The notes under the pieces were generated by a model. It did not search any database. It saw only the letters and a program-made list of their open reading frames with translations, and was not told where the DNA came from. This document shows positions 1 to 64,000 of a stretch of 64,000 nt of DNA, one piece after another (within the stretch, counting starts at the first letter, position 1; each line of letters starts with the position of its first letter). The DNA is from a bacterium (Candidatus Blackallbacteria) CG13_big_fil_rev_8_21_14_2_50_49_14 (GTDB lineage: Bacteria; Cyanobacteriota; Sericytochromatia; UBA7694): the NCBI GenBank assembly GCA_002783405.1, contig PFGG01000075.1, positions 1 to 64,000 of the forward strand, written 5' to 3'. A program made the position numbers and the translations under genes.

Positions 1-17
1 TGTCAAAAAACTTAAAT

Positions 18-47
18 CGCACCCCGAATCTCGTGATTCAAGGTGCG
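18..47 (-). terminator. possible intrinsic terminator hairpin
   Basis: Arms CGCACC/GGTGCG and GAATC/GATTC close on a TCGT loop with a 2x2 internal bulge. Read on the minus strand the stem is followed by a T-rich stretch (ATTTAAGTTTTTT). It lies beyond the main terminator of the pilin-like gene, so it is either a second terminator or the end of an unseen short transcript. Confidence 0.35.
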
Positions 48-161
48 AAGAACTTTCATTCTGAACTACTGAACCAAAGCAAACACGATAAAATTCATAA
101 AATGAAAATTTAAATTAAATTATATTTAAAAATTAAAGCATATGGCTAAAAATGAAAAAAT

Positions 162-184
162 GCCCCAGGTATTTTACCTGGGGC
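162..184 (-). terminator. intrinsic terminator of the pilin-like gene
   Basis: A perfect 9-bp stem (GCCCCAGGT/ACCTGGGGC) with a short AT loop is followed on the minus strand by a run of six T. It sits about 40 bp past the stop codon of the repeat-bearing pilin-like gene. Confidence 0.85.
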
Positions 185-225
185 TTTCAACAGGGTGTCT
201 AAATCAAAGGCAAAACGCCTTATTA

Positions 226-345
226 TTAGCTATCTTTAGAACCGGAATCCTTGGAGCCACCATCTTTGGAACCACTGTCCTTAGAACCGGAATCCTTAGA
301 ACCGGAATCCTTAGAACCGGAATCTTTGGAGCCACTGTCCTTGGC
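226..345. repeat. 15-bp coding tandem repeat, C-terminal block
   Basis: About eight 15-bp units encode KDSGS/KDGGS at the extreme C-terminus of the pilin-like protein. The units differ by synonymous changes and Ser/Gly swaps. Related arrays of the same unit lie at about 697-771 and 921-983, inside the same gene. Confidence 0.85.
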
Positions 346-1302
346 GGCAGGAGTGGGTGTCGGTGTAGGAGCTGCTGCAGGAGGTGTGGCAGTAGCGGGA
401 TAACCGCGATAGATGATTGCTTCAAAGGTTTTCGCTGAACGTGCAGCTGCTTTATTGGGAACATAAGCAGTCACACGCAGTTTCAAAGCATTTGAATCTT
501 GGCCAGGGGCAGTACCCGCAACCGTTGGGTTGGCAACAGAAGTCTGAAGTTCAAACTGGCCTGCGCCGTCAGCGGTATCGTAAAGGGCCCCACCTTTTGT
601 TACTTTGGTTTCTCTCCAGGAGACAACCTTTACACCATAACCCGCAGTACTGGTAGAAGGCGTGGTCACAGCAGGGGGAGTACAACCTGAACTGGTGCCA
701 CCATCTTTAGAGCCACCATCTTTAGAGCCACCATCTTTAGAGCCACCATCTTTAGAGCCGCCGTCTTTACCGGCAGCACAGGGGTCGACCACAGGAGCGC
801 AAGCACCCAGGGTATCACCGGCATGGCCATCGTGTCCATTCCAGCCAGCAGCAGCCACTTCAAGGGTTTGTGCATTTGCAGGATTTCCAGGGGGAACATG
901 GCAAATGGTGACTTTCGCACCACCGTCTTTAGAGCCACTGTCTTTAGAGCCACCGTCTTTGGAGCCGCTGTCTTTGGAGCCGCCGCCCCCTTGAACAGCA
1001 GAGAAACTTTTAAAACCAGAAATTTGCTTCGCATCCGCTTCCTTCTCAATCAAGAACTCGGCATGAGCATCAGCTGCAAGTTGAGCGGTTGGATTATTTT
1101 TTTTGTACACAAGACCGACATACTTAGAGAGACCTTCTTCAGCAACACGAACGGCATCTCTGCTGCGGGTATCATGCGCAATATCTTTGGTACCACCAGA
1201 AATCTGATAGACCAGTACGCCACCAGCAATCAAGACAACAGCTGAGAGCGCAACAGCTGTTACCAAGGCAAAACCTTTTTGAGACTTTCTTTTACTTACC
1301 AT
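226..1302 (-). CDS. PilX-like minor pilin with SKD(S/G)G repeats
   Basis: This 358-residue protein starts with a basic leader, then KGFALVTAVALSAVVLIAG, a class III prepilin-like segment (cleavage expected between G and F) continuing as one hydrophobic helix, then an amphipathic helix with a PilX-type AEEGLSKYV stretch. The mature residue 5 is Thr, not Glu, as in some minor pilins. The body holds five-residue repeats SKDSG/SKDGG in three blocks. Between two of them lies a Cys/His segment (VTICHVPPGNPANAQ ... GHDGHAGDTLGAC) resembling a recurrent short module of surface proteins. The last 40 residues are almost pure repeat. A pilus or pseudopilus role is inferred from the N-terminus alone. No pilus assembly genes lie in the window. 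It ends at a strong terminator and appears monocistronic. Confidence 0.75.
   Translation of the reverse strand: MVSKRKSQKGFALVTAVALSAVVLIAGGVLVYQISGGTKDIAHDTRSRDAVRVAEEGLSKYVGLVYKKNNPTAQLAADAHAEFLIEKEADAKQISGFKSFSAVQGGGGSKDSGSKDGGSKDSGSKDGGAKVTICHVPPGNPANAQTLEVAAAGWNGHDGHAGDTLGACAPVVDPCAAGKDGGSKDGGSKDGGSKDGGSKDGGTSSGCTPPAVTTPSTSTAGYGVKVVSWRETKVTKGGALYDTADGAGQFELQTSVANPTVAGTAPGQDSNALKLRVTAYVPNKAAARSAKTFEAIIYRGYPATATPPAAAPTPTPTPAAKDSGSKDSGSKDSGSKDSGSKDSGSKDGGSKDSGSKDS
697..771. repeat. 15-bp coding tandem repeat, internal block
   Basis: About five nearly identical 15-bp units (plus strand CCATCTTTAGAGCCA) encode SKDGG repeats. Units this uniform suggest recent expansion by slippage or recombination. 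Length changes would stay in frame. Confidence 0.85.
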
Positions 1303-1370
1303 ACTAACCTACCACCTTTTGGATTTCATCTTTACGTTCTAATCATATGATCTAAAACACAAAAATAGAA

Positions 1371-1434
1371 TATAACCAGGGTTATAGATTGGGGTATATA
1401 TTGAGCATTCAATACAGCTATAACCCTGGTATAG
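1371..1434. promoter_or_regulatory. paired inverted repeats upstream of the pilin-like gene
   Basis: ACCAGGGTTATAG (1375-1387) recurs inverted as CTATAACCCTGGT (1418-1430), a 13-bp perfect inverted repeat with a 30-bp spacer. The left arm is itself a palindrome (ATAACC-AG-GGTTAT, 1372-1385). It lies 70-130 bp upstream of the pilin-like start and just past the end of the preceding gene. An operator pair is the likeliest reading; a weak terminator cannot be excluded. Confidence 0.45.
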
Positions 1435-1444
1435 ATCCAAAAAA

Positions 1445-2281
1445 CTAAACCAACGGAGGGGGGGAGTCAAGGTTCTCTGCACTTTCTGGAAAAGCTGATG
1501 AAACAACACGAACAGACCAATTTCCAGCCTGGCTGGTCAACTGTTTCAAAAATGCCAGCATAATCAGGGTATTGCCAAACATCTCACTGCACTCTTCAAT
1601 CAAAATCGACAGGTGACTGATCACATAGGTTTTTACCCCCAGAGAAGCAGCCAGATGGGTATAGATACTTTCCACCCCTTCAATAAAGTCAAGCACCACA
1701 GCAAAACCATAAAGTGAAAGCCCTAAAAACAAAAGAATCTTTTGCTCACGGCTATTCAGGTTTTTCCACATAAACCACATCACAAAAAAGCCAATGCACA
1801 CCAAAGCAGGTACAAAAACCAACTGCCAATGAAAACTGGGAAAATGTTTGACCAATTCAGAAAAAAAGCCGCCCCCAGAAGCGCCTCCTCCTTTAAAGGT
1901 TTCTTCAACAGCGGTACCAATCCGCTCATGCAGACGGGAACCATCGTCCAAGGCCAGATAGCTGAAAAAACTGGCAATAAAACCCCAGCCCCAGAGCACA
2001 AAACGTTTCAGGGTCTGCTTTTGTGTCAGCAGAACAGCAAAAACGCCCCAAAGCACAAGCGCAATACAAAACAACTGTATACTCGAAAACCAGTTCACCA
2101 GACCATCATCCTGAGAAACATTGACCAGGCGTTGCAGGGCCCCAATCGAGGTCCATTCCAGATAGTTCAGAAAAATATCCAAAAGCGCAAGAACCACAAT
2201 CACCCCCCCCCAAAGCCCGGCCAAAGCATTGAGTACCCAGGATTCTTGAATACAAAAACTTATTTTCTCAACCGGTTTCAT
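1445..2281 (-). CDS. multi-span membrane protein, unknown function
   Basis: This 278-residue protein has about six hydrophobic helices (around residues 18-40, 66-86, 95-115, 150-172, 182-202 and 215-245). The segment after the third helix carries acidic and His residues (LALDDGSRLHERIGTAVEE), and a late segment has IEECSEMFG. Such polar residues beside helices could bind a metal or ligand. I do not recognise a named family. It starts 26 bp after the stop of the histidine kinase and is the last gene of the six-gene minus-strand cluster, so it may work with that sensor system. Confidence 0.7.
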   Translation of the reverse strand: MKPVEKISFCIQESWVLNALAGLWGGVIVVLALLDIFLNYLEWTSIGALQRLVNVSQDDGLVNWFSSIQLFCIALVLWGVFAVLLTQKQTLKRFVLWGWGFIASFFSYLALDDGSRLHERIGTAVEETFKGGGASGGGFFSELVKHFPSFHWQLVFVPALVCIGFFVMWFMWKNLNSREQKILLFLGLSLYGFAVVLDFIEGVESIYTHLAASLGVKTYVISHLSILIEECSEMFGNTLIMLAFLKQLTSQAGNWSVRVVSSAFPESAENLDSPPPLV

Positions 2282-2307
2282 AGTTTCTCCCTCTTGAACT
2301 TCAGAAT

Positions 2308-4020
2308 TTAATGTAAACGGGCTAGATCTTGAGGGCCTACCTCAAGATTGCGGGAATAACGGTGAGGCAAAAAAAATGTAAACTGACTGCCCTTGCCCTC
2401 TTCACTGACCAAACGAAGCCACCCTCTGTGCGCTTCAATAATCTGACGACAGAGATAAAGCCCCAAACCCGTGGATAAATCTGCCTGGGCATTGTCTTTG
2501 ATCAAACGATTGTTGCGGTTATAAAAATCAAAAATGGTGGTTTGCAACTCTTCGGGAATGCCTTGTCCATTGTCTCGAATGACAACCTCTACCCCCTCAG
2601 AACTAAATTTGCTGTGAATGGATATCACGCCATTGTTTTGGGTATATTTGATCGCATTCGCTACCAAGTTTTTCAAAACACGCGAAATCTCCATCCGATC
2701 AAACATCAACGGTGCAGGATTTTTATCCAGTGCCAAAGCAATTTCAATTTGTTTGGCCTCAGCTAAAGGACGCAAACCTTCAACAGACTCAGAAAGCAAG
2801 CCATTGAGATCATCTTTCGCCAAAAACAAATTGATCTTCCCCAATTCATATTTTTGAACATTGAGCAGGTTGGTAATCAAATTGAGCGAGTTATTACAAT
2901 GTTTAAGCATCATATTGATCAAGGTAATGCGTTGTTCCCTTGAAATATGATCCTGATCGCGAATATTTTCAAGCGTACGAGAAATAGCGATCAAGGGGGT
3001 TTTTAAATCATGGGCAATCAGCGAGTGAACCTTTTCTTTTTGTGCCTGTTGAGAATAGAGGTCATCCATGATTTGCCAAAACTGAATGGCGATATCACCC
3101 ACTTCATCCTTGCGCTCAAGTAAGTCTGTAATATTTTCTTTGTTGCGCTTCAGGATGGCATCCATCAAACTTTGAAAGGGTGAAATAATATTTTTTGAAA
3201 TATAATAACTAAAAATCAAAAGAATAAGCAAAAAGAAAACAGAAAATACGGCTAAATTGACAACCATCTCTAAGATAATCTGTTTTTCAAAATCTGTGGG
3301 TTGTAAAAGCAAAATTTTCAATTGTCCATTGCGAAAGTCAATGCTGCGATAATTGGCTTTAAACTCTTGGTTCTGGCCTTTCAGAATAAATAAACCGGAG
3401 CTGACCAAATTCGAAATCAAACGGTTAATCGAAACTTCAAAATCAATTTTTTGAAGACTTTTGATCAAATCGGGATCGCTTGAATACAATTGATGGGTAT
3501 TCAAATACAATAAAACCGCCTGCCCATTCTCGTGATACAAACTATTGAGTACAGGATTCAATAATTTTCCTACCACCCATTCTCTTTTCGAATCAAGCAC
3601 CCTGCGTGTAAAAATAAAAAAATCTGTTCCCGCAGCAAGCAGAAAAACCTCACCAGGCTCCAAGGACGGTATTTGATGGGCTTGAATCTGCGTGTAGGAG
3701 GTCTTCACCCGATCTGCTTGATTTTGTTCTTGAAGCATGATCCAATCAAAGCTTTGATTCTTGAGCAAAAGCGCCATCTCCTGCTCTAGCTGAACAGAAG
3801 ACAAGGAATTCAAGATTTCAAGACGCTGTGTTTCATTTTGAAATTGCTCAAGAAAATTTTTCAAAATCAAATAATTGGTATTTAGACCAGAGTCTAAGGT
3901 CTGCTCCGTTTGTTTATAGACAATTTTTTGCACACCCAAACTGGAAATAAAATAATTAATAAAGAGCGAGAACAAAGTGATCACAACAAAAACAATAAAA
4001 AACTTATATCTAATTTTCAT
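2308..4020 (-). CDS. membrane sensor histidine kinase (HisKA class)
   Basis: The protein has 570 residues from the ATG at 4020. A longer frame exists, but this start puts the first helix at the N-terminus. Order: TM1 (about 8-28), extracytoplasmic sensor of about 215 residues, TM2 (about 250-272), HAMP-like linker, HisKA box SLIAHDLKTPL with the phospho-acceptor His near residue 337, then HATPase_c with N-box (LKNLVANAIKYT), G1 (DNGQGIP) and G2 (TGLGLYL). All catalytic boxes look intact. The start overlaps the end of the DUF2927-like gene by about 11 bp, and a response regulator lies one gene upstream. The sensor domain is not one I recognise. Confidence 0.9.
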   Translation of the reverse strand: MKIRYKFFIVFVVITLFSLFINYFISSLGVQKIVYKQTEQTLDSGLNTNYLILKNFLEQFQNETQRLEILNSLSSVQLEQEMALLLKNQSFDWIMLQEQNQADRVKTSYTQIQAHQIPSLEPGEVFLLAAGTDFFIFTRRVLDSKREWVVGKLLNPVLNSLYHENGQAVLLYLNTHQLYSSDPDLIKSLQKIDFEVSINRLISNLVSSGLFILKGQNQEFKANYRSIDFRNGQLKILLLQPTDFEKQIILEMVVNLAVFSVFFLLILLIFSYYISKNIISPFQSLMDAILKRNKENITDLLERKDEVGDIAIQFWQIMDDLYSQQAQKEKVHSLIAHDLKTPLIAISRTLENIRDQDHISREQRITLINMMLKHCNNSLNLITNLLNVQKYELGKINLFLAKDDLNGLLSESVEGLRPLAEAKQIEIALALDKNPAPLMFDRMEISRVLKNLVANAIKYTQNNGVISIHSKFSSEGVEVVIRDNGQGIPEELQTTIFDFYNRNNRLIKDNAQADLSTGLGLYLCRQIIEAHRGWLRLVSEEGKGSQFTFFLPHRYSRNLEVGPQDLARLH

Positions 4021-4816
4021 GATTTTTCTGACACGGTCCTTGAGGTAAAAAACAACGCAAGCTAAAATAATGGGAACAAAAGGCCCGCTCAATCTGTTCT
4101 GCAGGTTGACCTGCAAAAAGCGCGCCGGAATAGAGCAATTGAATCAAACGCCGATCCTGTTCAGAATATTTTTGCACCTGTGTCCAACGCGCTTCAAAAA
4201 TACTCTCAGGCTGATCTCGGGTATCATTGAACAATCCCAAACTCTGGGTCAGTTCTTCGCGAATTAAATGATTTCGCTCTGCCTGGCTAATTTTATTGGT
4301 CGAAATTAAAATTCGGGCAGAATAGAGGCGATCATCCTCTTGTTCCACACTAAAAAAACCTTTGTTATGCGCAATATAATAGGGATCCAAAAACTGAAAA
4401 CGACGGTAAGGCGCAAAGATAATTTCAAGATTGTCTTGTTCAGAGGGTTCAGAGCCTGGTTGCAGCGTCAGTTTAATCTTTTGCTGAAGCTGATTCAATT
4501 CATTCACCACCGCTTGCAAAACCTGTAAATCTTCAGCAGTGGGCGAGCCTTTAATACGAATAAAAATATCTTGCTCCCAAAGCATCAACTTTTTCAGAGG
4601 TTCTCCAAATTCAAGCCCCAAAGCAATTTTCTGAAGACGCTGCAGATCCTCACAGGGAAATTTTTCTTTGGCCTCTAAAAGCATGAAGGCAGAAGGAATA
4701 AAAAAACTCAAACACAAAACAAAAAAACAAAAGACAAGCACAAAAGCAAGCGTAAAAATTCGGGTTGAGCCCCTCGAAAACTGGCTAAATGCCGAAATTT
4801 GAAAGCGCGGCTTCAT
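4010..4816 (-). CDS. membrane-anchored DUF2927-like protein
   Basis: The protein has 268 residues. The ATG at 4816 is chosen because it directly follows the response-regulator stop. One N-terminal helix (about 17-42) anchors an extracytoplasmic domain. The C-terminal half contains HLIREELTQSLGLFNDT followed by PESIF, which matches the conserved pattern of DUF2927 proteins (a zincin-like exported family). The usual HExxH is replaced by the REELTQ segment, as in that family, so peptidase activity is unproven. Lying between response regulator and kinase, it may be an accessory periplasmic sensor or modulator of the kinase. Confidence 0.7.
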   Translation of the reverse strand: MKPRFQISAFSQFSRGSTRIFTLAFVLVFCFFVLCLSFFIPSAFMLLEAKEKFPCEDLQRLQKIALGLEFGEPLKKLMLWEQDIFIRIKGSPTAEDLQVLQAVVNELNQLQQKIKLTLQPGSEPSEQDNLEIIFAPYRRFQFLDPYYIAHNKGFFSVEQEDDRLYSARILISTNKISQAERNHLIREELTQSLGLFNDTRDQPESIFEARWTQVQKYSEQDRRLIQLLYSGALFAGQPAEQIERAFCSHYFSLRCFLPQGPCQKNHEN

Positions 4817-4817
4817 T

Positions 4818-5501
4818 CTAGGCTGAAAGAAGATTACTGGCCATCGCTTTGACAATCGCTTCACTGCGATTCGATACGCTCATTTTTCTGAGAATATTAT
4901 TCACATGCACTTTCACCGTGCCCTCAGATATAAACAGCTGATCTGCAATATCCTTATTCTTATACCCTTTGGCTATCAAGGTTAAAATTTCAAGCTCACG
5001 TTCTGTCAAGACTTCTTTCAAAGGAGAAGTCGTTGAAAATTTAAGCGGAACGGTGTCTGCAGGACTCTTTTCATCCTGTTGCAATTCAGTCAAAACATAT
5101 TTGGCAACCGTAGGTTGCATCAGGGTTAAGCCATTGGCAGCCATTTTAATCGTTGTATAAAGTTCTGCTGGGGGAATATCCTTCATGGTATAGGCATTGG
5201 CTCCCGCTAAAAAGGCACGGTAAAGCGATTGATCGTCTTCGATCGAAGTAAGAATGACCACATGGCTGGGAAGCCCCCGATCCTGAATCGCCTGGGTAAT
5301 TTCAATCCCGCTCATCCCAGGAACACGGATATCCAACAAAGCGACATCGGGCCGATGTTTGGTGATCAAATCCATTCCCTCTTGGCCATGGCCTGAGGTT
5401 GCCAAAATTTCAAGATCTGCATAACAGGACAATGCGCCACTGATACCAGCCAGCATGAGTTCATTATCCTCAACAATCACCAAACTAATTTTCTTTTGCA
5501 T
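4818..5501 (-). CDS. NarL/LuxR-type response regulator
   Basis: The protein has 227 residues. The receiver domain (1-120) has the acidic pocket VEDN, phospho-acceptor Asp57 in LLDIRVPGMSG, the Thr in ILTSIEDD and the Lys in YTMKDIPP. A LuxR-type helix-turn-helix (about 163-222) has LTERELEILTLIAKGYKNKDIA and EGTVKVHVNNIL. It is a DNA-binding transcription regulator, presumably phosphorylated by the kinase two genes downstream. It starts 4 bp after the aminopropyltransferase-like gene. Its targets are unknown; the palindrome at 9722-9743, ahead of this cluster, is a candidate. Confidence 0.93.
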   Translation of the reverse strand: MQKKISLVIVEDNELMLAGISGALSCYADLEILATSGHGQEGMDLITKHRPDVALLDIRVPGMSGIEITQAIQDRGLPSHVVILTSIEDDQSLYRAFLAGANAYTMKDIPPAELYTTIKMAANGLTLMQPTVAKYVLTELQQDEKSPADTVPLKFSTTSPLKEVLTERELEILTLIAKGYKNKDIADQLFISEGTVKVHVNNILRKMSVSNRSEAIVKAMASNLLSA

Positions 5502-5505
5502 TTTC

Positions 5506-8484
5506 TCAGATCTCGCTCAGGATAGATTTTTTTAACCATTTCAAAGTTTCTTTACTCTCAGGATCTTGTTTTAAAGAACGCTCAAAATAAGACTTTGCTG
5601 CTTTATATTCTTTTTGGGCAAACAATGAACGCCCCATCCAATAGGTATAAAGCTCATTTTCTTTTTGAAAAGACAAGGCTTTTGCAAAGGACTTTTCTGC
5701 CCTATCAAAATCCTCTTGAAAATAATAAAGACGCCCCAATCGGTACCTTGCCTGGTGATAAGCCGGCGCCTGCTTCAAGAGCGTCTGCAATTGCTCTTCA
5801 CTGTCCAGAAATCTGTGCTGCTCAAAATACATTTCAGCCAAAGTATAGCGATAATCCTGATTATCAGGTGATTTATCAAGTGCTTTTTTCAAATACAGCT
5901 CAGCATTTTGAATATCGTTTTCTTCTCTAAATAATTTCGACATTTTATAATATACATAGCCTTCTTCTGGAAAAAGCGTAAACATTTTACGCCAGACCTG
6001 ATTGGCCAAAACCTTTTTGCGGTAACGTTCCAACCACTGTGCATATTGTTTTCCAGTTTCAAGACTGGGATGTTGTTCCCAAGCCAATTGATACTCTCGC
6101 AATAAACGCGCTTCGAGCGGCTGACCAAGTTTGGGATCCGCCTGATAGGCTTGGCGAATAAAACTTTTGATAAAGGAAGAATTGCTCTGAAGCTGGGTAA
6201 AGTGGGTTGCTAATTTTAAAGGATCCGCAGGGATTTGCGCACGCATCTGCTCAATGGAATAATTTTTTTCAAGGTAATGTTTAAACGGATCTATATTCGC
6301 GTCAGGGGAAAGTGCCGACATGGCAAACTCTAAATTGGGCTTATCGATTGAATTTAAATCTATATTTTGAGTTTCTGAATGTTCATCCAAAAAACCAAAG
6401 GTATCCGTTGATACAATCGCATACTTAATGCTGTCAAGGCTGCGCCCATGCTTATTCATAAAAAATTCTTTCAAAACCGTGTTCTTTTCAATTGCTTCCT
6501 GTTGGTGCAATGCAATCGGTTGATTGGAACAAAGCAAAAGAAAATAGGAAGAGCGAATCATCGCTGTCCAGGCATATTTGAACTCCGAATGCAAAGATTT
6601 TAAAATAATTTTAAAACCCTCTTCGCCAATGCGATTGTCAATCCAAGTGGTATAAACCCCATCGGGCTTTAAACGGCTTTTGATATGACGAAAAAAATCA
6701 ACTGTATAAAGCTTACTTGAACTGAAATAAAGCGGAGAAGTGACCGTATTCAAGATCAAATCGTATTTTTGTGGCGTGTTTTTGAGATAGCGAATGCCGT
6801 CATCCAAAATAATCTGCGCGCGCGGATCGTGGGCAATATTAAAATTATGTTCCTTCATATCGTCTTGATGTTCGACAATCACAGGGTTGATCTCGACAAT
6901 ATCCGTCTTATCAAAGACCTGGGTCACAGTACTGCCTGTGGAACCACTGCCCAAGCCCAAAACAAGCGCATGTTGTGTACGGGGAGAAACCAGGCTGGAA
7001 AGCGTTCCCACCATATATTCAGCCGCAGAATTCAAGGCCATGCTGATATAGCCATTTATAAAAAAGAATTCCTGATCTCCCACCTTGTTGATTGAAAATA
7101 CATCTTCATATTTGCGGTACTGACTGCCCCATTTGTATTCCCCCATTTTTTGGCGCAGGGTATCCTCACGGCTAAACGCTTTATAACTGAGATACAAGAG
7201 ATTTTCATTCCATAAAGAAAGGTAGGCACCCAACCCTAAAAACAAAGCAATACTTACCAAAACCATATTTTTTCGGTTGGGCCAATCATAAATCACAGCG
7301 GCCAAAGCCAAAAGCGAAAGAATAATCAATAAAATTTGACCATAATTAAAATGGCTATGAATATACAAAACCATCAAAAGATATCCAAAAGCATTGGCAA
7401 GACTTGAAACAAAAAGTAAATGACCTGATTCTTTCGCAACTTCCGATTCATCAGAAGTCAGAAGGGAAGGTATTGCTGCACCAAAACCAATCGAAAGCCA
7501 AAGCATGAAACAGGCCAAAATCAACATTTTTAAAACAATCAGCGTAGACTCACTGAAGTGAGCATAAAACGCAGCATAGCGAAACACCAAGGGCTGAAAA
7601 AGCGCAAGAATCAAGACCAAGAAAAAAGTGCTGCTGATCGTAAAAAAACCAAAACTCAATTTCAAATAGCGGCTGAGTAAACTGCCCAGGGCAATGCCCA
7701 AAAGCACCAAACTGACCACCATGGCAAAGGTTTCATGAAAAGGGCCAAAAATAAACTCTGCGATTTTAATCGCCAACAATTGAAAAATGGCACTGGCGAT
7801 ACTGAGCAAACACAGTGCAGCCAGCAAACGCGGAGGAAAAGAAATAGAATCCTTTAGCTCTCTGACAGTCTTGGATTTTCTAAAGAAGCCAACCAAAAGC
7901 AAACCCGAAAGAAAATTCAAACACAGAATAATCGCAAGCGTCTGCATAATGCCATAGCTTCTGATTAAGTAGAACTCAATCGCAAAGGCCGTTACCGATG
8001 CACCAAAATTATAAATCATATAACTCAGGTCAAAAATTTTACCTGGAATCATTTCTTGAAATAAATCAGCAAACAGCGGCAAACTACAGCCAATCAAAAC
8101 CGTGGGAATACACAAAAGCAAAGCACAAGCCAAAATCGTTAAAAGAATATTTCCTGCGGGCAAAACCTGATAAAAAAAGGCATCAAGACTGGGATAGAGG
8201 GCTATAAAAAGCAAAGCATAAAGTCCGATTGAGGCTTCAATCAGCCATAAATAGCCTTCCAGTTTATGCGCAATTTTTGTGCCGATGCCAATGCCCAATA
8301 GAAACATAATCAGAATAGAGGCATTCAATACAAAACTATTGCCAATAATATTGCCCAAAGCACGGGAATAAAGAATTTCATATGAAATCCCACAAAACCC
8401 AGAAATAAAAAGCGTTAAAATAAAAATAAATCTTTTAATTGGAAAAGCTGACTCTTTCGAAAAAGGAAGGTCTGCTATCCCCAT
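5506..8484 (-). CDS. membrane spermidine-synthase-like/TPR protein
   Basis: This 992-residue protein has three parts. Residues about 15-420 hold roughly 12-14 transmembrane helices. Residues about 440-660 form a spermidine-synthase-like Rossmann domain with the nucleotide loop HALVLGLGSGSTGS, VEINP and LDDGIRYL. Residues about 820-990 carry TPR repeats. Where aminopropyltransferases usually have an Asp-Ser-Ser-Asp type catalytic loop, this protein reads ILNTVTSPLYF, so the key Asp appears absent and polyamine synthesis is doubtful. Membrane-fused SpeE-like proteins are known but mostly uncharacterised. It overlaps the upstream lipoprotein gene by 10 bp and sits 4 bp before the response regulator. 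Confidence 0.8.
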   Translation of the reverse strand: MGIADLPFSKESAFPIKRFIFILTLFISGFCGISYEILYSRALGNIIGNSFVLNASILIMFLLGIGIGTKIAHKLEGYLWLIEASIGLYALLFIALYPSLDAFFYQVLPAGNILLTILACALLLCIPTVLIGCSLPLFADLFQEMIPGKIFDLSYMIYNFGASVTAFAIEFYLIRSYGIMQTLAIILCLNFLSGLLLVGFFRKSKTVRELKDSISFPPRLLAALCLLSIASAIFQLLAIKIAEFIFGPFHETFAMVVSLVLLGIALGSLLSRYLKLSFGFFTISSTFFLVLILALFQPLVFRYAAFYAHFSESTLIVLKMLILACFMLWLSIGFGAAIPSLLTSDESEVAKESGHLLFVSSLANAFGYLLMVLYIHSHFNYGQILLIILSLLALAAVIYDWPNRKNMVLVSIALFLGLGAYLSLWNENLLYLSYKAFSREDTLRQKMGEYKWGSQYRKYEDVFSINKVGDQEFFFINGYISMALNSAAEYMVGTLSSLVSPRTQHALVLGLGSGSTGSTVTQVFDKTDIVEINPVIVEHQDDMKEHNFNIAHDPRAQIILDDGIRYLKNTPQKYDLILNTVTSPLYFSSSKLYTVDFFRHIKSRLKPDGVYTTWIDNRIGEEGFKIILKSLHSEFKYAWTAMIRSSYFLLLCSNQPIALHQQEAIEKNTVLKEFFMNKHGRSLDSIKYAIVSTDTFGFLDEHSETQNIDLNSIDKPNLEFAMSALSPDANIDPFKHYLEKNYSIEQMRAQIPADPLKLATHFTQLQSNSSFIKSFIRQAYQADPKLGQPLEARLLREYQLAWEQHPSLETGKQYAQWLERYRKKVLANQVWRKMFTLFPEEGYVYYKMSKLFREENDIQNAELYLKKALDKSPDNQDYRYTLAEMYFEQHRFLDSEEQLQTLLKQAPAYHQARYRLGRLYYFQEDFDRAEKSFAKALSFQKENELYTYWMGRSLFAQKEYKAAKSYFERSLKQDPESKETLKWLKKSILSEI

Positions 8485-9716
8485 ACTAGAAACCTGTCGG
8501 GTCCTATTTTAGCCAAGGGCAATGCCAAAGTCTCCATTTTATCTGACTCGGGCTGATACACAATCAGACCACGGCCAGAGTCCAAGATATAAAAAGAACG
8601 TGAATGGGGATCATAAACCATATCTTGAGCGGCAGAGCCCCCGGTTTCAATTTTAGGCCCCCAGTTTTTGGTATAAAGATTGTATTGACGCAAATGATCA
8701 GCAAAAAGCACATAGAGTTTTGCATTCTGCAAAGGGGCCAAAACTTTAATCGGTTCACCTTCGGTTTCAAGCCGTTGTTCTTTTTCTTTTGATTGCGGGT
8801 CATACAGATAGAAATGATTCCCCACCAAGGAATGAATCAAATATTGACGAACCGAGTTCAGCCAGACTAAATGCGCACGTCGATACGTTCGCCCCAGTGG
8901 ATAGGTGCTGATCAAAGCAGTTCCTGAAGTTTCATAAATCGCATTTTTGCCAAGAATATCAAAATGCCCGGTGTCTCGATTTTTAATCACCGTCACAGGA
9001 TCTTTGAGTTCATCAGGATTAAAACAAGGGCTCGTGATTTGCCTGCGTGAAAGATTGATACAGATCAGGGTATTTTTTTCATCATTGACTGAAATTAGCT
9101 GATCCTCGCGCCGAGAGAGCGCCAAAGCCGTAGGCTTGGAAGTCTCTTGAAGCGGAATACGATGATCTAAACGCATTTGATTTAAATCAAACACTGCAAT
9201 TTCATTTTTTTCTGGCAAACTGAGATACAAATGATGGTCATCCTCATCAAAAGCCATTTCCTTGGGGCTGGCTTCAAGTTCCACAATCTGCCCCCAGTTT
9301 CCTGATTTAAGGTTTAAGGTCGACAATAATCTGCTTTGTGAATTCAGCAGAATAAAATTAGTCCCTTCGTGACTGACGGGCTTTGTCTCTGGCACCATCG
9401 CAAAATTGAGTTTTAAAGTTTTGCCCTTTTCAATTTGCAAAGGTTGGGTGAGCTCTTCAAATCCATTTTTTTTCAATTTCAAAATATGCTCACCTGGGGC
9501 CACGTTATGAATTAAGAAATTGCCTGTTAAGGGCTTACTGGTCGCAACGGAAACCCCATCTAATTCAACAGCGACATCTCCAACCACAACCTTATTATCA
9601 GAAACATAGGTAATTTTCCCTTGAACCTCAGATTTGTTTGAGCAAGAAAAAAGACTTAATGTAAAAAAAAGAGATATAATAAAAAAGAATTTATTTGAAT
9701 TTCTCATACTACTCAT
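8475..9716 (-). CDS. lipoprotein, PEGA-like plus beta-propeller
   Basis: This 413-residue protein has a signal peptide with lipobox LSLFSC (Cys near residue 25). Residues about 30-105 look like a PEGA/carboxypeptidase-regulatory fold (GKITYVSDNKVVVGDVAVELDG ending in GEHILKLKKNGFEE). The rest has repeated short strands typical of a YVTN/WD-like propeller (for example GNWGQIVELEASPKEMAFDEDD and AAQDMVYDPHSRSFYILD). It probably sits on a membrane surface and binds a ligand or partner. It is the first gene of the minus-strand cluster; a perfect 22-bp palindrome lies immediately upstream. The ATG at 9707 is an alternative start; neither has a clear ribosome binding site. Confidence 0.72.
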   Translation of the reverse strand: MSSMRNSNKFFFIISLFFTLSLFSCSNKSEVQGKITYVSDNKVVVGDVAVELDGVSVATSKPLTGNFLIHNVAPGEHILKLKKNGFEELTQPLQIEKGKTLKLNFAMVPETKPVSHEGTNFILLNSQSRLLSTLNLKSGNWGQIVELEASPKEMAFDEDDHHLYLSLPEKNEIAVFDLNQMRLDHRIPLQETSKPTALALSRREDQLISVNDEKNTLICINLSRRQITSPCFNPDELKDPVTVIKNRDTGHFDILGKNAIYETSGTALISTYPLGRTYRRAHLVWLNSVRQYLIHSLVGNHFYLYDPQSKEKEQRLETEGEPIKVLAPLQNAKLYVLFADHLRQYNLYTKNWGPKIETGGSAAQDMVYDPHSRSFYILDSGRGLIVYQPESDKMETLALPLAKIGPDRFLVWG

Positions 9717-9721
9717 TAAAA

Positions 9722-9743
9722 ATCAATAATACGTATTATTGAT
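9722..9743. promoter_or_regulatory. perfect 22-bp palindrome, probable operator
   Basis: The half-site ATCAATAATAC is followed directly by its exact reverse complement GTATTATTGAT, with no spacer. It ends 5 bp before the start codon of the first gene of the sensor cluster, where a bound dimeric regulator would block transcription or translation. Confidence 0.6.
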
Positions 9744-10017
9744 AAAAAATTTTGCTAGAATCTAAAAACCAAGATTTCAGACATAAGCAATTATTGTATT
9801 CAATTCGTTCAATGAACAATCAATCAACAGCTTTTAAAAAGAATCAAATACACCCTCGAAACAACAACGACGCTGCAAAAAATTACACCCTCAGTTTTGA
9901 TTATATCAATCCACATTATAATTTCGAATAAATTGTTAGAATAAATAACGCTCGCATTTTGAGTCTGAAATACAAATATTAAGAAATATTAAGTATCCTC
10001 CATTGCGCAAATGAAAC
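9744..10017. other. AT-rich intergenic region
   Basis: This stretch separates the sensor cluster from the ftsZ terminator. It is AT-rich with no credible reading frame. It should hold the promoter of the sensor cluster, but no -35/-10 pair stands out. Nothing else was seen. Confidence 0.5.
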
Positions 10018-10046
10018 AGCCCCATCAGCCATGAGCTGATGGGGCT
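10018..10046 (-). terminator. ftsZ terminator
   Basis: An 11-bp perfect stem (AGCCCCATCAG/CTGATGGGGCT) lies 20 bp after the ftsZ stop. The following minus-strand tract (GTTTCATTTG) is only moderately T-rich. Confidence 0.7.
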
Positions 10047-10065
10047 TGTTTAAAATGAACGCATT

Positions 10066-11397
10066 TTAGCGATGGGGGCGAAGAAAAGGAGGCAACTCCA
10101 AAGGGTCATGGGCTGGCGGTGGCGCAGCGGCAGCAGGAGGAACAACAGCAGCCGGAGGAGCCGACGCGACAGGGGGAACGGCCACAGGAGGCGGAGCAGC
10201 AGGAGCTGGCGCAGGGGCAGCAGCCTGAGGAGGCGGAGCAGCAGGAGCTGGTGCAGGGGCAGCAGCCTGAGGAGGCGGAGCGACAGGAGCTGGCGCTGGC
10301 GCAGGGGCAGCGGCCTGAGGAGGCGGAGCGACAGGAGCTGGCGCAGGGGCGGCAGAAGGCGCTTGATAGGCCGGTGCTGCCGGTTTATGTACAGGCGCGG
10401 TATAGCGGGCTTCCTGTTGCTGGCGTCGCACCCCTGGCCGTTGACCATTGTTAAAACCTGTTGCAATCACGGTGATTTGAATCTCACCCTGAATCCGGTC
10501 ATCAATCACAGCACCAAAAATAATATTGGCATCAGGACTGGCGACCCCATAAATGACTTCAGCTGCCTCATTGACCTCATACAGGGTCAGGTCAGCACCC
10601 CCGGTGACATTGAAAATAATTCCGCTGGCCCCCTCAATCGAGGCTTCCAAGAGAGGACTGGAGATTGCGGCACGAGAAGCCTCAATCGCACGTCCTTCAC
10701 CGCTGGCGTGGCCAATGCCCATCAGAGCAGAGCCTGCATCTGCCATAATCGCTTTAATATCAGCAAAGTCGACGTTGATCAGACCTGGGATGGTGATAAT
10801 ATCAGAAATACCCTGGACCCCCTGGCGCAGAACATCATCAGCGACCCGAAAAGCTTCTTGAATAGAGGTGCGTTTTTCAACCACAGAAAGCAATCTGTCG
10901 TTGGGAATCACAATCAGGGTATCTACTTTTTCACGGAAATTGTTGATCCCATCTTCAGCCTGTTGCCAACGTCTGCGTCCTTCAAAGGTAAAGGGCCGTG
11001 TCACCACCCCAATGGTTAAAGCATTGTTCTGACGTGCAATTTCCGCAACAATCGGTGCGGCACCAGTCCCAGAACCACCGCCCATACCACAGGTAATAAA
11101 AACCATATCAGCACCCTCAAGTGCTGCTGCAATATCATCACGGCTTTCTTCTGCCGCTTTCGCGCCAATCGCAGGGTTACCACCAGCCCCTAAACCTCGG
11201 GTGACTTTTCCACCCACGGCAATGCGCTTTTCAGCCTGTGAAAAAGAGAGGGCTTGCGCATCAGTATTGATTGAAATAAATTCAACACCATTTAAACCAG
11301 AGGAAATCATCCGGTTAACGGCATTGCCGCCACCGCCCCCTACACCTATAACTTTAATATCTGCGACAGATGAGAGTTTTTTTCTTGCTGCTTCCAT
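10066..11397 (-). CDS. ftsZ: cell division protein FtsZ
   Basis: This 443-residue tubulin-like GTPase polymerises into the cytokinetic Z ring. The N-terminal domain has [15 protein letters not shown], the tubulin signature [10 protein letters not shown] and the T7 loop [11 protein letters not shown]. After about residue 325 comes a roughly 90-residue Ala/Pro-rich linker of imperfect 14-residue repeats, then the conserved C-terminal peptide [11 protein letters not shown], which normally binds membrane tethers. It is the last gene of the mur/fts cluster, 230 bp after ftsQ. No ftsA lies between them, as in cyanobacteria, so another anchor must recruit Z filaments. The linker is longer and more repetitive than in most FtsZ proteins. 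Confidence 0.98.
10187..10356. repeat. 42-bp tandem repeat in the FtsZ linker
   Basis: Units start at 10187, 10229, 10271 and 10319, each opening GGAGGCGGAGC on the plus strand. Two are 42 bp, one is expanded to 48 bp and the last is truncated. They encode the Ala/Pro repeat of the FtsZ linker, and all length differences are in frame. Confidence 0.9.
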
Positions 11398-11629
11398 GGT
11401 TTTACGACCACCTTTACTTCCTTGGCTGGGGGAAACTTTCCGGTATCTTCTTCACACTCCAGATCTGTCCTAAGCCCTGATTTCACAAGGGCCAAGTATT
11501 CGTCATAACGTGTATTCATTCAGATACAAACGGACAAAGCTATTTAAGCCTGTATATTCAGACATTTTAACATACCATGACCCCGTTTAAAGTCTGGATT
11601 GTCAGGACATTTACAGCAAAACAAGACTT

Positions 11630-12457
11630 TCACTCAGGAAGCACTGAAGAAGGAACTTTGGTCTTAATCACGGGATGTTTCCAAAAGCGCAAATCAATCG
11701 ATTCTACCAATTGTGACTGTTTGGCCGTAATTTGAGTCAGAGAAGGCAAAAGCCCCAATTTAAGAGAAAGCTGTTCAGGTTTTCCCAACCAAATAGGGGA
11801 ATTGATTTCGGGGGTACGTAATATAATATTCTCAGGATTGGAGAGATTATAAACGCCCTGGATCGGGAGTTGCTTTTTCTGATAAAGCCCATTGAGCAAA
11901 TTCAGAATATTCAACTGCGTCTCTGGCAGATGCCCCATTTTCAAGATTTTCTTGTCTACGCTCGCCAAAACAGTATGGGCAGGCGTACTGGTATCCGGAA
12001 TATTCAGTAAAACCCCTTCTTCATCCATCAGCGAGGAGTGTTCAGGCGTGTACACCTGTGCATTAGGACGTTCAAAAAACAATCTGTAAGTAGGTTTGCG
12101 CTCAATGACAAAGATATTGACAACGGTCGGAAAAAGCGAACGCTCCACATTCACAGATTTGAGCAAGGGGTAATCCATCAATTCTTTCTGTAGAACCAAA
12201 GGATTGACCTGCAGCAAATGCTGGCCCATCAAATGTTTGCCGTCAAGATAACTCAAAACAAAACGGGTGGAATAATGGCTCAATCCATGGGGTCTGACCT
12301 CTTGAATCTGCCAAAGCGAAGAAGTCCAAATCTGCCACAAAATACTACTTAAAAGCATCGCAGCCATGATTCGCCAATAATCCGGCACACGCTTTTTGCG
12401 TTTTCTTGAAGGGTAGGCTTCAACGGGCTCAGAAAAGGGAAGTTCCGGAGAGGCCAC
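11630..12457 (-). CDS. ftsQ: cell division protein FtsQ
   Basis: This 275-residue divisome protein has a short basic cytoplasmic tail (RKRKKRVP), one transmembrane helix (about 28-46) and a POTRA domain (about 50-120: VRPHGLSHYSTRFVL ... YPLLKSVNVERSLFPTVVNIFVIERKP), followed by the FtsQ beta domain. It starts 5 bp after murB and precedes ftsZ, the order common in cyanobacteria and Gram-positives. Sequence divergence is high, as usual for FtsQ; context and topology make the call secure. Confidence 0.92.
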   Translation of the reverse strand: MASPELPFSEPVEAYPSRKRKKRVPDYWRIMAAMLLSSILWQIWTSSLWQIQEVRPHGLSHYSTRFVLSYLDGKHLMGQHLLQVNPLVLQKELMDYPLLKSVNVERSLFPTVVNIFVIERKPTYRLFFERPNAQVYTPEHSSLMDEEGVLLNIPDTSTPAHTVLASVDKKILKMGHLPETQLNILNLLNGLYQKKQLPIQGVYNLSNPENIILRTPEINSPIWLGKPEQLSLKLGLLPSLTQITAKQSQLVESIDLRFWKHPVIKTKVPSSVLPE

Positions 12458-12462
12458 GGGGT

Positions 12463-13392
12463 TCAGAATTCGCCCAAAAAAATCACTTCAGGCTCCAATT
12501 GAACCTGATAGTGTTCCCAAACTTCAGCCTGCAGAGATTGAATCAATCGACAGGCATCCTGGGCCGTAGCCTTGCCCAGATTGACAATAAAATTGGCATG
12601 GTCAGGAGAAACCTGTACCCCACCAGAAATACGTCCTTTGGCTCCCAATTGCTCAATCAAGCGACCCGCAAAATTATTCGTCGGGTTGCGAAAAATACTG
12701 CCCGAATTGGGCAGTCGAATATTGTGCTGGGGCTGGCGGCGCTCATCCGCCCGCTGAAAGTTTTCAGCGATCAAGGCAGGGTCTGCCGGTGTGAGTTTCA
12801 ATTCTGCTTCCAGCACGATTTCACCATTGTACTTATAATCGCTCCAACGGTAGCCATGTTCAATTTGGGCCTTGGTACGCACCACGCGTTGTCCCAAAGG
12901 CGTTAAACTGGTCACACTTTCTAAAACATCAAAGGTTTCTGTATGACAGGCCCCTGCATTCATGACCACCGCCCCTCCCAGGGTACCGGGTATCCCCCAA
13001 AGCTTTTCAATTCCCATCAAGTTCATACTCATGGCTTTGCGTATCAGCGTTCCCAGACGGGTTCCCGCTTTAACGCGCACACGACCTTCAGGGTGAATTT
13101 CAAAACCCGAAAAACGATGGGTAATATGCATAACAATGCCCGGCAAGCCCTGATCAGAGAGCAAGACATTGGAACCCCCTCCCAAAACTGTCAGCGGAAT
13201 GCTTTGAGACTGGGCAAACTGTACGATTCTTAAAATTTCAGCTTCACTGGCAGGCGCCACATAAAACTCTGCAGCGCCGCCTATGCGCCAGGAGGTATAA
13301 GGCGCAAGCGGTTCTTGTTCACGAAAAGTTTCAGACAACTTTTCGTTCTTGATGCGTACGGCGGACAGGTGCATAGACAATCTTCTGCTCAT
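12463..13392 (-). CDS. murB: UDP-N-acetylenolpyruvoylglucosamine reductase MurB
   Basis: This 309-residue FAD enzyme makes UDP-MurNAc in cytoplasmic peptidoglycan precursor synthesis. FAD-binding motifs are SWRIGGAAEF and VLGGGSNVLLSD. The catalytic NSGSIFRNP and later GGVQVSPDHANFIVN fit the type II (short) MurB pattern. The frame overlaps the end of murC by about 60 bp. The internal ATG at 13374 would shorten the overlap and is equally possible, since neither has a strong ribosome binding site. A murC-murB gene pair is typical of cyanobacteria and relatives. Confidence 0.97.
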   Translation of the reverse strand: MSRRLSMHLSAVRIKNEKLSETFREQEPLAPYTSWRIGGAAEFYVAPASEAEILRIVQFAQSQSIPLTVLGGGSNVLLSDQGLPGIVMHITHRFSGFEIHPEGRVRVKAGTRLGTLIRKAMSMNLMGIEKLWGIPGTLGGAVVMNAGACHTETFDVLESVTSLTPLGQRVVRTKAQIEHGYRWSDYKYNGEIVLEAELKLTPADPALIAENFQRADERRQPQHNIRLPNSGSIFRNPTNNFAGRLIEQLGAKGRISGGVQVSPDHANFIVNLGKATAQDACRLIQSLQAEVWEHYQVQLEPEVIFLGEF

Positions 13393-14812
13393 TCATTTTT
13401 TCAATCGAATCGGAAGACTTGGCTTGTAAGTTTCCCACCAGGTCATACGATAAATCGGTAATATTTCCAGCGCCAATGGTCAGAACCATTTCATCTGGAA
13501 TCAGGTTTTCAAGCAAATAGGTCTTGATTTCAGGCAAAGAAGCAAAATAAAGCACCTCTTTGTCAGGATAAGTCTGGCGAGTCTTTGCAACCAAATCCAG
13601 AATTGAAACCTGAAAATCTTCAGGGCGCTCAGAAGCCGCGTAAATATCTGTCAAAATCACCCGATCGGCCAATTCAAAAGAATCAGCAAAGTCCTGAAGC
13701 AAGGCCTGGGTCCGACTGTAGCGATGGGGCTGAAAAGCAACGCTGATATGACGGTTCTGTAATTTAGCCGTGCTGAGCGTGGCCCGAATTTCAGAAGGGT
13801 GGTGCGCGTAATCGTCAATCACCGAAACCGTATCCAGCATGCCTATCAATTGAAATCGCCGTTTGACCCCTTGATAAGAGGCCAAAGCGGTTCGGATAGC
13901 CTGAGCAGAAACAACGCCCAGACTGTGGGTGGCACTCAAAGCAGCCAAGGCATTGTAGATATTGTGAATGCCCGGAATTTTCAAATCAAACCAGCCCAGA
14001 GATTCGCCCCGAACTTCAACTTCAAAGCGAGATCCTGTCGGTGATAATTCTTTCTGAACCACGCGGTAATCCGCATCAGTGGCTTCAAGTGCAAAACCAA
14101 GGGTACGCAAACGCATCGACTCGGGCAAACGCTCAAGCAAAAGACGCACCCCTGCATCATCTAAATTCACGACCAAACGCCCGTTTTCAGGCTGACGGCT
14201 GACAAATTCTGCGACAGCCTCAATAATCTCATCCAGACCCTGGTAGTGATCCAAATGGTCAACTTCCAGATTGGTAATCACAGCCACTTCACTGCTCAGA
14301 CGGCGCAAAGACTGATCGCTTTCATCTACTTCGGCCACAATAAACTCACCTTGGCCAGCCAGGGCATTGGTGCCCAATTGGGGGACTTCGCCGCCAATCA
14401 CCACAGTGGGGTCGAGCCCCTGCTCGACCAGAATCAGCGAAGTCAAAGCCGACGTGGTGGTTTTGCCGTGTGTGCCTGTGATCGAAAGACTGCGTGAGGT
14501 CTGCAAAAGGTAATTTAAAACCTCAGAACGGTGAATGATCGGAATATGCCGTGCACGGGCTTCCTGAATCTCAGGGTTTTCTTCAGAAATAGCCGTAGAA
14601 ACGACCACATACTCTGTTCCTGCGGGCACATGCTCAGCGTGGTGGCCCACCGCAATTTGAGCACCCTGTGCTTCTAAACTTTGGGTCAGGGCATTGTGCT
14701 TTAAATCGGAACCACTGACCTGTTTTCCGCGGGCGGCCAAAATTCGGGCCAAACCACTCATGCCAATGCCCGCAATGCCAATAAAATGAATCTGTTCAAA
14801 ATGCTTCAACAT
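13331..14812 (-). CDS. murC: UDP-N-acetylmuramate-L-alanine ligase MurC
   Basis: This 493-residue Mur ligase adds L-Ala to UDP-MurNAc using ATP. The N-terminal Rossmann domain has FIGIAGIGMSGLARIL, the P-loop is ITGTHGKTTTSALTS, and the central domain has EVDESDQSL and NLEVDHLDHY. The C-terminal domain has DDYAHHPSEI and FQPHRYSRT. It overlaps the murG stop by 7 bp (ATGTTGA), implying translational coupling. The tail after about residue 470 is basic and slightly longer than the catalytic core needs. Confidence 0.98.
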   Translation of the reverse strand: MLKHFEQIHFIGIAGIGMSGLARILAARGKQVSGSDLKHNALTQSLEAQGAQIAVGHHAEHVPAGTEYVVVSTAISEENPEIQEARARHIPIIHRSEVLNYLLQTSRSLSITGTHGKTTTSALTSLILVEQGLDPTVVIGGEVPQLGTNALAGQGEFIVAEVDESDQSLRRLSSEVAVITNLEVDHLDHYQGLDEIIEAVAEFVSRQPENGRLVVNLDDAGVRLLLERLPESMRLRTLGFALEATDADYRVVQKELSPTGSRFEVEVRGESLGWFDLKIPGIHNIYNALAALSATHSLGVVSAQAIRTALASYQGVKRRFQLIGMLDTVSVIDDYAHHPSEIRATLSTAKLQNRHISVAFQPHRYSRTQALLQDFADSFELADRVILTDIYAASERPEDFQVSILDLVAKTRQTYPDKEVLYFASLPEIKTYLLENLIPDEMVLTIGAGNITDLSYDLVGNLQAKSSDSIEKMNEQKIVYAPVRRTHQERKVV

Positions 14813-15918
14813 GCAAAAGCCTCTTCTTTGGGGGTGGAAATCATCTCAAGTACCAGCTGGGCAACTTTCTCTGCGGCAAGGGGGGAGTTCAGCCGACTAC
14901 AATTTTCGCGCATTTTGCCCAATCTTTCTGTATCTGTAATTACATCCCGAATCACGGTTCCCAGGGCGCCTTGCTCAAGTTGTGCTTCCGAAAAAAGAAT
15001 CGCGGCACCCGCCTGGTCCAAAACCTGCGCATTGTCCAACTGGTGGCCCCCACCAAAGGAACCGGGAATCAGAATAGAAGGGATCTGACACGCCAAAAGC
15101 TCCGCAATACTTGAAGCACCCGCTCTGGAAATCACCAAATCGGTGCATGCCAGCAAATCTGGCATATCGTCTACATAGTTTAACAAACGGTAACGGGGGT
15201 GAATAGCATACTCACCGGCAGCTTCACGCACTGCCGCTTCATTGCTGGCCCCACAGACATGTACAATCTGAAGGTTTTCAAGCGCCAATAGCTCAGGCAA
15301 AGCCCGAAGCAAGGCCAGATTCAATCTTTGCGCGCCTTGACTGCCGCCAATCAAACTCACGGTTTTGCAGTGGGCATCCAACTGAAAACGCTTGAAACCC
15401 GCTTCGCGGGAACCCTCTAAAATCTCAGGCCGAATCGGGCTGCCCGTCACACGGCTCAGGGGGCCTGCGGGAAGATACTTCTCTGTTTCAGCATGTGCCA
15501 AAGCAACGGCCTTGGCAATCCGTGCCAAATACTGATTGGCTTTACCAGGCACCACATTGGTTTCCAATAAAATCACAGGAATTTTTTCCTGCCAGGCCGC
15601 CACAATCGCAGGCACGGTGATATAGGAGCCCAAGCCCAAAACGGCAACCGGCCGCTGTTTGCGAAGATTCTGGCGCGCCATACGGATACAGTTCCAGAGC
15701 ATTTTCAAGCTGCGAACAGGCTGATTTTTTCGCAGTTGCTGAACCGGCAAGCCGACAAAAGCAAAACCTTCAGCGGGAATTTTGTCTTTTTCCATGCGTG
15801 AATCTGAACCCATAAAACGAATTTCACAGCCCTGAGCCTGCAGCATACGTCCCACCGCTAAACCTGGATAAATATGCCCGCCCGTGCCCCCGCAGGTAAT
15901 CAGAATCTCGGGTTTCAT
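14806..15918 (-). CDS. murG: lipid II synthase MurG
   Basis: This 370-residue GT-B glycosyltransferase transfers GlcNAc from UDP-GlcNAc to lipid I at the inner membrane face. It has the N-terminal glycine loop ITCGGTGGHIYPGLA, the second loop LIGGSQGAQRLN, and the donor-site region VISRAGASSIAELLAC followed by PGSFGGGHQLDNA. Its ATG overlaps the ftsW stop by 4 bp (ATGA), showing tight coupling within the cluster. Confidence 0.98.
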   Translation of the reverse strand: MKPEILITCGGTGGHIYPGLAVGRMLQAQGCEIRFMGSDSRMEKDKIPAEGFAFVGLPVQQLRKNQPVRSLKMLWNCIRMARQNLRKQRPVAVLGLGSYITVPAIVAAWQEKIPVILLETNVVPGKANQYLARIAKAVALAHAETEKYLPAGPLSRVTGSPIRPEILEGSREAGFKRFQLDAHCKTVSLIGGSQGAQRLNLALLRALPELLALENLQIVHVCGASNEAAVREAAGEYAIHPRYRLLNYVDDMPDLLACTDLVISRAGASSIAELLACQIPSILIPGSFGGGHQLDNAQVLDQAGAAILFSEAQLEQGALGTVIRDVITDTERLGKMRENCSRLNSPLAAEKVAQLVLEMISTPKEEAFAC

Positions 15919-17141
15919 GAATTTTGTGCCGCCTGTAGGTTTTTATCCGTCTGACGGGCGGGAGGCTTCAGTGCACTGGGCACATAGCGGGAGATATTCA
16001 AAAGCAGACCCATCGCCGCCAAATTTACAATCATCGAAGAACTGCCAAAACTGATAAAGGGCAAGGTCAAGCCGGTGGTCGGAATCGAGCCACTGACCAC
16101 CGCCAGATTGACCCAGGCCTGCATCACGACCATGCAGGCCAAACCCATGGAGAGAATTTTCAAATAGGGCGTGGGCGCTTTGACGGCAATGGCCGTCCCC
16201 CGTTGTGCCAAAAGAATAAACAAAAGCAAAAGCAGGCAAACCCCGACAAAGCCAAATTCTTCAGAAATCACAGCAAAAATAAAATCGGTATGCTGCTCAG
16301 GCAAGTAGAATAATTTTTGTACACTTTGGCCAAATCCATTGCCAAAAAAACCACCGGAGCCAATTGCGATTAAAGACTGAATCAGGTGAAAACCTTTCCC
16401 CTGAGGATCCGACCAGGGGTTGAGCCAAGAGGTAATGCGCGCCTGTTGGTAGGGGGTACTCCAACTCATAATAAAAAACCCCAGCCCCCCTGAAATGATC
16501 AGGGCGGCGACTTTCCAAAACTTCATCCCCGCAGCGATATAGAGAATTAAAACAGTCCCCGAAACCACAATCGTGGTGCCCAAATCGGGCTCAGTCAAAA
16601 TAATCATTAAGATCGCTGCGACAGGTGCTAAGATTTCAAGTTTTTCACGTCGTCTCAAGCTTTGCGCCATGGGATGCCCCAAAATCGCAGCCAGGTACAT
16701 CACCAAGACAGGCTTGGCAATCTCAGAGGGCTGAAACACCAACCCCATCAGATGAATCCAACGGGAAGAACCTTTACTGGTAATGCCGATACCTGGGATA
16801 TGCGTTGCCAGCAGCAAAAGGATGGAGGCAACCATCAAAGGCTTGATATAGCGCGGCAATTTATAAATATCGATTCGAATCGCAAAGAACATGGCCACCA
16901 GCCCCAAAGCCACCCCAACCAACTGCTTTTTAAAATAATAGCTGGCATCTCCCATCTGAGCCTGGGCAACATGCGCACTGGCACTGAGAATACTGACCAA
17001 CCCAATTGCAATCAGAATCACAATAATATTCAAAAGCGCATAATCAATATGGTGATTGGGGCCCTGTTCCTGCAAAATCTGGTTGGCCAGGGCAGAAACA
17101 GGCTCAGATTTCATCCGTCGGGCGCGTTCTTGGCGTTTCAT
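15915..17141 (-). CDS. ftsW: SEDS peptidoglycan polymerase FtsW
   Basis: The protein has 408 residues from the ATG at 17141. The open frame extends far upstream through murD, but the homologous region begins here; ATG 17114 is an alternative. About ten membrane helices follow a basic N-terminus. The SEDS signature appears as WVNLAVVSGSIPTTGLTLP followed by FISFGSSSMIVNL, and the extracellular loop has YLPEQHTDFIFAVISEEFG. It polymerises septal glycan with a class B penicillin-binding protein, which is not in this window. It lies between murD and murG. Confidence 0.97.
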   Translation of the reverse strand: MKRQERARRMKSEPVSALANQILQEQGPNHHIDYALLNIIVILIAIGLVSILSASAHVAQAQMGDASYYFKKQLVGVALGLVAMFFAIRIDIYKLPRYIKPLMVASILLLLATHIPGIGITSKGSSRWIHLMGLVFQPSEIAKPVLVMYLAAILGHPMAQSLRRREKLEILAPVAAILMIILTEPDLGTTIVVSGTVLILYIAAGMKFWKVAALIISGGLGFFIMSWSTPYQQARITSWLNPWSDPQGKGFHLIQSLIAIGSGGFFGNGFGQSVQKLFYLPEQHTDFIFAVISEEFGFVGVCLLLLLFILLAQRGTAIAVKAPTPYLKILSMGLACMVVMQAWVNLAVVSGSIPTTGLTLPFISFGSSSMIVNLAAMGLLLNISRYVPSALKPPARQTDKNLQAAQNS

Positions 17142-17154
17142 GTTTTGTTTGGTT

Positions 17155-18519
17155 TTAGGGGGTGAGCGAAGCAACACAGGCTTTAAAACTCTCCCCTCTT
17201 TTTTCAAAATTGGCGAACATATCATAACTGGCACAGGCGGGAGAAAGCAGAATATGATCACCCGGCTGAGAAAGTTCCCAAGCCTTCTGAACGGCATCCT
17301 GCAGGGAAGTCGCCATGCTGATTTGATTATACTCCGTTTTATGAAGTTCCTGGGCAAAATGCGAGGCCGCTTCACCCAGCAAAATAACATGTTTGACACG
17401 GTTCTGAATCACCTGGGCCAAAGGGCAAAAATCCCCCCCTTTGTCACGGCCTCCCGCCAAAAGAATCAAAGGGGGCTCCAGACTTTCAAGCGCCTTGATT
17501 GTGGCGAGATAATTCGTGGCCTTGGAGTCGTTGATAAAAACACGCCCTTGCAAATCTGCAATTTTTTCAACCCGATGGGGAATGCCCTGAATCCGTTGAA
17601 TCGCGCTGAGCACTGCCGCCTTCGGAATCTTCAGCAAGGCGGAAACAGAAAGCAAAGTCAAATAATTTTCATGGTTGTGGCTGCCCAAGAGAGGCAAATC
17701 ACGCAAAGCGATCACCGCTTCAGGGCCCTGTTCTGTCTGGCGGTAAAGTTGTCCGTCCTGAATCCAGGCCAAAACATCGGGCCCCGGATGCAGAGAAAAC
17801 CATTGAATATTTTTCTGAAGTGTTTCAGGTATTTCCTGACACCAATCATTGTCCCAATTGCTCAAAGCGAAGTCTTCTGCCTGTTGAGCCTGAAAAATAC
17901 GGCATTTTAAAGCAAAATAATGCTCCATGCTTTCATGGCGATCGAGATGGTTGGGGTAGAGATTTAAAAGAATACCGATTCGAGGACGAAAACTGTAAGT
18001 GGTTTCAAGCTGAAACGAACTCAATTCAGCCACCACCCAATCCAATGGCTGATCGACAAAAGAAATCAAAGGCGTGCCGATATTGCCTCCCAAAGCGGTG
18101 CGAAAACCAGCCTCTTCAAGCAAAGCGTGAATCAAGGTCACGCTTGTGGTTTTGCCATTGCTGCCGGTCACGGCAATCACGGGAACCTGCAGAAACTGGC
18201 CTGCCAGCTCAATTTCGCTGATCACAGGAATACCCTGCTCTTTGGCCACACAAAAGGGATAAGCGCTTAAGGGAATGCCAGGACTGGCAATCATGGCTTC
18301 AGCAGATGAAAGCAAGGCCGCACTGTGCCCACCTTCTTCCCAGGCAATCCCCAGCGAATCCAGCTCTGCTTGAAGGGTTTGAGGAATCAAACCCTGGTCA
18401 CTGACGCTAACCTGATTGCCCAGCCCCTTGAGAAAACGGGCAGCCGCAATGCCACTGCGGGCAGCCCCCAAAACGACCACCCAGCGATTTTTCCAAAAAC
18501 TTGCTTGACAGGCTTTCAT
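17155..18519 (-). CDS. murD: UDP-MurNAc-L-Ala-D-Glu ligase MurD
   Basis: The protein has 454 residues from the ATG at 18519, whose A is shared with the mraY stop (TGATG). It adds D-Glu to UDP-MurNAc-L-Ala. Motifs: N-terminal VLGAARSGIAAARFL, P-loop VTGSNGKTTSVTL, LNLYPNHLDRHESMEHY, FINDSKATN and LLAGGRDKGGDF, ending with LLSPACASYDMFANFEKRG. The longer upstream frame would overlap mraY by about 50 bp and is unlikely. Confidence 0.98.
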   Translation of the reverse strand: MKACQASFWKNRWVVVLGAARSGIAAARFLKGLGNQVSVSDQGLIPQTLQAELDSLGIAWEEGGHSAALLSSAEAMIASPGIPLSAYPFCVAKEQGIPVISEIELAGQFLQVPVIAVTGSNGKTTSVTLIHALLEEAGFRTALGGNIGTPLISFVDQPLDWVVAELSSFQLETTYSFRPRIGILLNLYPNHLDRHESMEHYFALKCRIFQAQQAEDFALSNWDNDWCQEIPETLQKNIQWFSLHPGPDVLAWIQDGQLYRQTEQGPEAVIALRDLPLLGSHNHENYLTLLSVSALLKIPKAAVLSAIQRIQGIPHRVEKIADLQGRVFINDSKATNYLATIKALESLEPPLILLAGGRDKGGDFCPLAQVIQNRVKHVILLGEAASHFAQELHKTEYNQISMATSLQDAVQKAWELSQPGDHILLSPACASYDMFANFEKRGESFKACVASLTP

Positions 18520-19517
18520 CAGGGCAACCCATGTGTTCCGTAATAGCCAATAAACGAAATCAGGCAAAAGAGAACGGCGACAAAGCTGAAACGGTTTACC
18601 ACCTGGGTTTCTTTCCAGCCCCCCAATTCAAAATGGTGGTGCAAAGGGCTCATGCGAAACAGACGTTTGCGCGTTTTTTTGAAATAGGTCACTTGAAGCA
18701 CCACGGAAAGTGCTTCTGCCACGAAAATAATCCCCACCAGTAAAAACCAAAGCTCAAGATGCCCCAAAACTGCCATCACGGCAATAATTCCGCCCAAGCC
18801 CAAAGATCCCGTATCCCCCATAAAAACCTGGGCCGGATGGCTGTTATACCAGAGAAAGCCCAAACAACCCCCAATTGTAGACAGCCCCAAAATAACCCCA
18901 GGCAGCATCAAGGGGTCGTTTAACCCGCCCTTTAAAATCAAAAGGGCTGTCAAGGTCGCCAAGGTGACCAAAGCCACGCTCGAAGCCAAGCCATCCAAAC
19001 CATCGGTTAAGTTCACGGCGTTGGTGGTTGAGACAAAGAAAAGAATCACAAAGGGTACAAAGAGCCACCCCAAAGGCAGATCTGCCCCCAAAAAAGGCAA
19101 TTCAGTATAGGGTGCATGCTGCGGGGGGCCCCATTGCAAATAAGCCCCCAATAAAAAACCCACAAAAATCTGGCCCGCCAGTTTTTGTTTCGGGGTAATG
19201 CCCTTGTTGTTCTTCAACCAAATTTTTTGAAAATCATCAATAAATCCCACAGAGGTGGTTAAAACCACCAAACCTATCAAAATCAGGGTATGGGGGGTGG
19301 GGCGGGAAAAGAAAAAAGTCACCAACAGCAGGGGAATCAGGAAAATAATACCGCCCATGGTGGGCGTTCCCCCCTTGCTCAAATGAGACTGGGGGCCTTC
19401 TTCACGAATATGTTGCCCCAGTTTAAGTCGGCGCAAGATTTCTACCGCATAGCGGCCAAAAAATACAGCTAAAAGAGCTGTTAAAGGAACAGTGCTTAAT
19501 GCCAGGAGGGTTTGCAT
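18519..19517 (-). CDS. mraY: phospho-MurNAc-pentapeptide transferase MraY
   Basis: This 332-residue, ten-helix enzyme links UDP-MurNAc-pentapeptide to undecaprenyl phosphate, forming lipid I. It has KGGTPTMGG near residue 48, the Asp pair SVGFIDDFQK, NAVNLTDGLDGLA, FMGDTGSLGLGG and the metal-binding MSPLHHHFELGGW. It is the first gene of the mur/fts run in this window. MurE and MurF are not adjacent here. A strong terminator closes the preceding DUF4340 gene, so mraY needs its own promoter in the 76-bp gap. Confidence 0.98.
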   Translation of the reverse strand: MQTLLALSTVPLTALLAVFFGRYAVEILRRLKLGQHIREEGPQSHLSKGGTPTMGGIIFLIPLLLVTFFFSRPTPHTLILIGLVVLTTSVGFIDDFQKIWLKNNKGITPKQKLAGQIFVGFLLGAYLQWGPPQHAPYTELPFLGADLPLGWLFVPFVILFFVSTTNAVNLTDGLDGLASSVALVTLATLTALLILKGGLNDPLMLPGVILGLSTIGGCLGFLWYNSHPAQVFMGDTGSLGLGGIIAVMAVLGHLELWFLLVGIIFVAEALSVVLQVTYFKKTRKRLFRMSPLHHHFELGGWKETQVVNRFSFVAVLFCLISFIGYYGTHGLP

Positions 19518-19593
19518 GCCAAAAGAATCGCTTCCGCAAGGTCGTCTTCTTCATGATAGACCACCCCCCTGACCAGCATCTGTGATAAAAGTG

Positions 19594-19630
19594 CCCCCGG
19601 CACAAAAAATATTTATTTTTGTGCCGGGGG
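19594..19630 (-). terminator. terminator spanning the DUF4340 stop codon
   Basis: A long stem (CCCCCGGCAC/GTGCCGGGGG extended by A/T pairs) includes the stop codon of the DUF4340 gene and is followed on the minus strand by CACTTTTATC. It separates the ABC cluster from mraY. Its great stability suggests near-complete termination. Confidence 0.75.
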
Positions 19631-20170
19631 GCTGGGAGAAGCACTGGGCACAGGAGGATGCGCCAAAAGCCGCTCCATTTCTTCAGGCAGATTGACATAG
19701 CTCAGCAAAAGCTGCTTTCCATCTTCAGAAAGCACATAATACCCCGAGTTAATCGGGGTTTTATTGCCAAGCAAAAACTGGCGTACTCCCTGCGAAGTTT
19801 TGAGTTCAAGCTTGAGTCGCGGGGGCTCCAGGCCAAAGTCTTTTTTTTCTGAAGCGTTCAAATTCGGTTCTACCACTTGGGCCGCAGGCCAATCTTTGAG
19901 ATGATCCACAAAAGTATCGAGCAGAGCCGCATCAGCCAATGTTTTTTGGGGCTCCAGCAAGTGCCATTGGCCTTTGGCATTTTTTTCTGCCACCAACCGC
20001 TGGCCAGCCTTTTCCAGCGAAAAGCCCCTGACTTGGGCCGGCTCCAGTTGTAAAATCTGGGTTTCTGCTTTTGCCGACTCTGCAGGCACAGGCTGACGCT
20101 CATAGAAAAAAACATAAGCTCCGAGCCCCAAGAGAAGAGCCAACATCGCCAAAGTAGAAGCAGGTTTCAT
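19613..20170 (-). CDS. DUF4340-type anchored protein of the ABC cluster
   Basis: The protein has 185 residues. The ATG at 20170 follows a good GGAGGT site and lies 4 bp after the GldG-like stop. One N-terminal helix (about 5-24) is followed by an extracytoplasmic domain with the DUF4340 pattern (VRGFSLEKAGQRLVAEK ... WHLLEPQKTLAD ... DFGLEPPRLKLEL ... LLGNKTPINSGYYVLSED). DUF4340 proteins commonly accompany GldG-type ABC systems and are thought to be accessory subunits. Typical members are longer with repeated units; this one has a single unit and then a Pro/Ser tail. Confidence 0.85.
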   Translation of the reverse strand: MKPASTLAMLALLLGLGAYVFFYERQPVPAESAKAETQILQLEPAQVRGFSLEKAGQRLVAEKNAKGQWHLLEPQKTLADAALLDTFVDHLKDWPAAQVVEPNLNASEKKDFGLEPPRLKLELKTSQGVRQFLLGNKTPINSGYYVLSEDGKQLLLSYVNLPEEMERLLAHPPVPSASPSPPAQK

Positions 20171-20174
20171 ACGC

Positions 20175-21767
20175 TTACCTCCGTTTCCACCAAACCCCGA
20201 ATCCAAACAGCAGCATCAGCAAGGGCATGCCCACCACTGACAGGTAAAAAACCAATTGGTTTTGCCCGTTGGTCAACTCCAATTGCTGGCTGGCCTTGTC
20301 CTTCGGGCGTATCGCGATCAGATCATCCTGTTCAGCCAGCCAGGCCAAACTGTTGAGAAAAAGATCCGAATTGCCCACCAGACGTGAAAAACCATTGCTG
20401 GCAAAAGTCGTATTGCCCAATACCACCAAACGGGCTTCGTTTTTTTTCTGCGCTGTAGGTTGTGATTTATCTGTGGCAGCGGGTTGCTTTTCTATGCTCA
20501 AGGCCACCGCCAGGGACAAGGGCCCCGAAGCTTCTCCGGGCTCCTTTTTAATCACGTTATTTTCTTTCAGATTGGTTTCAGCCCAGCTTTGTGCTGAAGA
20601 CTTGAACAATTCAGTGCCCGTCACGCCCGCAGGCGGTTTTTTGAGTTCGACGGTACGCACCAAAGGAAAAAAGGTAATCGCTCCCCGCATTTCTTTGGTC
20701 ACCGGATGAAAGGCATATTCTGTAATGGCGGGAGCCGAAACATCATTTTGAATATTGCGCCCGGTATCAATCACCAGGTTATTGCCAATCACCACCCCAT
20801 ACTGAGCAAGCAAAGATTCCAAGCCACTCTGAACACGGGGGCGCAGTGTCAACAAAACACGCCCATTCTGATTCAGATATTCCTGAACCGCTTTGCGCTC
20901 TTCTGCAGCCAGCGGTTTTTCTGGCCCGGCAATCACCAAAACAGCAGTGTCCTTGGGTACCTGATAGGCATGATCCTGCAAATAAAACTTTTCGCTTTGA
21001 TAATGTTCGCTGTCCAGCACCTGCTTGATCACACTCAAGCCCTGACGCACATCATAATCCTCTGGATTGAGTTCACCATGCCCCTGTAGAAAGCGCAAAA
21101 CAGGCTTGGTTTCACGGGTAATCGCCAGAATTGCATTGGTAAGGTCCTGTTCCTGCGTACCTTGAATCGTTTTACGGGTAGCCCCCTGCTCCAGCACAAT
21201 GCTGCCATTGAGAATATTGCCGTAGCGCATGGCCAAAGCGGGTTGCCTTTCTGGGTCAATAAACACAAACTCCAATTGCTCACCGGCCTGCTCACGGTAA
21301 GTTTCAAGTAAATTCACCATTTCCTGGCGCATGGAATTACTGACCGTGTAAAAGGCCGTTATTTTAAGCTTGGACTTCAGATTTTTGAGAATTTTGGTGG
21401 TCTGCTCAGAAAGGGTAAAACTCTTATTTTGGGTAAGGTCCCAGCGCTGAGGATGGCGATAACCCAGATAATTGAGCAAAATCACCACCCCCACAAAACT
21501 CAGACTGAGGATAATCGCATTGGCTCCAAAACGGGCCTGGCGGGTTTGTGAAAAACCATAAAGTTGCTGACGACGTTCAATCGTCAATGCCGTGATGGCC
21601 ATTCCCAGCAAAACCAGACCAGCCACGCGCAAAATCTCAGCCAGACTCTGGTAATCCGGTAAACGCTCCAAGCCCAAACCTGTTCCCAGGCTCAGAAGGC
21701 CCAAGAACCCCATCACCAGACTCAGGCGTATCAGAGAAAATTTTGAAGAAACTGTGTTTTGAGGCAT
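20175..21767 (-). CDS. GldG-like ABC auxiliary membrane protein
   Basis: This 530-residue protein has two N-terminal helices (about 12-60), a third near 85-105, a large extracytoplasmic domain and a C-terminal helix (about 505-525). The domain pattern (SLSEQTTKILKNLKSKLKITAFYT ... VFIDPERQPALAMRYG ... FLQGHGELNPED ... AVLVIAGPEKPLAAEE) matches the GldG family. In gliding Bacteroidetes GldA/F/G form an ABC transporter; elsewhere the same trio is widespread with unknown cargo. It starts 9 bp after the permease gene. Gliding cannot be inferred from this alone. Confidence 0.88.
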   Translation of the reverse strand: MPQNTVSSKFSLIRLSLVMGFLGLLSLGTGLGLERLPDYQSLAEILRVAGLVLLGMAITALTIERRQQLYGFSQTRQARFGANAIILSLSFVGVVILLNYLGYRHPQRWDLTQNKSFTLSEQTTKILKNLKSKLKITAFYTVSNSMRQEMVNLLETYREQAGEQLEFVFIDPERQPALAMRYGNILNGSIVLEQGATRKTIQGTQEQDLTNAILAITRETKPVLRFLQGHGELNPEDYDVRQGLSVIKQVLDSEHYQSEKFYLQDHAYQVPKDTAVLVIAGPEKPLAAEERKAVQEYLNQNGRVLLTLRPRVQSGLESLLAQYGVVIGNNLVIDTGRNIQNDVSAPAITEYAFHPVTKEMRGAITFFPLVRTVELKKPPAGVTGTELFKSSAQSWAETNLKENNVIKKEPGEASGPLSLAVALSIEKQPAATDKSQPTAQKKNEARLVVLGNTTFASNGFSRLVGNSDLFLNSLAWLAEQDDLIAIRPKDKASQQLELTNGQNQLVFYLSVVGMPLLMLLFGFGVWWKRR

Positions 21768-21776
21768 CTGTATCTC

Positions 21777-22490
21777 CTATCTCCAACGACGGGTTTCAAG
21801 CGAGCGCACGGTCAGAAACAAAAGCAAACCAATCACGCTCAGATAATAAATCAAATCACTGCTGTTGAGCACACCCTTTGAAAAACTTTCAAAGTGACTG
21901 TTGAGTGAAAGATAATTCATCAAACTTCCCAATTCAGCCCCCACCAGACTGCCTGATGAGCCGAGAAACCAGAGCAGGAGCGAAATCGAGAAAGAAGAAA
22001 CCGCAGCAATAATCTGGTTTTGAGTCCAGGTTGAGGTCAGCATGCCAATCGCAAGGAACGAGCAGCCCATCAGAAAAAGTCCCAGATATCCTGTTAAAAT
22101 CGGCAAGATATCCGGCTTGCCCAAGACCATCAGCAGAATCGGGAAATGAGCCGTTGAAAGCAACATTGCACCCAAAAGCAGGGCAATCGCTAAAAATTTA
22201 CCCATGACAATCCCGGCATCACTGATCGGCGAGGTCATCAGAAGTTCAAGTGTTTTATTGCGTTGCTCTTCCGCAAAAAGCCGCATGGCAAAAAGCGGGC
22301 TGAGCAAAAGTAAAATCACGGTCATATTGGCAAAGAGATAACGCATCATCGCAATATCTTTGCTATAGGCCAGAATCATGGCAAAGAAATAGCCTGAGAT
22401 CAAAAGAAACATCGCCATCACCACATAGGCAATCGGAGAGGCGAAATAAGCTTTAAGTTCTTTGAGTGAAAGTGCCCAAATCTGTGTCAT
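21777..22490 (-). CDS. ABC-2 type permease (GldF-like)
   Basis: This 237-residue membrane protein has six predicted helices. The N-terminal SLKELKAYFASPIAYVVMAMFLLIS motif is typical of ABC-2 permeases, and the EEQRNKTLELLMTSPISD cytoplasmic coupling segment is well conserved. Its ATG overlaps the ATPase stop by 4 bp (ATGA). With the ATPase and the GldG-like protein it forms an exporter or envelope-remodelling complex of unknown substrate. Confidence 0.92.
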   Translation of the reverse strand: MTQIWALSLKELKAYFASPIAYVVMAMFLLISGYFFAMILAYSKDIAMMRYLFANMTVILLLLSPLFAMRLFAEEQRNKTLELLMTSPISDAGIVMGKFLAIALLLGAMLLSTAHFPILLMVLGKPDILPILTGYLGLFLMGCSFLAIGMLTSTWTQNQIIAAVSSFSISLLLWFLGSSGSLVGAELGSLMNYLSLNSHFESFSKGVLNSSDLIYYLSVIGLLLFLTVRSLETRRWR

Positions 22491-23440
22491 GCAGAGGCTC
22501 CTTCCTGGGTCACCAATTGAATAAAGACATCCTCAAGCGTGCCACCGGCCGCTTGCAGCGAACGCAAGCCCCAATCACGGGCCACCACCTGGCGGGCCAG
22601 TTCTTCCTGAATATCTGTCTGGCGGCTGTGCAAACGAAAACTGTGCAATTCGCCCTGACTGTGTTCAAAGCGCCAGGATTCAAGCGCAGGCATTTGACTT
22701 AAAAATGCTTCAAGCTCAGCCAAAGGGCCACGCACACATAGCGAGATCTGCTGCAAGCCAGAATTTCTGGCGATTAGGTTTTCAGGGCTGTCTTCAGCTA
22801 AAATCCGCCCTTTGTTGATAATGATCACGCGGTCACAGGTCATTTGCACTTCTGGCAAAATATGCGTGCTCAAAATCAAGGTATGCTGCCCCCCCAAGCT
22901 TTTAATCAGCTTGCGGGTTTCCTGTATCTGTTTGGGATCCAAGCCAATCGTGGGCTCATCGAGCACAATCACCTCGGGCCGGTGAATAATCGCCTGGGCC
23001 AGACCCACCCGCTGGCGGTAGCCCTTGGAGAGCTTTTGCGGAGATTTGTTTAAAACATCGGTAATCCAACAGGATTCCGCGACCTCATCAATACGTGCCT
23101 TGCGTTCACGGCTGTTTTTCAAGCCTTTCAAACGCGCGACAAAATCAAGATAGGACTTCACCGTCAACTCGTTATACAAGGGAGGGGTTTCGGGTAAATA
23201 GCCGATCTTTTTACGTGCTTCCATCGACTGGGTTACGGTATCACAACCCGCCACTTCAATCACGCCTTCACTGGGAGCCATAAACCCTGTAATCATGCGC
23301 ATGGTCGTCGTTTTGCCTGCGCCATTAGGGCCCAGAAAACCCAGAATGGTTCCTTTGGGAACTGAAAAGCTTAAATTGTCGACGGCTGTATGATGAGAGT
23401 AATACTTTGAAACATTTTTGACTTCAATCACTACTGTCAC
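22487..23440 (-). CDS. ABC transporter ATPase (GldA-like)
   Basis: This 317-residue ATPase energises the adjacent ABC-2 permease. It has Walker A GPNGAGKTTTMRM, the Q-loop YLPETPPLY, signature LSKGYRQRVGLAQAI, Walker B VIVLDEPTIGLDP and the H-loop STHIL. Residues after about 215 form the accessory C-terminal domain usual for this family. First gene of a four-gene run (ATPase, permease, GldG-like, DUF4340), divergent from the DUF58 gene. Confidence 0.95.
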   Translation of the reverse strand: MTVVIEVKNVSKYYSHHTAVDNLSFSVPKGTILGFLGPNGAGKTTTMRMITGFMAPSEGVIEVAGCDTVTQSMEARKKIGYLPETPPLYNELTVKSYLDFVARLKGLKNSRERKARIDEVAESCWITDVLNKSPQKLSKGYRQRVGLAQAIIHRPEVIVLDEPTIGLDPKQIQETRKLIKSLGGQHTLILSTHILPEVQMTCDRVIIINKGRILAEDSPENLIARNSGLQQISLCVRGPLAELEAFLSQMPALESWRFEHSQGELHSFRLHSRQTDIQEELARQVVARDWGLRSLQAAGGTLEDVFIQLVTQEGASA

Positions 23441-23495
23441 CTGCTTTTGGTTGTTCGTTGAAGCCAGAACTCAAGCCTGAGCTTAAGCTCCGAAC

Positions 23496-23518
23496 TTAAA
23501 CTCAAATATTAAACTCAA
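23496..23518. repeat. short direct repeat in divergent promoter region
   Basis: TTAAACTCAA occurs at 23496-23505 and 23509-23518 with a 13-bp period, and a degenerate relative lies just upstream. It is between the ABC ATPase (minus) and DUF58 (plus) genes, so a regulator binding site is possible. Confidence 0.4.
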
Positions 23519-23676
23519 TTTGTTAAATAAAAAGAATGCATAGATTACTATTTCATTAAACCTGCATCAATGGTCTATCATAACAACCTCTTTATTTTTT
23601 GACAATAGGATCAGCCGAAGTGTTCAACTAGGGTTTATATACAGCCCAAAAGCAGAGCAATGCTATACTTAAGGGC

Positions 23677-24858
23677 ATGAAAATCACAGCCCCCCTTCTG
23701 GTTATCTTTCTAACAGCCATCTTCCTGTTTCTGGCAGCCACCAATATTCAAGGGGGGTGGCTCTATGTGGTCGATGCACTGCTCTGGAGCGTGGTCTTTC
23801 TGGCTTTTGTACTGCCGTTTTTACAACTTCGCCGCCTGCAACTCAAGCGTCATTTTTTAAATCAGGCCGTAGCTGAATTTCCTGTCAGCGTTGAACTGAC
23901 CCTGAAAAACCAACGCCGCTGGCCCTTGATGTTTCTCAACCTTGAAGAAGGCCCGATCCAAAACCTGCGCACGGGCCAAACCCTGCAGCCTGATACAGAT
24001 AAGTTTTTTGCGGTCTCAGTCGGCTATGGCGAAGAACTGAGCTACCCCTATTCCTTCGTTCCCCCCAACCCTGGGGTTTTCAGTTTTCAATCGGTACACA
24101 CCGGCTCCTTTGGGCCCCTCGGTCTGCTCGGCCTCTATTGGAAACAAAACCTGCCCTCTGCCCTGGTGGTACTGCCCATTCAGGCCGAAGTTAGCTCTCA
24201 AAATCTGCTGGAGGAACATTTTCAGGATATTCGCCAGGCCCGTCGCCGCAGCCATTCGGCTGAGGATATTTCCCATTTTCGCAGCTACCAGCCCGGCGAT
24301 TCCCGCCGGGCAATTCATTGGAGAAACTCAGCACGCTATGGACAGTTGATCGTCGCAGAGGCCCGCGAAGAGCCCTTTCAACAGGCTTTGGTTTTATTCA
24401 ATACCGAACAGAAACAAGCCAACCCAGCCTTTTACGCCTTGGTTCAAGAAGCAGAAAAGGTCTGCAGCCATTTACTTGAACATAAAATGGAAATTTTCTG
24501 TCAGGCCCAGGCAGCCGAACCCACTTTCTGGAATCAGCTTCAACTTTCAACCCCTCCGCGCAGATTATCAGCTATTCGCACTTGGGAAGGACTGAGCTAT
24601 TGGCTGGCCACCCTGATGCCCGATGCCCAGGAAAGTTTCGACCGCCATCTCAGCCACAATCCTGTCAACAGCGAGAATATGTTGATCATCCTGTTTTGCA
24701 CCGAACTGCCCAGTTTTGAAAGCCTGCGCAACCTCGCCCAAGGCAAAGGCTCTTCGGGTCTGGCTCCCCTCTTGATTTACTGCACAGAACCCGTTCCCTC
24801 TCTGCCAGAAGATTTAGCCAGTATTCTTGAAATTCGCCACGTTGAAGCCCAAGCATAA
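23677..24858 (+). CDS. DUF58 domain protein
   Basis: This 393-residue protein has two N-terminal helices (about 6-26 and 33-52), then a beta-rich region and the DUF58 hallmark SAEDISHFRSYQPGDSRR followed by AIHWRNSARYGQLIV (about 190-225). The remaining C-terminal part resembles a degenerate von Willebrand A-like fold. DUF58 proteins usually travel with MoxR ATPases; here the neighbour is the GldAFG-like ABC cluster, divergently transcribed. Function is unknown; an envelope assembly role is plausible. A TATACT box lies 7 bp before the ATG, so the message may be nearly leaderless. Confidence 0.88.
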   Translation: MKITAPLLVIFLTAIFLFLAATNIQGGWLYVVDALLWSVVFLAFVLPFLQLRRLQLKRHFLNQAVAEFPVSVELTLKNQRRWPLMFLNLEEGPIQNLRTGQTLQPDTDKFFAVSVGYGEELSYPYSFVPPNPGVFSFQSVHTGSFGPLGLLGLYWKQNLPSALVVLPIQAEVSSQNLLEEHFQDIRQARRRSHSAEDISHFRSYQPGDSRRAIHWRNSARYGQLIVAEAREEPFQQALVLFNTEQKQANPAFYALVQEAEKVCSHLLEHKMEIFCQAQAAEPTFWNQLQLSTPPRRLSAIRTWEGLSYWLATLMPDAQESFDRHLSHNPVNSENMLIILFCTELPSFESLRNLAQGKGSSGLAPLLIYCTEPVPSLPEDLASILEIRHVEAQA

Positions 24859-24887
24859 AGGCCTCCAGGGCTTGCCTGGAGGCCTTT
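24857..24887. terminator. hairpin between convergent DUF58 and clpC genes
   Basis: A 13-bp perfect stem (AAAGGCCTCCAGG/CCTGGAGGCCTTT) with a five-base loop lies between two converging genes. T-tracts are weak on both sides, so it is a probable bidirectional terminator, inferred from position and stability. Confidence 0.6.
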
Positions 24888-24904
24888 GAAAAAAGTGCTC
24901 TAAA

Positions 24905-27391
24905 TCAGTTCGCTGATTCAACCGGCTCTTTTTCGGGTTCAGCAGTCTCTTCGGGTTCGTCAGGTTCAAAATAAATTGAACTGTCTTCACGCGATTTGAG
25001 CACCAGCGGCGTATTGAGGGGAATTTTACCCAACAATAACTCCTCTGAAAGGGGATCTTCAATCCGCTTGGAAATGGTCCGACGCAGGGGACGGGCACCT
25101 GATTTTTCATCATAGCCTTCGCGTCCGAGCATATCCTTGAGGCTGACATCAAAGGTCATTTGAATATCCGCTTCCTTCAGACGCTCTTTCACTTCAACCA
25201 GCATGATATCCACGATTTCGCGAATTTCTTCTTTCTTCAGCGGATGGAAGACGATCGTTTCCGTCACGCGGTTGAGAAACTCAGGGCGGAAATTCTGCTT
25301 GAGTTCATCCATCACGCGCTCACGAATCCGTTCGTAACGGCTTTCTTCTTCGCTGCCGCCTCCGGTATGGAAACCGAGACCGCCGCCGCCCTTTTCAATT
25401 GCACGGGCGCCAATATTGCTGGTCATGATCAGGATTGTGTTTTTGAAATCCACAACACGGCCTTTGGAGTCACTGAGACGGCCGTCTTCCATGATTTGCA
25501 GCAAGACATTGAAGGTATCGGGGTGCGCTTTTTCAATCTCGTCAAAGAGAATCACCGAATAGGGTTTGCGACGCACCATTTCTGTCAATTGGCCCCCTTC
25601 TTGAAAGCCTACATAGCCAGGTGGAGAACCAATCAGCTTAGAGACTGAATGGCGTTCCATATATTCTGACATATCCACGCGAATCAAGGCATCTTCAGAG
25701 CCAAAATAGAAAGAAGAGAGCACCTTCGCCAGTTCAGTTTTACCCACCCCACTGGGGCCCGAGAAAATAAAGGCGCCAATCGGACGCTTGGGATTCTTCA
25801 GACCAGCACGGGTACGGCGAATGGCTTTGGAAATGGCAGTAACCGCTTCATGCTGACCAATGATCCGTTCATGCAGAACATCTTCCATTTTCAAGAGCCG
25901 TTCGGTTTCACCTTCGGTCAACTTGGAAACAGGGATCTTGGTCCAGCCAGCGACGACTTCAGCAATATGGTCTTCATCCACAACCAATTGCTGGGTCTGG
26001 CCTTTTTTATCTTTCCATTCAAGCGTCATTTCACGAATCTGATCACGAATGCTTTGCTCCTGATCTCTCAGGTTGCCAGCACCTTCAAAGTCCTGATCGC
26101 GAATCGCTTCTTCTTTTTTCTTGCTGACTTCTTTCAGCTCTTTTTCAAGTTCCTTGGCCTCAGGTGGCAGCAAGGAGTTGCGCAAGCGCACTTTTGAGGC
26201 AGCTTCGTCCATTAAGTCAATGGCCTTATCGGGCAAGAAACGGTCTGAAATATAACGGTCAGCCAAACGAGCTGCGGCCACCAGTGCCTCATCCGAAATT
26301 TTAAGCTTGTGATAGGCTTCGTAGCGATCACGCAATCCCCAGAGAATCGAAATCGTATCTTCAACCGAAGGCTGGTCCACCATAATCGGTTGGAAACGAC
26401 GCTCCAGAGCAGCATCACGCTCAATATGCTTGCGGTATTCATCCAAGGTAGTAGCCCCAATACACTGCAGCTCACCCCGTGCCAAAGCCGGTTTGAGAAT
26501 ATTGGCAGCATCCACAGCACCTTCGGCAGCACCGGCCCCAATCAGGGTATGCATTTCGTCAATCACAAGAATAATATTGCCCGCATTGCGGATTTCTTCC
26601 ATGATTTTTTTCAGGCGCTCTTCAAATTCACCGCGATACTTGGTACCAGCCACCAAAGAGCCAATATCCAACATCACCACGCGCTTATCGGTGAGGATAT
26701 CGGGCACGGTTCCCGAGGTAATCATCTGGGCCAGGCCTTCAGCAATCGCCGTTTTACCCACCCCAGGCTCGCCAATCAGAACCGGATTATTCTTGGTTCT
26801 TCGACCCAGAATTTCTATGACACGCTGAATTTCTTTTTCTCGCCCAATCACAGGGTCGAGACGGTTGTCTTCAGCCTGTTGCGTTAAATTGGTTCCAAAC
26901 TCATCCAAGGTGGGCGTTTTGCTACGCGCAGAGGTAGACGAAGAAGTGGTGGTCGTGGTTTCACCCAGCATCCGAATCACGGTCGAACGCACACGGGCCA
27001 GCTCAACGCCAACGTTTTCCAAAACACGAACGGCTACACCTTCCCCTTCCCGAATCAGCCCCAAGAGCAGATGCTCAGTGCCGATATAGTTATGCCCCAG
27101 TTGGCGTGCTTCATCCCAAGATAGCTCGAGAACACGTTTCGCACGCGGCGTAAACGGAATCTCCACAGCAACAAAACCTGACCCACGGCCAATGATTTTT
27201 TCGACTTCTACACGGGCATCGCGCAAAGTGACGCCCAGACTTTTGAGCGTTTTGGCTGCAATTCCGGTACCCTCACCGATCAGTCCCAAGAGAATCTGTT
27301 CGGTGCCTACAAAATTATGACCCAGCCGGCGGGCTTCTTCCTGTGCCAGCATGATCACCTTGATGGCTTTTTCGGTAAACCGCTCGAACAT
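24905..27391 (-). CDS. clpC: Clp protease ATPase subunit ClpC
   Basis: This 828-residue Hsp100 unfoldase feeds substrates to ClpP. Two Clp_N repeats (about 1-145) precede AAA+ domain 1 ([15 protein letters not shown]), a UVR-containing middle segment (about 420-455: [20 protein letters not shown]) and AAA+ domain 2 ([21 protein letters not shown]). The UVR segment and short middle domain separate ClpC from ClpB. ClpC is typical of cyanobacteria, plants and Gram-positives. It appears monocistronic. Confidence 0.97.
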
Positions 27392-27536
27392 TGTTTGCTC
27401 CTTGCGTTTGTCTCTGTAGGCGAAAAGTTTACACCTAGTTTCTATTAAACCTATTCTATACCATACTTGGCCTATCTGATACTACATCATTTCAGGACTT
27501 ACCTGTTTGGATGTCTTCAGAAGCCCATTTCAGAGA

Positions 27537-27570
27537 AAAAAAAGACCCGGCGATGCCGGGCCTTTTTTTT
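27537..27570 (-). terminator. bidirectional intrinsic terminator
   Basis: The GC stem CCCGG/CCGGG is extended by A8/T8 tracts on both sides, giving canonical intrinsic terminators on either strand. It follows the EF-hand gene stop by about 10 bp. Confidence 0.88.
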
Positions 27571-27579
27571 CAAAAGATT

Positions 27580-28167
27580 CTATTTCTTGGCTTCAGGATT
27601 GGTCATGGCAAAGGCCACCAGATTTTCAAAATCTGTACGACGCAGATAAGTCAGCTTTTTGCTGCTGTACCAGGGCTTGCTCAGATAGGTATCAAAATTG
27701 GCAGCCACACCGGGCAAAGTTGAAGCAGCAGCTTCTTCTTTCATCAATTTGCCATCATTGTTTACATCCAATTGGTCAAACAGGAAAGAAGCTGTTGCAG
27801 TCAACTGCATAATATCCATGACCTTGCCAAAAATGCCAGGAGACATTTCACTCGCGGTCAAACGACCATCTTTGTTGCTGTCCATCTTGCGGAAATGCTG
27901 AAACTCAAGCGGAGTAGTGACAGGGAATTCATCGGGGGTAATGAATTTATCTGCATTTTTATCTTTGGCAGCAAAAGCTGCTTCAACAGAACGTTTAATT
28001 TCTTTATTAATCCCCAAAACAGACTGAGCTTGAAGCTGAGCTGCCGCTTGAGGTGCTGTAGCAGGAGCACGCAAGGGAATTTGGGCAAGGGGCAAAGCAC
28101 TGTTTCCGCAAGCGGTTAATACGCTGAACAACATAGAAGCAGAGAGAAGAGCGGCTAATTTATTCAT
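27580..28167 (-). CDS. EF-hand calcium-binding lipoprotein
   Basis: The protein has 195 residues from the ATG at 28167, which follows a GAGGTG site; a GTG 12 bp upstream is in frame. The signal peptide ends in lipobox LTAC (Cys near 20). Three EF-hand loops are visible: DKNADKFITPDE, DSNKDGRLTASE and DVNNDGKLMKEE, each with the Asp/Asn-Gly-Glu ligand spacing. It likely binds calcium at the cell surface or periplasm. Its partner is unknown. The Ala/Pro/Gln-rich stretch after the lipobox is a typical tether. Confidence 0.88.
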   Translation of the reverse strand: MNKLAALLSASMLFSVLTACGNSALPLAQIPLRAPATAPQAAAQLQAQSVLGINKEIKRSVEAAFAAKDKNADKFITPDEFPVTTPLEFQHFRKMDSNKDGRLTASEMSPGIFGKVMDIMQLTATASFLFDQLDVNNDGKLMKEEAAASTLPGVAANFDTYLSKPWYSSKKLTYLRRTDFENLVAFAMTNPEAKK

Positions 28168-28297
28168 CCTGACAAACACCTCATAATCACCATTTATTAT
28201 GGGATCAATATCGCAGAAATGTCACAAAGTCTTGCTATTAATTAAACAAATATTAAACTTTATTTAACTAATCATTGAGAAAAGCGGGCCCAAAATA

Positions 28298-28324
28298 ACC
28301 CCCGGACAATTCTGTTCCGGGGGT
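28298..28324 (-). terminator. terminator after the pterin dehydratase gene
   Basis: A 9-bp GC-rich stem (ACCCCCGGA/TCCGGGGGT) with a nine-base loop is followed on the minus strand by TATTTTGGG. It lies 40 bp past the stop. Confidence 0.72.
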
Positions 28325-28363
28325 CATTCGCCTGAAGAAAAAGGCTGTTTCAGCCCCATCAGG

Positions 28364-28867
28364 CTATTTCAGCCAATTAAAAGATTCGATGGCCTGAGCC
28401 AGTTGAATATCTTTTTGCGTCACCTGATTGCCTGCGTCATGAGTCGTTAAGGCCAACTCTACCTGACCATACACATTCTTCAACTCAGGATGGTGATTCA
28501 ATTCTTCAGCATGAAAACTCAAGCGCACAATAAAACTGACAGCTTCGCGAAAATTCTGAAACTGAAACTGTTTCGAAAGACGGTGGTCTTCATAATGCCA
28601 GCCGGGAAGGCTTTGCAAAGCAGCGATAATTTCTGATTCTGATAAGGGGGATGACATGGAATGACCTCTCTGAAGTTCTAATTTGGATTCTTGAACAGTG
28701 CCATGAAAAGATTGCATCGGCATGGCTGGCGCAAAACCAAAGAGCAAAATCGTAACAAATGTAACAATAATGCCTGAGCCAAAAGGCAAGGCCCCCAACA
28801 TCAGAAACAGAAAAACAATCAACGAGATCATCAAGGTTCCTACCTCCGGAAAATTTGTTTCAGCCAT
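28364..28867 (-). CDS. pterin-4a-carbinolamine dehydratase with membrane N-terminus
   Basis: The open frame gives 167 residues. Residues about 75-167 are a complete dehydratase domain (LQSLPGWHYEDHRLSKQF, SFHAEELNHHPELKNVYGQV, LTTHDAGNQVTQKD), including the conserved EELNHHPE catalytic segment. The enzyme recycles tetrahydropterin cofactors or acts as a DCoH-like protein. The first 50 residues form two hydrophobic helices, not seen in normal 95-110-residue members. A strong ribosome binding site (AGAGAGG) sits 7 bp before an internal ATG at 28657, which would give an ordinary 97-residue soluble enzyme. Both products may be made, or only the short one. Confidence 0.85.
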   Translation of the reverse strand: MAETNFPEVGTLMISLIVFLFLMLGALPFGSGIIVTFVTILLFGFAPAMPMQSFHGTVQESKLELQRGHSMSSPLSESEIIAALQSLPGWHYEDHRLSKQFQFQNFREAVSFIVRLSFHAEELNHHPELKNVYGQVELALTTHDAGNQVTQKDIQLAQAIESFNWLK

Positions 28868-28886
28868 GATTTATTTCAGCCTAGAT

Positions 28887-30068
28887 TTAATGAGGTTTTC
28901 CACCGGCAGGCACATAAAATTCAGGCTCAAACATCTTTGGCCGTACACGCATCAGTTCACGGGCATCCTGCACAGAATAGCCTTGAGAAATCAGGGTGAT
29001 TAATTCTGCACTGGCCTCCATCGAATAGGGATAAAAGGCCGAAGCAAAACTGATCTTCTTATTCTGACTGTATTTGACGGACTCACTCAGCTCCTGTACC
29101 ACCAAGGGCAAAAGATTTTCAAAAAAGCGTTTGGCCTGTGGGTCTTTGCCACTCTCTCGGGCGGCCAGGTAGAGATCCGCATTGTATTTTGGAAACTCGC
29201 GCAGATTTTTCTGTTGTTCGGGAAAAATACGAGTGGGATTATCATCGACCAGAACCACGTGTTCCAAAGTCTCGTCGATCATACGCAAATCTTTGGATAA
29301 TTTGACAGACTTGCTGTCACGCACAAGATGGTTGCGGGTAAAAACGCCTTTTAAAAAACGACGAAAAGGCTGCCCACCTATTTTTAACTGATCTATCAGC
29401 GCCAGTGATGATTGATCTTCTTTGGCTGTAAATACAAGAACGCCCTTACAACCAGGTATTTTTACAATTTCTTGTAAAGCTTTTTCCCAACCAGGGGTCA
29501 TTGAGACATAGTCTGGGCTGCGCAAGGGGGGGCGCAGGATTGAATCCAGGGTTGAGAGTTTAAAGTCATAGTATTTTGACCCTTTCTCACCACTCTGATA
29601 CCAATGCTCCAGCAAAGTTTCATCCATATCAAAAACAGCATAAAATTCATGGCCCTGTAATTTTTGAGGCACAAATCCGCTCTCAAAAACTTTTTCATTT
29701 TTCACCCTGTAAACAGCTTTTTGCAAAGCAGCCAAAACCAGGGTGTCGTGGTTTTGAATCAAAGCTGTGGAAAGGCCAGCTTCTTCTGCAGCTAAAAAAT
29801 CAGGGTTCGCGTCGAGTAAATCTTTCATCTGGTTCTGAATTTCAATGGCCTCAAGACGCGAGTACCCATCTTTGAGCATCAAGGAAATATTTAAATGCCC
29901 CCGTGAGAAGCCCTCTTTATACCAGGCGGGCATGGGCTCAAGCAGATACTTTCCCAACGAGCGATCCAAACTTTCGGCATGGGCTGTCAAAGGAGAAACC
30001 ATACTTAACAAGACGCTCAGAATAGCAAGCTTTTTAAGACAATTCATAAACACGCGCCTACTTTTCAT
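28887..30068 (-). CDS. exported HAD-superfamily phosphatase-like protein
   Basis: The protein has about 393 residues. ATG 30068 and ATG 30047 both give a basic leader and a signal peptide ending near SPLTAHA. HAD motifs are visible: motif I FAVFDMDETL-type (AVFDMDETLLEHWY), motif II VLVFTAKED, a Lys in the SKSVKLSKDLRM region and motif IV VVLVDDNPTRIFP. It is thus an exported haloacid-dehalogenase-fold enzyme, likely an acid phosphatase of unknown substrate. The last 60 residues contain a helix-rich tail. Its stop is about 20 bp upstream of the pterin dehydratase frame, so both may be co-transcribed. Confidence 0.82.
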   Translation of the reverse strand: MKSRRVFMNCLKKLAILSVLLSMVSPLTAHAESLDRSLGKYLLEPMPAWYKEGFSRGHLNISLMLKDGYSRLEAIEIQNQMKDLLDANPDFLAAEEAGLSTALIQNHDTLVLAALQKAVYRVKNEKVFESGFVPQKLQGHEFYAVFDMDETLLEHWYQSGEKGSKYYDFKLSTLDSILRPPLRSPDYVSMTPGWEKALQEIVKIPGCKGVLVFTAKEDQSSLALIDQLKIGGQPFRRFLKGVFTRNHLVRDSKSVKLSKDLRMIDETLEHVVLVDDNPTRIFPEQQKNLREFPKYNADLYLAARESGKDPQAKRFFENLLPLVVQELSESVKYSQNKKISFASAFYPYSMEASAELITLISQGYSVQDARELMRVRPKMFEPEFYVPAGGKPH

Positions 30069-30202
30069 TTTTTTTTCAGAATAGCAAAAACCATCCAACT
30101 CTGTCAGCTTGCCCGCTCAAATTAAAATCCCTTCCTGGCCAGCTTCTTTTCAACATTTTAAAGACCATCCCAATACACTATAAACTTTTTTAATTATTTA
30201 GC

Positions 30203-30231
30203 TTGCGTTTTTGTAACAAATTGAATACAAT
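30203..30231 (+). promoter_or_regulatory. sigma-70 promoter of the leader RNA
   Basis: TTGCGT (30203-30208) and TACAAT (30226-30231) are separated by 17 bp, near-consensus spacing. The predicted start is about 30238-30240, ahead of a structured leader and terminator. Confidence 0.7.
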
Positions 30232-30243
30232 ATCAATTGTATT
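30224..30243. promoter_or_regulatory. inverted repeat over the -10 box, probable operator
   Basis: Arms AATACAAT and ATTGTATT flank a 4-bp spacer and cover the -10 box and predicted start site. A repressor bound here would block the promoter of the coiled-coil locus. Confidence 0.55.
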
Positions 30244-30413
30244 GTCAGCAGCTAAGTAGCTTTGTTCCTGCTTGTTTTAAAGACAATGTGCCTGACCTCC
30301 TGGGTCACAGTCTGATCGAAGCAATATCGATCACCCTTTACAGTGTCTTAAAAACGAAATCAGAAATAAGGCAAAAGAAGTTAGCCCTTTGCTAGCTTCT
30401 TTTTTTATTTTTT
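30239..30413 (+). ncRNA. structured leader RNA ending in a terminator
   Basis: A predicted transcript of about 170 nt folds as a three-way junction. The closing stem is AAGACAATGT (30280-30289) with ACAGTGTCTT (30340-30349), one mismatch. Inside are hairpins TGACC-TCCT-GGTCA and TGATCG/CGATCA. A linker follows, then the intrinsic terminator at 30377-30406. It ends 100 bp before the coiled-coil giant, on the same strand, so it is either a riboswitch-like attenuator or a free-standing small RNA. It does not match any riboswitch consensus I can recall. Confidence 0.55.
30377..30413 (+). terminator. intrinsic terminator upstream of the coiled-coil gene
   Basis: GAAGTTAGC and GCTAGCTTC form a 9-bp stem with a CCTTT loop, followed by seven T, an A, then seven more T. 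This is a strong terminator that any transcript from the 30.2 kb promoter must pass to reach the coding region. Confidence 0.88.
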
Positions 30414-30509
30414 TGGCTTTAAATTCAATACAAAGTTAAGCTCAAATTAAATCTCATTCAGATCTGGACTGATTAAACCTATAATTTCGCCAGTGAGGTG
30501 GTTAAATTT

Positions 30510-33500
30510 ATGAGTTTCGTCAACAACAGCAGTTCAACAGGTATTCAATTTATTGGCAGCACGTCAGAAGCTGCCCGCATCGGCAAGCCCGCGTCAAACC
30601 CGGTCACACCAGCCACGGCCCCTGTGGTTCCCCAAAGCACAGATCAGATCGCACAGAGCGCAGGGCACGAAGGCCAAGCCAAACCCGTCAGTTTTTTAGA
30701 TGGTTCCCCAAAAACCCTCCAGGTAAAACAACTCCTGGCGCAGGGAAAATTTGACGATTTGGTTCCCCTCTTAAACAGCATGAATTCCCGTGAACTGGCA
30801 GATCTGCATTTAACCACCCAAGAGATCAATAAAATCGCAGATGGTTTGGGCAAAGGCAGCCTCACCGCCTCTCTGCCCCTGATCGGCTCCTATACCACCG
30901 AGGAGCAAAATGCAGTTCAACGCCTGATCAAAGCTTCAAATCACCTCTCCGTCAACCAAAAAGTCTATCTGCTCAAAGAAAATATTGGCCCCGGTGCCGT
31001 GCTGGAATATATCCAATCGGCCCGGCCTGCAGACCTGAAGCAGCTTTCCGTTGCCAACCGACAAATGGCCCTGAGCGTTTTAGATCCTGGCAGCTCAATC
31101 TGGGGAACCGTCTCTGGGGCTGCCACAGAGGTCGTCAGTCGCCGAGCGATTGGCGGCGAACGGATCGAAGATCGGCTCGCTGGACAGATCTTAAAATCGG
31201 CCAGAAATGAAAAAGAATTGCACGATCTGCTCGGACAGTTAAACCAGTTCAGCCGGGATGACGCCACCTATCATTATGTGATGTCACTTTCCCCTCAAGA
31301 GCTCAATGGCCTCTCCGATGCCATGAAAAAAGAATTGCTTCAACATCTTGTGGATACTGGCGTTCAGCTGCCCTTGATCCATATCGATCTCAACAGCATC
31401 GCCAATCTTGACGAAACCCTCAACATGACCTTTAAAGAACATGTGCAGGCAGCCCGCCTGCTGTATACCGCTCTGACCCCTCAGGCCCAGCAGAGCAAAG
31501 AAATACAAACCATCGTCAGCAAAAGTGATGCTTTGATGCAGGAGCTTTCACAATTGGAAAGCGCGATCAAAAAAGATCAGGCGGCAGGAAAACTCACCCA
31601 AGAAAAAATTCAGCAATACCGCCAACAGGCCCAAAGTCTGCAAAGCAAATACCCAGACAACCCGCAAATCAAACAAAAAGTTCAGGAATTATTGGGCACC
31701 CTGACCCAGTTGCAAGCAGGTCTACAACAGGCAGCCGGCAGTCAGGTCAGCGTCCTCAAAGACCTGGAACAAATCCGGGGCAGCATCAAACAATACAGCA
31801 ATGCGCTGCAAAACTCCCGCAAAACCCTGGACCAGCTCAAAACGTCCTTGCCCCAAGCACAGCAACGCTTGGAAAGCAGTGAACAAGCCTTGCTAAAACA
31901 TTACGAAACGCTGATCCAAAGCCGCAAAAAATTTGAGGGTCTGGAACCCCGCTACGGACAGGTTTTACAGGAAATGGAAGCCGCCCTGCAAAACCCACGC
32001 ACCCAAAAAGGCAAACTCGCACAACTCGAAAGCCTGAATCAACAGCTGAAACAAATCGAAGCCCAAATGGATCGGCAAAATCAGTCCTATCAAAGCATTC
32101 TGGCAGAAGTAAACAGCACAGGCGAAGCCCTGCAGACCGATATTACCCGTTATAACCAAGCGGCAGAACAGGTCAACAGTCGGCGTCAAGAACTGCAAAC
32201 TCAACAGACCAAACTGGAACACAACCTGAGCAATTACCAAACCCAAGTCAGTCGTTTGGAAAAAGGAGTCACTCAAGCCAAAGATCAACTGCAGGAATTG
32301 AAACAGGCGGGCGCCCAAGCAGGGGATCTTGCCAGCCTTGAAACCGAAATCACCAAGATCAAAACAGAAATTGACGCCCATAAAAAAAGTCTGGCCAGTG
32401 TTCAGACCGACTACACCCGATACCTGGGTCCTGAAGCCGAAAAGCTGGTTCAGAGCCAAAACAGCCAAAGCTCAGAGTTTAAAGCACTCGAACCGAAAAT
32501 TGAAGCCGCCGAGACCAGTCAAGGCATCATCGCCAGCATTGCCCAGGGCATTGATGACGGGTATACCTACCTGAAAGAGAAAATCAGTCAGGTATTGGAT
32601 GGCGCAAGATCCTTTGTTTCAGATTGGCAAACCCGTCTGAGTTCAGGAGAAACCATTTCCAGCGCCAATATTCAAGATTTTCGCAAGCAATTGAATACCC
32701 AAATTCAAGAATTGGAAGCCCGCCGACAGGACTCTCCTGAAGAAGTTGAAGCCCAGATTCAAGCCTTGAAAGCCTTGGAAACCAGTGTGAATCAATTGGA
32801 AAGCCAGCTCAAAACCAGCGATCAAGTCGCTGGAGAATTGGGTCAAAGCCTTGAGAACCTGAAAACCAGGCAAACTCAGATTCAACAAGAACTGAAAGCA
32901 ACAGATGAAGTGATCGCACTTTCAGAACAGGCCCTGAAACGCAACTCAGAGAAGATCACTGCCCTGCAGGCAGAGATTTCGCAGTTTCAAGGTGAGCTCG
33001 GCAACTACAGTCAAGATATTATGAAATTGAAAGTTCAATTGGATGCGCGTCAGAAGGAATCCGCTGCCGCGCAACAAAATTATGCCGAAGGCAAAATTTC
33101 AGGCTCAGATTTAAGCCAAAAATTAAAGGCCAGTGAAGCAGCACAAATCAGCCTGAAACAAAAAATGGAGAGCCTTTTTCAAGCCATGCAACGTGTGCAG
33201 GGGCAAATGGATGTCAGTATTGAAAGCCTGCAAGCACAACAAAAAAGTTTGGGCCATGAACAGACCAAACTCCAAAACGCGATTCAAAAATCGGAAAGTC
33301 TGCGTACTGAATTAACCCAAGTCAAAGACAGCAACCTGCAAAAAATAAATACAGCCCAAACCACCCTGCAAAACCTCCAATCGGATGCAGCAAAATATCC
33401 CGCGATTCAGAAAAAAGCCCAGGAACTGCAAACCTTGGTGGGTACTCTGGGCGCAAAGAACCAAGAAATTGACAGCTTGATTGCAGGAACCAATCAGACC

Positions 33501-35150
33501 CTGGTGGAGGTTCTGCCTTTAAATCGAGCCCTGGGAGCAGCAGGCGAAAAAGTTCAAACCCTGGAAGCGCAGTTCCAGAGTCTGAAACTGACGCAGTTGG
33601 CCACGACCCAACAATCCCTTGATCACGTCAGCCGGGAATTTTTAAAATTGCAGGAAACCGCTGGCTCTCTCCGCAAAGAAGCCGAACAACTGGAATACAG
33701 CCTGCACAACAGTCAAAAACCCTTTGCGATTCAAGAAATGCAGACCCAGATCGATCAGCTGATTCAAAAACAGGGAATTCCTTCAGCACAGGTAGAACGC
33801 TTACTGCAGCTCAAACAGGATCTCGAATCACTGCGAAAAACGCGCCAGGAAGGCGATTTGGCTTTAAGTGCAAACCGAGCCGTGCGTCAACACCACCATT
33901 CGGATTATACTGCAGCGCAAGCAGCGGTCAGCGACGTGCGCGCCCAGGTCGCAGCGATCGAATCGACCCTTTCACAGACAGAATCTGAGGTCAAAGCAGG
34001 TCAGCAGGATATGCTGAAGATGCAGCAGCAGATGCTGGAAATGCGCAAACAACTGGGCATACATTCTGGAGCCTACCAGGAGCGTCTTGAGCGCTATGAA
34101 CACTTGCTAAAAAATGGGGGCAATCTCAGTGAAAAAGATGTAGCTGAACTGCAAACCCTGGAACAAGAACTTTCTGGCATGGAACAGGATTTGGCCAACC
34201 AATCAGACACAGTGCGTGAAAAACTGGCTGGTTTCAATATGCTCAAGGCAAAGATCAATCAACAGATTGACAGTTTGCGTGAAAAAAGCCAAACCCTGCT
34301 GACTTTGCGGCAAAATCTCAGTGTCAGCCTGAATGCTCTGAAAGACTCTCGCGCCAATCTGGCCACCCACCAGGTCTCACTGCAAGCACAACGCGATGAT
34401 CTGGCCTCACGTCTTTCTGAAATAGAGGCCATGCTGCGCACCTATCCAGGCACACGTGAACTCTTGGAAATTCGCGATCAACTCCGTCAGGAATTGACAG
34501 AAACAGATCAATTGCTCACCCAATACCATGCCGAACTGAGCCAGACAGACCAAGATATTCATGCCAGTGAAAAACTCATTACAGGGATTGACGAAACGCT
34601 TGAAAAATCCAGAACGATTCAAGAAAAACTCACGCTTTTAATCTTAAAATTGAATGATCTGATTCAACAGGGAGAAGCGCTTGAACACGATCTGAATGAA
34701 ATGCAGGAAACCCTCAAAAGCCAATCCAGCGATGAAAAAGCCACACGTGAACACCTGGAAAAAGGAAAAACCCTGCCCAAGCCGTCCCCAGCGGCCTCAG
34801 CCAGCCCTACAGCCAAAGCGGAAAAACGTCCAAGTCCAGAAACCTCTACAGCGCTCAAAAGCGTACAAAAGTTTTTTGATGAAAGTCTCTCAGGTTTGAT
34901 TCGCCAGCAGAAACGCAACGAAGAAAAACGGGAAAATGAGCATCAAGAAAAACGGGAAGAATTTATCAAAGTTCTGGAACAACAGATCAACGCATCACGT
35001 CAGTATGATCATTCCTGGAAAGAAAAAATTGAGCAGCAGGCTGAACTTGAAAAGATCACTGAACTCATGATTCAAAAATCTTTTGCGGGCCAGAATATGC
35101 CTTCTGGCCTGAATATTCTGGGAATCAATACAGCAGCACAAGAAGCATAA
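30510..35150 (+). CDS. 1546-residue coiled-coil protein, unknown function
   Basis: The ATG at 30510 is chosen over the in-frame GTG at 30498, because AGGTGG lies 8 bp before it. Residues about 1-45 are Ser/Pro/Thr-rich and disordered. Residues 60-310 form a helical, non-coiled domain. From about 330 to 1400 the sequence is almost continuous heptad-type coiled coil rich in Gln, Glu, Lys and Leu, with breaks near 680-710. A Pro/Ser linker (about 1415-1440) precedes a charged C-terminal helix. No Walker motifs are present, so it is not an SMC ATPase. There is no signal peptide. The next gene starts 1 bp later, so the two are surely coupled. A cytoskeletal, scaffold or tether role is only an inference. 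Confidence 0.9.
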   Translation: MSFVNNSSSTGIQFIGSTSEAARIGKPASNPVTPATAPVVPQSTDQIAQSAGHEGQAKPVSFLDGSPKTLQVKQLLAQGKFDDLVPLLNSMNSRELADLHLTTQEINKIADGLGKGSLTASLPLIGSYTTEEQNAVQRLIKASNHLSVNQKVYLLKENIGPGAVLEYIQSARPADLKQLSVANRQMALSVLDPGSSIWGTVSGAATEVVSRRAIGGERIEDRLAGQILKSARNEKELHDLLGQLNQFSRDDATYHYVMSLSPQELNGLSDAMKKELLQHLVDTGVQLPLIHIDLNSIANLDETLNMTFKEHVQAARLLYTALTPQAQQSKEIQTIVSKSDALMQELSQLESAIKKDQAAGKLTQEKIQQYRQQAQSLQSKYPDNPQIKQKVQELLGTLTQLQAGLQQAAGSQVSVLKDLEQIRGSIKQYSNALQNSRKTLDQLKTSLPQAQQRLESSEQALLKHYETLIQSRKKFEGLEPRYGQVLQEMEAALQNPRTQKGKLAQLESLNQQLKQIEAQMDRQNQSYQSILAEVNSTGEALQTDITRYNQAAEQVNSRRQELQTQQTKLEHNLSNYQTQVSRLEKGVTQAKDQLQELKQAGAQAGDLASLETEITKIKTEIDAHKKSLASVQTDYTRYLGPEAEKLVQSQNSQSSEFKALEPKIEAAETSQGIIASIAQGIDDGYTYLKEKISQVLDGARSFVSDWQTRLSSGETISSANIQDFRKQLNTQIQELEARRQDSPEEVEAQIQALKALETSVNQLESQLKTSDQVAGELGQSLENLKTRQTQIQQELKATDEVIALSEQALKRNSEKITALQAEISQFQGELGNYSQDIMKLKVQLDARQKESAAAQQNYAEGKISGSDLSQKLKASEAAQISLKQKMESLFQAMQRVQGQMDVSIESLQAQQKSLGHEQTKLQNAIQKSESLRTELTQVKDSNLQKINTAQTTLQNLQSDAAKYPAIQKKAQELQTLVGTLGAKNQEIDSLIAGTNQTLVEVLPLNRALGAAGEKVQTLEAQFQSLKLTQLATTQQSLDHVSREFLKLQETAGSLRKEAEQLEYSLHNSQKPFAIQEMQTQIDQLIQKQGIPSAQVERLLQLKQDLESLRKTRQEGDLALSANRAVRQHHHSDYTAAQAAVSDVRAQVAAIESTLSQTESEVKAGQQDMLKMQQQMLEMRKQLGIHSGAYQERLERYEHLLKNGGNLSEKDVAELQTLEQELSGMEQDLANQSDTVREKLAGFNMLKAKINQQIDSLREKSQTLLTLRQNLSVSLNALKDSRANLATHQVSLQAQRDDLASRLSEIEAMLRTYPGTRELLEIRDQLRQELTETDQLLTQYHAELSQTDQDIHASEKLITGIDETLEKSRTIQEKLTLLILKLNDLIQQGEALEHDLNEMQETLKSQSSDEKATREHLEKGKTLPKPSPAASASPTAKAEKRPSPETSTALKSVQKFFDESLSGLIRQQKRNEEKRENEHQEKREEFIKVLEQQINASRQYDHSWKEKIEQQAELEKITELMIQKSFAGQNMPSGLNILGINTAAQEA

Positions 35151-35151
35151 A

Positions 35152-36048
35152 ATGAAAGCACGTTATTGGTTTGGGGGCTCGGTTTTATTCATTGCCGTAA
35201 TCGGCGGAACAGGTCTGGTTCTTGGCCCCAAATGGCTGATGCGCAATGCAACGCAAAAACCCGCAGAAGTCACGACCTTTGTTTCACGTCCCGCTGCGGA
35301 ACCCGATTTGCGCAGTCAAATGTCCCAGGCCCTGCAGGAACCCGCTGAAGCAGCCACTCTGCCTCAAAGCCAAGAACCCAACAGAATCCCTCAGAATACG
35401 GTTCCCGCTCAGCGCGAAGAACAGAGAACAGCTCAACAGGCATCCGTCTCAGACGAAAGACTTCAGGCGCACACACAAGCAGAAAGGTCCCCGCAAGCCT
35501 CTGTTTTACCAGCAGAACAAAACCGAACAGAATCACGCTCAGAAACGCGTGCAGAAATTCCCCCTCAATCACAGCCTGCCAACGAATCCGGCAAACGTAA
35601 TTTTCAGCTCAACTTGAGCGAGAACCAGATTGCCAGCATGATCTACAATGGTCTGTACACAGGAACAGTGCCCGAATACCGCCCCTCCATTCAAGGGGTT
35701 TCCGTACAGCTACAAAATGGGCGAGGCCGCATTACGGTTGCACTTCTGCCCAAATACCTGCCCGATCATTTCTTTAAAAACCTGCCTGGCGTCACCCGCG
35801 AAACACCGACCATTTATCTGGGCGGAGAATTGGGTCTGAGCCTGAATAACCAAACCATTTCTCCTGAAATTTATTCGCTTTCCCTGGGCAGTCTGAAAAT
35901 TCCCGCCCCTTTTATTAAAGCCATGGTCAAACACCAGGTACAGCAGCAGGTGAAACAAATTACCCAATTAGAGTCCGGACAACAGGCCATTCTCGATGCC
36001 GTAAATCTGGAGCAAGGAAACCTGACAATTCAGGGGCATGTCGAATAA
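35152..36048 (+). CDS. membrane-anchored partner of the coiled-coil protein
   Basis: This 298-residue protein has an N-terminal signal-anchor (about 5-28), a long low-complexity Gln/Glu/Pro/Ala spacer (about 35-145) and a folded C-terminal domain (about 150-298). The latter runs NFQLNLSENQIASMIYNGL ... VQLQNGRGRITVALLPKYLP ... and ends AILDAVNLEQGNLTIQGHVE. Alternation of strand-like segments vaguely recalls lipid-binding DUF2140/DUF2993-type domains, but this is not secure. It starts 1 bp after the coiled-coil gene. A model is an envelope anchor facing outward while its partner stays in the cytoplasm. Confidence 0.8.
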   Translation: MKARYWFGGSVLFIAVIGGTGLVLGPKWLMRNATQKPAEVTTFVSRPAAEPDLRSQMSQALQEPAEAATLPQSQEPNRIPQNTVPAQREEQRTAQQASVSDERLQAHTQAERSPQASVLPAEQNRTESRSETRAEIPPQSQPANESGKRNFQLNLSENQIASMIYNGLYTGTVPEYRPSIQGVSVQLQNGRGRITVALLPKYLPDHFFKNLPGVTRETPTIYLGGELGLSLNNQTISPEIYSLSLGSLKIPAPFIKAMVKHQVQQQVKQITQLESGQQAILDAVNLEQGNLTIQGHVE

Positions 36049-36100
36049 ACCAAGCCCCGTCAAGGCTTATACTAGGAGAATCACCTCCTGGAGACCTGCC

Positions 36101-36673
36101 ATGAAAAACCTGATCACCGCTCTGATTTTGGCCACAGCCGCCTCACTCGCTTCATCAGCCTGGGCCAAAGATACAGCCTGCCCCGCCTTACTCAATCACA
36201 GTTTCAAAAACTTGAAAGGAAAAACTGAAAACCTCTGTCAATACCAAAACAAGGTGGTTTTGGTCGTCAATACCGCCAGCTTTTGTGGTTATACGCCGCA
36301 GTATAAGGATTTGCAAGAACTCTATCGCAAATATCAAGCCAAAGGGTTGGTCATTTTGGGCTTTCCAGCCAATGATTTCGGTCGTCAGGAACCGGGTTCC
36401 GACAAAGAGATTTCAGAGTTCTGCACAAAAAACTTTCAGGTTTCTTTTCCCATGTTCAGCAAAAGCTCGGTCAAAGGCACCGCTATCAACCCACTCTTTA
36501 CAGAGTTGAAAAAACGCACAGGAGAAGCCCCGCTTTGGAATTTTCATAAATATCTGATTGATCGCAAAACACAAACCGTTTTAAGTTTTAACAGTTCAGT
36601 TTCACCTCTGGCTCCTCAGTTTATTCAGGCGTTGGAGAAGATGCTAAAAGATGTGCCACAATCTGCACGCTGA
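36101..36673 (+). CDS. exported glutathione peroxidase-family protein
   Basis: The protein has 190 residues. The ATG at 36101 follows GGAG and begins a signal peptide (ending SSAWA). A thiol-peroxidase fold has the catalytic Cys in NTASFCGYTPQY, the Gln in FPANDFGRQEPGS and the Trp-Asn pair in PLWNFHKYLID, so the catalytic tetrad is complete with Cys instead of selenocysteine. It should reduce hydroperoxides outside the cytoplasm, probably using thioredoxin-like donors. Two further Cys (near residues 23 and 45) could pair as a disulfide. It lies 50 bp after the coiled-coil partner gene and may be co-transcribed. Confidence 0.93.
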   Translation: MKNLITALILATAASLASSAWAKDTACPALLNHSFKNLKGKTENLCQYQNKVVLVVNTASFCGYTPQYKDLQELYRKYQAKGLVILGFPANDFGRQEPGSDKEISEFCTKNFQVSFPMFSKSSVKGTAINPLFTELKKRTGEAPLWNFHKYLIDRKTQTVLSFNSSVSPLAPQFIQALEKMLKDVPQSAR

Positions 36674-36766
36674 TCTGAATCAAAGTCTCGGGTATTGAAC
36701 CGGCCAGCTAATCAGATCTTAGCTTCTGGAGTGCCCGATCGGGCTGGCCTGAACCCCTCAAAGCAA

Positions 36767-36796
36767 AACCCATGGCAAGAGGAAAAGCCATGGGTT
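36767..36796 (-). terminator. terminator of the small lipoprotein gene
   Basis: A 10-bp stem (AACCCATGGC/GCCATGGGTT) is followed on the minus strand by TTGCTTTGAG. It lies 40 bp past the stop of the minus-strand lipoprotein gene and may also stop the converging peroxidase transcript. Confidence 0.65.
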
Positions 36797-36835
36797 GAGA
36801 AAGCGTTTATTAAGGGGGATGTTTTAAATCAGCCC

Positions 36836-37111
36836 TTATTGTTGGGACGCCGTAGTATCACTGCTCTCAGAACTTTCAGTTTCTGAATCACTCGCCTCAC
36901 TTGATTCTCCACTGCTGGTGGTATCCGGCGTTTTATAGAGAATACCTGTTTCAAGTTGAGTAGAAGCCAATAAATCATGGCGGTTTTTCTGCGCCAGAGT
37001 CATGCTGTCCGCTGGGGTATAAAAGTTTGCGCGATAAGCCGTTGTTTCTCCATGCCCGCATCCTACCAAGAGTAAAAAGCAACCGGCAGAGAATAATATT
37101 TTCGACAACAT
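36836..37111 (-). CDS. small Ser/Glu-rich lipoprotein
   Basis: This 91-residue protein has a signal peptide with lipobox LLVGC (Cys near 18). A middle segment (ETTAYRANFYTPADSMTLAQKNRHDLLAS) is followed by an acidic, Ser/Thr-rich tail (SSGESSEASDSETESSESSD-like). No family is recognised. The acidic tail may be an unstructured surface tether or bind cations. It stands alone between two plus-strand genes, with its own terminator. Confidence 0.75.
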   Translation of the reverse strand: MLSKILFSAGCFLLLVGCGHGETTAYRANFYTPADSMTLAQKNRHDLLASTQLETGILYKTPDTTSSGESSEASDSETESSESSDTTASQQ

Positions 37112-37236
37112 ACATGCGCCTCTTAAATATTGTTTTACTTTATCTTAATCTTAATATAGTCACGCAGAGCAAGGGACATGCTTAAAAACTTCGGATTTTT
37201 CAGAAAGAATTAAGATTAAGTTTACGATAAGATAGC

Positions 37237-38601
37237 ATGAAAAGATCGATAATTCCTCTCAGCCTGCCTCTCCTGCTTTCACTTTTGACTGCTTGTGGCA
37301 AAACCCAGCCCGTGGGTGTAATCGACACAGCCCCTTTGGCCGTTCAACAGATAGAATCATTAGAACGGGCTGTAGATCACCTCAATACCTCGCTGAGCCA
37401 GATTGAAAAAAAATCTCCCACAGGAGTCAAAGCAACAGAGTCCATGAATCTTTCCCAACCAGAGCTCCCTGAATCTGATCCCCTGTTGCAGGCAGCAGCA
37501 TCCTCGCTCCCCCTCGAAACACAGAGTGAAACAGAGACTTTATTGCCCCGTTTAGATGCAGAAGCTCCCCTGGAAGAACTGCCGACAGCCCAAGCTCTTT
37601 CAGACACGGCCACAGAGGGCACCGAAAGTACGCGTACCCGGAAAGAAAAACAACTCCAAATCGATGTCTATGATGGATACGGCACCACCGCCAAGCTCAC
37701 CGTCAGTGGGCGCTTATTTTCAGATCGACGCCTGGACGCCGTCGAGGAAAAAGACAGCCGCTTGAAAAATCTGGTCAAAACCTCACGCCGTTTTGTACTG
37801 AATGAAGCTGAACAGGTCTGGTTGACCGTCAGTTTGGGCTCGGAAATCAGGGAAGTGCTCACCAATGACGAGGGTTTTTTTGAAGTCAATTTTGAGCATA
37901 TCGAAGATCTGCCCCTGGGGCTTCATGCAGCCAAAGTCAGCCTTTCAGCCCGAAATATCAAACGCTACCAAGCCCAACCCAGCCAGGGTAAATTTATCCT
38001 GCACAACCCAGACTCTAACCGTTTGGGGATTATTTCAGATGTTGACGATACCATTTTGCAAACCAACGCCACCAGCAAAATGCGCATGTTGAAAACCATT
38101 TTTCTCAGCAATTATAAAACCCAATTGCCCGTCGCTGGCATGAGCGATCTCTTCAGAGCCATTCACCATGGCCCTGAAGGCGACGGCTACGACGCTACCC
38201 ATTATGTCTCCAGCAGCCCCGACAATCTTTACAGCCGCATCAACCTCTTTTTGGATTACCGTAATTTTCCAGAAGGTTCGATTGACCTCAAAAATGTGGG
38301 CCTGGGCAAAGACAATGATTCGCTTTTCGACCATGAAATTTATAAAACAGGCAAAATCAGGCGGATTCTTGAAACCTACCCACAGCGCCGTTTTATTCTG
38401 TTTGGTGACAGTGGAGAGCGCGACCCTGAAATTTATCGCCAAATTGCCCAGGAGTTTCCGCAACAGATTGTGGCGGTTTATATTCACAATGTCACAGAAG
38501 AAGATCCCTTCAGTTCGCGCTTTCAAGGCCAGATGCTGTTTACTGAACCCGATAAGGTGAAAAAGGATTTGCTCAGTCGGGGCTTGATTTACCCCTATTG
38601 A
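37237..38601 (+). CDS. App1/DUF2183-type phosphatase lipoprotein
   Basis: This 454-residue protein has a signal peptide with lipobox LLTAC (Cys near 20), an acidic spacer (to about 130), a beta-rich domain (about 135-255) and a catalytic domain (about 265-454). The latter begins [19 protein letters not shown], the DxDxT motif of the DUF2183 group, to which yeast phosphatidate phosphatase App1 belongs, and ends with [20 protein letters not shown] and IYIHNV-like residues. It probably dephosphorylates a lipid or nucleotide in the envelope. The 3' end overlaps the opposing glyA stop by 7 bp. Confidence 0.88.
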
Positions 38602-39860
38602 GGTTGAACGTTCGCATAGACCGGGAATTGACGGCAAAGTGCAGCCACACGGGCCTGAACCTGGGCACAAACTTCAGCATCCTGGCTATTCAGCAGAATA
38701 TCTGCGATACATTCTCCAATTTCCTGCATTTGGGCTTCCTGCATGCCTCGGGTTGTCACGGCTGGTGTGCCAATCCGCAAGCCACTGGTCACAAAGGGAC
38801 TTTTGGGGTCATTGGGTACGGTGTTCTTATTCACGGTAATTCCCACCTGTCCCAAAGCCAATTCCATTTCTTTACCGGTTTTGTCCAGGGGACGCAAATC
38901 CAGCATCATGAGATGGTTATCTGTTCCGTCTGAAACCAGCTTTAAACCCCGTCCAATTAGCGCCAGCGCCAAAGCCTGGGCATTGTTGAGAATCTGCTGC
39001 TGATAGGTTTTAAAATTCGGTTGCAGCGCTTCATGAAAAGCCACTGCTTTGGCAGCAATCACATGCATCAGAGGCCCCCCCTGTAAGCCCGGAAAAACAG
39101 CCTTGTCAATTTTAGCTGCCCAATCTGAAGAGCAGAGAATCATGCCCCCCCGTGGCCCACGCAGGGTCTTATGGGTGGTTGTCGTGACAAAATGGGCATA
39201 GGGAATCGGGCTGGGATGCAAACCGGCCACCACCAAACCGGCAATATGGGCGATATCTGCGAGTAAATAAGCTTCAACCTCATCCGCAATCCGACGAAAC
39301 GCTTCAAAATCAATCGTGCGGGCATAGGCACTGGCCCCGGCAATGATCATGGCAGGCCTAACTTCCAGAGCCTTTTGGCGCAGTTCCTCATAATCAATCC
39401 GACCGGTTTCAGGATCCACCCCATAAAAATGGGATTCAAAATAAAGCCCTGAAATATTTACAGGGCTGCCATGGGTCAAATGTCCCCCATGGGAGAGATT
39501 CATGCCCAAAATTTTATCACCGGGTTTGAGGGTGGCCAGCATGACCGCCAGATTGGCACTGGCACCGGAGTGGGGTTGGACATTGGCATGCTCTGCGCCA
39601 AACAAGCGCTTGGCACGCTCACGGGCCAGTTCTTCGGCCTGATCGACAAACTCACAGCCACCATAATAGCGTTTGCCTGGCAAACCCTCGGCGTATTTAT
39701 TGGTAAGACAACTGCCCTGTGCGAGCATCACAGCGGGGCTGGCAAAATTTTCAGAGGCAATCAGCTCAAGGTGATCTTCCTGACGTTGCCATTCACGTTC
39801 AATCGTTGCCGAAAGTTCAGGATCGGTTTGAGCGATCAAATGAAGCCATTCAGTCTGCAT
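38595..39860 (-). CDS. glyA: serine hydroxymethyltransferase
   Basis: The protein has 421 residues from the ATG at 39860 (MQTEWLHL), overlapping the rpiB stop by 11 bp. This PLP enzyme interconverts serine and glycine with tetrahydrofolate, supplying one-carbon units. Motifs: [53 protein letters not shown] and the PLP-Lys in [15 protein letters not shown]. The rpiB-glyA order is seen in several phyla. Confidence 0.98.
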
Positions 39861-40299
39861 GGGCCTGCTCCAGTGCGGTAATTTTATCAATCCGGCCTTG
39901 GTGACGGCCCCCTTCAAAGGGCGTTTCCAACCAAACCTTCAAAATTTCTTCAGCCATCATGGGAGTGGTTAAACGCGCCCCCAAGGCCAAAACATTGGCA
40001 TCATTGTGTTCACGCGATAAGCGGGCTGAAACGGGCTCATTGCAAAGCGCCGCACGAATGCCAGGCATTTTATTAACTGCGATGCTAATGCCAATGCCAG
40101 AACCACAGACCACAATCCCTCGCTCAGCCTGGCCAGAAGCCAGTCGTGCAGCCACCTGGGCTGCACTGTCGGGATAATCCACTGAAGCGCTTGAAAAAGC
40201 CCCCACATCATAGGTCTCATGGCCGGCTTGCTGAAGAACAGTTACAAGATGCTGTTTGAGTTCAAAACCCGCATGATCAGAACCGAGTACTATTTTCAT
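39850..40299 (-). CDS. rpiB: ribose-5-phosphate isomerase B
   Basis: The protein has 149 residues from the ATG at 40299. It interconverts ribose-5-phosphate and ribulose-5-phosphate in the pentose phosphate pathway. It shows [11 protein letters not shown] at the N-terminus, [24 protein letters not shown] with the catalytic Cys, [15 protein letters not shown] and the final Arg/His-rich EGGRHQGRI. It lies 9 bp after the DUF4388/roadblock gene and overlaps glyA, so all belong to one transcript. Confidence 0.97.
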
Positions 40300-40308
40300 A
40301 GACACTAA

Positions 40309-41433
40309 CTAGCTTTGTGAAGCAAAGAGCTGCATACGCACTGAAAGCAGTGTTCTTTGACCGGAAAGGCGCAAGAGCCCCCAATTGACGTCCTGGGCGG
40401 CATCAATCACGAGAATAACCGAGTTGCTGACAATCAGCAGCGTTTTGGTGCCATTCTCTTTTTCTACCAGAATCTGCTCAACCCGTCCAGACTCAGCATC
40501 TTTGGGAAGATTTCGTTCAAAGTCATCGACGGTTTGCACGAAAATACTGGCCATGGTTTTGATATGTTCACTCAGTTCATCATGATCCGAAGTCGAACGA
40601 TCCTGCACGATCATCTTGCCGGTACGGTCCACCAAAAAGGCACTGACGACGCCTGGCAAACGCAGCAAAGGTTGCAATTTATCACTCACAGATTTTGACA
40701 TAAACTGGCTGGGACGAAACGCCTGACGTTCCACAATATCAATCGTGCCTGAGTCCAGCATTTGGTAAATCACTTTATTGGCCACATAAAAATTAAGTCC
40801 GCTCCAAAGCACCACGTCTTTGGCCTTTTTATGGCTATCCATTAGATTGTAGATTTTTTCTTCTTCAGGACTTAAATTCAAATCGCGACGCTTGGCCGGT
40901 TGTTTGCGGAACAGTTGGGTTGGCAAACCAATCCGGGAACGAATACGCCCCCAATCGGGCCCATACTCGGTTAAAAAGTCAATCCAAGGATAACTCAGAG
41001 GCAAAAGCTCCGGCGCTCCAATTTTGGGTTGGCCACCTTCTTTCAACTCATAACCGACCTTTTCCCAGTCAAGAATACAGAACAGCGCTTCAGAAATCTG
41101 AAAAGCGCGAATATAACTGATCACCTGTTGGGGAACGGCCTGATTTTTGATCAAAACACTGTCCAGCATGGAATCCTGAAGATAGGTGGGCCCTTCAACC
41201 TGCTGCATTAACTCATCCAAACGCTCTTTGGTCACCAGACCGAGGGTCAGAATTGCTTCTCCCAAGCTCGTGCTCTCTGAGGAACGCGCGTAGAGAATAT
41301 TTCCTTCTTTCATCCAAACGGTGGCGAACATGCTGCTGGTATTCGCTTCAAGGGCGCCGGTAAAACCATTTTCATGCATAGACTGCATGATTGCAATCAA
41401 GTCCTGACCACCCATCGTCTCGGCAAAACGCAT
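40309..41433 (-). CDS. DUF4388 (PATAN)-roadblock/LC7 protein
   Basis: The protein has 374 residues from the ATG at 41433; AAGGAG lies upstream beside the fecR-like stop. The N-terminal DUF4388/PATAN region (about 5-150) has LIAIMQSMHENGFTGALEA and EGNILYARSSESTSLGEAIL. A middle helical segment follows (about 155-255). The C-terminal domain (about 258-374) resembles roadblock/LC7 proteins (LLRLPGVVSAFLVDRTGKMIV ... TLLIVSNSVILVIDA). Such proteins work with small GTPases or with two-component phosphosignalling, often controlling motility or polarity. No GTPase gene is adjacent. Confidence 0.82.
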   Translation of the reverse strand: MRFAETMGGQDLIAIMQSMHENGFTGALEANTSSMFATVWMKEGNILYARSSESTSLGEAILTLGLVTKERLDELMQQVEGPTYLQDSMLDSVLIKNQAVPQQVISYIRAFQISEALFCILDWEKVGYELKEGGQPKIGAPELLPLSYPWIDFLTEYGPDWGRIRSRIGLPTQLFRKQPAKRRDLNLSPEEEKIYNLMDSHKKAKDVVLWSGLNFYVANKVIYQMLDSGTIDIVERQAFRPSQFMSKSVSDKLQPLLRLPGVVSAFLVDRTGKMIVQDRSTSDHDELSEHIKTMASIFVQTVDDFERNLPKDAESGRVEQILVEKENGTKTLLIVSNSVILVIDAAQDVNWGLLRLSGQRTLLSVRMQLFASQS

Positions 41434-41453
41434 AGTCTTTTTCTCTAACTCCT

Positions 41454-42254
41454 TTATTCCGTTCTGGCAGGTTGAGCGTCCATTTGTGTATTCCATTGAT
41501 ACCAAGTATCGGTTTTGCGCAATTGCGCTGGGTCAAGCGTGCGAACCTGAGCCAGCCCCGCATCTCCCATTGTAATCTGCTGATTCTCAACAATCTGTAG
41601 CCATTGTTCCATACTTACTTCGACAGGACCCGGAATGACCCGCACCGGCGAAGGGATTTCATGCACTGGAGAATCAACCTGTTTGGGCTGTTGAAAGCCC
41701 TTTGAAGATTCTTGAGGTTGAGAAGAAGGCAAGGACGCCGGCATTTTCTGAAATAATTCACCCAGATGTGACTCTGGCATCTCGAAGGGGCGATGGATAC
41801 CCACACTGCCCTTGAACACAGCCGTCTGCGTCGCAGTATCGCTCACTTCTAAGCTATAGGTCGTACCCAAAACAGCAGCCACAGAATGGCGCCCGCGTAC
41901 AATCATTTTCTTTTGCGGAGCCGGACGCACCTGATTCCAAACCTTGCCCTTATTCAAACGGGCCATGGTTTGTCTTTTCGCGGGGTCGTCACTGATCAGA
42001 AGCAAATGGCTGGCTGAACCAATTCTCAGACGGGAACCGTCTGAAAAAGTAAGCTCGACACGCCCATTGCTGCCTGTGGTAACACTCTGACCAGGCTTGA
42101 CCAATTGCCCTTTTTTAACATTGGTCTTGCCTGAAATATAAGAAACACGGCCACCAGCAGTCACTTTAAGTGTCCTAGGAGCCATCAGGAGCGGACTTAG
42201 CATCAACAGCCCCACCAGCAAAAGCCGAAAAGGACTGCGCTCTGTTTTTTTCAT
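41454..42254 (-). CDS. FecR-domain exported protein
   Basis: The protein has 266 residues from ATG 42254; ATG 42269 is also possible, but the frame start at 42317 lies in the promoter. A signal peptide or anchor (about 8-28) precedes a FecR domain (about 30-150): GRVSYISGKTNVKKGQLVKPGQSV ... NGRVELTFSDGSRLRIGSASHLLL ... KMIVRGRHSVAAVLGTTYSLEVS. The rest is a Pro/Gln/Ser-rich linker and a short C-terminal repeat-like tail. FecR domains here probably bind an envelope ligand rather than signal iron, since no sigma factor gene is nearby. Confidence 0.85.
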   Translation of the reverse strand: MKKTERSPFRLLLVGLLMLSPLLMAPRTLKVTAGGRVSYISGKTNVKKGQLVKPGQSVTTGSNGRVELTFSDGSRLRIGSASHLLLISDDPAKRQTMARLNKGKVWNQVRPAPQKKMIVRGRHSVAAVLGTTYSLEVSDTATQTAVFKGSVGIHRPFEMPESHLGELFQKMPASLPSSQPQESSKGFQQPKQVDSPVHEIPSPVRVIPGPVEVSMEQWLQIVENQQITMGDAGLAQVRTLDPAQLRKTDTWYQWNTQMDAQPARTE

Positions 42255-42293
42255 GCTGTATTCATCCATGCGCAGGTATTCTGGAATCCAGTA

Positions 42294-42322
42294 AGTATGG
42301 TACATATATAGTAGCATGTCAA
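42294..42322 (-). promoter_or_regulatory. promoter of the fecR-like cluster
   Basis: On the minus strand, TTGACA and CATACT are separated by 17 bp. The predicted start near 42287 rules out the longest fecR-like frame and supports starts at 42269 or 42254. Confidence 0.65.
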
Positions 42323-42442
42323 AATCAAATTGACCCTGAAAATTTTACAGGCTTCAGTCGCTGAAAATCAGCCGGAATCTGAATCAAGACTCTAGACCTG
42401 TCAAAATCTTAAAAAAAAGCAAGCGTTTGGAGGGCTGTTTGG

Positions 42443-43291
42443 ATGAGCGAAGAAAAACCCGGAGATGCAAATTCTGCATTCAAAGCACGTTTGGATGCCT
42501 TGCGTTCAAAAGGAGCTCCCAATCCCCCGGCACAAACCCCTTCTCTCAGAGATCGTCTGCAGCAGGGCGGCCCAGCCCCTTCGGGCGCAGCCAATATTCG
42601 CTCAAGTATTCAGGAGCGTTTTCGCACGAAACAAGCCGCTTCTCCCCCCACTGCAGCTCCGCAGTCTCAAAAAACGGAAACGCCCATTCAGTTTGAAAAT
42701 CTTCAGGAAATTCCAAATACTCCTTCCCACAAACAGGAGGAAGAACGGACTGAAAGCTGGAATATGGAACAGGGCGGCATGTGCCCTTCCTGCCAATCCT
42801 TTAATAATGGAGGGGTGGCCTTCTGTAATTCCTGCGGTTATATGTTGCTGCGCAGTGAAATAGAAATTGAAGTGATTACCTCTTATCCTTTACAGGAAAT
42901 CAAAGGATTGGCACATACCTTTGTCAATAAGCTCAAAGAGCTCAATATCCGCACCACTGAGGATATCCTCAGAGTCGCCAGCAACCGCAAAAACCGAGAC
43001 ATGATCTCAAAACGAACAGGTCTTTCTGAACGCTCAATCCTGAGATTGGTGCATACTGCAGATATCTGCCGAGTACCTTCAATGGGCCCTGAAAATGCAG
43101 CCATGCTTGAATTGATCGCCATTACCACCCTGGCCGAAATGATGAAACTCAAACCGCTCGAACTTTACAATAAAATTCAGCAGGCCAAGATCAAAATGAA
43201 CCAACAGGGCATTCTCTTTTTACCCACGAAAAAGCAGGTGGCACAATGGTTTGAAGAAGCATCCGAACTGCAACCGATTAAGATCATTTAG
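42443..43291 (+). CDS. zinc-ribbon and DUF4332 helix-hairpin-helix protein
   Basis: The protein has 282 residues, with GGAGG 9 bp before the ATG. Residues 1-110 are low-complexity (Pro, Gln, Ser). A four-Cys zinc ribbon follows (MCPSCQSFNNGGVAFCNSCGY, about 113-133). The C-terminal part (about 145-275) matches DUF4332-type tandem helix-hairpin-helix repeats (IKGLAHTFVNKLKELNIRTTEDIL ... VPSMGPENAAMLELIAITTLAEM). Such domains bind nucleic acid or proteins. Divergent from the fecR-like cluster. Confidence 0.82.
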   Translation: MSEEKPGDANSAFKARLDALRSKGAPNPPAQTPSLRDRLQQGGPAPSGAANIRSSIQERFRTKQAASPPTAAPQSQKTETPIQFENLQEIPNTPSHKQEEERTESWNMEQGGMCPSCQSFNNGGVAFCNSCGYMLLRSEIEIEVITSYPLQEIKGLAHTFVNKLKELNIRTTEDILRVASNRKNRDMISKRTGLSERSILRLVHTADICRVPSMGPENAAMLELIAITTLAEMMKLKPLELYNKIQQAKIKMNQQGILFLPTKKQVAQWFEEASELQPIKII

Positions 43292-43353
43292 CATTTTTGG
43301 CTTTACTCTCGGCAAAAGAACAGATCCTGTGTTAAGATGATCTCTCATTGGTT

Positions 43354-43366
43354 AATGATTATCATT
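43354..43366. promoter_or_regulatory. Fur-box-like palindrome upstream of rpsT
   Basis: AATGATTATCATT is a perfect 13-bp palindrome around a central T and resembles the core of the Fur box. It lies 37 bp before the rpsT start. A chance match or an S20 control element is also possible. Confidence 0.3.
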
Positions 43367-43403
43367 GGATGAATGTGATTTTAAAAAAGAGGTTTTTGAT
43401 TCC

Positions 43404-43670
43404 ATGGCGAACTATAAATCTGCCAAAAAGCGCATCAAAGTAGCTGATCGCAACCGTGTGCAAAACTCCCTGGTCAAATCCCGTGCCCGTACCGCCATGA
43501 AAAAAGTAGTCCGTGCCTTGGGTGATAACAGTACTGATCTGGAGTCTTTGACCAAATTGGCCGTTAGCGAACTTGATAAGGCCCAAGCCAAAGGTGTTCT
43601 GCACAAAAATGCAGTCGCCCGTCACAAGAGCCGCCTTATGAAAAAAGTGAACGCGACCGCTCAAGCCTAA
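43404..43670 (+). CDS. rpsT: 30S ribosomal protein S20
   Basis: The protein has 88 residues from the ATG at 43404 (MANYKSAKKRIKVADRNR), which follows an AGAGG site. S20 binds 16S rRNA early in 30S assembly. It is strongly basic, with the KSRARTAMKKV and KNAVARHKSRLMKKVNA segments typical of the family. In-frame codons upstream of this start encode nothing conserved. Single gene with its own terminator. Confidence 0.97.
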   Translation: MANYKSAKKRIKVADRNRVQNSLVKSRARTAMKKVVRALGDNSTDLESLTKLAVSELDKAQAKGVLHKNAVARHKSRLMKKVNATAQA

Positions 43671-43692
43671 TCAGCTTTCGTAAAAGATTTTG

Positions 43693-43719
43693 GCCTGCAA
43701 TAGACACTCTATTGCAGGC
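43693..43719 (+). terminator. rpsT terminator
   Basis: An 11-bp perfect stem (GCCTGCAATAG/CTATTGCAGGC) with an ACACT loop, followed by TCTTTTC, 22 bp past the rpsT stop. Confidence 0.85.
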
Positions 43720-44020
43720 TCTTTTCATGTCTGTATCTTTCGTTCAGGTCTTTCTCGACCTGTAAACCCGGTTCAAAACGGCACCAAAGCACTTAAAACT
43801 TAATCTTCTCTTGAACAAAACTATAAGAACGCTACTTTTAAAAGCTCGGAAGGGCCAATTAATGTTTCTTTTTAGACAAAGAAATCAACACAAAATCAAC
43901 AATTTTTGAATAAATTGATTTACCTGGGTTGTATCTTCTTTGTTTTGAGAGTTGCCTTGGTTATAATGATTATCTATTAAAATACCATGCGATACAGACT
44001 CATTAGGAGACGTACAACAC
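43720..44020 (+). promoter_or_regulatory. upstream region and promoter of the remA-like pair
   Basis: TTGTTT (43940-43945) and TATAAT (43962-43967) are 16 bp apart, with a predicted start near 43974. The -10 box overlaps ATAATGATTATC, which resembles the palindrome upstream of rpsT. No other gene is seen in this stretch. Confidence 0.55.
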
Positions 44021-44284
44021 ATGTTAAATATTGGTTATGGAAATATTGTTCCCCTCAATCGGATTATTGCCATTGTTTCCTCTGATTCAGCGCCCATCAA
44101 GCGTATGATTCATGAAGGCCAAAAAACCGGCAAACTGGTAGATGCCACCTACGGACGTAAAACACGCAGCGTGGTGATCACCGATTCCGGTCATATCGTG
44201 CTTTCTGCATTTACCGCTGATTCTTTGGCCAAGCGTGCAGATGGTTCCTATAACGAAAGCAATTCCCGCAAATCGGATGACTAA
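44021..44284 (+). CDS. RemA-like DUF370 regulator, first copy
   Basis: This 87-residue protein starts MLNIGYGNIVPLNRIIAIVSSD and continues APIKRMIHEGQKTGKLVDATYG, RKTRSVVITDSGHIVLSAF. This is the classic DUF370 pattern of RemA, a ring-forming DNA-binding activator of biofilm matrix and osmoprotection genes in Bacillus; cyanobacterial homologues exist. AGGAG lies 11 bp before the ATG. The short polar tail (SYNESNSRKSDD) is species-specific. A second copy follows after 39 bp. Confidence 0.92.
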   Translation: MLNIGYGNIVPLNRIIAIVSSDSAPIKRMIHEGQKTGKLVDATYGRKTRSVVITDSGHIVLSAFTADSLAKRADGSYNESNSRKSDD

Positions 44285-44323
44285 TCATCACCTGATTTGC
44301 CGCGCTTTTTGAGGAGATAAATC

Positions 44324-44611
44324 ATGCTAAATATTGGTTATAATCATCAGGTCGTGATCGATCAAATCATCGCCATTGTGGCGTCAGATTCTGCACCGAT
44401 CAAACGCCTGATTCACCGCGCCAAGGATGCGGGAAAACTTTTTGACTGTACCAAGGGGAAACGCACACGCAGCGCCGTTGTGACGATGGACGAAGATGTT
44501 TATCTTTCGGCCTTCACTGCCGATTCTCTGGCCAACAGAATGGAAAGCGCCTACCACCTCAGCAAAGTAGTCAACGATCAATCCAATTGGATTCATCCCT
44601 TCTACCGGTAA
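44324..44611 (+). CDS. RemA-like DUF370 protein, divergent second copy
   Basis: This 95-residue paralogue of the preceding gene keeps MLNIGY, the SDSAPIKRLIHRAKDAGKL core and LSAFTADSLANRM, but the GNIVPLNR segment is changed to NHQVVIDQ and DATYGRKTRS to DCTKGKRTRS. A longer C-terminal tail ends in aromatic residues (NWIHPFYR). GAGGAG sits 7 bp before the ATG. The changed residues lie where RemA contacts DNA or the next subunit, so it may form mixed rings or bind other sites. Confidence 0.9.
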   Translation: MLNIGYNHQVVIDQIIAIVASDSAPIKRLIHRAKDAGKLFDCTKGKRTRSAVVTMDEDVYLSAFTADSLANRMESAYHLSKVVNDQSNWIHPFYR

Positions 44612-44629
44612 ATTTCAACACTTATATAA

Positions 44630-44668
44630 AGAGCCCGTGGAACTTCCTAAGGAAGGTCTGCGGGCTCT
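44630..44668. terminator. bidirectional hairpin between remA-like and CDF genes
   Basis: AGAGCCCG/CGGGCTCT with an inner CTTCC/GGAAG stem. It contains the last codons of the CDF gene. The minus-strand tail (TTTATATAAG) is moderately T-rich; the plus-strand tail is not. Confidence 0.6.
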
Positions 44669-45522
44669 ATATGTATGGTAGCGTCCAGAAGACCCGGAAA
44701 CGCTGAATGTAGAGCATCTTTAACCTGATGAGAAAGCTCATGCGCCTGCGTCACCCGCAGATTGGGGTCCACCCAAATATGCAACTCCAGATAAATCGCA
44801 TCAGACAAGCCGTGGGCCCGGATCTGATGACAATCATACACCCCTGACACGGCTTTGACTTTTTCGCGCACAAGCTCGCGATCAATTGGGGTTTGGTCAA
44901 TTAAAATTCCCAGATTTTCACGAAAAAGCTGTACCGCCATTTTGCCAATCACCAGGGTAATCCCGAGAGAAACCAAGAGGTCCAACCAATACCAGCGCAG
45001 GGTAATCGCCCCCAATGAAACCAAAACAGAAAGTGAAACCAAGACATCGCTGCGGGTATGCATGGCATCCGAAAGCAAAAGGTGGCTGTTGAAGGCTTTG
45101 CCCGCACGGGTTTCATACCAAACCACCCAGAAATTGATCAGCACCCCCACCACCATGATCACGAATGAAAAAACTGAAACCTCAGGGGTGACAGGAGCCG
45201 AAAGCCGTGAGGCCACTTCTTTAATAATTTCCAGACAGGTCAGCCCCAACATCACGGCGATCAGCATTGAGGCAACGATTTCAGCCTTGCGGTGCCCATA
45301 GGGATGATCCTCATCGGGAGGATCAAAGGCATAGGCCACTGCTACAAAGCCCACGATATTGGAAGTGCTGTCCATTAGGGAGTGAAAACCATCAGCCACC
45401 ATGCTGAGGGTATGGGTAAAATAGCCATAGCCCAGTTTGGCCAGGGCAATCACCAGATTGAGCACAAACGTAATCGCCAAAACCCTTACAATCTGAGACT
45501 TGCGCACACTTAAATCGAGCAT
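44647..45522 (-). CDS. CDF-family metal cation exporter
   Basis: This 291-residue protein has six membrane helices (within about 10-205) and a C-terminal ferredoxin-like dimer domain. Metal-site residues are in helix 2 (DGFHSLMDS) and helix 5 (DAMHTRSDV), each HxxxD, the pattern usually associated with Zn2+ transport. The conserved DHPYGHRKAE motif follows helix 2. It exports divalent metal by proton antiport. No metalloregulator gene is adjacent. Confidence 0.94.
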   Translation of the reverse strand: MLDLSVRKSQIVRVLAITFVLNLVIALAKLGYGYFTHTLSMVADGFHSLMDSTSNIVGFVAVAYAFDPPDEDHPYGHRKAEIVASMLIAVMLGLTCLEIIKEVASRLSAPVTPEVSVFSFVIMVVGVLINFWVVWYETRAGKAFNSHLLLSDAMHTRSDVLVSLSVLVSLGAITLRWYWLDLLVSLGITLVIGKMAVQLFRENLGILIDQTPIDRELVREKVKAVSGVYDCHQIRAHGLSDAIYLELHIWVDPNLRVTQAHELSHQVKDALHSAFPGLLDATIHIEPADLP

Positions 45523-45550
45523 ATCATCATTCCTGTCTAAAAATGCAAAA

Positions 45551-45570
45551 CGGGGAAGAAATCTTCCCCG
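45551..45570 (-). terminator. ssrA terminator
   Basis: A perfect palindromic stem (CGGGGAAGA/TCTTCCCCG) lies 10 bp past the tmRNA 3' end and is followed on the minus strand by TTTTGCATTTTTA. Confidence 0.85.
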
Positions 45571-45580
45571 TTTGCTTCAG

Positions 45581-45973
45581 TGGAGATGGCGAGAATCGAA
45601 CTCGCGTCCACGCAACCCACTATACGAACGTCTACAGAACGTAGTCTGTGTATTAAAAATTTCATCTGGATTCACTCCCACAGACAGGATCAAATCCAAA
45701 CTAACTGATGATCTTTCTGTTCAGCTTATCAGTATCAGCTAATCAGGCAACCACTATTTAGGCCCACTCTACTTCCGTGGCCCGAAGCAGAATGGGGCTT
45801 TCCTTTATTTAGGCAGCAACCGCCACGCGAGCGGGTGCAGCTTTCAACGAAGGAAGGGCAAACAGATTTTTCTTGTTTGCGTTTAAATTTTTGCCGATAG
45901 TTTTACGAGAACATCGACATTCTCGGCCCGCAGTCCGTACGATGATGTCAAGTGTCGAAGCCTTTACATCCCC
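45581..45973 (-). ncRNA. ssrA: transfer-messenger RNA
   Basis: This 393-nt one-piece tmRNA rescues stalled ribosomes. The 5' end GGGGATG pairs with CATCTCC at the 3' end; TTCGATTCTCGCC is the T-arm. The 3' CCA is not encoded (discriminator A is followed by CTG). The tag frame runs from the GCA resume codon (45880) to TAA (45809): 23 residues starting ANKKNLFALPSLK and ending AARVAVAA-like (PARVAVAA). The hydrophobic Ala-Ala end is the usual signal for ClpXP-type proteases. Confidence 0.96.
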
Positions 45974-45983
45974 GTGTAGGTTT

Positions 45984-46013
45984 ATCTTAGCACAGCGATT
46001 TTGTGCAATACAA
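45984..46013 (-). promoter_or_regulatory. ssrA promoter
   Basis: On the minus strand TTGTAT and TAAGAT are separated by 18 bp; the tmRNA 5' end (GGGG) lies 11 bp past the -10 box. Confidence 0.65.
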
Positions 46014-46018
46014 GCGGA

Positions 46019-46777
46019 TCAGTCGAGGTAGTCGGGGTAAGGCAGAATGGCCTGGGCGTCAAAATAATAAAAGGTTTCAAGCGAATAGGGCCCAATGCCC
46101 ATCGACTTCAGCTGAGCTCCCACCGGATGCTTGCCAAAAACCACCATTGAGGCTTCAGGTGAACGCGAAGAGGTCAGTGAACACTGCATTTTGACCTTGT
46201 TTTCGCAGACAATATTCTGCTTGATCGAGTAAAATTTGAGTTCTTTGTCCTGCTCACGCACGTATTCCGGGCGCTTGACGCGCAGGGTGAGAATCCGCTC
46301 TTCTTCAATCAGCTCAGTTTCCTGGGTACGGGGGTCGAGCATTTGATGGTTGATTTCAGCCAGAAAAATCGGGTAGCCCCAAATTTCGGTGCGGGCTTCA
46401 AAGGCTTCGCTGCTGGAAACCCCTTCTTTATAAATATAAAAGCCCTTATTGCCCCACGACTCTTCAAACCAGAGCGGCAGATAGGAAGGGGCCGGCCATT
46501 TGCCCAAGGTGACGGGAATGGCAATCGCCACCGAACGGTAAGGAGGAATGGAACCGTGCTGCACATGGGTTTGAATCATGGCCAGCGCACTGCGGTTATT
46601 GCCTCTGCGCACGGGATGCACCCGTTCATGGGGCATCATGGGCAAGAGAGGCTCTAAGCCACATTCAAAATAGGAAACGACTATTTCAGAACGGTACAGG
46701 CGAATCGGCATTTCAATGCCCGACTGCCCATCGGTCGTGACCTGAAGATCCTCAAAGATACTTTTGTGCCTGCTCAT
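46019..46777 (-). CDS. acetoacetate-decarboxylase-fold protein lacking the catalytic Lys
   Basis: This 252-residue protein matches the ADC superfamily: SVAIAIPVTLGKW, GFYIYKEGVSSSEAFEARTEIWGYPIFLAEI and LTLRVKRPEY. In true acetoacetate decarboxylases the REIWG(F/Y)P segment is followed by a Lys pair that forms the Schiff base; here it is IF. Decarboxylase activity is therefore doubtful, and a hydrolase/lyase or binding role is likelier. Its stop is about 46 bp from the ssrA 5' end on the same strand. No neighbour hints at a pathway. Confidence 0.78.
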   Translation of the reverse strand: MSRHKSIFEDLQVTTDGQSGIEMPIRLYRSEIVVSYFECGLEPLLPMMPHERVHPVRRGNNRSALAMIQTHVQHGSIPPYRSVAIAIPVTLGKWPAPSYLPLWFEESWGNKGFYIYKEGVSSSEAFEARTEIWGYPIFLAEINHQMLDPRTQETELIEEERILTLRVKRPEYVREQDKELKFYSIKQNIVCENKVKMQCSLTSSRSPEASMVVFGKHPVGAQLKSMGIGPYSLETFYYFDAQAILPYPDYLD

Positions 46778-47012
46778 GCAGGTATTTTAACATCTTTCAG
46801 GCAGAGCCGAAAGAAGCAGGTGGCTGGAACAGAGGATTCTCACCCCGAGAAAATTCTGAGATAAAACTTTTTTCCCAGACCCCCAAAATCTCTTTTGAAG
46901 ACATAAAAGCCCCCACTCCTCTTCACAAGGAAGAAAGCAAGAGGAGCCTAACCCACACTTCAAACAATCGCTTTGGAAGGTCTCGTAATCCGATCTCAAA
47001 TCATGTTACGCT
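46778..47012. other. intergenic region beside the TnpB element
   Basis: No credible gene was found. The part next to the ADC-like gene may hold its promoter (TAAAAT, 9 bp before the ATG, on the minus strand). The rest appears to be host flank of the TnpB element. Confidence 0.4.
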
Positions 47013-47019
47013 GTGTCTG

Positions 47020-47180
47020 ACATCCTCCCCCCCTATAAGGAAAGAGGTTCCTGATTCAACGAGCGAACTTGTTTAAACTCTGTTCCCAGATTCAGACAGC
47101 GGTTCATCTCTTCTCAGGCGTTTCGACATCTCTGTGATGCCCGGTTTCTGTGTGCCCCACAGTACCGATCAATGCTAATC
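47020..47180 (-). ncRNA. predicted omega RNA overlapping the tnpB 3' end
   Basis: TnpB nucleases use an RNA transcribed from the tnpB 3' end through the right end of the element. Here the region holds a terminal hairpin (47024-47047, about 9 bp with G-U pairs) and GTTTAAAC palindromic sequence before it. Boundaries are inferred from the family; no fold was computed. Confidence 0.4.
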
Positions 47181-48258
47181 CTTTACTAAGTATATTCAAT
47201 GCAGCATTGTGGTCTCGGTCTAGTTCTAAACCGCACGAATCACAACGATGCACCCGTTCATTCAGACTTTTTACAACCCTTTTACCACAACCACTGCAAG
47301 CTTGACTGGTATGATGGGCAGGAACTAAAACCAAAGCTTTGGAAAAAACTTGACTGAAATACTCTAACCATCGCTTAAGTTGATGCCAGCTTGCATCAGA
47401 AATTGCTTTTGCTAAGGTGTGGTTTTTCAGCATATTCTTTATTTGAAGATTTTCAATGACGACAAAATCGTAAGATTGGTACAACGCCCTCGCTGCCTTA
47501 ATGGCGAAGTCTTTACGCTGTCTTTGTACTTTCAAATGTTTTTTAGCCAAGCGTTTGATTTGTTTTCTTCGATTGGATGAGCCTTCTTGTTTTCTTGAAA
47601 GTTTGCGGTGTTCTCGTTTAAGGGCTTTTTCTGACTGTTTCAAGACCCTGGGATTTTCTAGGATATGACCAAGGCTATCCGTCCAAAGATGTCTGATGCC
47701 CATATCTAAACCCACAATAGAGCCTGTGCTTGCAAGGCATTCTTTGCGGTCAATATCTAAACAAAATTGCGCATAATACCCATCAGCACGGCGCACAAGA
47801 CGTACTCGCTTAATTTGATCTTGAAAGCCATTCAGGCATTGTTTGCCAATCAGTTTGAGAGTGCCAATGCCACACTTATCTGAAAAAAGAATTCGTTTGC
47901 AGCCTTCAACAAGCTTCCAGCCAGAGCGTTTGTACTCAACAGAACGATTATCCTTTTGGAATTTAGGATAACCCTTTTGACCGGAAATCTTTTTCTTACA
48001 ATTTTCAAAAAAATTTGAAATAGCACTCCAGGCTCTTTCCGTGGCTTGCTGTCTGGCTGTTGAATTCAGTTTATCTGAAAATTCAAACTCTTTAGGAAGA
48101 GAAGCAGCCAGTTTGTAGAGATCATTCTTGCCTGCACCCCGGTTATCGACCCAATATCTTACAGCTTTGTTTCTGATAAACTGCACAATACGAATGGCCT
48201 CATCTATTGCTTGATATTGATGAGGTTTGCCTTTGAGCTTGAATTCATACACTAACAT
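47104..48258 (-). CDS. tnpB: TnpB RNA-guided endonuclease (IS605 OrfB family)
   Basis: The protein has 384 residues from the ATG at 48258; the upstream ATG at 48273 falls on a TATAAT box and is unlikely. The RuvC-type nuclease is complete: Asp in VGLDMGIRHLW, Glu in VIENLQIKNM and Asp in LELDRDHNAALN. A zinc ribbon (CSGCG ... CDSCG) lies between the last two. The N-terminal helix-turn-helix/wedge region is present and no frameshift is seen, so the protein should be active. Homologues nick or cut DNA next to a short target-adjacent motif, guided by omega RNA, which helps keep the element at its locus. Confidence 0.95.
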   Translation of the reverse strand: MLVYEFKLKGKPHQYQAIDEAIRIVQFIRNKAVRYWVDNRGAGKNDLYKLAASLPKEFEFSDKLNSTARQQATERAWSAISNFFENCKKKISGQKGYPKFQKDNRSVEYKRSGWKLVEGCKRILFSDKCGIGTLKLIGKQCLNGFQDQIKRVRLVRRADGYYAQFCLDIDRKECLASTGSIVGLDMGIRHLWTDSLGHILENPRVLKQSEKALKREHRKLSRKQEGSSNRRKQIKRLAKKHLKVQRQRKDFAIKAARALYQSYDFVVIENLQIKNMLKNHTLAKAISDASWHQLKRWLEYFSQVFSKALVLVPAHHTSQACSGCGKRVVKSLNERVHRCDSCGLELDRDHNAALNILSKGLALIGTVGHTETGHHRDVETPEKR

Positions 48259-48284
48259 AGGGTTATTATACAAAAATTCAGACC

Positions 48285-48332
48285 CAATCTGATAGTGTTA
48301 AAATAGCTCAATCTGATAGTGTTAGAATAGTT
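48285..48332. repeat. 24-bp tandem direct repeat near the tnpB left end
   Basis: Two 24-bp units starting CAATCTGATAGTGTTA are adjacent, differing at two positions. They lie between tnpB and the start of the plus-strand operon. Each contains a TAAAAT/TAGAAT box. They could be binding sites of the element end or of a host regulator. Confidence 0.65.
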
Positions 48333-48364
48333 AGTAAGATGTTATTATCACCCGTCTAACGATT

Positions 48365-48430
48365 GATACGCCTTTTATCTCATACCGACACCCCAAAGGT
48401 GCCTGAAAAGAAGGGGCCTGACGGCGTATC
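48365..48430 (+). other. possible structured leader upstream of the small helical gene
   Basis: GATACGCC (48365-48372) and GGCGTATC (48423-48430) can close a stem enclosing CACC/GGTG and GCCTG-containing segments. It lies about 35 bp before the next start codon. It may be a leader RNA fold or an old inverted repeat of the element. Confidence 0.35.
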
Positions 48431-48463
48431 CAGTAAAAGCCGCAATTAACAAGGAGTTTCACG

Positions 48464-48781
48464 ATGGTTCCCAAATTTTTCAAATACGCCCTGACCCTGC
48501 AAGCCGAGCTTTTGGCCATGGTCAGCGAAGAAATTCACAACAAAGCCGAAGATTTCGTGCGCCAGAATTCCGATGAAGGCTATGAAGCCTACCTTTCACA
48601 ACTGGTCGACAATATCGAAAAAACCGTAGACACCCTGGCCACCCCCTTGGAGCCCCTGATTAAAACCGTCAACAAGCTGCAGGAAGATTTGCACCTGGGC
48701 ACGCCCATGTCCCTCTCAGAAACCCTCGATCGCATGACGGAACATGTGCGCAGCATGCGTAAAAAACCTGAAGAAGCCTGA
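48464..48781 (+). CDS. small helical protein, unknown function
   Basis: This 105-residue protein is preceded by AAGGAG. It is mostly alpha-helical and amphipathic (KYALTLQAELLAMVSEEIHNKAEDFV, LSQLVDNIEKTVDTLATPLEPLIKTVNKL), suggesting self-association or a phasin-like surface-binding helix bundle. No signal peptide or membrane helix. Its stop is 14 bp before the DUF4032 gene, so the two are one transcript. No family recognised. Confidence 0.72.
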   Translation: MVPKFFKYALTLQAELLAMVSEEIHNKAEDFVRQNSDEGYEAYLSQLVDNIEKTVDTLATPLEPLIKTVNKLQEDLHLGTPMSLSETLDRMTEHVRSMRKKPEEA

Positions 48782-48795
48782 TTCTTACAGCAACC

Positions 48796-50004
48796 GTGAC
48801 CTTTATCTCCTCTTTGCGCCCAGGGCACCCCGATTTTCTCGATCTGCCCTGGGATCAGCCCTTGGAAAAATGGGTCGGGCTTTGCCCCCGGCTTGAAGAT
48901 CTGCCTGTCGGCCTGAGCCGTCATCCGGTGGTTTTTGTAAGCTATCCCGAAGGGCTCTATGCACTGAAAGAACTGCCCGAACAGCTGGCTGAAAAAGAAT
49001 ACAATCTGCTGCGCCAGATCGAAGAGAAGCATCTGCCCGTGGTGCAACCCGTGGGCCAGGTCATTTTGGCCAAGCGCAGTGTCTTGATCACCCGCTATCT
49101 GGATCATTCCCTACCCTACCGCAGTCTGTTTTTGCGCCAAAGCTTAAAGGGCTATCGCAATTCTCTGCTCGATGCCATTGCCAGTCTGCTGGTGCAATTG
49201 CATCTGGCCGGCGTGTATTGGGGCGACTGCTCACTATCTAACGCCCTCTTCCGACGCGATGCCGGGGCTTTGCAGGCCTATCTGGTCGATGCTGAAACCT
49301 CAGAAATTCACGAAACACTATCCGACAGTCTGCGTTCCTACGAGCTGGATGTCATGGAAGAAAATATCAGCGGTTCGCTGGCCGATCTGGCCGCCATGGG
49401 CGCTTTGCCCGAAGACTATCCGATTTTTGAAACCGGCGCCTATATCCGTGAGCGCTACGAACATCTCTGGAAAGAGATCAACCGCGAAGAAATTGTACGC
49501 AAAGAAGAAACCTACCGCATCCAGGAGCGAATCCGGGCTTTAAATACCTTGGGATTCTCAGTCGACGAGGTCGTGCTGCAACCCGCCTCAGATGGCGAAC
49601 GCCTGCGTATGCGCGCCCAGGTCACAGATCGCAGCTTTCACAAGGAAATGCTGCATGCCCTGACCGGCCTCGAAGCAGAAGAACAACAGGCCCGCAAAAT
49701 GATGAACGAAATTCAGGAACTGCGGGCCCACCTCGTCAACCAAAACAACCGCAGCACCCCTGTCAGCGTCGCGGCCTATAAATGGCTGAATGAAACCTAC
49801 CAAACGGTTTTAGACACGATCAAAAGCAAGCAGATGCAAGCCGACCCGCTGGAACTCTATTGCCAGGTTCTGGAACACAAATGGTATCTCTCCGAACAGG
49901 CCGCGCAGGATGTGGGCCACCAGAAAGCGCTCGAAGACTATCTCACCCACATTCTTCCCAGCAGCACCGAACTCTCTCCACCCCTGGAGAACGAAAAAGA
50001 TTAA
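48796..50004 (+). CDS. DUF4032 kinase-like protein
   Basis: The protein has 402 residues and starts with GTG at 48796. The N-terminal half has a lipopolysaccharide-kinase/aminoglycoside-kinase-like fold: GLYALKELPEQLAEKEYNLLR (Lys and Glu), HLAGVYWGDCSLSNALF (Asp-Asn of the catalytic loop) and LVDAETSEIHE in place of DFG. The C-terminal half is the DUF4032 helical domain (KEETYRIQERIRALNTLGFSVDE). Targets are unknown. Confidence 0.85.
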   Translation: MTFISSLRPGHPDFLDLPWDQPLEKWVGLCPRLEDLPVGLSRHPVVFVSYPEGLYALKELPEQLAEKEYNLLRQIEEKHLPVVQPVGQVILAKRSVLITRYLDHSLPYRSLFLRQSLKGYRNSLLDAIASLLVQLHLAGVYWGDCSLSNALFRRDAGALQAYLVDAETSEIHETLSDSLRSYELDVMEENISGSLADLAAMGALPEDYPIFETGAYIRERYEHLWKEINREEIVRKEETYRIQERIRALNTLGFSVDEVVLQPASDGERLRMRAQVTDRSFHKEMLHALTGLEAEEQQARKMMNEIQELRAHLVNQNNRSTPVSVAAYKWLNETYQTVLDTIKSKQMQADPLELYCQVLEHKWYLSEQAAQDVGHQKALEDYLTHILPSSTELSPPLENEKD

Positions 50005-50232
50005 GATTTGGTGATCAATTCTCTCACGTTTCGTTAAAAATCGTGTTAAATTGAAGGATGGTTCTCTGCTCTAATCTGAGCTATTCTCTGTCTTTTTCGC
50101 CGCCTTTTCAGATCTTGGCCGCAAGGAGTTGAATCCTTGGGGGCACGCTCAAGGGTGAAAAAAACCAGAAACATGACAGCATCTATGAAAAATACACGAA
50201 ACTAGAAGAAAGGATTTGGCAAACGCACTACC
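50005..50232 (+). other. long leader region upstream of hppA
   Basis: Together with the small frame that follows, this is a 389-bp region before hppA. It has a hairpin (CAAGGA/TCCTTG, about 50121-50139) and G-rich single-strand segments (GGGGGC, AAGGGTGAA). No riboswitch consensus could be confirmed by eye. A promoter is expected here, but none is convincing. Confidence 0.4.
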
Positions 50233-50394
50233 ATGAAGAAAACGTCCATTTCTGGCCTCTTACAGATGACCGCCTTGCGCCCCCTGCGCATGACCCGGTT
50301 TGAGGCTGGGCAAAGATCAGCCCATTCAGGCCCCATGGCCCGGACCCGTAGTGTCGTTCATGCCAAAACGGCAGACGTGGAGGCAGTATTTTAA
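50233..50394 (+). CDS. possible 53-residue leader ORF overlapping hppA
   Basis: The frame starts MKKTSISGLLQMTALRPLRM and ends with a TAA whose last base is the A of the hppA ATG (TAATG). The product is basic and Arg/His-rich, with no hydrophobic helix. GGAGG just inside its 3' end serves hppA. Whether it is translated is unknown; a frame this long can arise by chance. Confidence 0.3.
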   Translation: MKKTSISGLLQMTALRPLRMTRFEAGQRSAHSGPMARTRSVVHAKTADVEAVF

Positions 50395-52583
50395 TGCAAT
50401 CTATGATTCTTTTTTTAATTCCCATTTTGGGATTGTTGGGCTTGGGCGTAATGGCCTATAAGTCCGCATGGGTCAGCCGCCAGGACGCGGGTGATGCCAA
50501 TATGGTTGAGCTCTCAGGCTATATTGCCGAGGGGGCAATGGCCTTCTTGAAAGCAGAATGGAAAATTCTGAGCTATTTCGTCGTGATCGCAGGCGTTTTG
50601 CTGGCTTGGTCAGGTACTTTGGTGCCGACCTCTTCGCCTATCATCGCCGTATCCTTCGTGATCGGCGCGGTCTTCAGTGCCACCGCTGGCTATTTTGGCA
50701 TGAAAATTGCCACCAAAGCCAATGTACGCACCACCCATGCCGCCCGTACCGACCTCAAAGGCGCTTTAAAAGTAGCCTTTACCGGGGGCACCGTCATGGG
50801 TCTGGGTGTGGCCGGCTTGGCTGTTCTCGGCCTGGGCTCGCTGTTTATCGTCTTTTATAATGTTTACGTGGTCAGCACCGGTGGTACAGTCAACGGCGTG
50901 GCCATGGAAAAAGCGCTCGAAGTACTGGCGGGTTTCTCGCTCGGTGCTGAATCGATTGCACTCTTTGCCCGTGTGGGCGGCGGGATTTATACCAAAGCCG
51001 CTGACGTGGGCGCCGACCTGGTTGGCAAAGTAGAAGCCGGCATCCCTGAAGATGACGTCAGAAACCCAGCAACCATCGCAGATAACGTCGGTGATAACGT
51101 CGGCGACGTCGCCGGCATGGGCGCTGACCTCTTTGGTTCCTATGTCGCCACCAACCTGGCCACCATGGTACTGGGCCGTGAAATCACAGTCAGCGATAAT
51201 TTCGGAGGCTTGTCCCCGATCCTGCTGCCCATGGTTATTGCCGGTATGGGCATTATCTTCTCAATTATTGGCTGCGCGATGGTGAAAATCTCCGACGATA
51301 AGGGCGATGTACAGAAAGCACTGAATCTGGGCAACTGGACTTCCGTGATTCTGACCACGATTGCCTGCTTTTTCCTGGTGAAATGGATGCTGCCGCCTAG
51401 CATGTCCCTCAGAGGCCATGAATTCACCAGCATGGGTGTTTTCCTGGCGATTCTCGTGGGCTCGATTGTAGGCGCTCTGATGAGTCTTGTCACCGAATTC
51501 TACACCGCCATGGGCAAACGCCCCGTACTCTCGATTGTCAAACAGTCGGATACCGGAGCCGCTACCAATATTATTGGCGGCTTGTCTGTGGGCATGGAAT
51601 CCACCTTGATTCCCACGATTATTCTGGCTGCTGGGATTTACCTCTCTCACCACTTCGCAGGTCTCTATGGGGTCGCCATTGCTGCTGCCGGCATGATGGC
51701 CACCACCGCCATGCAATTGGCGATTGACGCCTTCGGCCCGATTGCGGATAACGCCGGTGGAATCGCTGAAATGAGCGGACTGCCCAAAGAGGTACGTGCC
51801 CGTACCGATATCTTAGATGCCGTGGGCAATACCACTGCGGCAACCGGCAAAGGCTTTGCGATTGCCTCTGCAGCACTGACCGCGCTGGCACTTTTTGCAG
51901 CCTTTGTCGGTCTGGCAGGTATCAGCTCAATCGATATCTACAAAGCCGATGTTCTGGCGGGTCTCTTCGTCGGGGGTATGATTCCCTTCATTTTCTCTTC
52001 GCTGGCGATTGCGGCTGTGGGCCGTGCAGCGATGGAAATGGTGCAGGAAGTACGTCGCCAGTTCCGCGATATTCCCGGCATCATGGAGCACAAAGCCAAA
52101 CCTGAGTACGACAAATGTGTCGCGATCTCAACCCAGGCTTCGATCAAAGAAATGATGCTGCCCGGCTCGATTGCCCTGATCACCCCCGTAATCGTGGGCT
52201 TTGCCTTCGGCCCTGAAGTTTTGGGCGGCCTGCTGGCGGGTGTCACCGTTTCAGGCGTACTGCTCGGCATGTTCCAGAACAATGCCGGTGGCGCATGGGA
52301 CAATGCCAAGAAATCCTTTGAAGCCGGTGTTGAAATCAATGGCAAGATGGAATACAAAGGCAGTGATGCCCACAAAGCATCCGTGACGGGAGATACCGTT
52401 GGCGATCCTTTCAAGGATACCTCTGGCCCCTCCATGAATATTCTGATCAAATTGATGAGTATCGTGGCCTTGATTATTGCCCCGCATATCTCCGTCAAGG
52501 GAGCACATTCCGGCCATGCCGCAGCTCCGGCACAGGTTGAAGTCGTTGCCCAGGCAACCACACCCCATGTCGGTCTGAAGTAG
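50394..52583 (+). CDS. hppA: K+-dependent-type membrane pyrophosphatase
   Basis: This 729-residue pump has about 16 membrane helices and couples pyrophosphate hydrolysis to H+ or Na+ export. Motifs: [36 protein letters not shown] and [11 protein letters not shown]. The segment [16 protein letters not shown] has Ala at the position where K+-independent enzymes have Lys, so K+ stimulation is expected. Ion choice (H+ or Na+) cannot be decided by eye. GGAGG lies 10 bp before the ATG. It ends with an Ala/Val/Gln-rich tail. Confidence 0.97.
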
Positions 52584-52662
52584 ATTCGGGATGCCCCGGC
52601 TCCTGTTCGCAGTTGGCAAAGGAGGGGTTCAAAAAAACACTCCTTTGCCAGCGCTTGTACTC

Positions 52663-52705
52663 GGCGAGGCTTTCGTAACCAGATTGTGGATACGAAAACC
52701 TCGCC
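52663..52705 (+). terminator. hppA terminator
   Basis: A long stem (GGCGAGG ... TTTCGTA / TACGAAA ... CCTCGCC) is followed by TTTATTTTTTATC, about 80 bp after the hppA stop. A smaller A/T-flanked hairpin (AAAGGAG/CTCCTTT) precedes it. Confidence 0.85.
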
Positions 52706-52809
52706 TTTATTTTTTATCCCCCTGTTTCAATTTCCCAGGCCAAGCCCAGACCTTTCAAGCGCCCTTAAGGGCCGATCTCCCCAAAAAATGACCCACAGGT
52801 AGCTCACGC

Positions 52810-55395
52810 ATGCTCTATTCTTTCTCAGCATTTACCGACCGCTCACTCCCCAGCCCTGGCCGCAAGGCCGAATCGCTGCTCTGGATGGTCAGACAGGGCT
52901 TGCCCGTGCCCAATGGTGCCTGTCTTTTGCCAGAGGCCTGTGAACGCTTTATTCAGAGTCAGGGCTGGGAATCTCTACTGGAAGCCTTCTGGCAGGGAGA
53001 ACTGCCTTTTTCCGAGCTTGAAAAGCGCTTTGAAACCGCTCCCTTGCCCGGCCCGCTGAAAACAGCCCTGAGTACATTTTTAGAATCTCACCCCAACCAG
53101 CATTGGGCCGTGCGCAGCAGTGGCTTGCTCGAAGACCTGGAAGGCGCTTCTTTTGCGGGGCTTTATCTTACGCGCCTCAATATCCGGGGTCAGAGCGAAC
53201 TGGAAGACGCTATCAAAGCCTGCTGGCTCTCGCAATACCATGAACGGGTGCAACACTATATCCAACGCCAGAACCTCGACCCCCGGCAGGTGCAAATGGG
53301 TGTGGTGCTTCAAGCCATGATTCCGGCAGAAAAAAGCGGCGTGCTTTTCAGCGTCAACCCTCTCAAAGGACGCGATACAGAAATGCTGATTGAGGCAGTC
53401 TACGGCCTTGGCGAAGCACTGGTAGGCGGCGAAGTCACGCCTTCTCAATACGGCTATGACTGGTCCAGCAAAACAGCAACCGAACGCCGTATCGGCGAGC
53501 AGAGCCGACAATTGCTCGCCATCCCCGAAGCCCCCTTTACCACTTGGCAGGAACTCAGCACAGAACAGAGCCAGACCTCCGTTTTGAGCCCTGCTGAACT
53601 GGAGAAACTGGTAGCCTTGGCCCTTCAGGTGCAAAGCACCTGTGGATATCCTGTAGATATTGAATGGGTCTTTGCCCAGAATCAATTCTGGCTGGTGCAG
53701 ACTCGCCCGATCACCCGCCTGCACTACCAGGAAATTGCAGGGGAATGGACCACCGCCGACTTCAAGGATGGTGGGGTTTCATCCTCGGTTTGTACGCCTT
53801 TTATGTGGTCGCTCTATGACTATATCTGGGAAATTACCATGCCTGCCTATCTGCGCAAAACCCATCTGCTCGCACAGGAATCGGAATCTGCGCTGTGGGG
53901 AGACATGTTTTTTGGCCGCCCCTATTGGAATGTGGGCGCAGTCAAAGCCGGGCTCAAAGCCCTGCCAGGTTTTGTCGAGCGTGAATTTGATACGGATCTG
54001 GGCATTGAAGTCAGTTACGAAGGCCAGGGCTATACCACTCCCACCACGCCCAAAACCATCTGGCATGGCCTAAAAGTACTCTCCGCACTGGGAAAATCCT
54101 TTCAAGCCCGCCTGCAATTTTGTGAAAGCTTCGCCCCCAAGCAGCGTCAAAAACTGGAAAGTTTAAATTCAACCCAGGTCAAAGATTGGGACGACAGCCA
54201 GTTTTTCAGTTTTTATGCCGACGTTTTGCAAACGGATTATTTTCAGAGTGAGTCGGCTTATTTTTACCTGATCTTTGACAATTCAAATGTCACCACCCTG
54301 TTTAAAGACGCCCTCAAGCCCTATCGTGAGCGTATCAACTACCTCAATCTGATTTCAGGCCTGCGCGAAGTTTCGCATCTCAAACAAAACCTGGCGCTCT
54401 GGGATTTAGGCCGGAAAATCAAAGCAGATCCAGGGGCACTGGCCTATTGGCAGGAGACGCCCATTGCCGAGATCCATACCGCTTGGCAAAGCCAGGCTCC
54501 CCAACCTTTGATGGCTGAAATCACCGCCTTTATTCAGGAATTTGGCTACCATTCTACGCGTGAACTGGATCTGTTGGTACCCCGCTATAACGAAGACCCC
54601 AGTTTTGTCTTTGAAAGCCTCAAACACTTATTGCCGCTTGATCAGGCACAGGATCCACGGGTCTTGAACCAACGCCAGCATGAAGCCTATCTGCTCGAGC
54701 GGGAACGGCTGCTCCAAGGCATTCCCTTTTGGAAACGCAAAAAAATCCAGGCCCAATTGGATCAATTGCGCAGCTTTCTTTGGTGGCGCGAAGAACTGCG
54801 CGATCTTTCCTCACGCATGTATGAGCGCATCCGGCACTTTACCGTCGAACTGGCCCAGCGCTTACACCGGGCAGGTCAAATCGCAAGCCAGGAAGACGTT
54901 TTCTTTTGCCCTCTGTTTCAATTGCTTGATTTTTTAAACGGCAAACTGAGCCAAGCCGATTTTTCGGCCCTGATTCAACGCAACCGCCTTTATTATGATT
55001 CATTCCGCAATTTTACCAACCCCAATGAGATCGGCAGCCGTTATACCGGCGAAGAGCAAGCCCAGAGTACGGGCAGTCTGCTCAAGGGCGTGCCCTGTAG
55101 CCCAGGCGAAGTCACAGCGCGGGCCCGCGTAATTGTAGATATTTACGATGCCGACCGGCTTGAAAAAGGGGATATCCTGATTACACGCTTTACAGATCCT
55201 GGTTGGACCCCTGCCTTCAGTCAAATCGCCGGGGTGGCAACAGAAACCGGCGGCCTGCTTTCGCATGCCGCCGTGATTTCACGTGAATATGGGATTCCTG
55301 CGATTCTGGCGATTCCGGGCTTAACCCAACGGGTCAAGGATGGTCAAAGGATTCGCCTCGATGGCAACCGAGGCGAACTCGAGCTGCTGGACTAA
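52810..55395 (+). CDS. PEP-synthase-like dikinase of rifampin-phosphotransferase layout
   Basis: The protein has 861 residues. An ATP-grasp domain (about 1-305) includes GRKAESLLWMVRQGLPVPNG, HWAVRSSGLLEDLEGASFAG and SVNPLKGRDTEMLIEAVYG. A 450-residue central domain follows, and a swivelling phosphohistidine domain ends the protein (TETGGLLSHAAVISREYG, His819). The PEP/pyruvate TIM barrel of PEP synthase and PPDK is absent. This order, length and a His 42 residues from the end match rifampin phosphotransferases. It may phosphorylate an antibiotic or another small molecule, using ATP. Its stop overlaps that of the opposite gene. Confidence 0.85.
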   Translation: MLYSFSAFTDRSLPSPGRKAESLLWMVRQGLPVPNGACLLPEACERFIQSQGWESLLEAFWQGELPFSELEKRFETAPLPGPLKTALSTFLESHPNQHWAVRSSGLLEDLEGASFAGLYLTRLNIRGQSELEDAIKACWLSQYHERVQHYIQRQNLDPRQVQMGVVLQAMIPAEKSGVLFSVNPLKGRDTEMLIEAVYGLGEALVGGEVTPSQYGYDWSSKTATERRIGEQSRQLLAIPEAPFTTWQELSTEQSQTSVLSPAELEKLVALALQVQSTCGYPVDIEWVFAQNQFWLVQTRPITRLHYQEIAGEWTTADFKDGGVSSSVCTPFMWSLYDYIWEITMPAYLRKTHLLAQESESALWGDMFFGRPYWNVGAVKAGLKALPGFVEREFDTDLGIEVSYEGQGYTTPTTPKTIWHGLKVLSALGKSFQARLQFCESFAPKQRQKLESLNSTQVKDWDDSQFFSFYADVLQTDYFQSESAYFYLIFDNSNVTTLFKDALKPYRERINYLNLISGLREVSHLKQNLALWDLGRKIKADPGALAYWQETPIAEIHTAWQSQAPQPLMAEITAFIQEFGYHSTRELDLLVPRYNEDPSFVFESLKHLLPLDQAQDPRVLNQRQHEAYLLERERLLQGIPFWKRKKIQAQLDQLRSFLWWREELRDLSSRMYERIRHFTVELAQRLHRAGQIASQEDVFFCPLFQLLDFLNGKLSQADFSALIQRNRLYYDSFRNFTNPNEIGSRYTGEEQAQSTGSLLKGVPCSPGEVTARARVIVDIYDADRLEKGDILITRFTDPGWTPAFSQIAGVATETGGLLSHAAVISREYGIPAILAIPGLTQRVKDGQRIRLDGNRGELELLD

Positions 55396-56567
55396 GCCGC
55401 GTTCTCTTCAAGCTGTTCACTGAACTGCTCGATCGATTCACATTCCAAAGCAAGATCAAAGAGTTTATCCAAACGGGTGCCCACCTCAATTTTCTTGAGC
55501 AGATTGTGCACCCGACGGGGCACCTTGCTGAAACGCTTTTTGAGAATCTGGGCAATCCGTTTGCGTGAGCTTTCCTGAACAGCTTCACGAATCGCCTGGC
55601 GATCAGATTCAGGGCTTTCGGCATCCAGATCTGTCTCTTCATCTTCGTCCTCACTGCTTGACGGTGCAGGAATTGAAACAGATTGCGCTCCGCCCTTTTG
55701 CTGAATAGTCTCCTGAAAACCGTTGAGCACACCCATCAGATGCTCCATTTCACCGGCCAGGTCATCATGGTTGCTTTGCAGTTCTGCCAGAGCAGCTGCA
55801 CTGGCATAGGCTTGGGCATAGGTTTCAGCCAAAAGTTTTTCACGGGATTCTTTTTCTTCAGCCTGCTGATGCAGGCTCAGGCGCAAAGCCCCCACTTCCT
55901 GCTGAAGTGCTTCAAGTTCCTGCTGAGATGCCCCCTGGGGCTCACGGTAAGGCACACTGGCCTGCCATTGGGTTTGAAAGCCTTCTGTATCTTCAGAAAA
56001 ACTGTTTAAGAATTCAGAATGCGCTCCCAGAGCACCATGCACGGCATCAAAATCAGGCAAGGCTTCGGGAGCTGTCAAAGCCTGTTCCTGTAAATTTGCG
56101 AATTCCTGAGCAGTTTGCTTAAAGAGTGTGAACTGCTCTTGAAATTCAGCGTTCAGCTCTTGAAAACCCTCTTGAAAAAGCTCTGGAGAGCCTTCACGCA
56201 TGACTTCTGGCTGCAAAGTAGCCAGAGCAACTGCTTGTTCCTGATAGCGCAGATTCAAATCAGCGCATAAACGGGCACAGTCCAAAAGAGGATAAAAATC
56301 GGGTAAAACAGAAGAACTGGGCTCAGCAACAACAGACTGGCGAGCAGCCCACAGCCGATGAACCGTATGCAGGGCATGTTGAAGGGTTTCAACCTCATGT
56401 GCCAGGGCATGGGTCTGGCCCCGCAACAGGTGAACTTCGCGGCTCAAATGCCACTGCTGCTCATCTAGATAATCCTGCGTGTGTTTTAGTCTTTCAACCA
56501 GAAACTGACGTTTTTCTTTCAGCTCGGTACACAGATTCCAAAGCGTCTGTATTTTCGTGTTCTGCAT
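55392..56567 (-). CDS. coiled-coil protein with DUF4351-like tail
   Basis: This 391-residue protein is heptad-rich over about 1-70, 95-190 and 215-290, with an acidic low-complexity hinge (SSSEDEDEETDLDAESPESD, about 297-316). The last 65 residues (IAQILKKRFSKVPRRVHNLLKKIEVGTRLDKL) resemble the DUF4351 tail seen in cyanobacterial proteins. No signal peptide. Its role is unknown; a cytoplasmic scaffold is likely. Its stop shares three bases with the stop of the converging dikinase gene. Confidence 0.75.
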   Translation of the reverse strand: MQNTKIQTLWNLCTELKEKRQFLVERLKHTQDYLDEQQWHLSREVHLLRGQTHALAHEVETLQHALHTVHRLWAARQSVVAEPSSSVLPDFYPLLDCARLCADLNLRYQEQAVALATLQPEVMREGSPELFQEGFQELNAEFQEQFTLFKQTAQEFANLQEQALTAPEALPDFDAVHGALGAHSEFLNSFSEDTEGFQTQWQASVPYREPQGASQQELEALQQEVGALRLSLHQQAEEKESREKLLAETYAQAYASAAALAELQSNHDDLAGEMEHLMGVLNGFQETIQQKGGAQSVSIPAPSSSEDEDEETDLDAESPESDRQAIREAVQESSRKRIAQILKKRFSKVPRRVHNLLKKIEVGTRLDKLFDLALECESIEQFSEQLEENAA

Positions 56568-56688
56568 TGTGCTCTCTGAACTTTCCTGGTTTGCTTTCCC
56601 TGAAGATCTCTGTCAAGGGGATATACAACGCCTATTTTACCCTGTTTGCAAAAAAAATCCAAACGAGGACGCCAGGATTCTGATGGCT

Positions 56689-57585
56689 TTAACCCATCAG
56701 GGTTTTGGCGGAACTGGCCTCAGGACAATGCAGCAAGGAAAAGTACAAGATTTTATGCGCCAGCTCCTGTGGGGTTTCCATATAGGGACAATGGGTAAAA
56801 TGCGCAGGTTCATGTAGTTTGACATGTCCTGGCAAATGGGTTTTAAAAAAGTCGAGATGGTTTTCAAGAATCCGATCCTGTTTTCCCCAAATCAGCAGCG
56901 CAGGTACCTGAAGTTCCTGAAGTTCTTCGGGTTGGAGCAAATTTTCAGTATGAAATTGAGCAATCAATTCACGCAATTCAGGCCGGGAAAAACGCTGACG
57001 CACTTCCTGAGCTATCAACCAACGGTAAAGCGGCGGTTTATTATACAAACGGTCCACAAAACTGGCGGGATTAAAACGGGTATGATGCGAAAAAATTTCT
57101 TCTAGTTGCTGAAGCTGTTCCCCTGTAATCCCCGCTCCTCCAGGTGAAGAGAGAATCAGCAAGCGCACCTTTTCAGGACTGCGGTTGGTAAAGCGTATCG
57201 CACCCAGTCCACCCAGCGAATTGCCGAACAGAATCACGGGTTCCAGGGGTTCGACAATGCGTATCATGGCCTCATAAAACTGCTGGCTCATGCTGGCGTC
57301 TAAAATCCCCGTCTGGGGCACATCACTGTAGCCGTGAACGGGCAAGTCCACGGCAATGATTCTTTTTGAATATCGGCGCAAACGTCTGAAAACAGGGGCC
57401 AATTCAGCAGCATAGGCACTCAGACCATGTAGAAAGATCATTGGCGGTAAACGCCCGAATCCTTGCGCCTCATAATAATGAATCTTTCCCAGAGAGGTTT
57501 CAGCATAGCGGCTGGCATAGCCATCCAAGCGCAAAAGTGTGCGGTAGCTGTCCTGTAAAAACTTTGAAAGCTTGGGAGTGGGCAT
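56689..57585 (-). CDS. alpha/beta hydrolase
   Basis: This 298-residue serine hydrolase has the nucleophile elbow FGNSLGGLGAI, an acid in LIWGKQDRILEN and the catalytic His in HFTHCPYMETPQ. The oxyanion HG motif is FLHGLSAYA. The cap region (about 165-215) is helical. Its substrate is not predictable. It contains a hairpin over the stop codon (56679-56700), a possible terminator. No operon partner. Confidence 0.9.
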   Translation of the reverse strand: MPTPKLSKFLQDSYRTLLRLDGYASRYAETSLGKIHYYEAQGFGRLPPMIFLHGLSAYAAELAPVFRRLRRYSKRIIAVDLPVHGYSDVPQTGILDASMSQQFYEAMIRIVEPLEPVILFGNSLGGLGAIRFTNRSPEKVRLLILSSPGGAGITGEQLQQLEEIFSHHTRFNPASFVDRLYNKPPLYRWLIAQEVRQRFSRPELRELIAQFHTENLLQPEELQELQVPALLIWGKQDRILENHLDFFKTHLPGHVKLHEPAHFTHCPYMETPQELAHKILYFSLLHCPEASSAKTLMG

Positions 57586-57806
57586 CGCTCAGGCTCGCTG
57601 AAGCAGGAAAGAGATTAACTTTTTGCGCCGATAACGCAAAGAAAAACCGTGTGTAAAAAACCGTTCAGACATAGGCCTCAATGTGCAGGGGATATTGGGA
57701 TTCTGGATCGACAAAATCAATTGTAGCATGTGCCCGAAGTGGTTATGTGCTATGATGAATCCTGTTATTTTATTATTAATTGCGCAGATATCAGGATGAA
57801 CTGAAG

Positions 57807-59192
57807 ATGTTTGAAAACCTGTCCGAGCGCTTCCAGGATGTCTTTCATAAAATCTGGGGCCATGGCAAAATCACTGAAGAAAATATTTCAGAGGCGCTGC
57901 GCGAAGTTCGCAGGGCCATGCTTGAGGCGGATGTCAATCTCCAAGTCATTAAAGGACTGATTGCCCGCATCAAGGAAAAAGCCCTGGGACAGGATGTTCT
58001 CAAAAGTCTCTCACCAGGCCAAGTTTTTATCAAAATCGTCAATGATGAATTGGTCGCCCTTTTGGGTGGCGAACACGAGCCGCTCCGTTATTCAGGTTCT
58101 CCCGGCATTATTATGATGGCCGGCCTGCAGGGTGCAGGCAAAACCACCACCTGTGGCAAATTAGCAGCTTATCTGCGCAAACAGGGCCGTCGCCCCTTGC
58201 TGGTAGCGGCGGATATTTACCGCCCAGCGGCTATTCAACAGTTGATCATTCTCGGCAAACAGGTGGGCGTACCGGTTTTTGACCTGCCTGATGCCAAACC
58301 GCTTGATATCTGCAAAGGTGCGCTGCAGGAAGCCAAAAACAAAGGCTACGATACCTTGATCCTGGATACTGCTGGCCGCTTGCATATTGATGAGGTTTTG
58401 ATGGATGAACTGCGTTCAATTCGCAGCGAAATCAAACCCCACGAAATTCTGCTCGTCGTCGATGCCATGGTCGGTCAGGATGCCGTCAATATGGCAAAAT
58501 CCTTCAATGAGGTTTTGGAACTGACAGGCATTGTCATGACCAAAATGGACGGGGATACCCGTGGTGGGGCAGCACTTTCAGTTAAAGAAGTCACCGGCAA
58601 ACCGATCAAATTGATTGGCATGGGCGAAAAACTCGACGCGCTTGAAAATTTCTACCCTGAACGCATTGCCAGCCGTATTCTTGGCATGGGTGATGTGGTT
58701 TCACTGGTAGAAAAAGCACAGGAAGTCGTCAATGAAGAAGACGCGAAAAAGCTCGAAGAAAAACTGCGCAAGGCCAATTTTACACTCGAAGATTTTCTAC
58801 AACAAATGCGTCAAATCAAAAAAATCGGCTCCCTGGAACAAATTATTGGCATGATTCCAGGAATTGGTGGAAAACTGGATCGCGATGCGATTGCAGGGGG
58901 TGAGCGCCAACTCAAAGTAGTTGAAGCCATCATTCAATCCATGACGCCTGAAGAACGCACACATCCAGAAATTATCAATGCCAGCCGTAGAAAACGCATC
59001 GCCAAAGGCAGCGGCAATACGGTTCAGGAAGTCGCTCAACTGCTTAAACAGTTCCAGGAAATGCAGAAAATGATCAAAAAGCTGTCAGGCAGCGGTCTTT
59101 TTGGCGGAAAGCCCAAAAAGAACATGATGCGTAAACAGCAGATGCAGGCCATGCGTTCGGCCATGAATAAACAATTTCCAATGGGTAAGTAA
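57807..59192 (+). CDS. ffh: signal recognition particle protein Ffh
   Basis: The protein has 461 residues from the ATG at 57807 ([13 protein letters not shown]). The N-domain is followed by the G-domain with [28 protein letters not shown] and [14 protein letters not shown], then the Met-rich M-domain ([14 protein letters not shown] ... [14 protein letters not shown]), which binds signal peptides and 4.5S RNA. It targets membrane and secreted proteins to FtsY/SecYEG. A TATGAT box lies about 50 bp upstream of the start. The next gene starts on the A of its stop (TAATG). Confidence 0.98.
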
Positions 59193-60142
59193 TGAAAAAA
59201 CGCCTGATTCCTCTGATTGCACTGATTTTAACCGCTTGTCCGGCCAATCCTCCGGCCAACCTCACCCCATCGGCCTCTCCAACCCCCACGGCAAGTCCTA
59301 CACCCGTTCCTACGCCGGTGCCTACAGCAACGCCTCAACCCACAGCTGAGCCCACCACCACGCCCAGCGCAGAACCCACACCAACCCCCAGCCCGACTCC
59401 CTGGCCGGGAATCGTCTCCTCGCCAACACCTTTGCCCGTCAGTACCACCAATAGCATGGGCATGAACTTTGTGCGCATTGAAGCTGGCGCCTTTATCATG
59501 GGGTCTCCCAGCACAGAAACGGGACATACTTCAGATGAAACCCAGCGCAGCGTGACCCTGACCAAACCCTACCTGATTCAAACCACTGAAGTGACACAAG
59601 CTCAGTGGAAAGCCATTATGGAAAATAATCCAGCCCAATTTCAAAAGCCTGAAGATTTAAACCGCCCAATTGAATCCATCACTTGGGATCAGGTTCAGGA
59701 TTTTCTGGCCCGTTTGAATGCAAAGGGCCCTGAAAAATACCGTCTGCCCACCGAAGCAGAATGGGAATACGCTGCCCGCGCAGGCGCCACAGGACTGTAC
59801 TTCTTTGGGGACAATGCACGTTTTCTCAAAGACTTCGCCTGGTTTGTTGAAACCAGTGGCGATCCCCCCATGCCTCAGCCTGTTGGCAAAAAACGCGCAA
59901 ATCTCTTTGGTCTCTATGATATTCAGGGCAATGTTTCTGAATTCGTGGCAGATAATTATACTGGCGAGATCAGCTCCGCTCCTCAGGTCGACCCGGTTGG
60001 CCCAGCAGCATCAGCCCACCGCCTTTACCGCGACTGCCACTATGCTCAACCGGCAGAGGCCTGTCGCTTAGCCGCCCGCCACCTGATCCGGCCAGACTTT
60101 GTGCTCAAAGGCCAGGTCGGATTCCGACTGGTGATGGAGTAA
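59192..60142 (+). CDS. SUMF1/FGE-like lipoprotein
   Basis: This 316-residue protein has a signal peptide with lipobox LTAC (Cys near 14), a 60-residue Pro/Thr/Ser tether and a formylglycine-generating-enzyme-like domain (about 85-316): [65 protein letters not shown]. The usual RGGSW segment is [18 protein letters not shown]. Two Cys here could mimic the catalytic pair, but most bacterial lipoproteins of this kind are not sulfatase maturases. It is coupled to ffh by TAATG. Confidence 0.88.
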
Positions 60143-60146
60143 GCCC

Positions 60147-61700
60147 CTAAACCCTGCTGACCAAAGAACGCTGACGGCGATCCAGACAACGAAATTGGAT
60201 CGCTTCAGCCAAATCGCTCAAGGCAATCTGTTCTCTGGCCTCAAGATCTGCCAGGGTACGTGCCACTTTTAAAATCCGCTCATAAGCCCTGGCACTTAAA
60301 TCCAATTTTTGGACCGCAGCCTGTAAAAACGTGCGTGAATCACTATCCAAGCGGCAGTAATGCTGAAGATCACGTGGCAAAATCTCGGCATTCGTCTGAT
60401 AAGCATGGGCAGAGAAACGCTCTCTTTGCAGTTCTCGGGCCTGGATCACGCGCTGACGGATATCCACACTGGGCTCTGACAGACGCTCCTGAACCAATTC
60501 CTGCTTATTCAGACGCGGCACCGACAGATGAAGGTCAATCCGATCCAAAAGCGGCCCCGATAACCTGCTCCAATAGCGTTCGATCTGACCTGGCGTACAC
60601 ACACAAAACTGAAGCGCATCGCCCTGATAACCACACGGACAGGGGTTCATGGCCGCTAGAAAGCAAAAACGGGAAGGATAGGTCACCGAATGCCCCGCAC
60701 GGGCCAAAGTCACCTGTCCTTCTTCCAGGGGTTGGCGGAGCACTTCCAGCACCTCACGGCGAAACTCCAAAAGTTCATCCAAAAACAAAACCCCATGATC
60801 TGCCAAAGAAATTTCACCGGGACGGGGAATGCTGCTCCCCCCCACCAAACCAGCGATGGTAATCGAATGGTGCGGTGCACGAAAAGGGCGCTCCCGCAAA
60901 AGGCCCCTTCGTTTTTTCTGTCTGAATTGCCCACAGATACTGTGGATTTTGCTCACCTCCAAGGATTCATTCAGGCTTAAAAACGGTAAAATGCTGACAA
61001 AACGCTTGGCCAACATGGTTTTGCCCGAACCCGGAGGCCCCACCATCAAAAGATTATGCCCCCCTGCCGCCGCGATCTCCAAGCCCCGTTTTACAAAAGC
61101 ATGTCCTTTGACCTCAGCGAAATCCAGTGCTGTTTCAGGTGAGGATTGAAACAAACAAGGTTCAGCAGGTTTTAAAGCTGAAAAATGCTCTGGATTCTGA
61201 AGAATCGCAAGGGCTTCCTGCAAGCTGTGGGCGGGATATACCTGAAGATCAGGCACCAAAGCGGCTTCAGGCGCACTCTCAGCCGAAAGCAATATGTATT
61301 TCTTACCGGCCTGGCGTGCCGCCAACGCCAAAGCCAAAGCCCCCTGAACCGGCCGCAAGGTACCGTTCAGGGAAAGCTCTCCTGCAATCACCCATTCATG
61401 AATCGCGGCACAGGGCAATTGCTCCGATGCAGATAAAATGCCCAAGGCCACCGCCAGGTCAAAATTGGGCCCCGTTTTACGCGTACTGGCTGGCGCCAGA
61501 TTGACCGTGATTTTAAGAGGGGGGAAATTCAATCCTGAATTGCGAATCGCACTGCGTACCCGCTCACGGGCCTCCTGAACAGCGGTATCCGGCAACCCCA
61601 CCAAAACCATACCGGGTAAACCGTAGGATAAATCCACCTCTATATCCACAAGATAAGCCTCAACACCATAAATCGCAGCGCTGTAGATCGTTGCCAGCAT
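60147..61700 (-). CDS. comM: YifB/ComM family AAA+ ATPase
   Basis: This 517-residue protein has an N-terminal Lon-type substrate fold (about 1-170: SAAIYGVEAYLVDIEVDLSYGLPG), then a Mg-chelatase-like AAA+ core with Walker A GPPGSGKTMLAKR, Walker B GVLFLDELLEF and a conserved Cys segment (CPCGYQGDALQFCVCTPGQ), and a C-terminal helical lid. ComM is a hexameric helicase promoting branch migration during natural transformation. Its stop is 4 bp from the converging FGE-like gene. Confidence 0.96.
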   Translation of the reverse strand: MLATIYSAAIYGVEAYLVDIEVDLSYGLPGMVLVGLPDTAVQEARERVRSAIRNSGLNFPPLKITVNLAPASTRKTGPNFDLAVALGILSASEQLPCAAIHEWVIAGELSLNGTLRPVQGALALALAARQAGKKYILLSAESAPEAALVPDLQVYPAHSLQEALAILQNPEHFSALKPAEPCLFQSSPETALDFAEVKGHAFVKRGLEIAAAGGHNLLMVGPPGSGKTMLAKRFVSILPFLSLNESLEVSKIHSICGQFRQKKRRGLLRERPFRAPHHSITIAGLVGGSSIPRPGEISLADHGVLFLDELLEFRREVLEVLRQPLEEGQVTLARAGHSVTYPSRFCFLAAMNPCPCGYQGDALQFCVCTPGQIERYWSRLSGPLLDRIDLHLSVPRLNKQELVQERLSEPSVDIRQRVIQARELQRERFSAHAYQTNAEILPRDLQHYCRLDSDSRTFLQAAVQKLDLSARAYERILKVARTLADLEAREQIALSDLAEAIQFRCLDRRQRSLVSRV

Positions 61701-61845
61701 AGAAAAACTCCTTTTTTTTCAGACTAGCATCGCAAAACCCTGTTCATGGGGTGTTAAAAGCGCAAATCATGGATTTGTGTATCCTAAGTGTTAATCAAGC
61801 CGGCTTGATACCCAACTGAAACACTCAGAAAAAGCAAAAAACAGA

Positions 61846-61875
61846 AAAGACCACTCAGAAAGTCTGAGGGTCTTT
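61846..61875 (-). terminator. terminator of the small lipoprotein gene
   Basis: Stem AAAGACC/GGTCTTT continued by CTCAGA/TCTGAG around an AAG loop, followed on the minus strand by TTCTGTTTTTT. It lies 46 bp past the stop. Confidence 0.8.
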
Positions 61876-61920
61876 ATCTTGTCTTTTAATTGGTTGGGGT
61901 GGGCGAACCCACCTGACTAA

Positions 61921-62478
61921 TTAATTGGTAACGGTCAAACGTACTTTGGAAGAACGGCGGCCTTTTGCGTCACCTTTACGTTCAAAGGTCACTTCAATTT
62001 CGTCACCGCTGGTGGGAGCGCCAAAATCTGCAACCCAAGTAAATTCAATTTTTGTATCGACAACACTCAAATTAAACAGGGAAACATTATTTTCTTTGCT
62101 CACGCCATCAACAACCAAAGGTATTGTTGCTGAACTTGCCTTTACCTGTAAAAACTGATAGCTATCCAAACTACCTAAACCGCTTCCAGTAATGGCATAT
62201 GTATATCTGAATTTATCACCTTTCATTGCAGTAGCACCTGTAATCTGGGCATCAGCAGTGGGGTCTGCAGTGGGGGTCGCAATGGGAGCCGGCGTTCCAG
62301 GAACGCTGCTGGGGGTTGCAGCAGGAGTCGGTGTAGCGCTCTCAGCAGGTGAGGGCGATGCTGCAGGACTTTCTGTTGCGGAAGGGCTGGTAGAGGGTTT
62401 GGGATTCTCAGCGGGGTTAGGACCACAAGCCACCAGAGCGAGGGTAAGGCTTGCTGCGGTCAGTATAGATTTTTTCAT
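61921..62478 (-). CDS. small Pro/Ser/Thr-tethered lipoprotein
   Basis: The protein has 185 residues. ATG 62478 is preceded by GGAG with a 9-bp gap; ATG 62484 is also in frame. The signal peptide has lipobox LVAC (Cys near 20), a 60-residue Pro/Ser/Ala tether and a compact beta domain (about 85-185: ITGATAMKGDKFRYTYAITGSG ... VDTKIEFTWVADFG ... GDEIEVTFERKGD). It resembles other tethered surface lipoproteins here, including the FGE-like one. Function unknown. Confidence 0.78.
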   Translation of the reverse strand: MKKSILTAASLTLALVACGPNPAENPKPSTSPSATESPAASPSPAESATPTPAATPSSVPGTPAPIATPTADPTADAQITGATAMKGDKFRYTYAITGSGLGSLDSYQFLQVKASSATIPLVVDGVSKENNVSLFNLSVVDTKIEFTWVADFGAPTSGDEIEVTFERKGDAKGRRSSKVRLTVTN

Positions 62479-62601
62479 GCTCATTTTCTCCTTGCAAATC
62501 TGTCTTGAATATGATTTCGTGTATTTTGATATTCGGCGCTTTTCGCGTTCTATTAAACACTGTAGTATACCTGACTTTGTTGGGATCGTCATCCTACAGG
62601 C

Positions 62602-63444
62602 TCAGGCGGTACCTCCTTCAAGCTTCTTGAGTCGGGCAATTGCCTTGTCCAGAAAGCTTTTCTGACTGGGTTGGCCCTTCGCTACCTCGATATATTTTTT
62701 CCAGGTAGCAATGGCTTCCGTTTTCATTTTTTCCTGCTCATAAAGCTGAGCGAGGTTATATAAAGCGCTCAAATGGCTCCCATTGGCCTTGATCGCTTTT
62801 TGGTAATGGTCAATGGCTTTGGAAATTTGATTTTGGTGTTCAAAAAGATTTCCCAAGCCATAAAACGCATTGGCATCCTGGGCATTGATTGCCAAAACTT
62901 TTTGAAAATAGCTTTCCGCCTCGGCGTATTTTTTGAGCTTTTCATAGCCATAGGCAATATTGGTCAAAAAATCTTCGCGTTCAGGAAGCTGTTCAGACAA
63001 TTCTTTGAAATAACTTACCGACAAAGCATAATCCCCTTTGCCAAAGAGCAGCATCGCAGCACGTTCTTTCAGATCCTGATCCCCAGGATAACGTTTAAGC
63101 CCTTCCTGCAAAAGCGAAAGGGCTTTATCTGCTTTTTTCTGCATTGCGAAACATTCACTGACCTGCAAATAAAGCTGCAAGAGATCCAGCTTACGGGCAA
63201 AAGCCTGCTCGCCTGTTTCACTGCACTTCTGCCATTGCTGGGTATAGGCATAGGACATGGCCAGTTTGGCCAACGCCGCACTGTTATTGGCATCTTTTAG
63301 CTGAACCTGCTCAAAAAGCGGAATCGCTTCTTCAAATTGATTTTTAATAAAATGTGCATTCGCTTCTTCATAAAGCTGCTGGGCAGAGGGGCTGCAAGCC
63401 ACCAATGCCAGGCTGGAAAACCCGATCAAAAGCTTAGATTTCAT
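62602..63444 (-). CDS. TPR-repeat lipoprotein
   Basis: This 280-residue protein has a signal peptide with lipobox LVAC (Cys near 17) and about six TPR units (for example ALAKLAMSYAYTQQWQKCSE, LTNIAYGYEKLKKYAEAESY, AFYGLGNLFEHQNQISKAID). It is a periplasmic or surface adaptor for protein complexes. It overlaps the next minus-strand gene by 11 bp. Confidence 0.88.
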   Translation of the reverse strand: MKSKLLIGFSSLALVACSPSAQQLYEEANAHFIKNQFEEAIPLFEQVQLKDANNSAALAKLAMSYAYTQQWQKCSETGEQAFARKLDLLQLYLQVSECFAMQKKADKALSLLQEGLKRYPGDQDLKERAAMLLFGKGDYALSVSYFKELSEQLPEREDFLTNIAYGYEKLKKYAEAESYFQKVLAINAQDANAFYGLGNLFEHQNQISKAIDHYQKAIKANGSHLSALYNLAQLYEQEKMKTEAIATWKKYIEVAKGQPSQKSFLDKAIARLKKLEGGTA

Positions 63445-63835
63445 TGAGACGAATTACCCGAAAAACCTTGCCATTTTTTTCAAGTCGCGCAAAATAGCCA
63501 TTGGAGCGATAAGGAACTTCCTGCCCTTTTTTCAAGGATTTAAAATCTTCAATATCATTCCAATCCACCATATAGGTGATATTGTCATCCAAGGTTACAA
63601 AATAAGCGTCCATGGCGCCATAATTCAACTCTGTTTTTTTGCCCGACTTGAGATCCACCTCAAGATAAAGGGCAACCCGAATATTGGGCTCCAAAGAAAA
63701 ATCAACGACTTTGCCTTTGCCGCGTTCCTGCCCCCCGGGATCCAAACTGGGATTCTCACAGGCTGGCAAAAAGCATAAAAACACAAGCAAAAGAAAATTC
63801 AATATGTTTAGAAATTTGCGAGATGAGTGCTTCAT
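63434..63835 (-). CDS. small lipoprotein of the TPR operon
   Basis: The protein has 133 residues from the ATG at 63835 (MKHSSRKF). The signal peptide has lipobox LPAC (Cys near 26), and the mature domain is strand-rich (GKVVDFSLEPNIRVALYLEVDLKSGKKTEL ... VTLDDNITYMVDWNDIEDFK ... RLEKNGKVFRVIRLNEI). No family recognised. It starts 22 bp after the partial gene at the window edge and overlaps the TPR gene, so these form one transcript. Confidence 0.78.
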   Translation of the reverse strand: MKHSSRKFLNILNFLLLVFLCFLPACENPSLDPGGQERGKGKVVDFSLEPNIRVALYLEVDLKSGKKTELNYGAMDAYFVTLDDNITYMVDWNDIEDFKSLKKGQEVPYRSNGYFARLEKNGKVFRVIRLNEI

Positions 63836-63857
63836 AAAAACTAAATTTCTCAATACC

Positions 63858-64000
63858 CTAACTTGATGTTTCTGTTATACGCAAACGATAATGCGCCTTG
63901 TCATAGAGATACAGGTTGCCTTTGGTATCAAAACCAAAGGTAGTGGGTTGAATTTCTATTACCTTCAGATCGAGCAATGAAGTCACATATTCAGTCGTTC
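63858..64000 (-). CDS. C-terminal fragment of a beta-propeller-like protein, cut by the window edge
   Basis: The last 47 codons of a minus-strand frame end in TAG at 63858-63860. The translation reads TTEYVTSLLDLKVIEIQPTT, then FGFDTKGNLYLYDKAHYRLR and ITETSS. The strand-turn GFDTKGNLYLYDKAH pattern suggests an NHL or similar propeller blade. The gene continues past 64000. Confidence 0.6.
   Translation of the reverse strand, partial: TTEYVTSLLDLKVIEIQPTTFGFDTKGNLYLYDKAHYRLRITETSS

Follow-up and report, generated by a model that had tools for sequence, protein, structure and literature searches.

The locus and its gene content

The window, i.e., the whole 64,000-nt stretch of DNA analyzed here, corresponds to positions 1 to 64,000 of contig PFGG01000075.1 of Candidatus Blackallbacteria CG13_big_fil_rev_8_21_14_2_50_49_14 (GCA_002783405.1). 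The contig is part of a 5.65-Mb genome (referred to as G000) from the cyanobacterial phylum. The region of interest lies between a divergent phosphatase gene and a gene encoding a giant coiled-coil protein, and comprises the following features:

28890–30050, minus strand: divergent upstream neighbor, NIF/HAD-type phosphatase (PF03031, 3e-13), which does not adjoin the RNA in G002
30203–30231, plus strand: predicted small RNA promoter of the sigma70 type, TTGCGT (30203–30208), 17 nt, TACAAT (30226–30231), with a predicted start near 30238
30238–30412, plus strand: candidate small RNA gene, predicted transcript of ~175 nt; promoter, 5′ tail and terminator occupy equivalent syntenic positions in all five genomes
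30242–30258, plus strand: conserved, mostly unpaired 5′ tail and candidate pairing seed, UUGUCAGCAGCUAAGUA; 82–100% identity between genera, while the bodies differ
30259–30372, plus strand: structured body; outer stem 30259–30266/30365–30372, a rod with 30280–30289/30340–30349, and hairpins at ~30294–30308 and ~30313–30333 (fold z −5.7)
30373–30414, plus strand: predicted intrinsic terminator, a 13-bp stem (30373–30403) followed by a T-tract
30436–30450, plus strand: TTAA-N7-TTAA direct repeat (11-bp period), a Pho-box-like putative operator of the coiled-coil promoter, in 5/5 genomes
30457–30485, plus strand: predicted promoter of the coiled-coil gene, TTCAGA-17-TATAAT (10/12), with TCAG and CTATAA aligned in five genomes
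30510–35150, plus strand: giant coiled-coil protein gene, the downstream neighbor (ATG 30510, 1546 aa), with orthologues in five genomes and weak coiled-coil Pfam matches only

The coiled-coil open reading frame is real, and its conserved start is ATG 30510, preceded by the Shine-Dalgarno sequence GAGGTGG (30495–30501), rather than a GTG further upstream. The protein combines a long coiled coil with an N-terminal domain of ~340 aa that is specific to the family, and its gene is followed by one for a 298-aa predicted membrane-anchored protein without a Pfam match. Elsewhere, the window encodes a protein with an APP1-type phosphatidate phosphatase domain (37237–38601; PF09949, 4e-45), a family for which fungi are the main known source, and tmRNA (45578–45973, minus strand; RF00023, 165 bits).

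With the N-terminal domain as query, one orthologue each was detected in G001 (72% identity), G003, G004, and G002 (44–49%), while 13 further genomes searched within the class yielded none; a scan of named genomes for coiled-coil orthologues returned the same four loci. These syntenic relatives bear the names Candidatus Sericytochromatia and UBA7694. The comparison hence rests on five genomes from one Sericytochromatia family: that of the window, one of the same genus (G001), and three from other genera (G002, G003, and G004), the last three having nearly identical RNA bodies.

A conserved predicted transcription unit with a constant tail and a variable body

The sequence-only reading placed a near-consensus promoter ahead of a structured RNA. 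Such a promoter exists at 30203, though it matches the consensus at only 8 of 12 positions and is absent from a generic promoter-scan list; its TTG, the 17-nt spacing and the −10 element are kept across all five genomes. Everywhere the order upstream of the coiled-coil gene is the same: a TTG-17-TAYRAT promoter, ATTGTCAGCAGCT(A/C)A..., the body, and GAAGT...CTTC with a T-tract. The predicted unit is ~170–175 nt long in G000 and G001 and ~95–105 nt in G002–G004.

The strong intrinsic terminator expected before the coding start was likewise found. Eight core pairs of its stem form in 5/5 genomes and two pairs are changed on both sides, giving a covariation score of 0.350 vs 0.230 in shuffles (24 of 500 shuffles equal it). 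On this comparison, the predicted terminator is maintained through compensatory changes.

The 17-nt tail reads UUGUCAGCAGCUMAAUU in the other four genomes and ends ...AAGUA in the window; its identity is 82–100% over all genome pairs. Unlike the bodies, the tails fold no better than shuffled sequences. G000 and G003 have an accessible tail, as does G001 over most of its length, and in G002 and G004 the tail is only moderately unpaired. It provides the conserved accessible pairing region expected of a trans-acting small RNA.

The body in the window is strongly structured. Positions 30270–30360 fold at −26.9 kcal/mol (z −4.0; 0/200 shuffles as good), the fold including the terminator has z −5.9, and 30225–30412 has z −6.2. 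The minimum-energy fold contains the stem 30280–30289/30340–30349 and the two internal hairpins described earlier; that stem is real, but it does not close the structure, since a longer one at 30259–30266/30365–30372 lies outside it. Compared with shuffles, the bodies are more stably folded, with z −5.7 and −4.0 in the window's genus and about −2 to −3 in the short form. When each RNA is folded singly, the start of the closing stem falls on one shared column, immediately behind the tail (in G002 as seen in the centroid, not in the minimum-energy fold), and the terminator follows it at once or up to 4 nt later.

The sequence of the body behaves differently from this layout. Among G002–G004 it is 91–100% identical, and between these and the window's genus it is unalignable (31–34%). 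A 68-nt core is identical at 68/68 positions in G002 and G004, compared with 53% for the adjoining coding DNA and ~60% for the flanks. Conservation of the stems in relatives had been named as a check on the structure, and the three-way junction lacks conservation even between the two genomes of the window's genus: G000 and G001 share 59% identity, vs a mean of 56% and a maximum of 61% for shuffles. On these comparisons, longer predicted folds have replaced the short body in the window's genus.

Leader or stand-alone RNA

The sequence-only reading offered either a transcription-attenuating riboswitch or a small RNA gene. The former would make the RNA a cis-acting leader, whose terminator sets read-through into the coiled-coil gene. 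A strong fold followed by a terminator is what such a leader would look like, and the RNA immediately precedes the coiled-coil gene in 5/5 genomes, including G002 with its differing upstream neighbor. However, between terminator and gene all five genomes carry a second conserved promoter (TTCAGA-like, 16–17 nt, TATAA) and, 42–44 bp upstream of its −10 element, the TTAA-N7-TTAA repeat, which by shuffling is expected 0.01–0.03 times per upstream region. Since every genome thus provides the gene with a conserved promoter and operator of its own past the terminator, the leader reading is unsupported. In the window, transcription of the gene would then begin near 30492, giving an untranslated 5′ region of ~18 nt, and the conserved promoter predicts gene transcripts that start downstream of 30413 only.

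The other features expected of an attenuator were not found either. The would-be aptamer is unconserved within the genus. No conserved antiterminator or tail–terminator pairing was detected across the five sequences, the 5′ part pairing weakly and inconsistently with the terminator arm (−2 to −9 kcal/mol). In line with the earlier remark that the RNA fits riboswitch consensuses poorly, the region has no Rfam match at gathering level, riboswitch or other, and the weak matches at E ≤ 10 are far below the cut-offs. The best of these, the patAB leader (RF02907), has a terminator-like hairpin with a U-tract in common with the RNA; it scores 24.7 bits against a cut-off of 92, and as the complementary strand scores too, only the hairpin shape is matched. 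Neither predicted transcription of the gene from the upstream promoter, nor a conserved aptamer core, nor a mutually exclusive terminator/antiterminator pair is thus in evidence. On the separate conserved promoter, the unconserved aptamer and the missing antiterminator, the riboswitch/attenuator was rejected, and we consider a cis-acting leader of any such kind improbable. The small RNA gene is the half of the proposal that finds support: the predicted unit has its own promoter and intrinsic terminator and would not be part of an mRNA.

The TTAA repeat resembles operators of the OmpR/PhoB type. In cyanobacteria, Pho boxes are built from repeats of 8 bp that have a TTAA core and are separated by linkers of 3 bp (PMC1906773; PMC11126600). 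They have at least three repeats, whereas in the family of the window the third is degenerate at best.

Comparison with known small RNAs and coding potential

In length and intergenic position the RNA resembles 6S RNA (RF00013), which would also be a single-copy structured RNA of similar size in G000. There is no RF00013 match at the locus, and a divergent 6S candidate was identified elsewhere in the same genome (contig C71:17714–17896; 38.8 vs a Rfam cut-off of 46.4 bits) and also in G004. Another comparison is with Yfr1, a short stand-alone RNA with an ultraconserved unpaired stretch, variable stems, a 3′ intrinsic terminator and a conserved genomic place (PMC2190773). The RNA described here has all these traits in common with it, but the tail is at the very 5′ end, while the Yfr1 motif is positioned between two stems, and both the conserved sequence and the locus are other ones. 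The unpaired core ACUCCUCACAC of Yfr1 (PMC2190773) is absent, and neither the window's RNA nor those of G001–G004 match any Rfam family. That the locus encodes 6S RNA, Yfr1, or some other housekeeping or cyanobacterial small RNA already known therefore seems highly improbable.

We consider it hardly conceivable that the transcript is a short mRNA for a small protein beginning at the TTG of the tail. The frame from this TTG is open for at least 20 codons in G002–G004, but TAG breaks it in the window, no ribosome-binding site fits ahead of the TTG in the predicted transcript, and the differences between G002 and G003 alter residues.

The distribution of the RNA appears narrow. When 79 relatives were searched with a covariance model built on the short form, only G002–G004 gave hits, with G000 and G001 scoring at chance level, and a DNA search of the class recovered the RNA in this UBA7694-group family only. 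As far as searched, the RNA family is restricted to this one family of Sericytochromatia. Sequences resembling the tail occur in many photosynthetic cyanobacteria; the recurring one falls within the coding part of a conserved protein gene (...CQQLICFAFHDS...). Other tail-like sites checked within the class are inside or beside open frames, and these apparent matches were discounted.

Possible modes of action

Near-start sites with complementarity to 12 tail nucleotides were compared between G000, G001, and G003, covering part of the hits for the latter two, and no orthologous gene was common to them. One near-start site in G000 (L114, cyclic-nucleotide-binding-type protein) is expected by chance. 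Pairing of the tail with the neighboring coiled-coil mRNA is matched by 17–79% of shuffled tails.

These data bear on the idea that a stand-alone RNA acts by binding a protein, or by controlling the mRNA of its neighbor, rather than by pairing in trans. An invariant tail could be a protein site, and the 68-nt core of G002 and G004 is conserved beyond the tail. Moreover, the linkage to the coiled-coil gene is constant, which leaves room for a cis or neighbor effect. Against this, the tail-to-neighbor pairing is no better than that of shuffled tails, and no known protein-binding RNA family matches. Taken together, we regard such a mode of action as unlikely. A canonical Hfq was not found in the family, but the same search also misses a cyanobacterial control.

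A box upstream of the RNA and a putative envelope-stress regulon

In G001–G004, a direct repeat, TTGTAA-N5-TTGTAAA, precedes the first base of the −35 element by exactly 45 nt. The exact pattern TTGTAANNNNNTTGTAAA has 13 sites in the five genomes vs one for the reversed control, and four of the 13 are those at the small RNA. At the RNA in the window's genome the box is absent, the best plus-strand match having five mismatches; control of the RNA must therefore differ there.

The remaining sites include, in G000 (contig C25) and in G001 (contig C62:139587), one that precedes an operon for an OmpR-type response regulator and a kinase, an arrangement seen in these two genomes and not in G002–G004. 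The G000 sites C25:20706 and C25:18061 are tied to this operon and to a gene 2.6 kb away for a Spy/CpxP-like LTXXQ protein (PF07813, 2e-14; Spy model 1e-16, below its curated cut-off). The box is common to the operon and the Spy/CpxP gene on G000 C25 and G001 C62. Several lipoprotein genes are preceded by the box too, one of them orthologous between G000 and G001.

Published motifs are GTAAA-N4-8-GTAAA for CpxR (PMC12802237) and TGTWAH-N5-TGTWAH for WalR (PMC6624279), and the spacing of the box is compatible with both. A GTAAA-N4-8-GTAAA repeat is thus present at the RNA promoter in G001–G004 and not in G000. The regulator scores with many OmpR-family models, none above its cut-off, and because of this, "Cpx-like" refers to the box, the gene content and the autoregulatory layout, not to orthology. 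Collectively, the sites make plausible a Cpx-like envelope-stress regulon in Sericytochromatia, comprising the regulator, the kinase, the Spy/CpxP-like protein, lipoproteins, and the small RNA, and suggest that a cell-envelope stress system probably switches on the RNA in G001–G004.

Enterobacteria have envelope-stress small RNAs in their Cpx and sigma-E regulons. The likeness lies in the CpxR-type repeat at four of the five promoters here, common to the regulator/kinase operon and the Spy/CpxP-like gene. In contrast, there is no sequence relation, the present family is without a recognizable canonical Hfq, and the box is missing in G000.

Model and implications

The reading that we favor, and hold to be fairly probable, is that 30238–30412 is a stand-alone gene for a trans-acting small RNA of an undescribed family, belonging to an envelope-stress regulon of this bacterial family, whose operator has been lost in the window's genome. 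Paper searches on the class turned up no earlier description of such an RNA or regulon. In this model, RNA polymerase would start at the RNA's own sigma70 promoter and stop at the intrinsic terminator. The transcript would expose its almost invariant, unpaired 5′ tail, with the folded body and the terminator hairpin protecting the 3′ end. The tail would most likely pair with mRNAs in trans, candidate targets carrying AGCUGCUGACAA-type sites and probably encoding envelope proteins. The body would mainly be a scaffold and therefore replaceable, as in the window's genus. In G001–G004, an OmpR-type regulator of a Cpx/Spy-like system would probably activate the RNA via the box, and the coiled-coil gene would be transcribed from its own promoter under the separate 11-bp-repeat operator. 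The separate conserved promoters, the predicted terminator, the tail and the boxes are established by comparison of the genomes. The base-pairing mechanism is what we infer, because the target searches gave no conserved target, and so are the identity of the regulator and the envelope role.

A more far-reaching version, which we put forward tentatively and consider somewhat doubtful as a whole, is that the 17-nt tail is the sole constant part of the RNA. One genus would have exchanged the entire body, from 46 to ~118 nt, its two species having folds that are equally long but unrelated, and would have kept the promoter, the tail and the terminator. The RNA would belong to a Cpx-like envelope-stress regulon outside Proteobacteria, its operator later lost in the species of the window.

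We thus regard the feature as real, although its interpretation as a leader was mistaken. It looks like a small RNA not described before, similar in general kind to known ones, whose mode of evolution is of interest and which plausibly belongs to a stress regulon. If this is true, the non-photosynthetic sister lineage of cyanobacteria would gain a candidate regulatory RNA together with an envelope-stress regulon, and the RNA would be a clean case in which selection retains a short pairing tail while the remainder of a small RNA is replaced.
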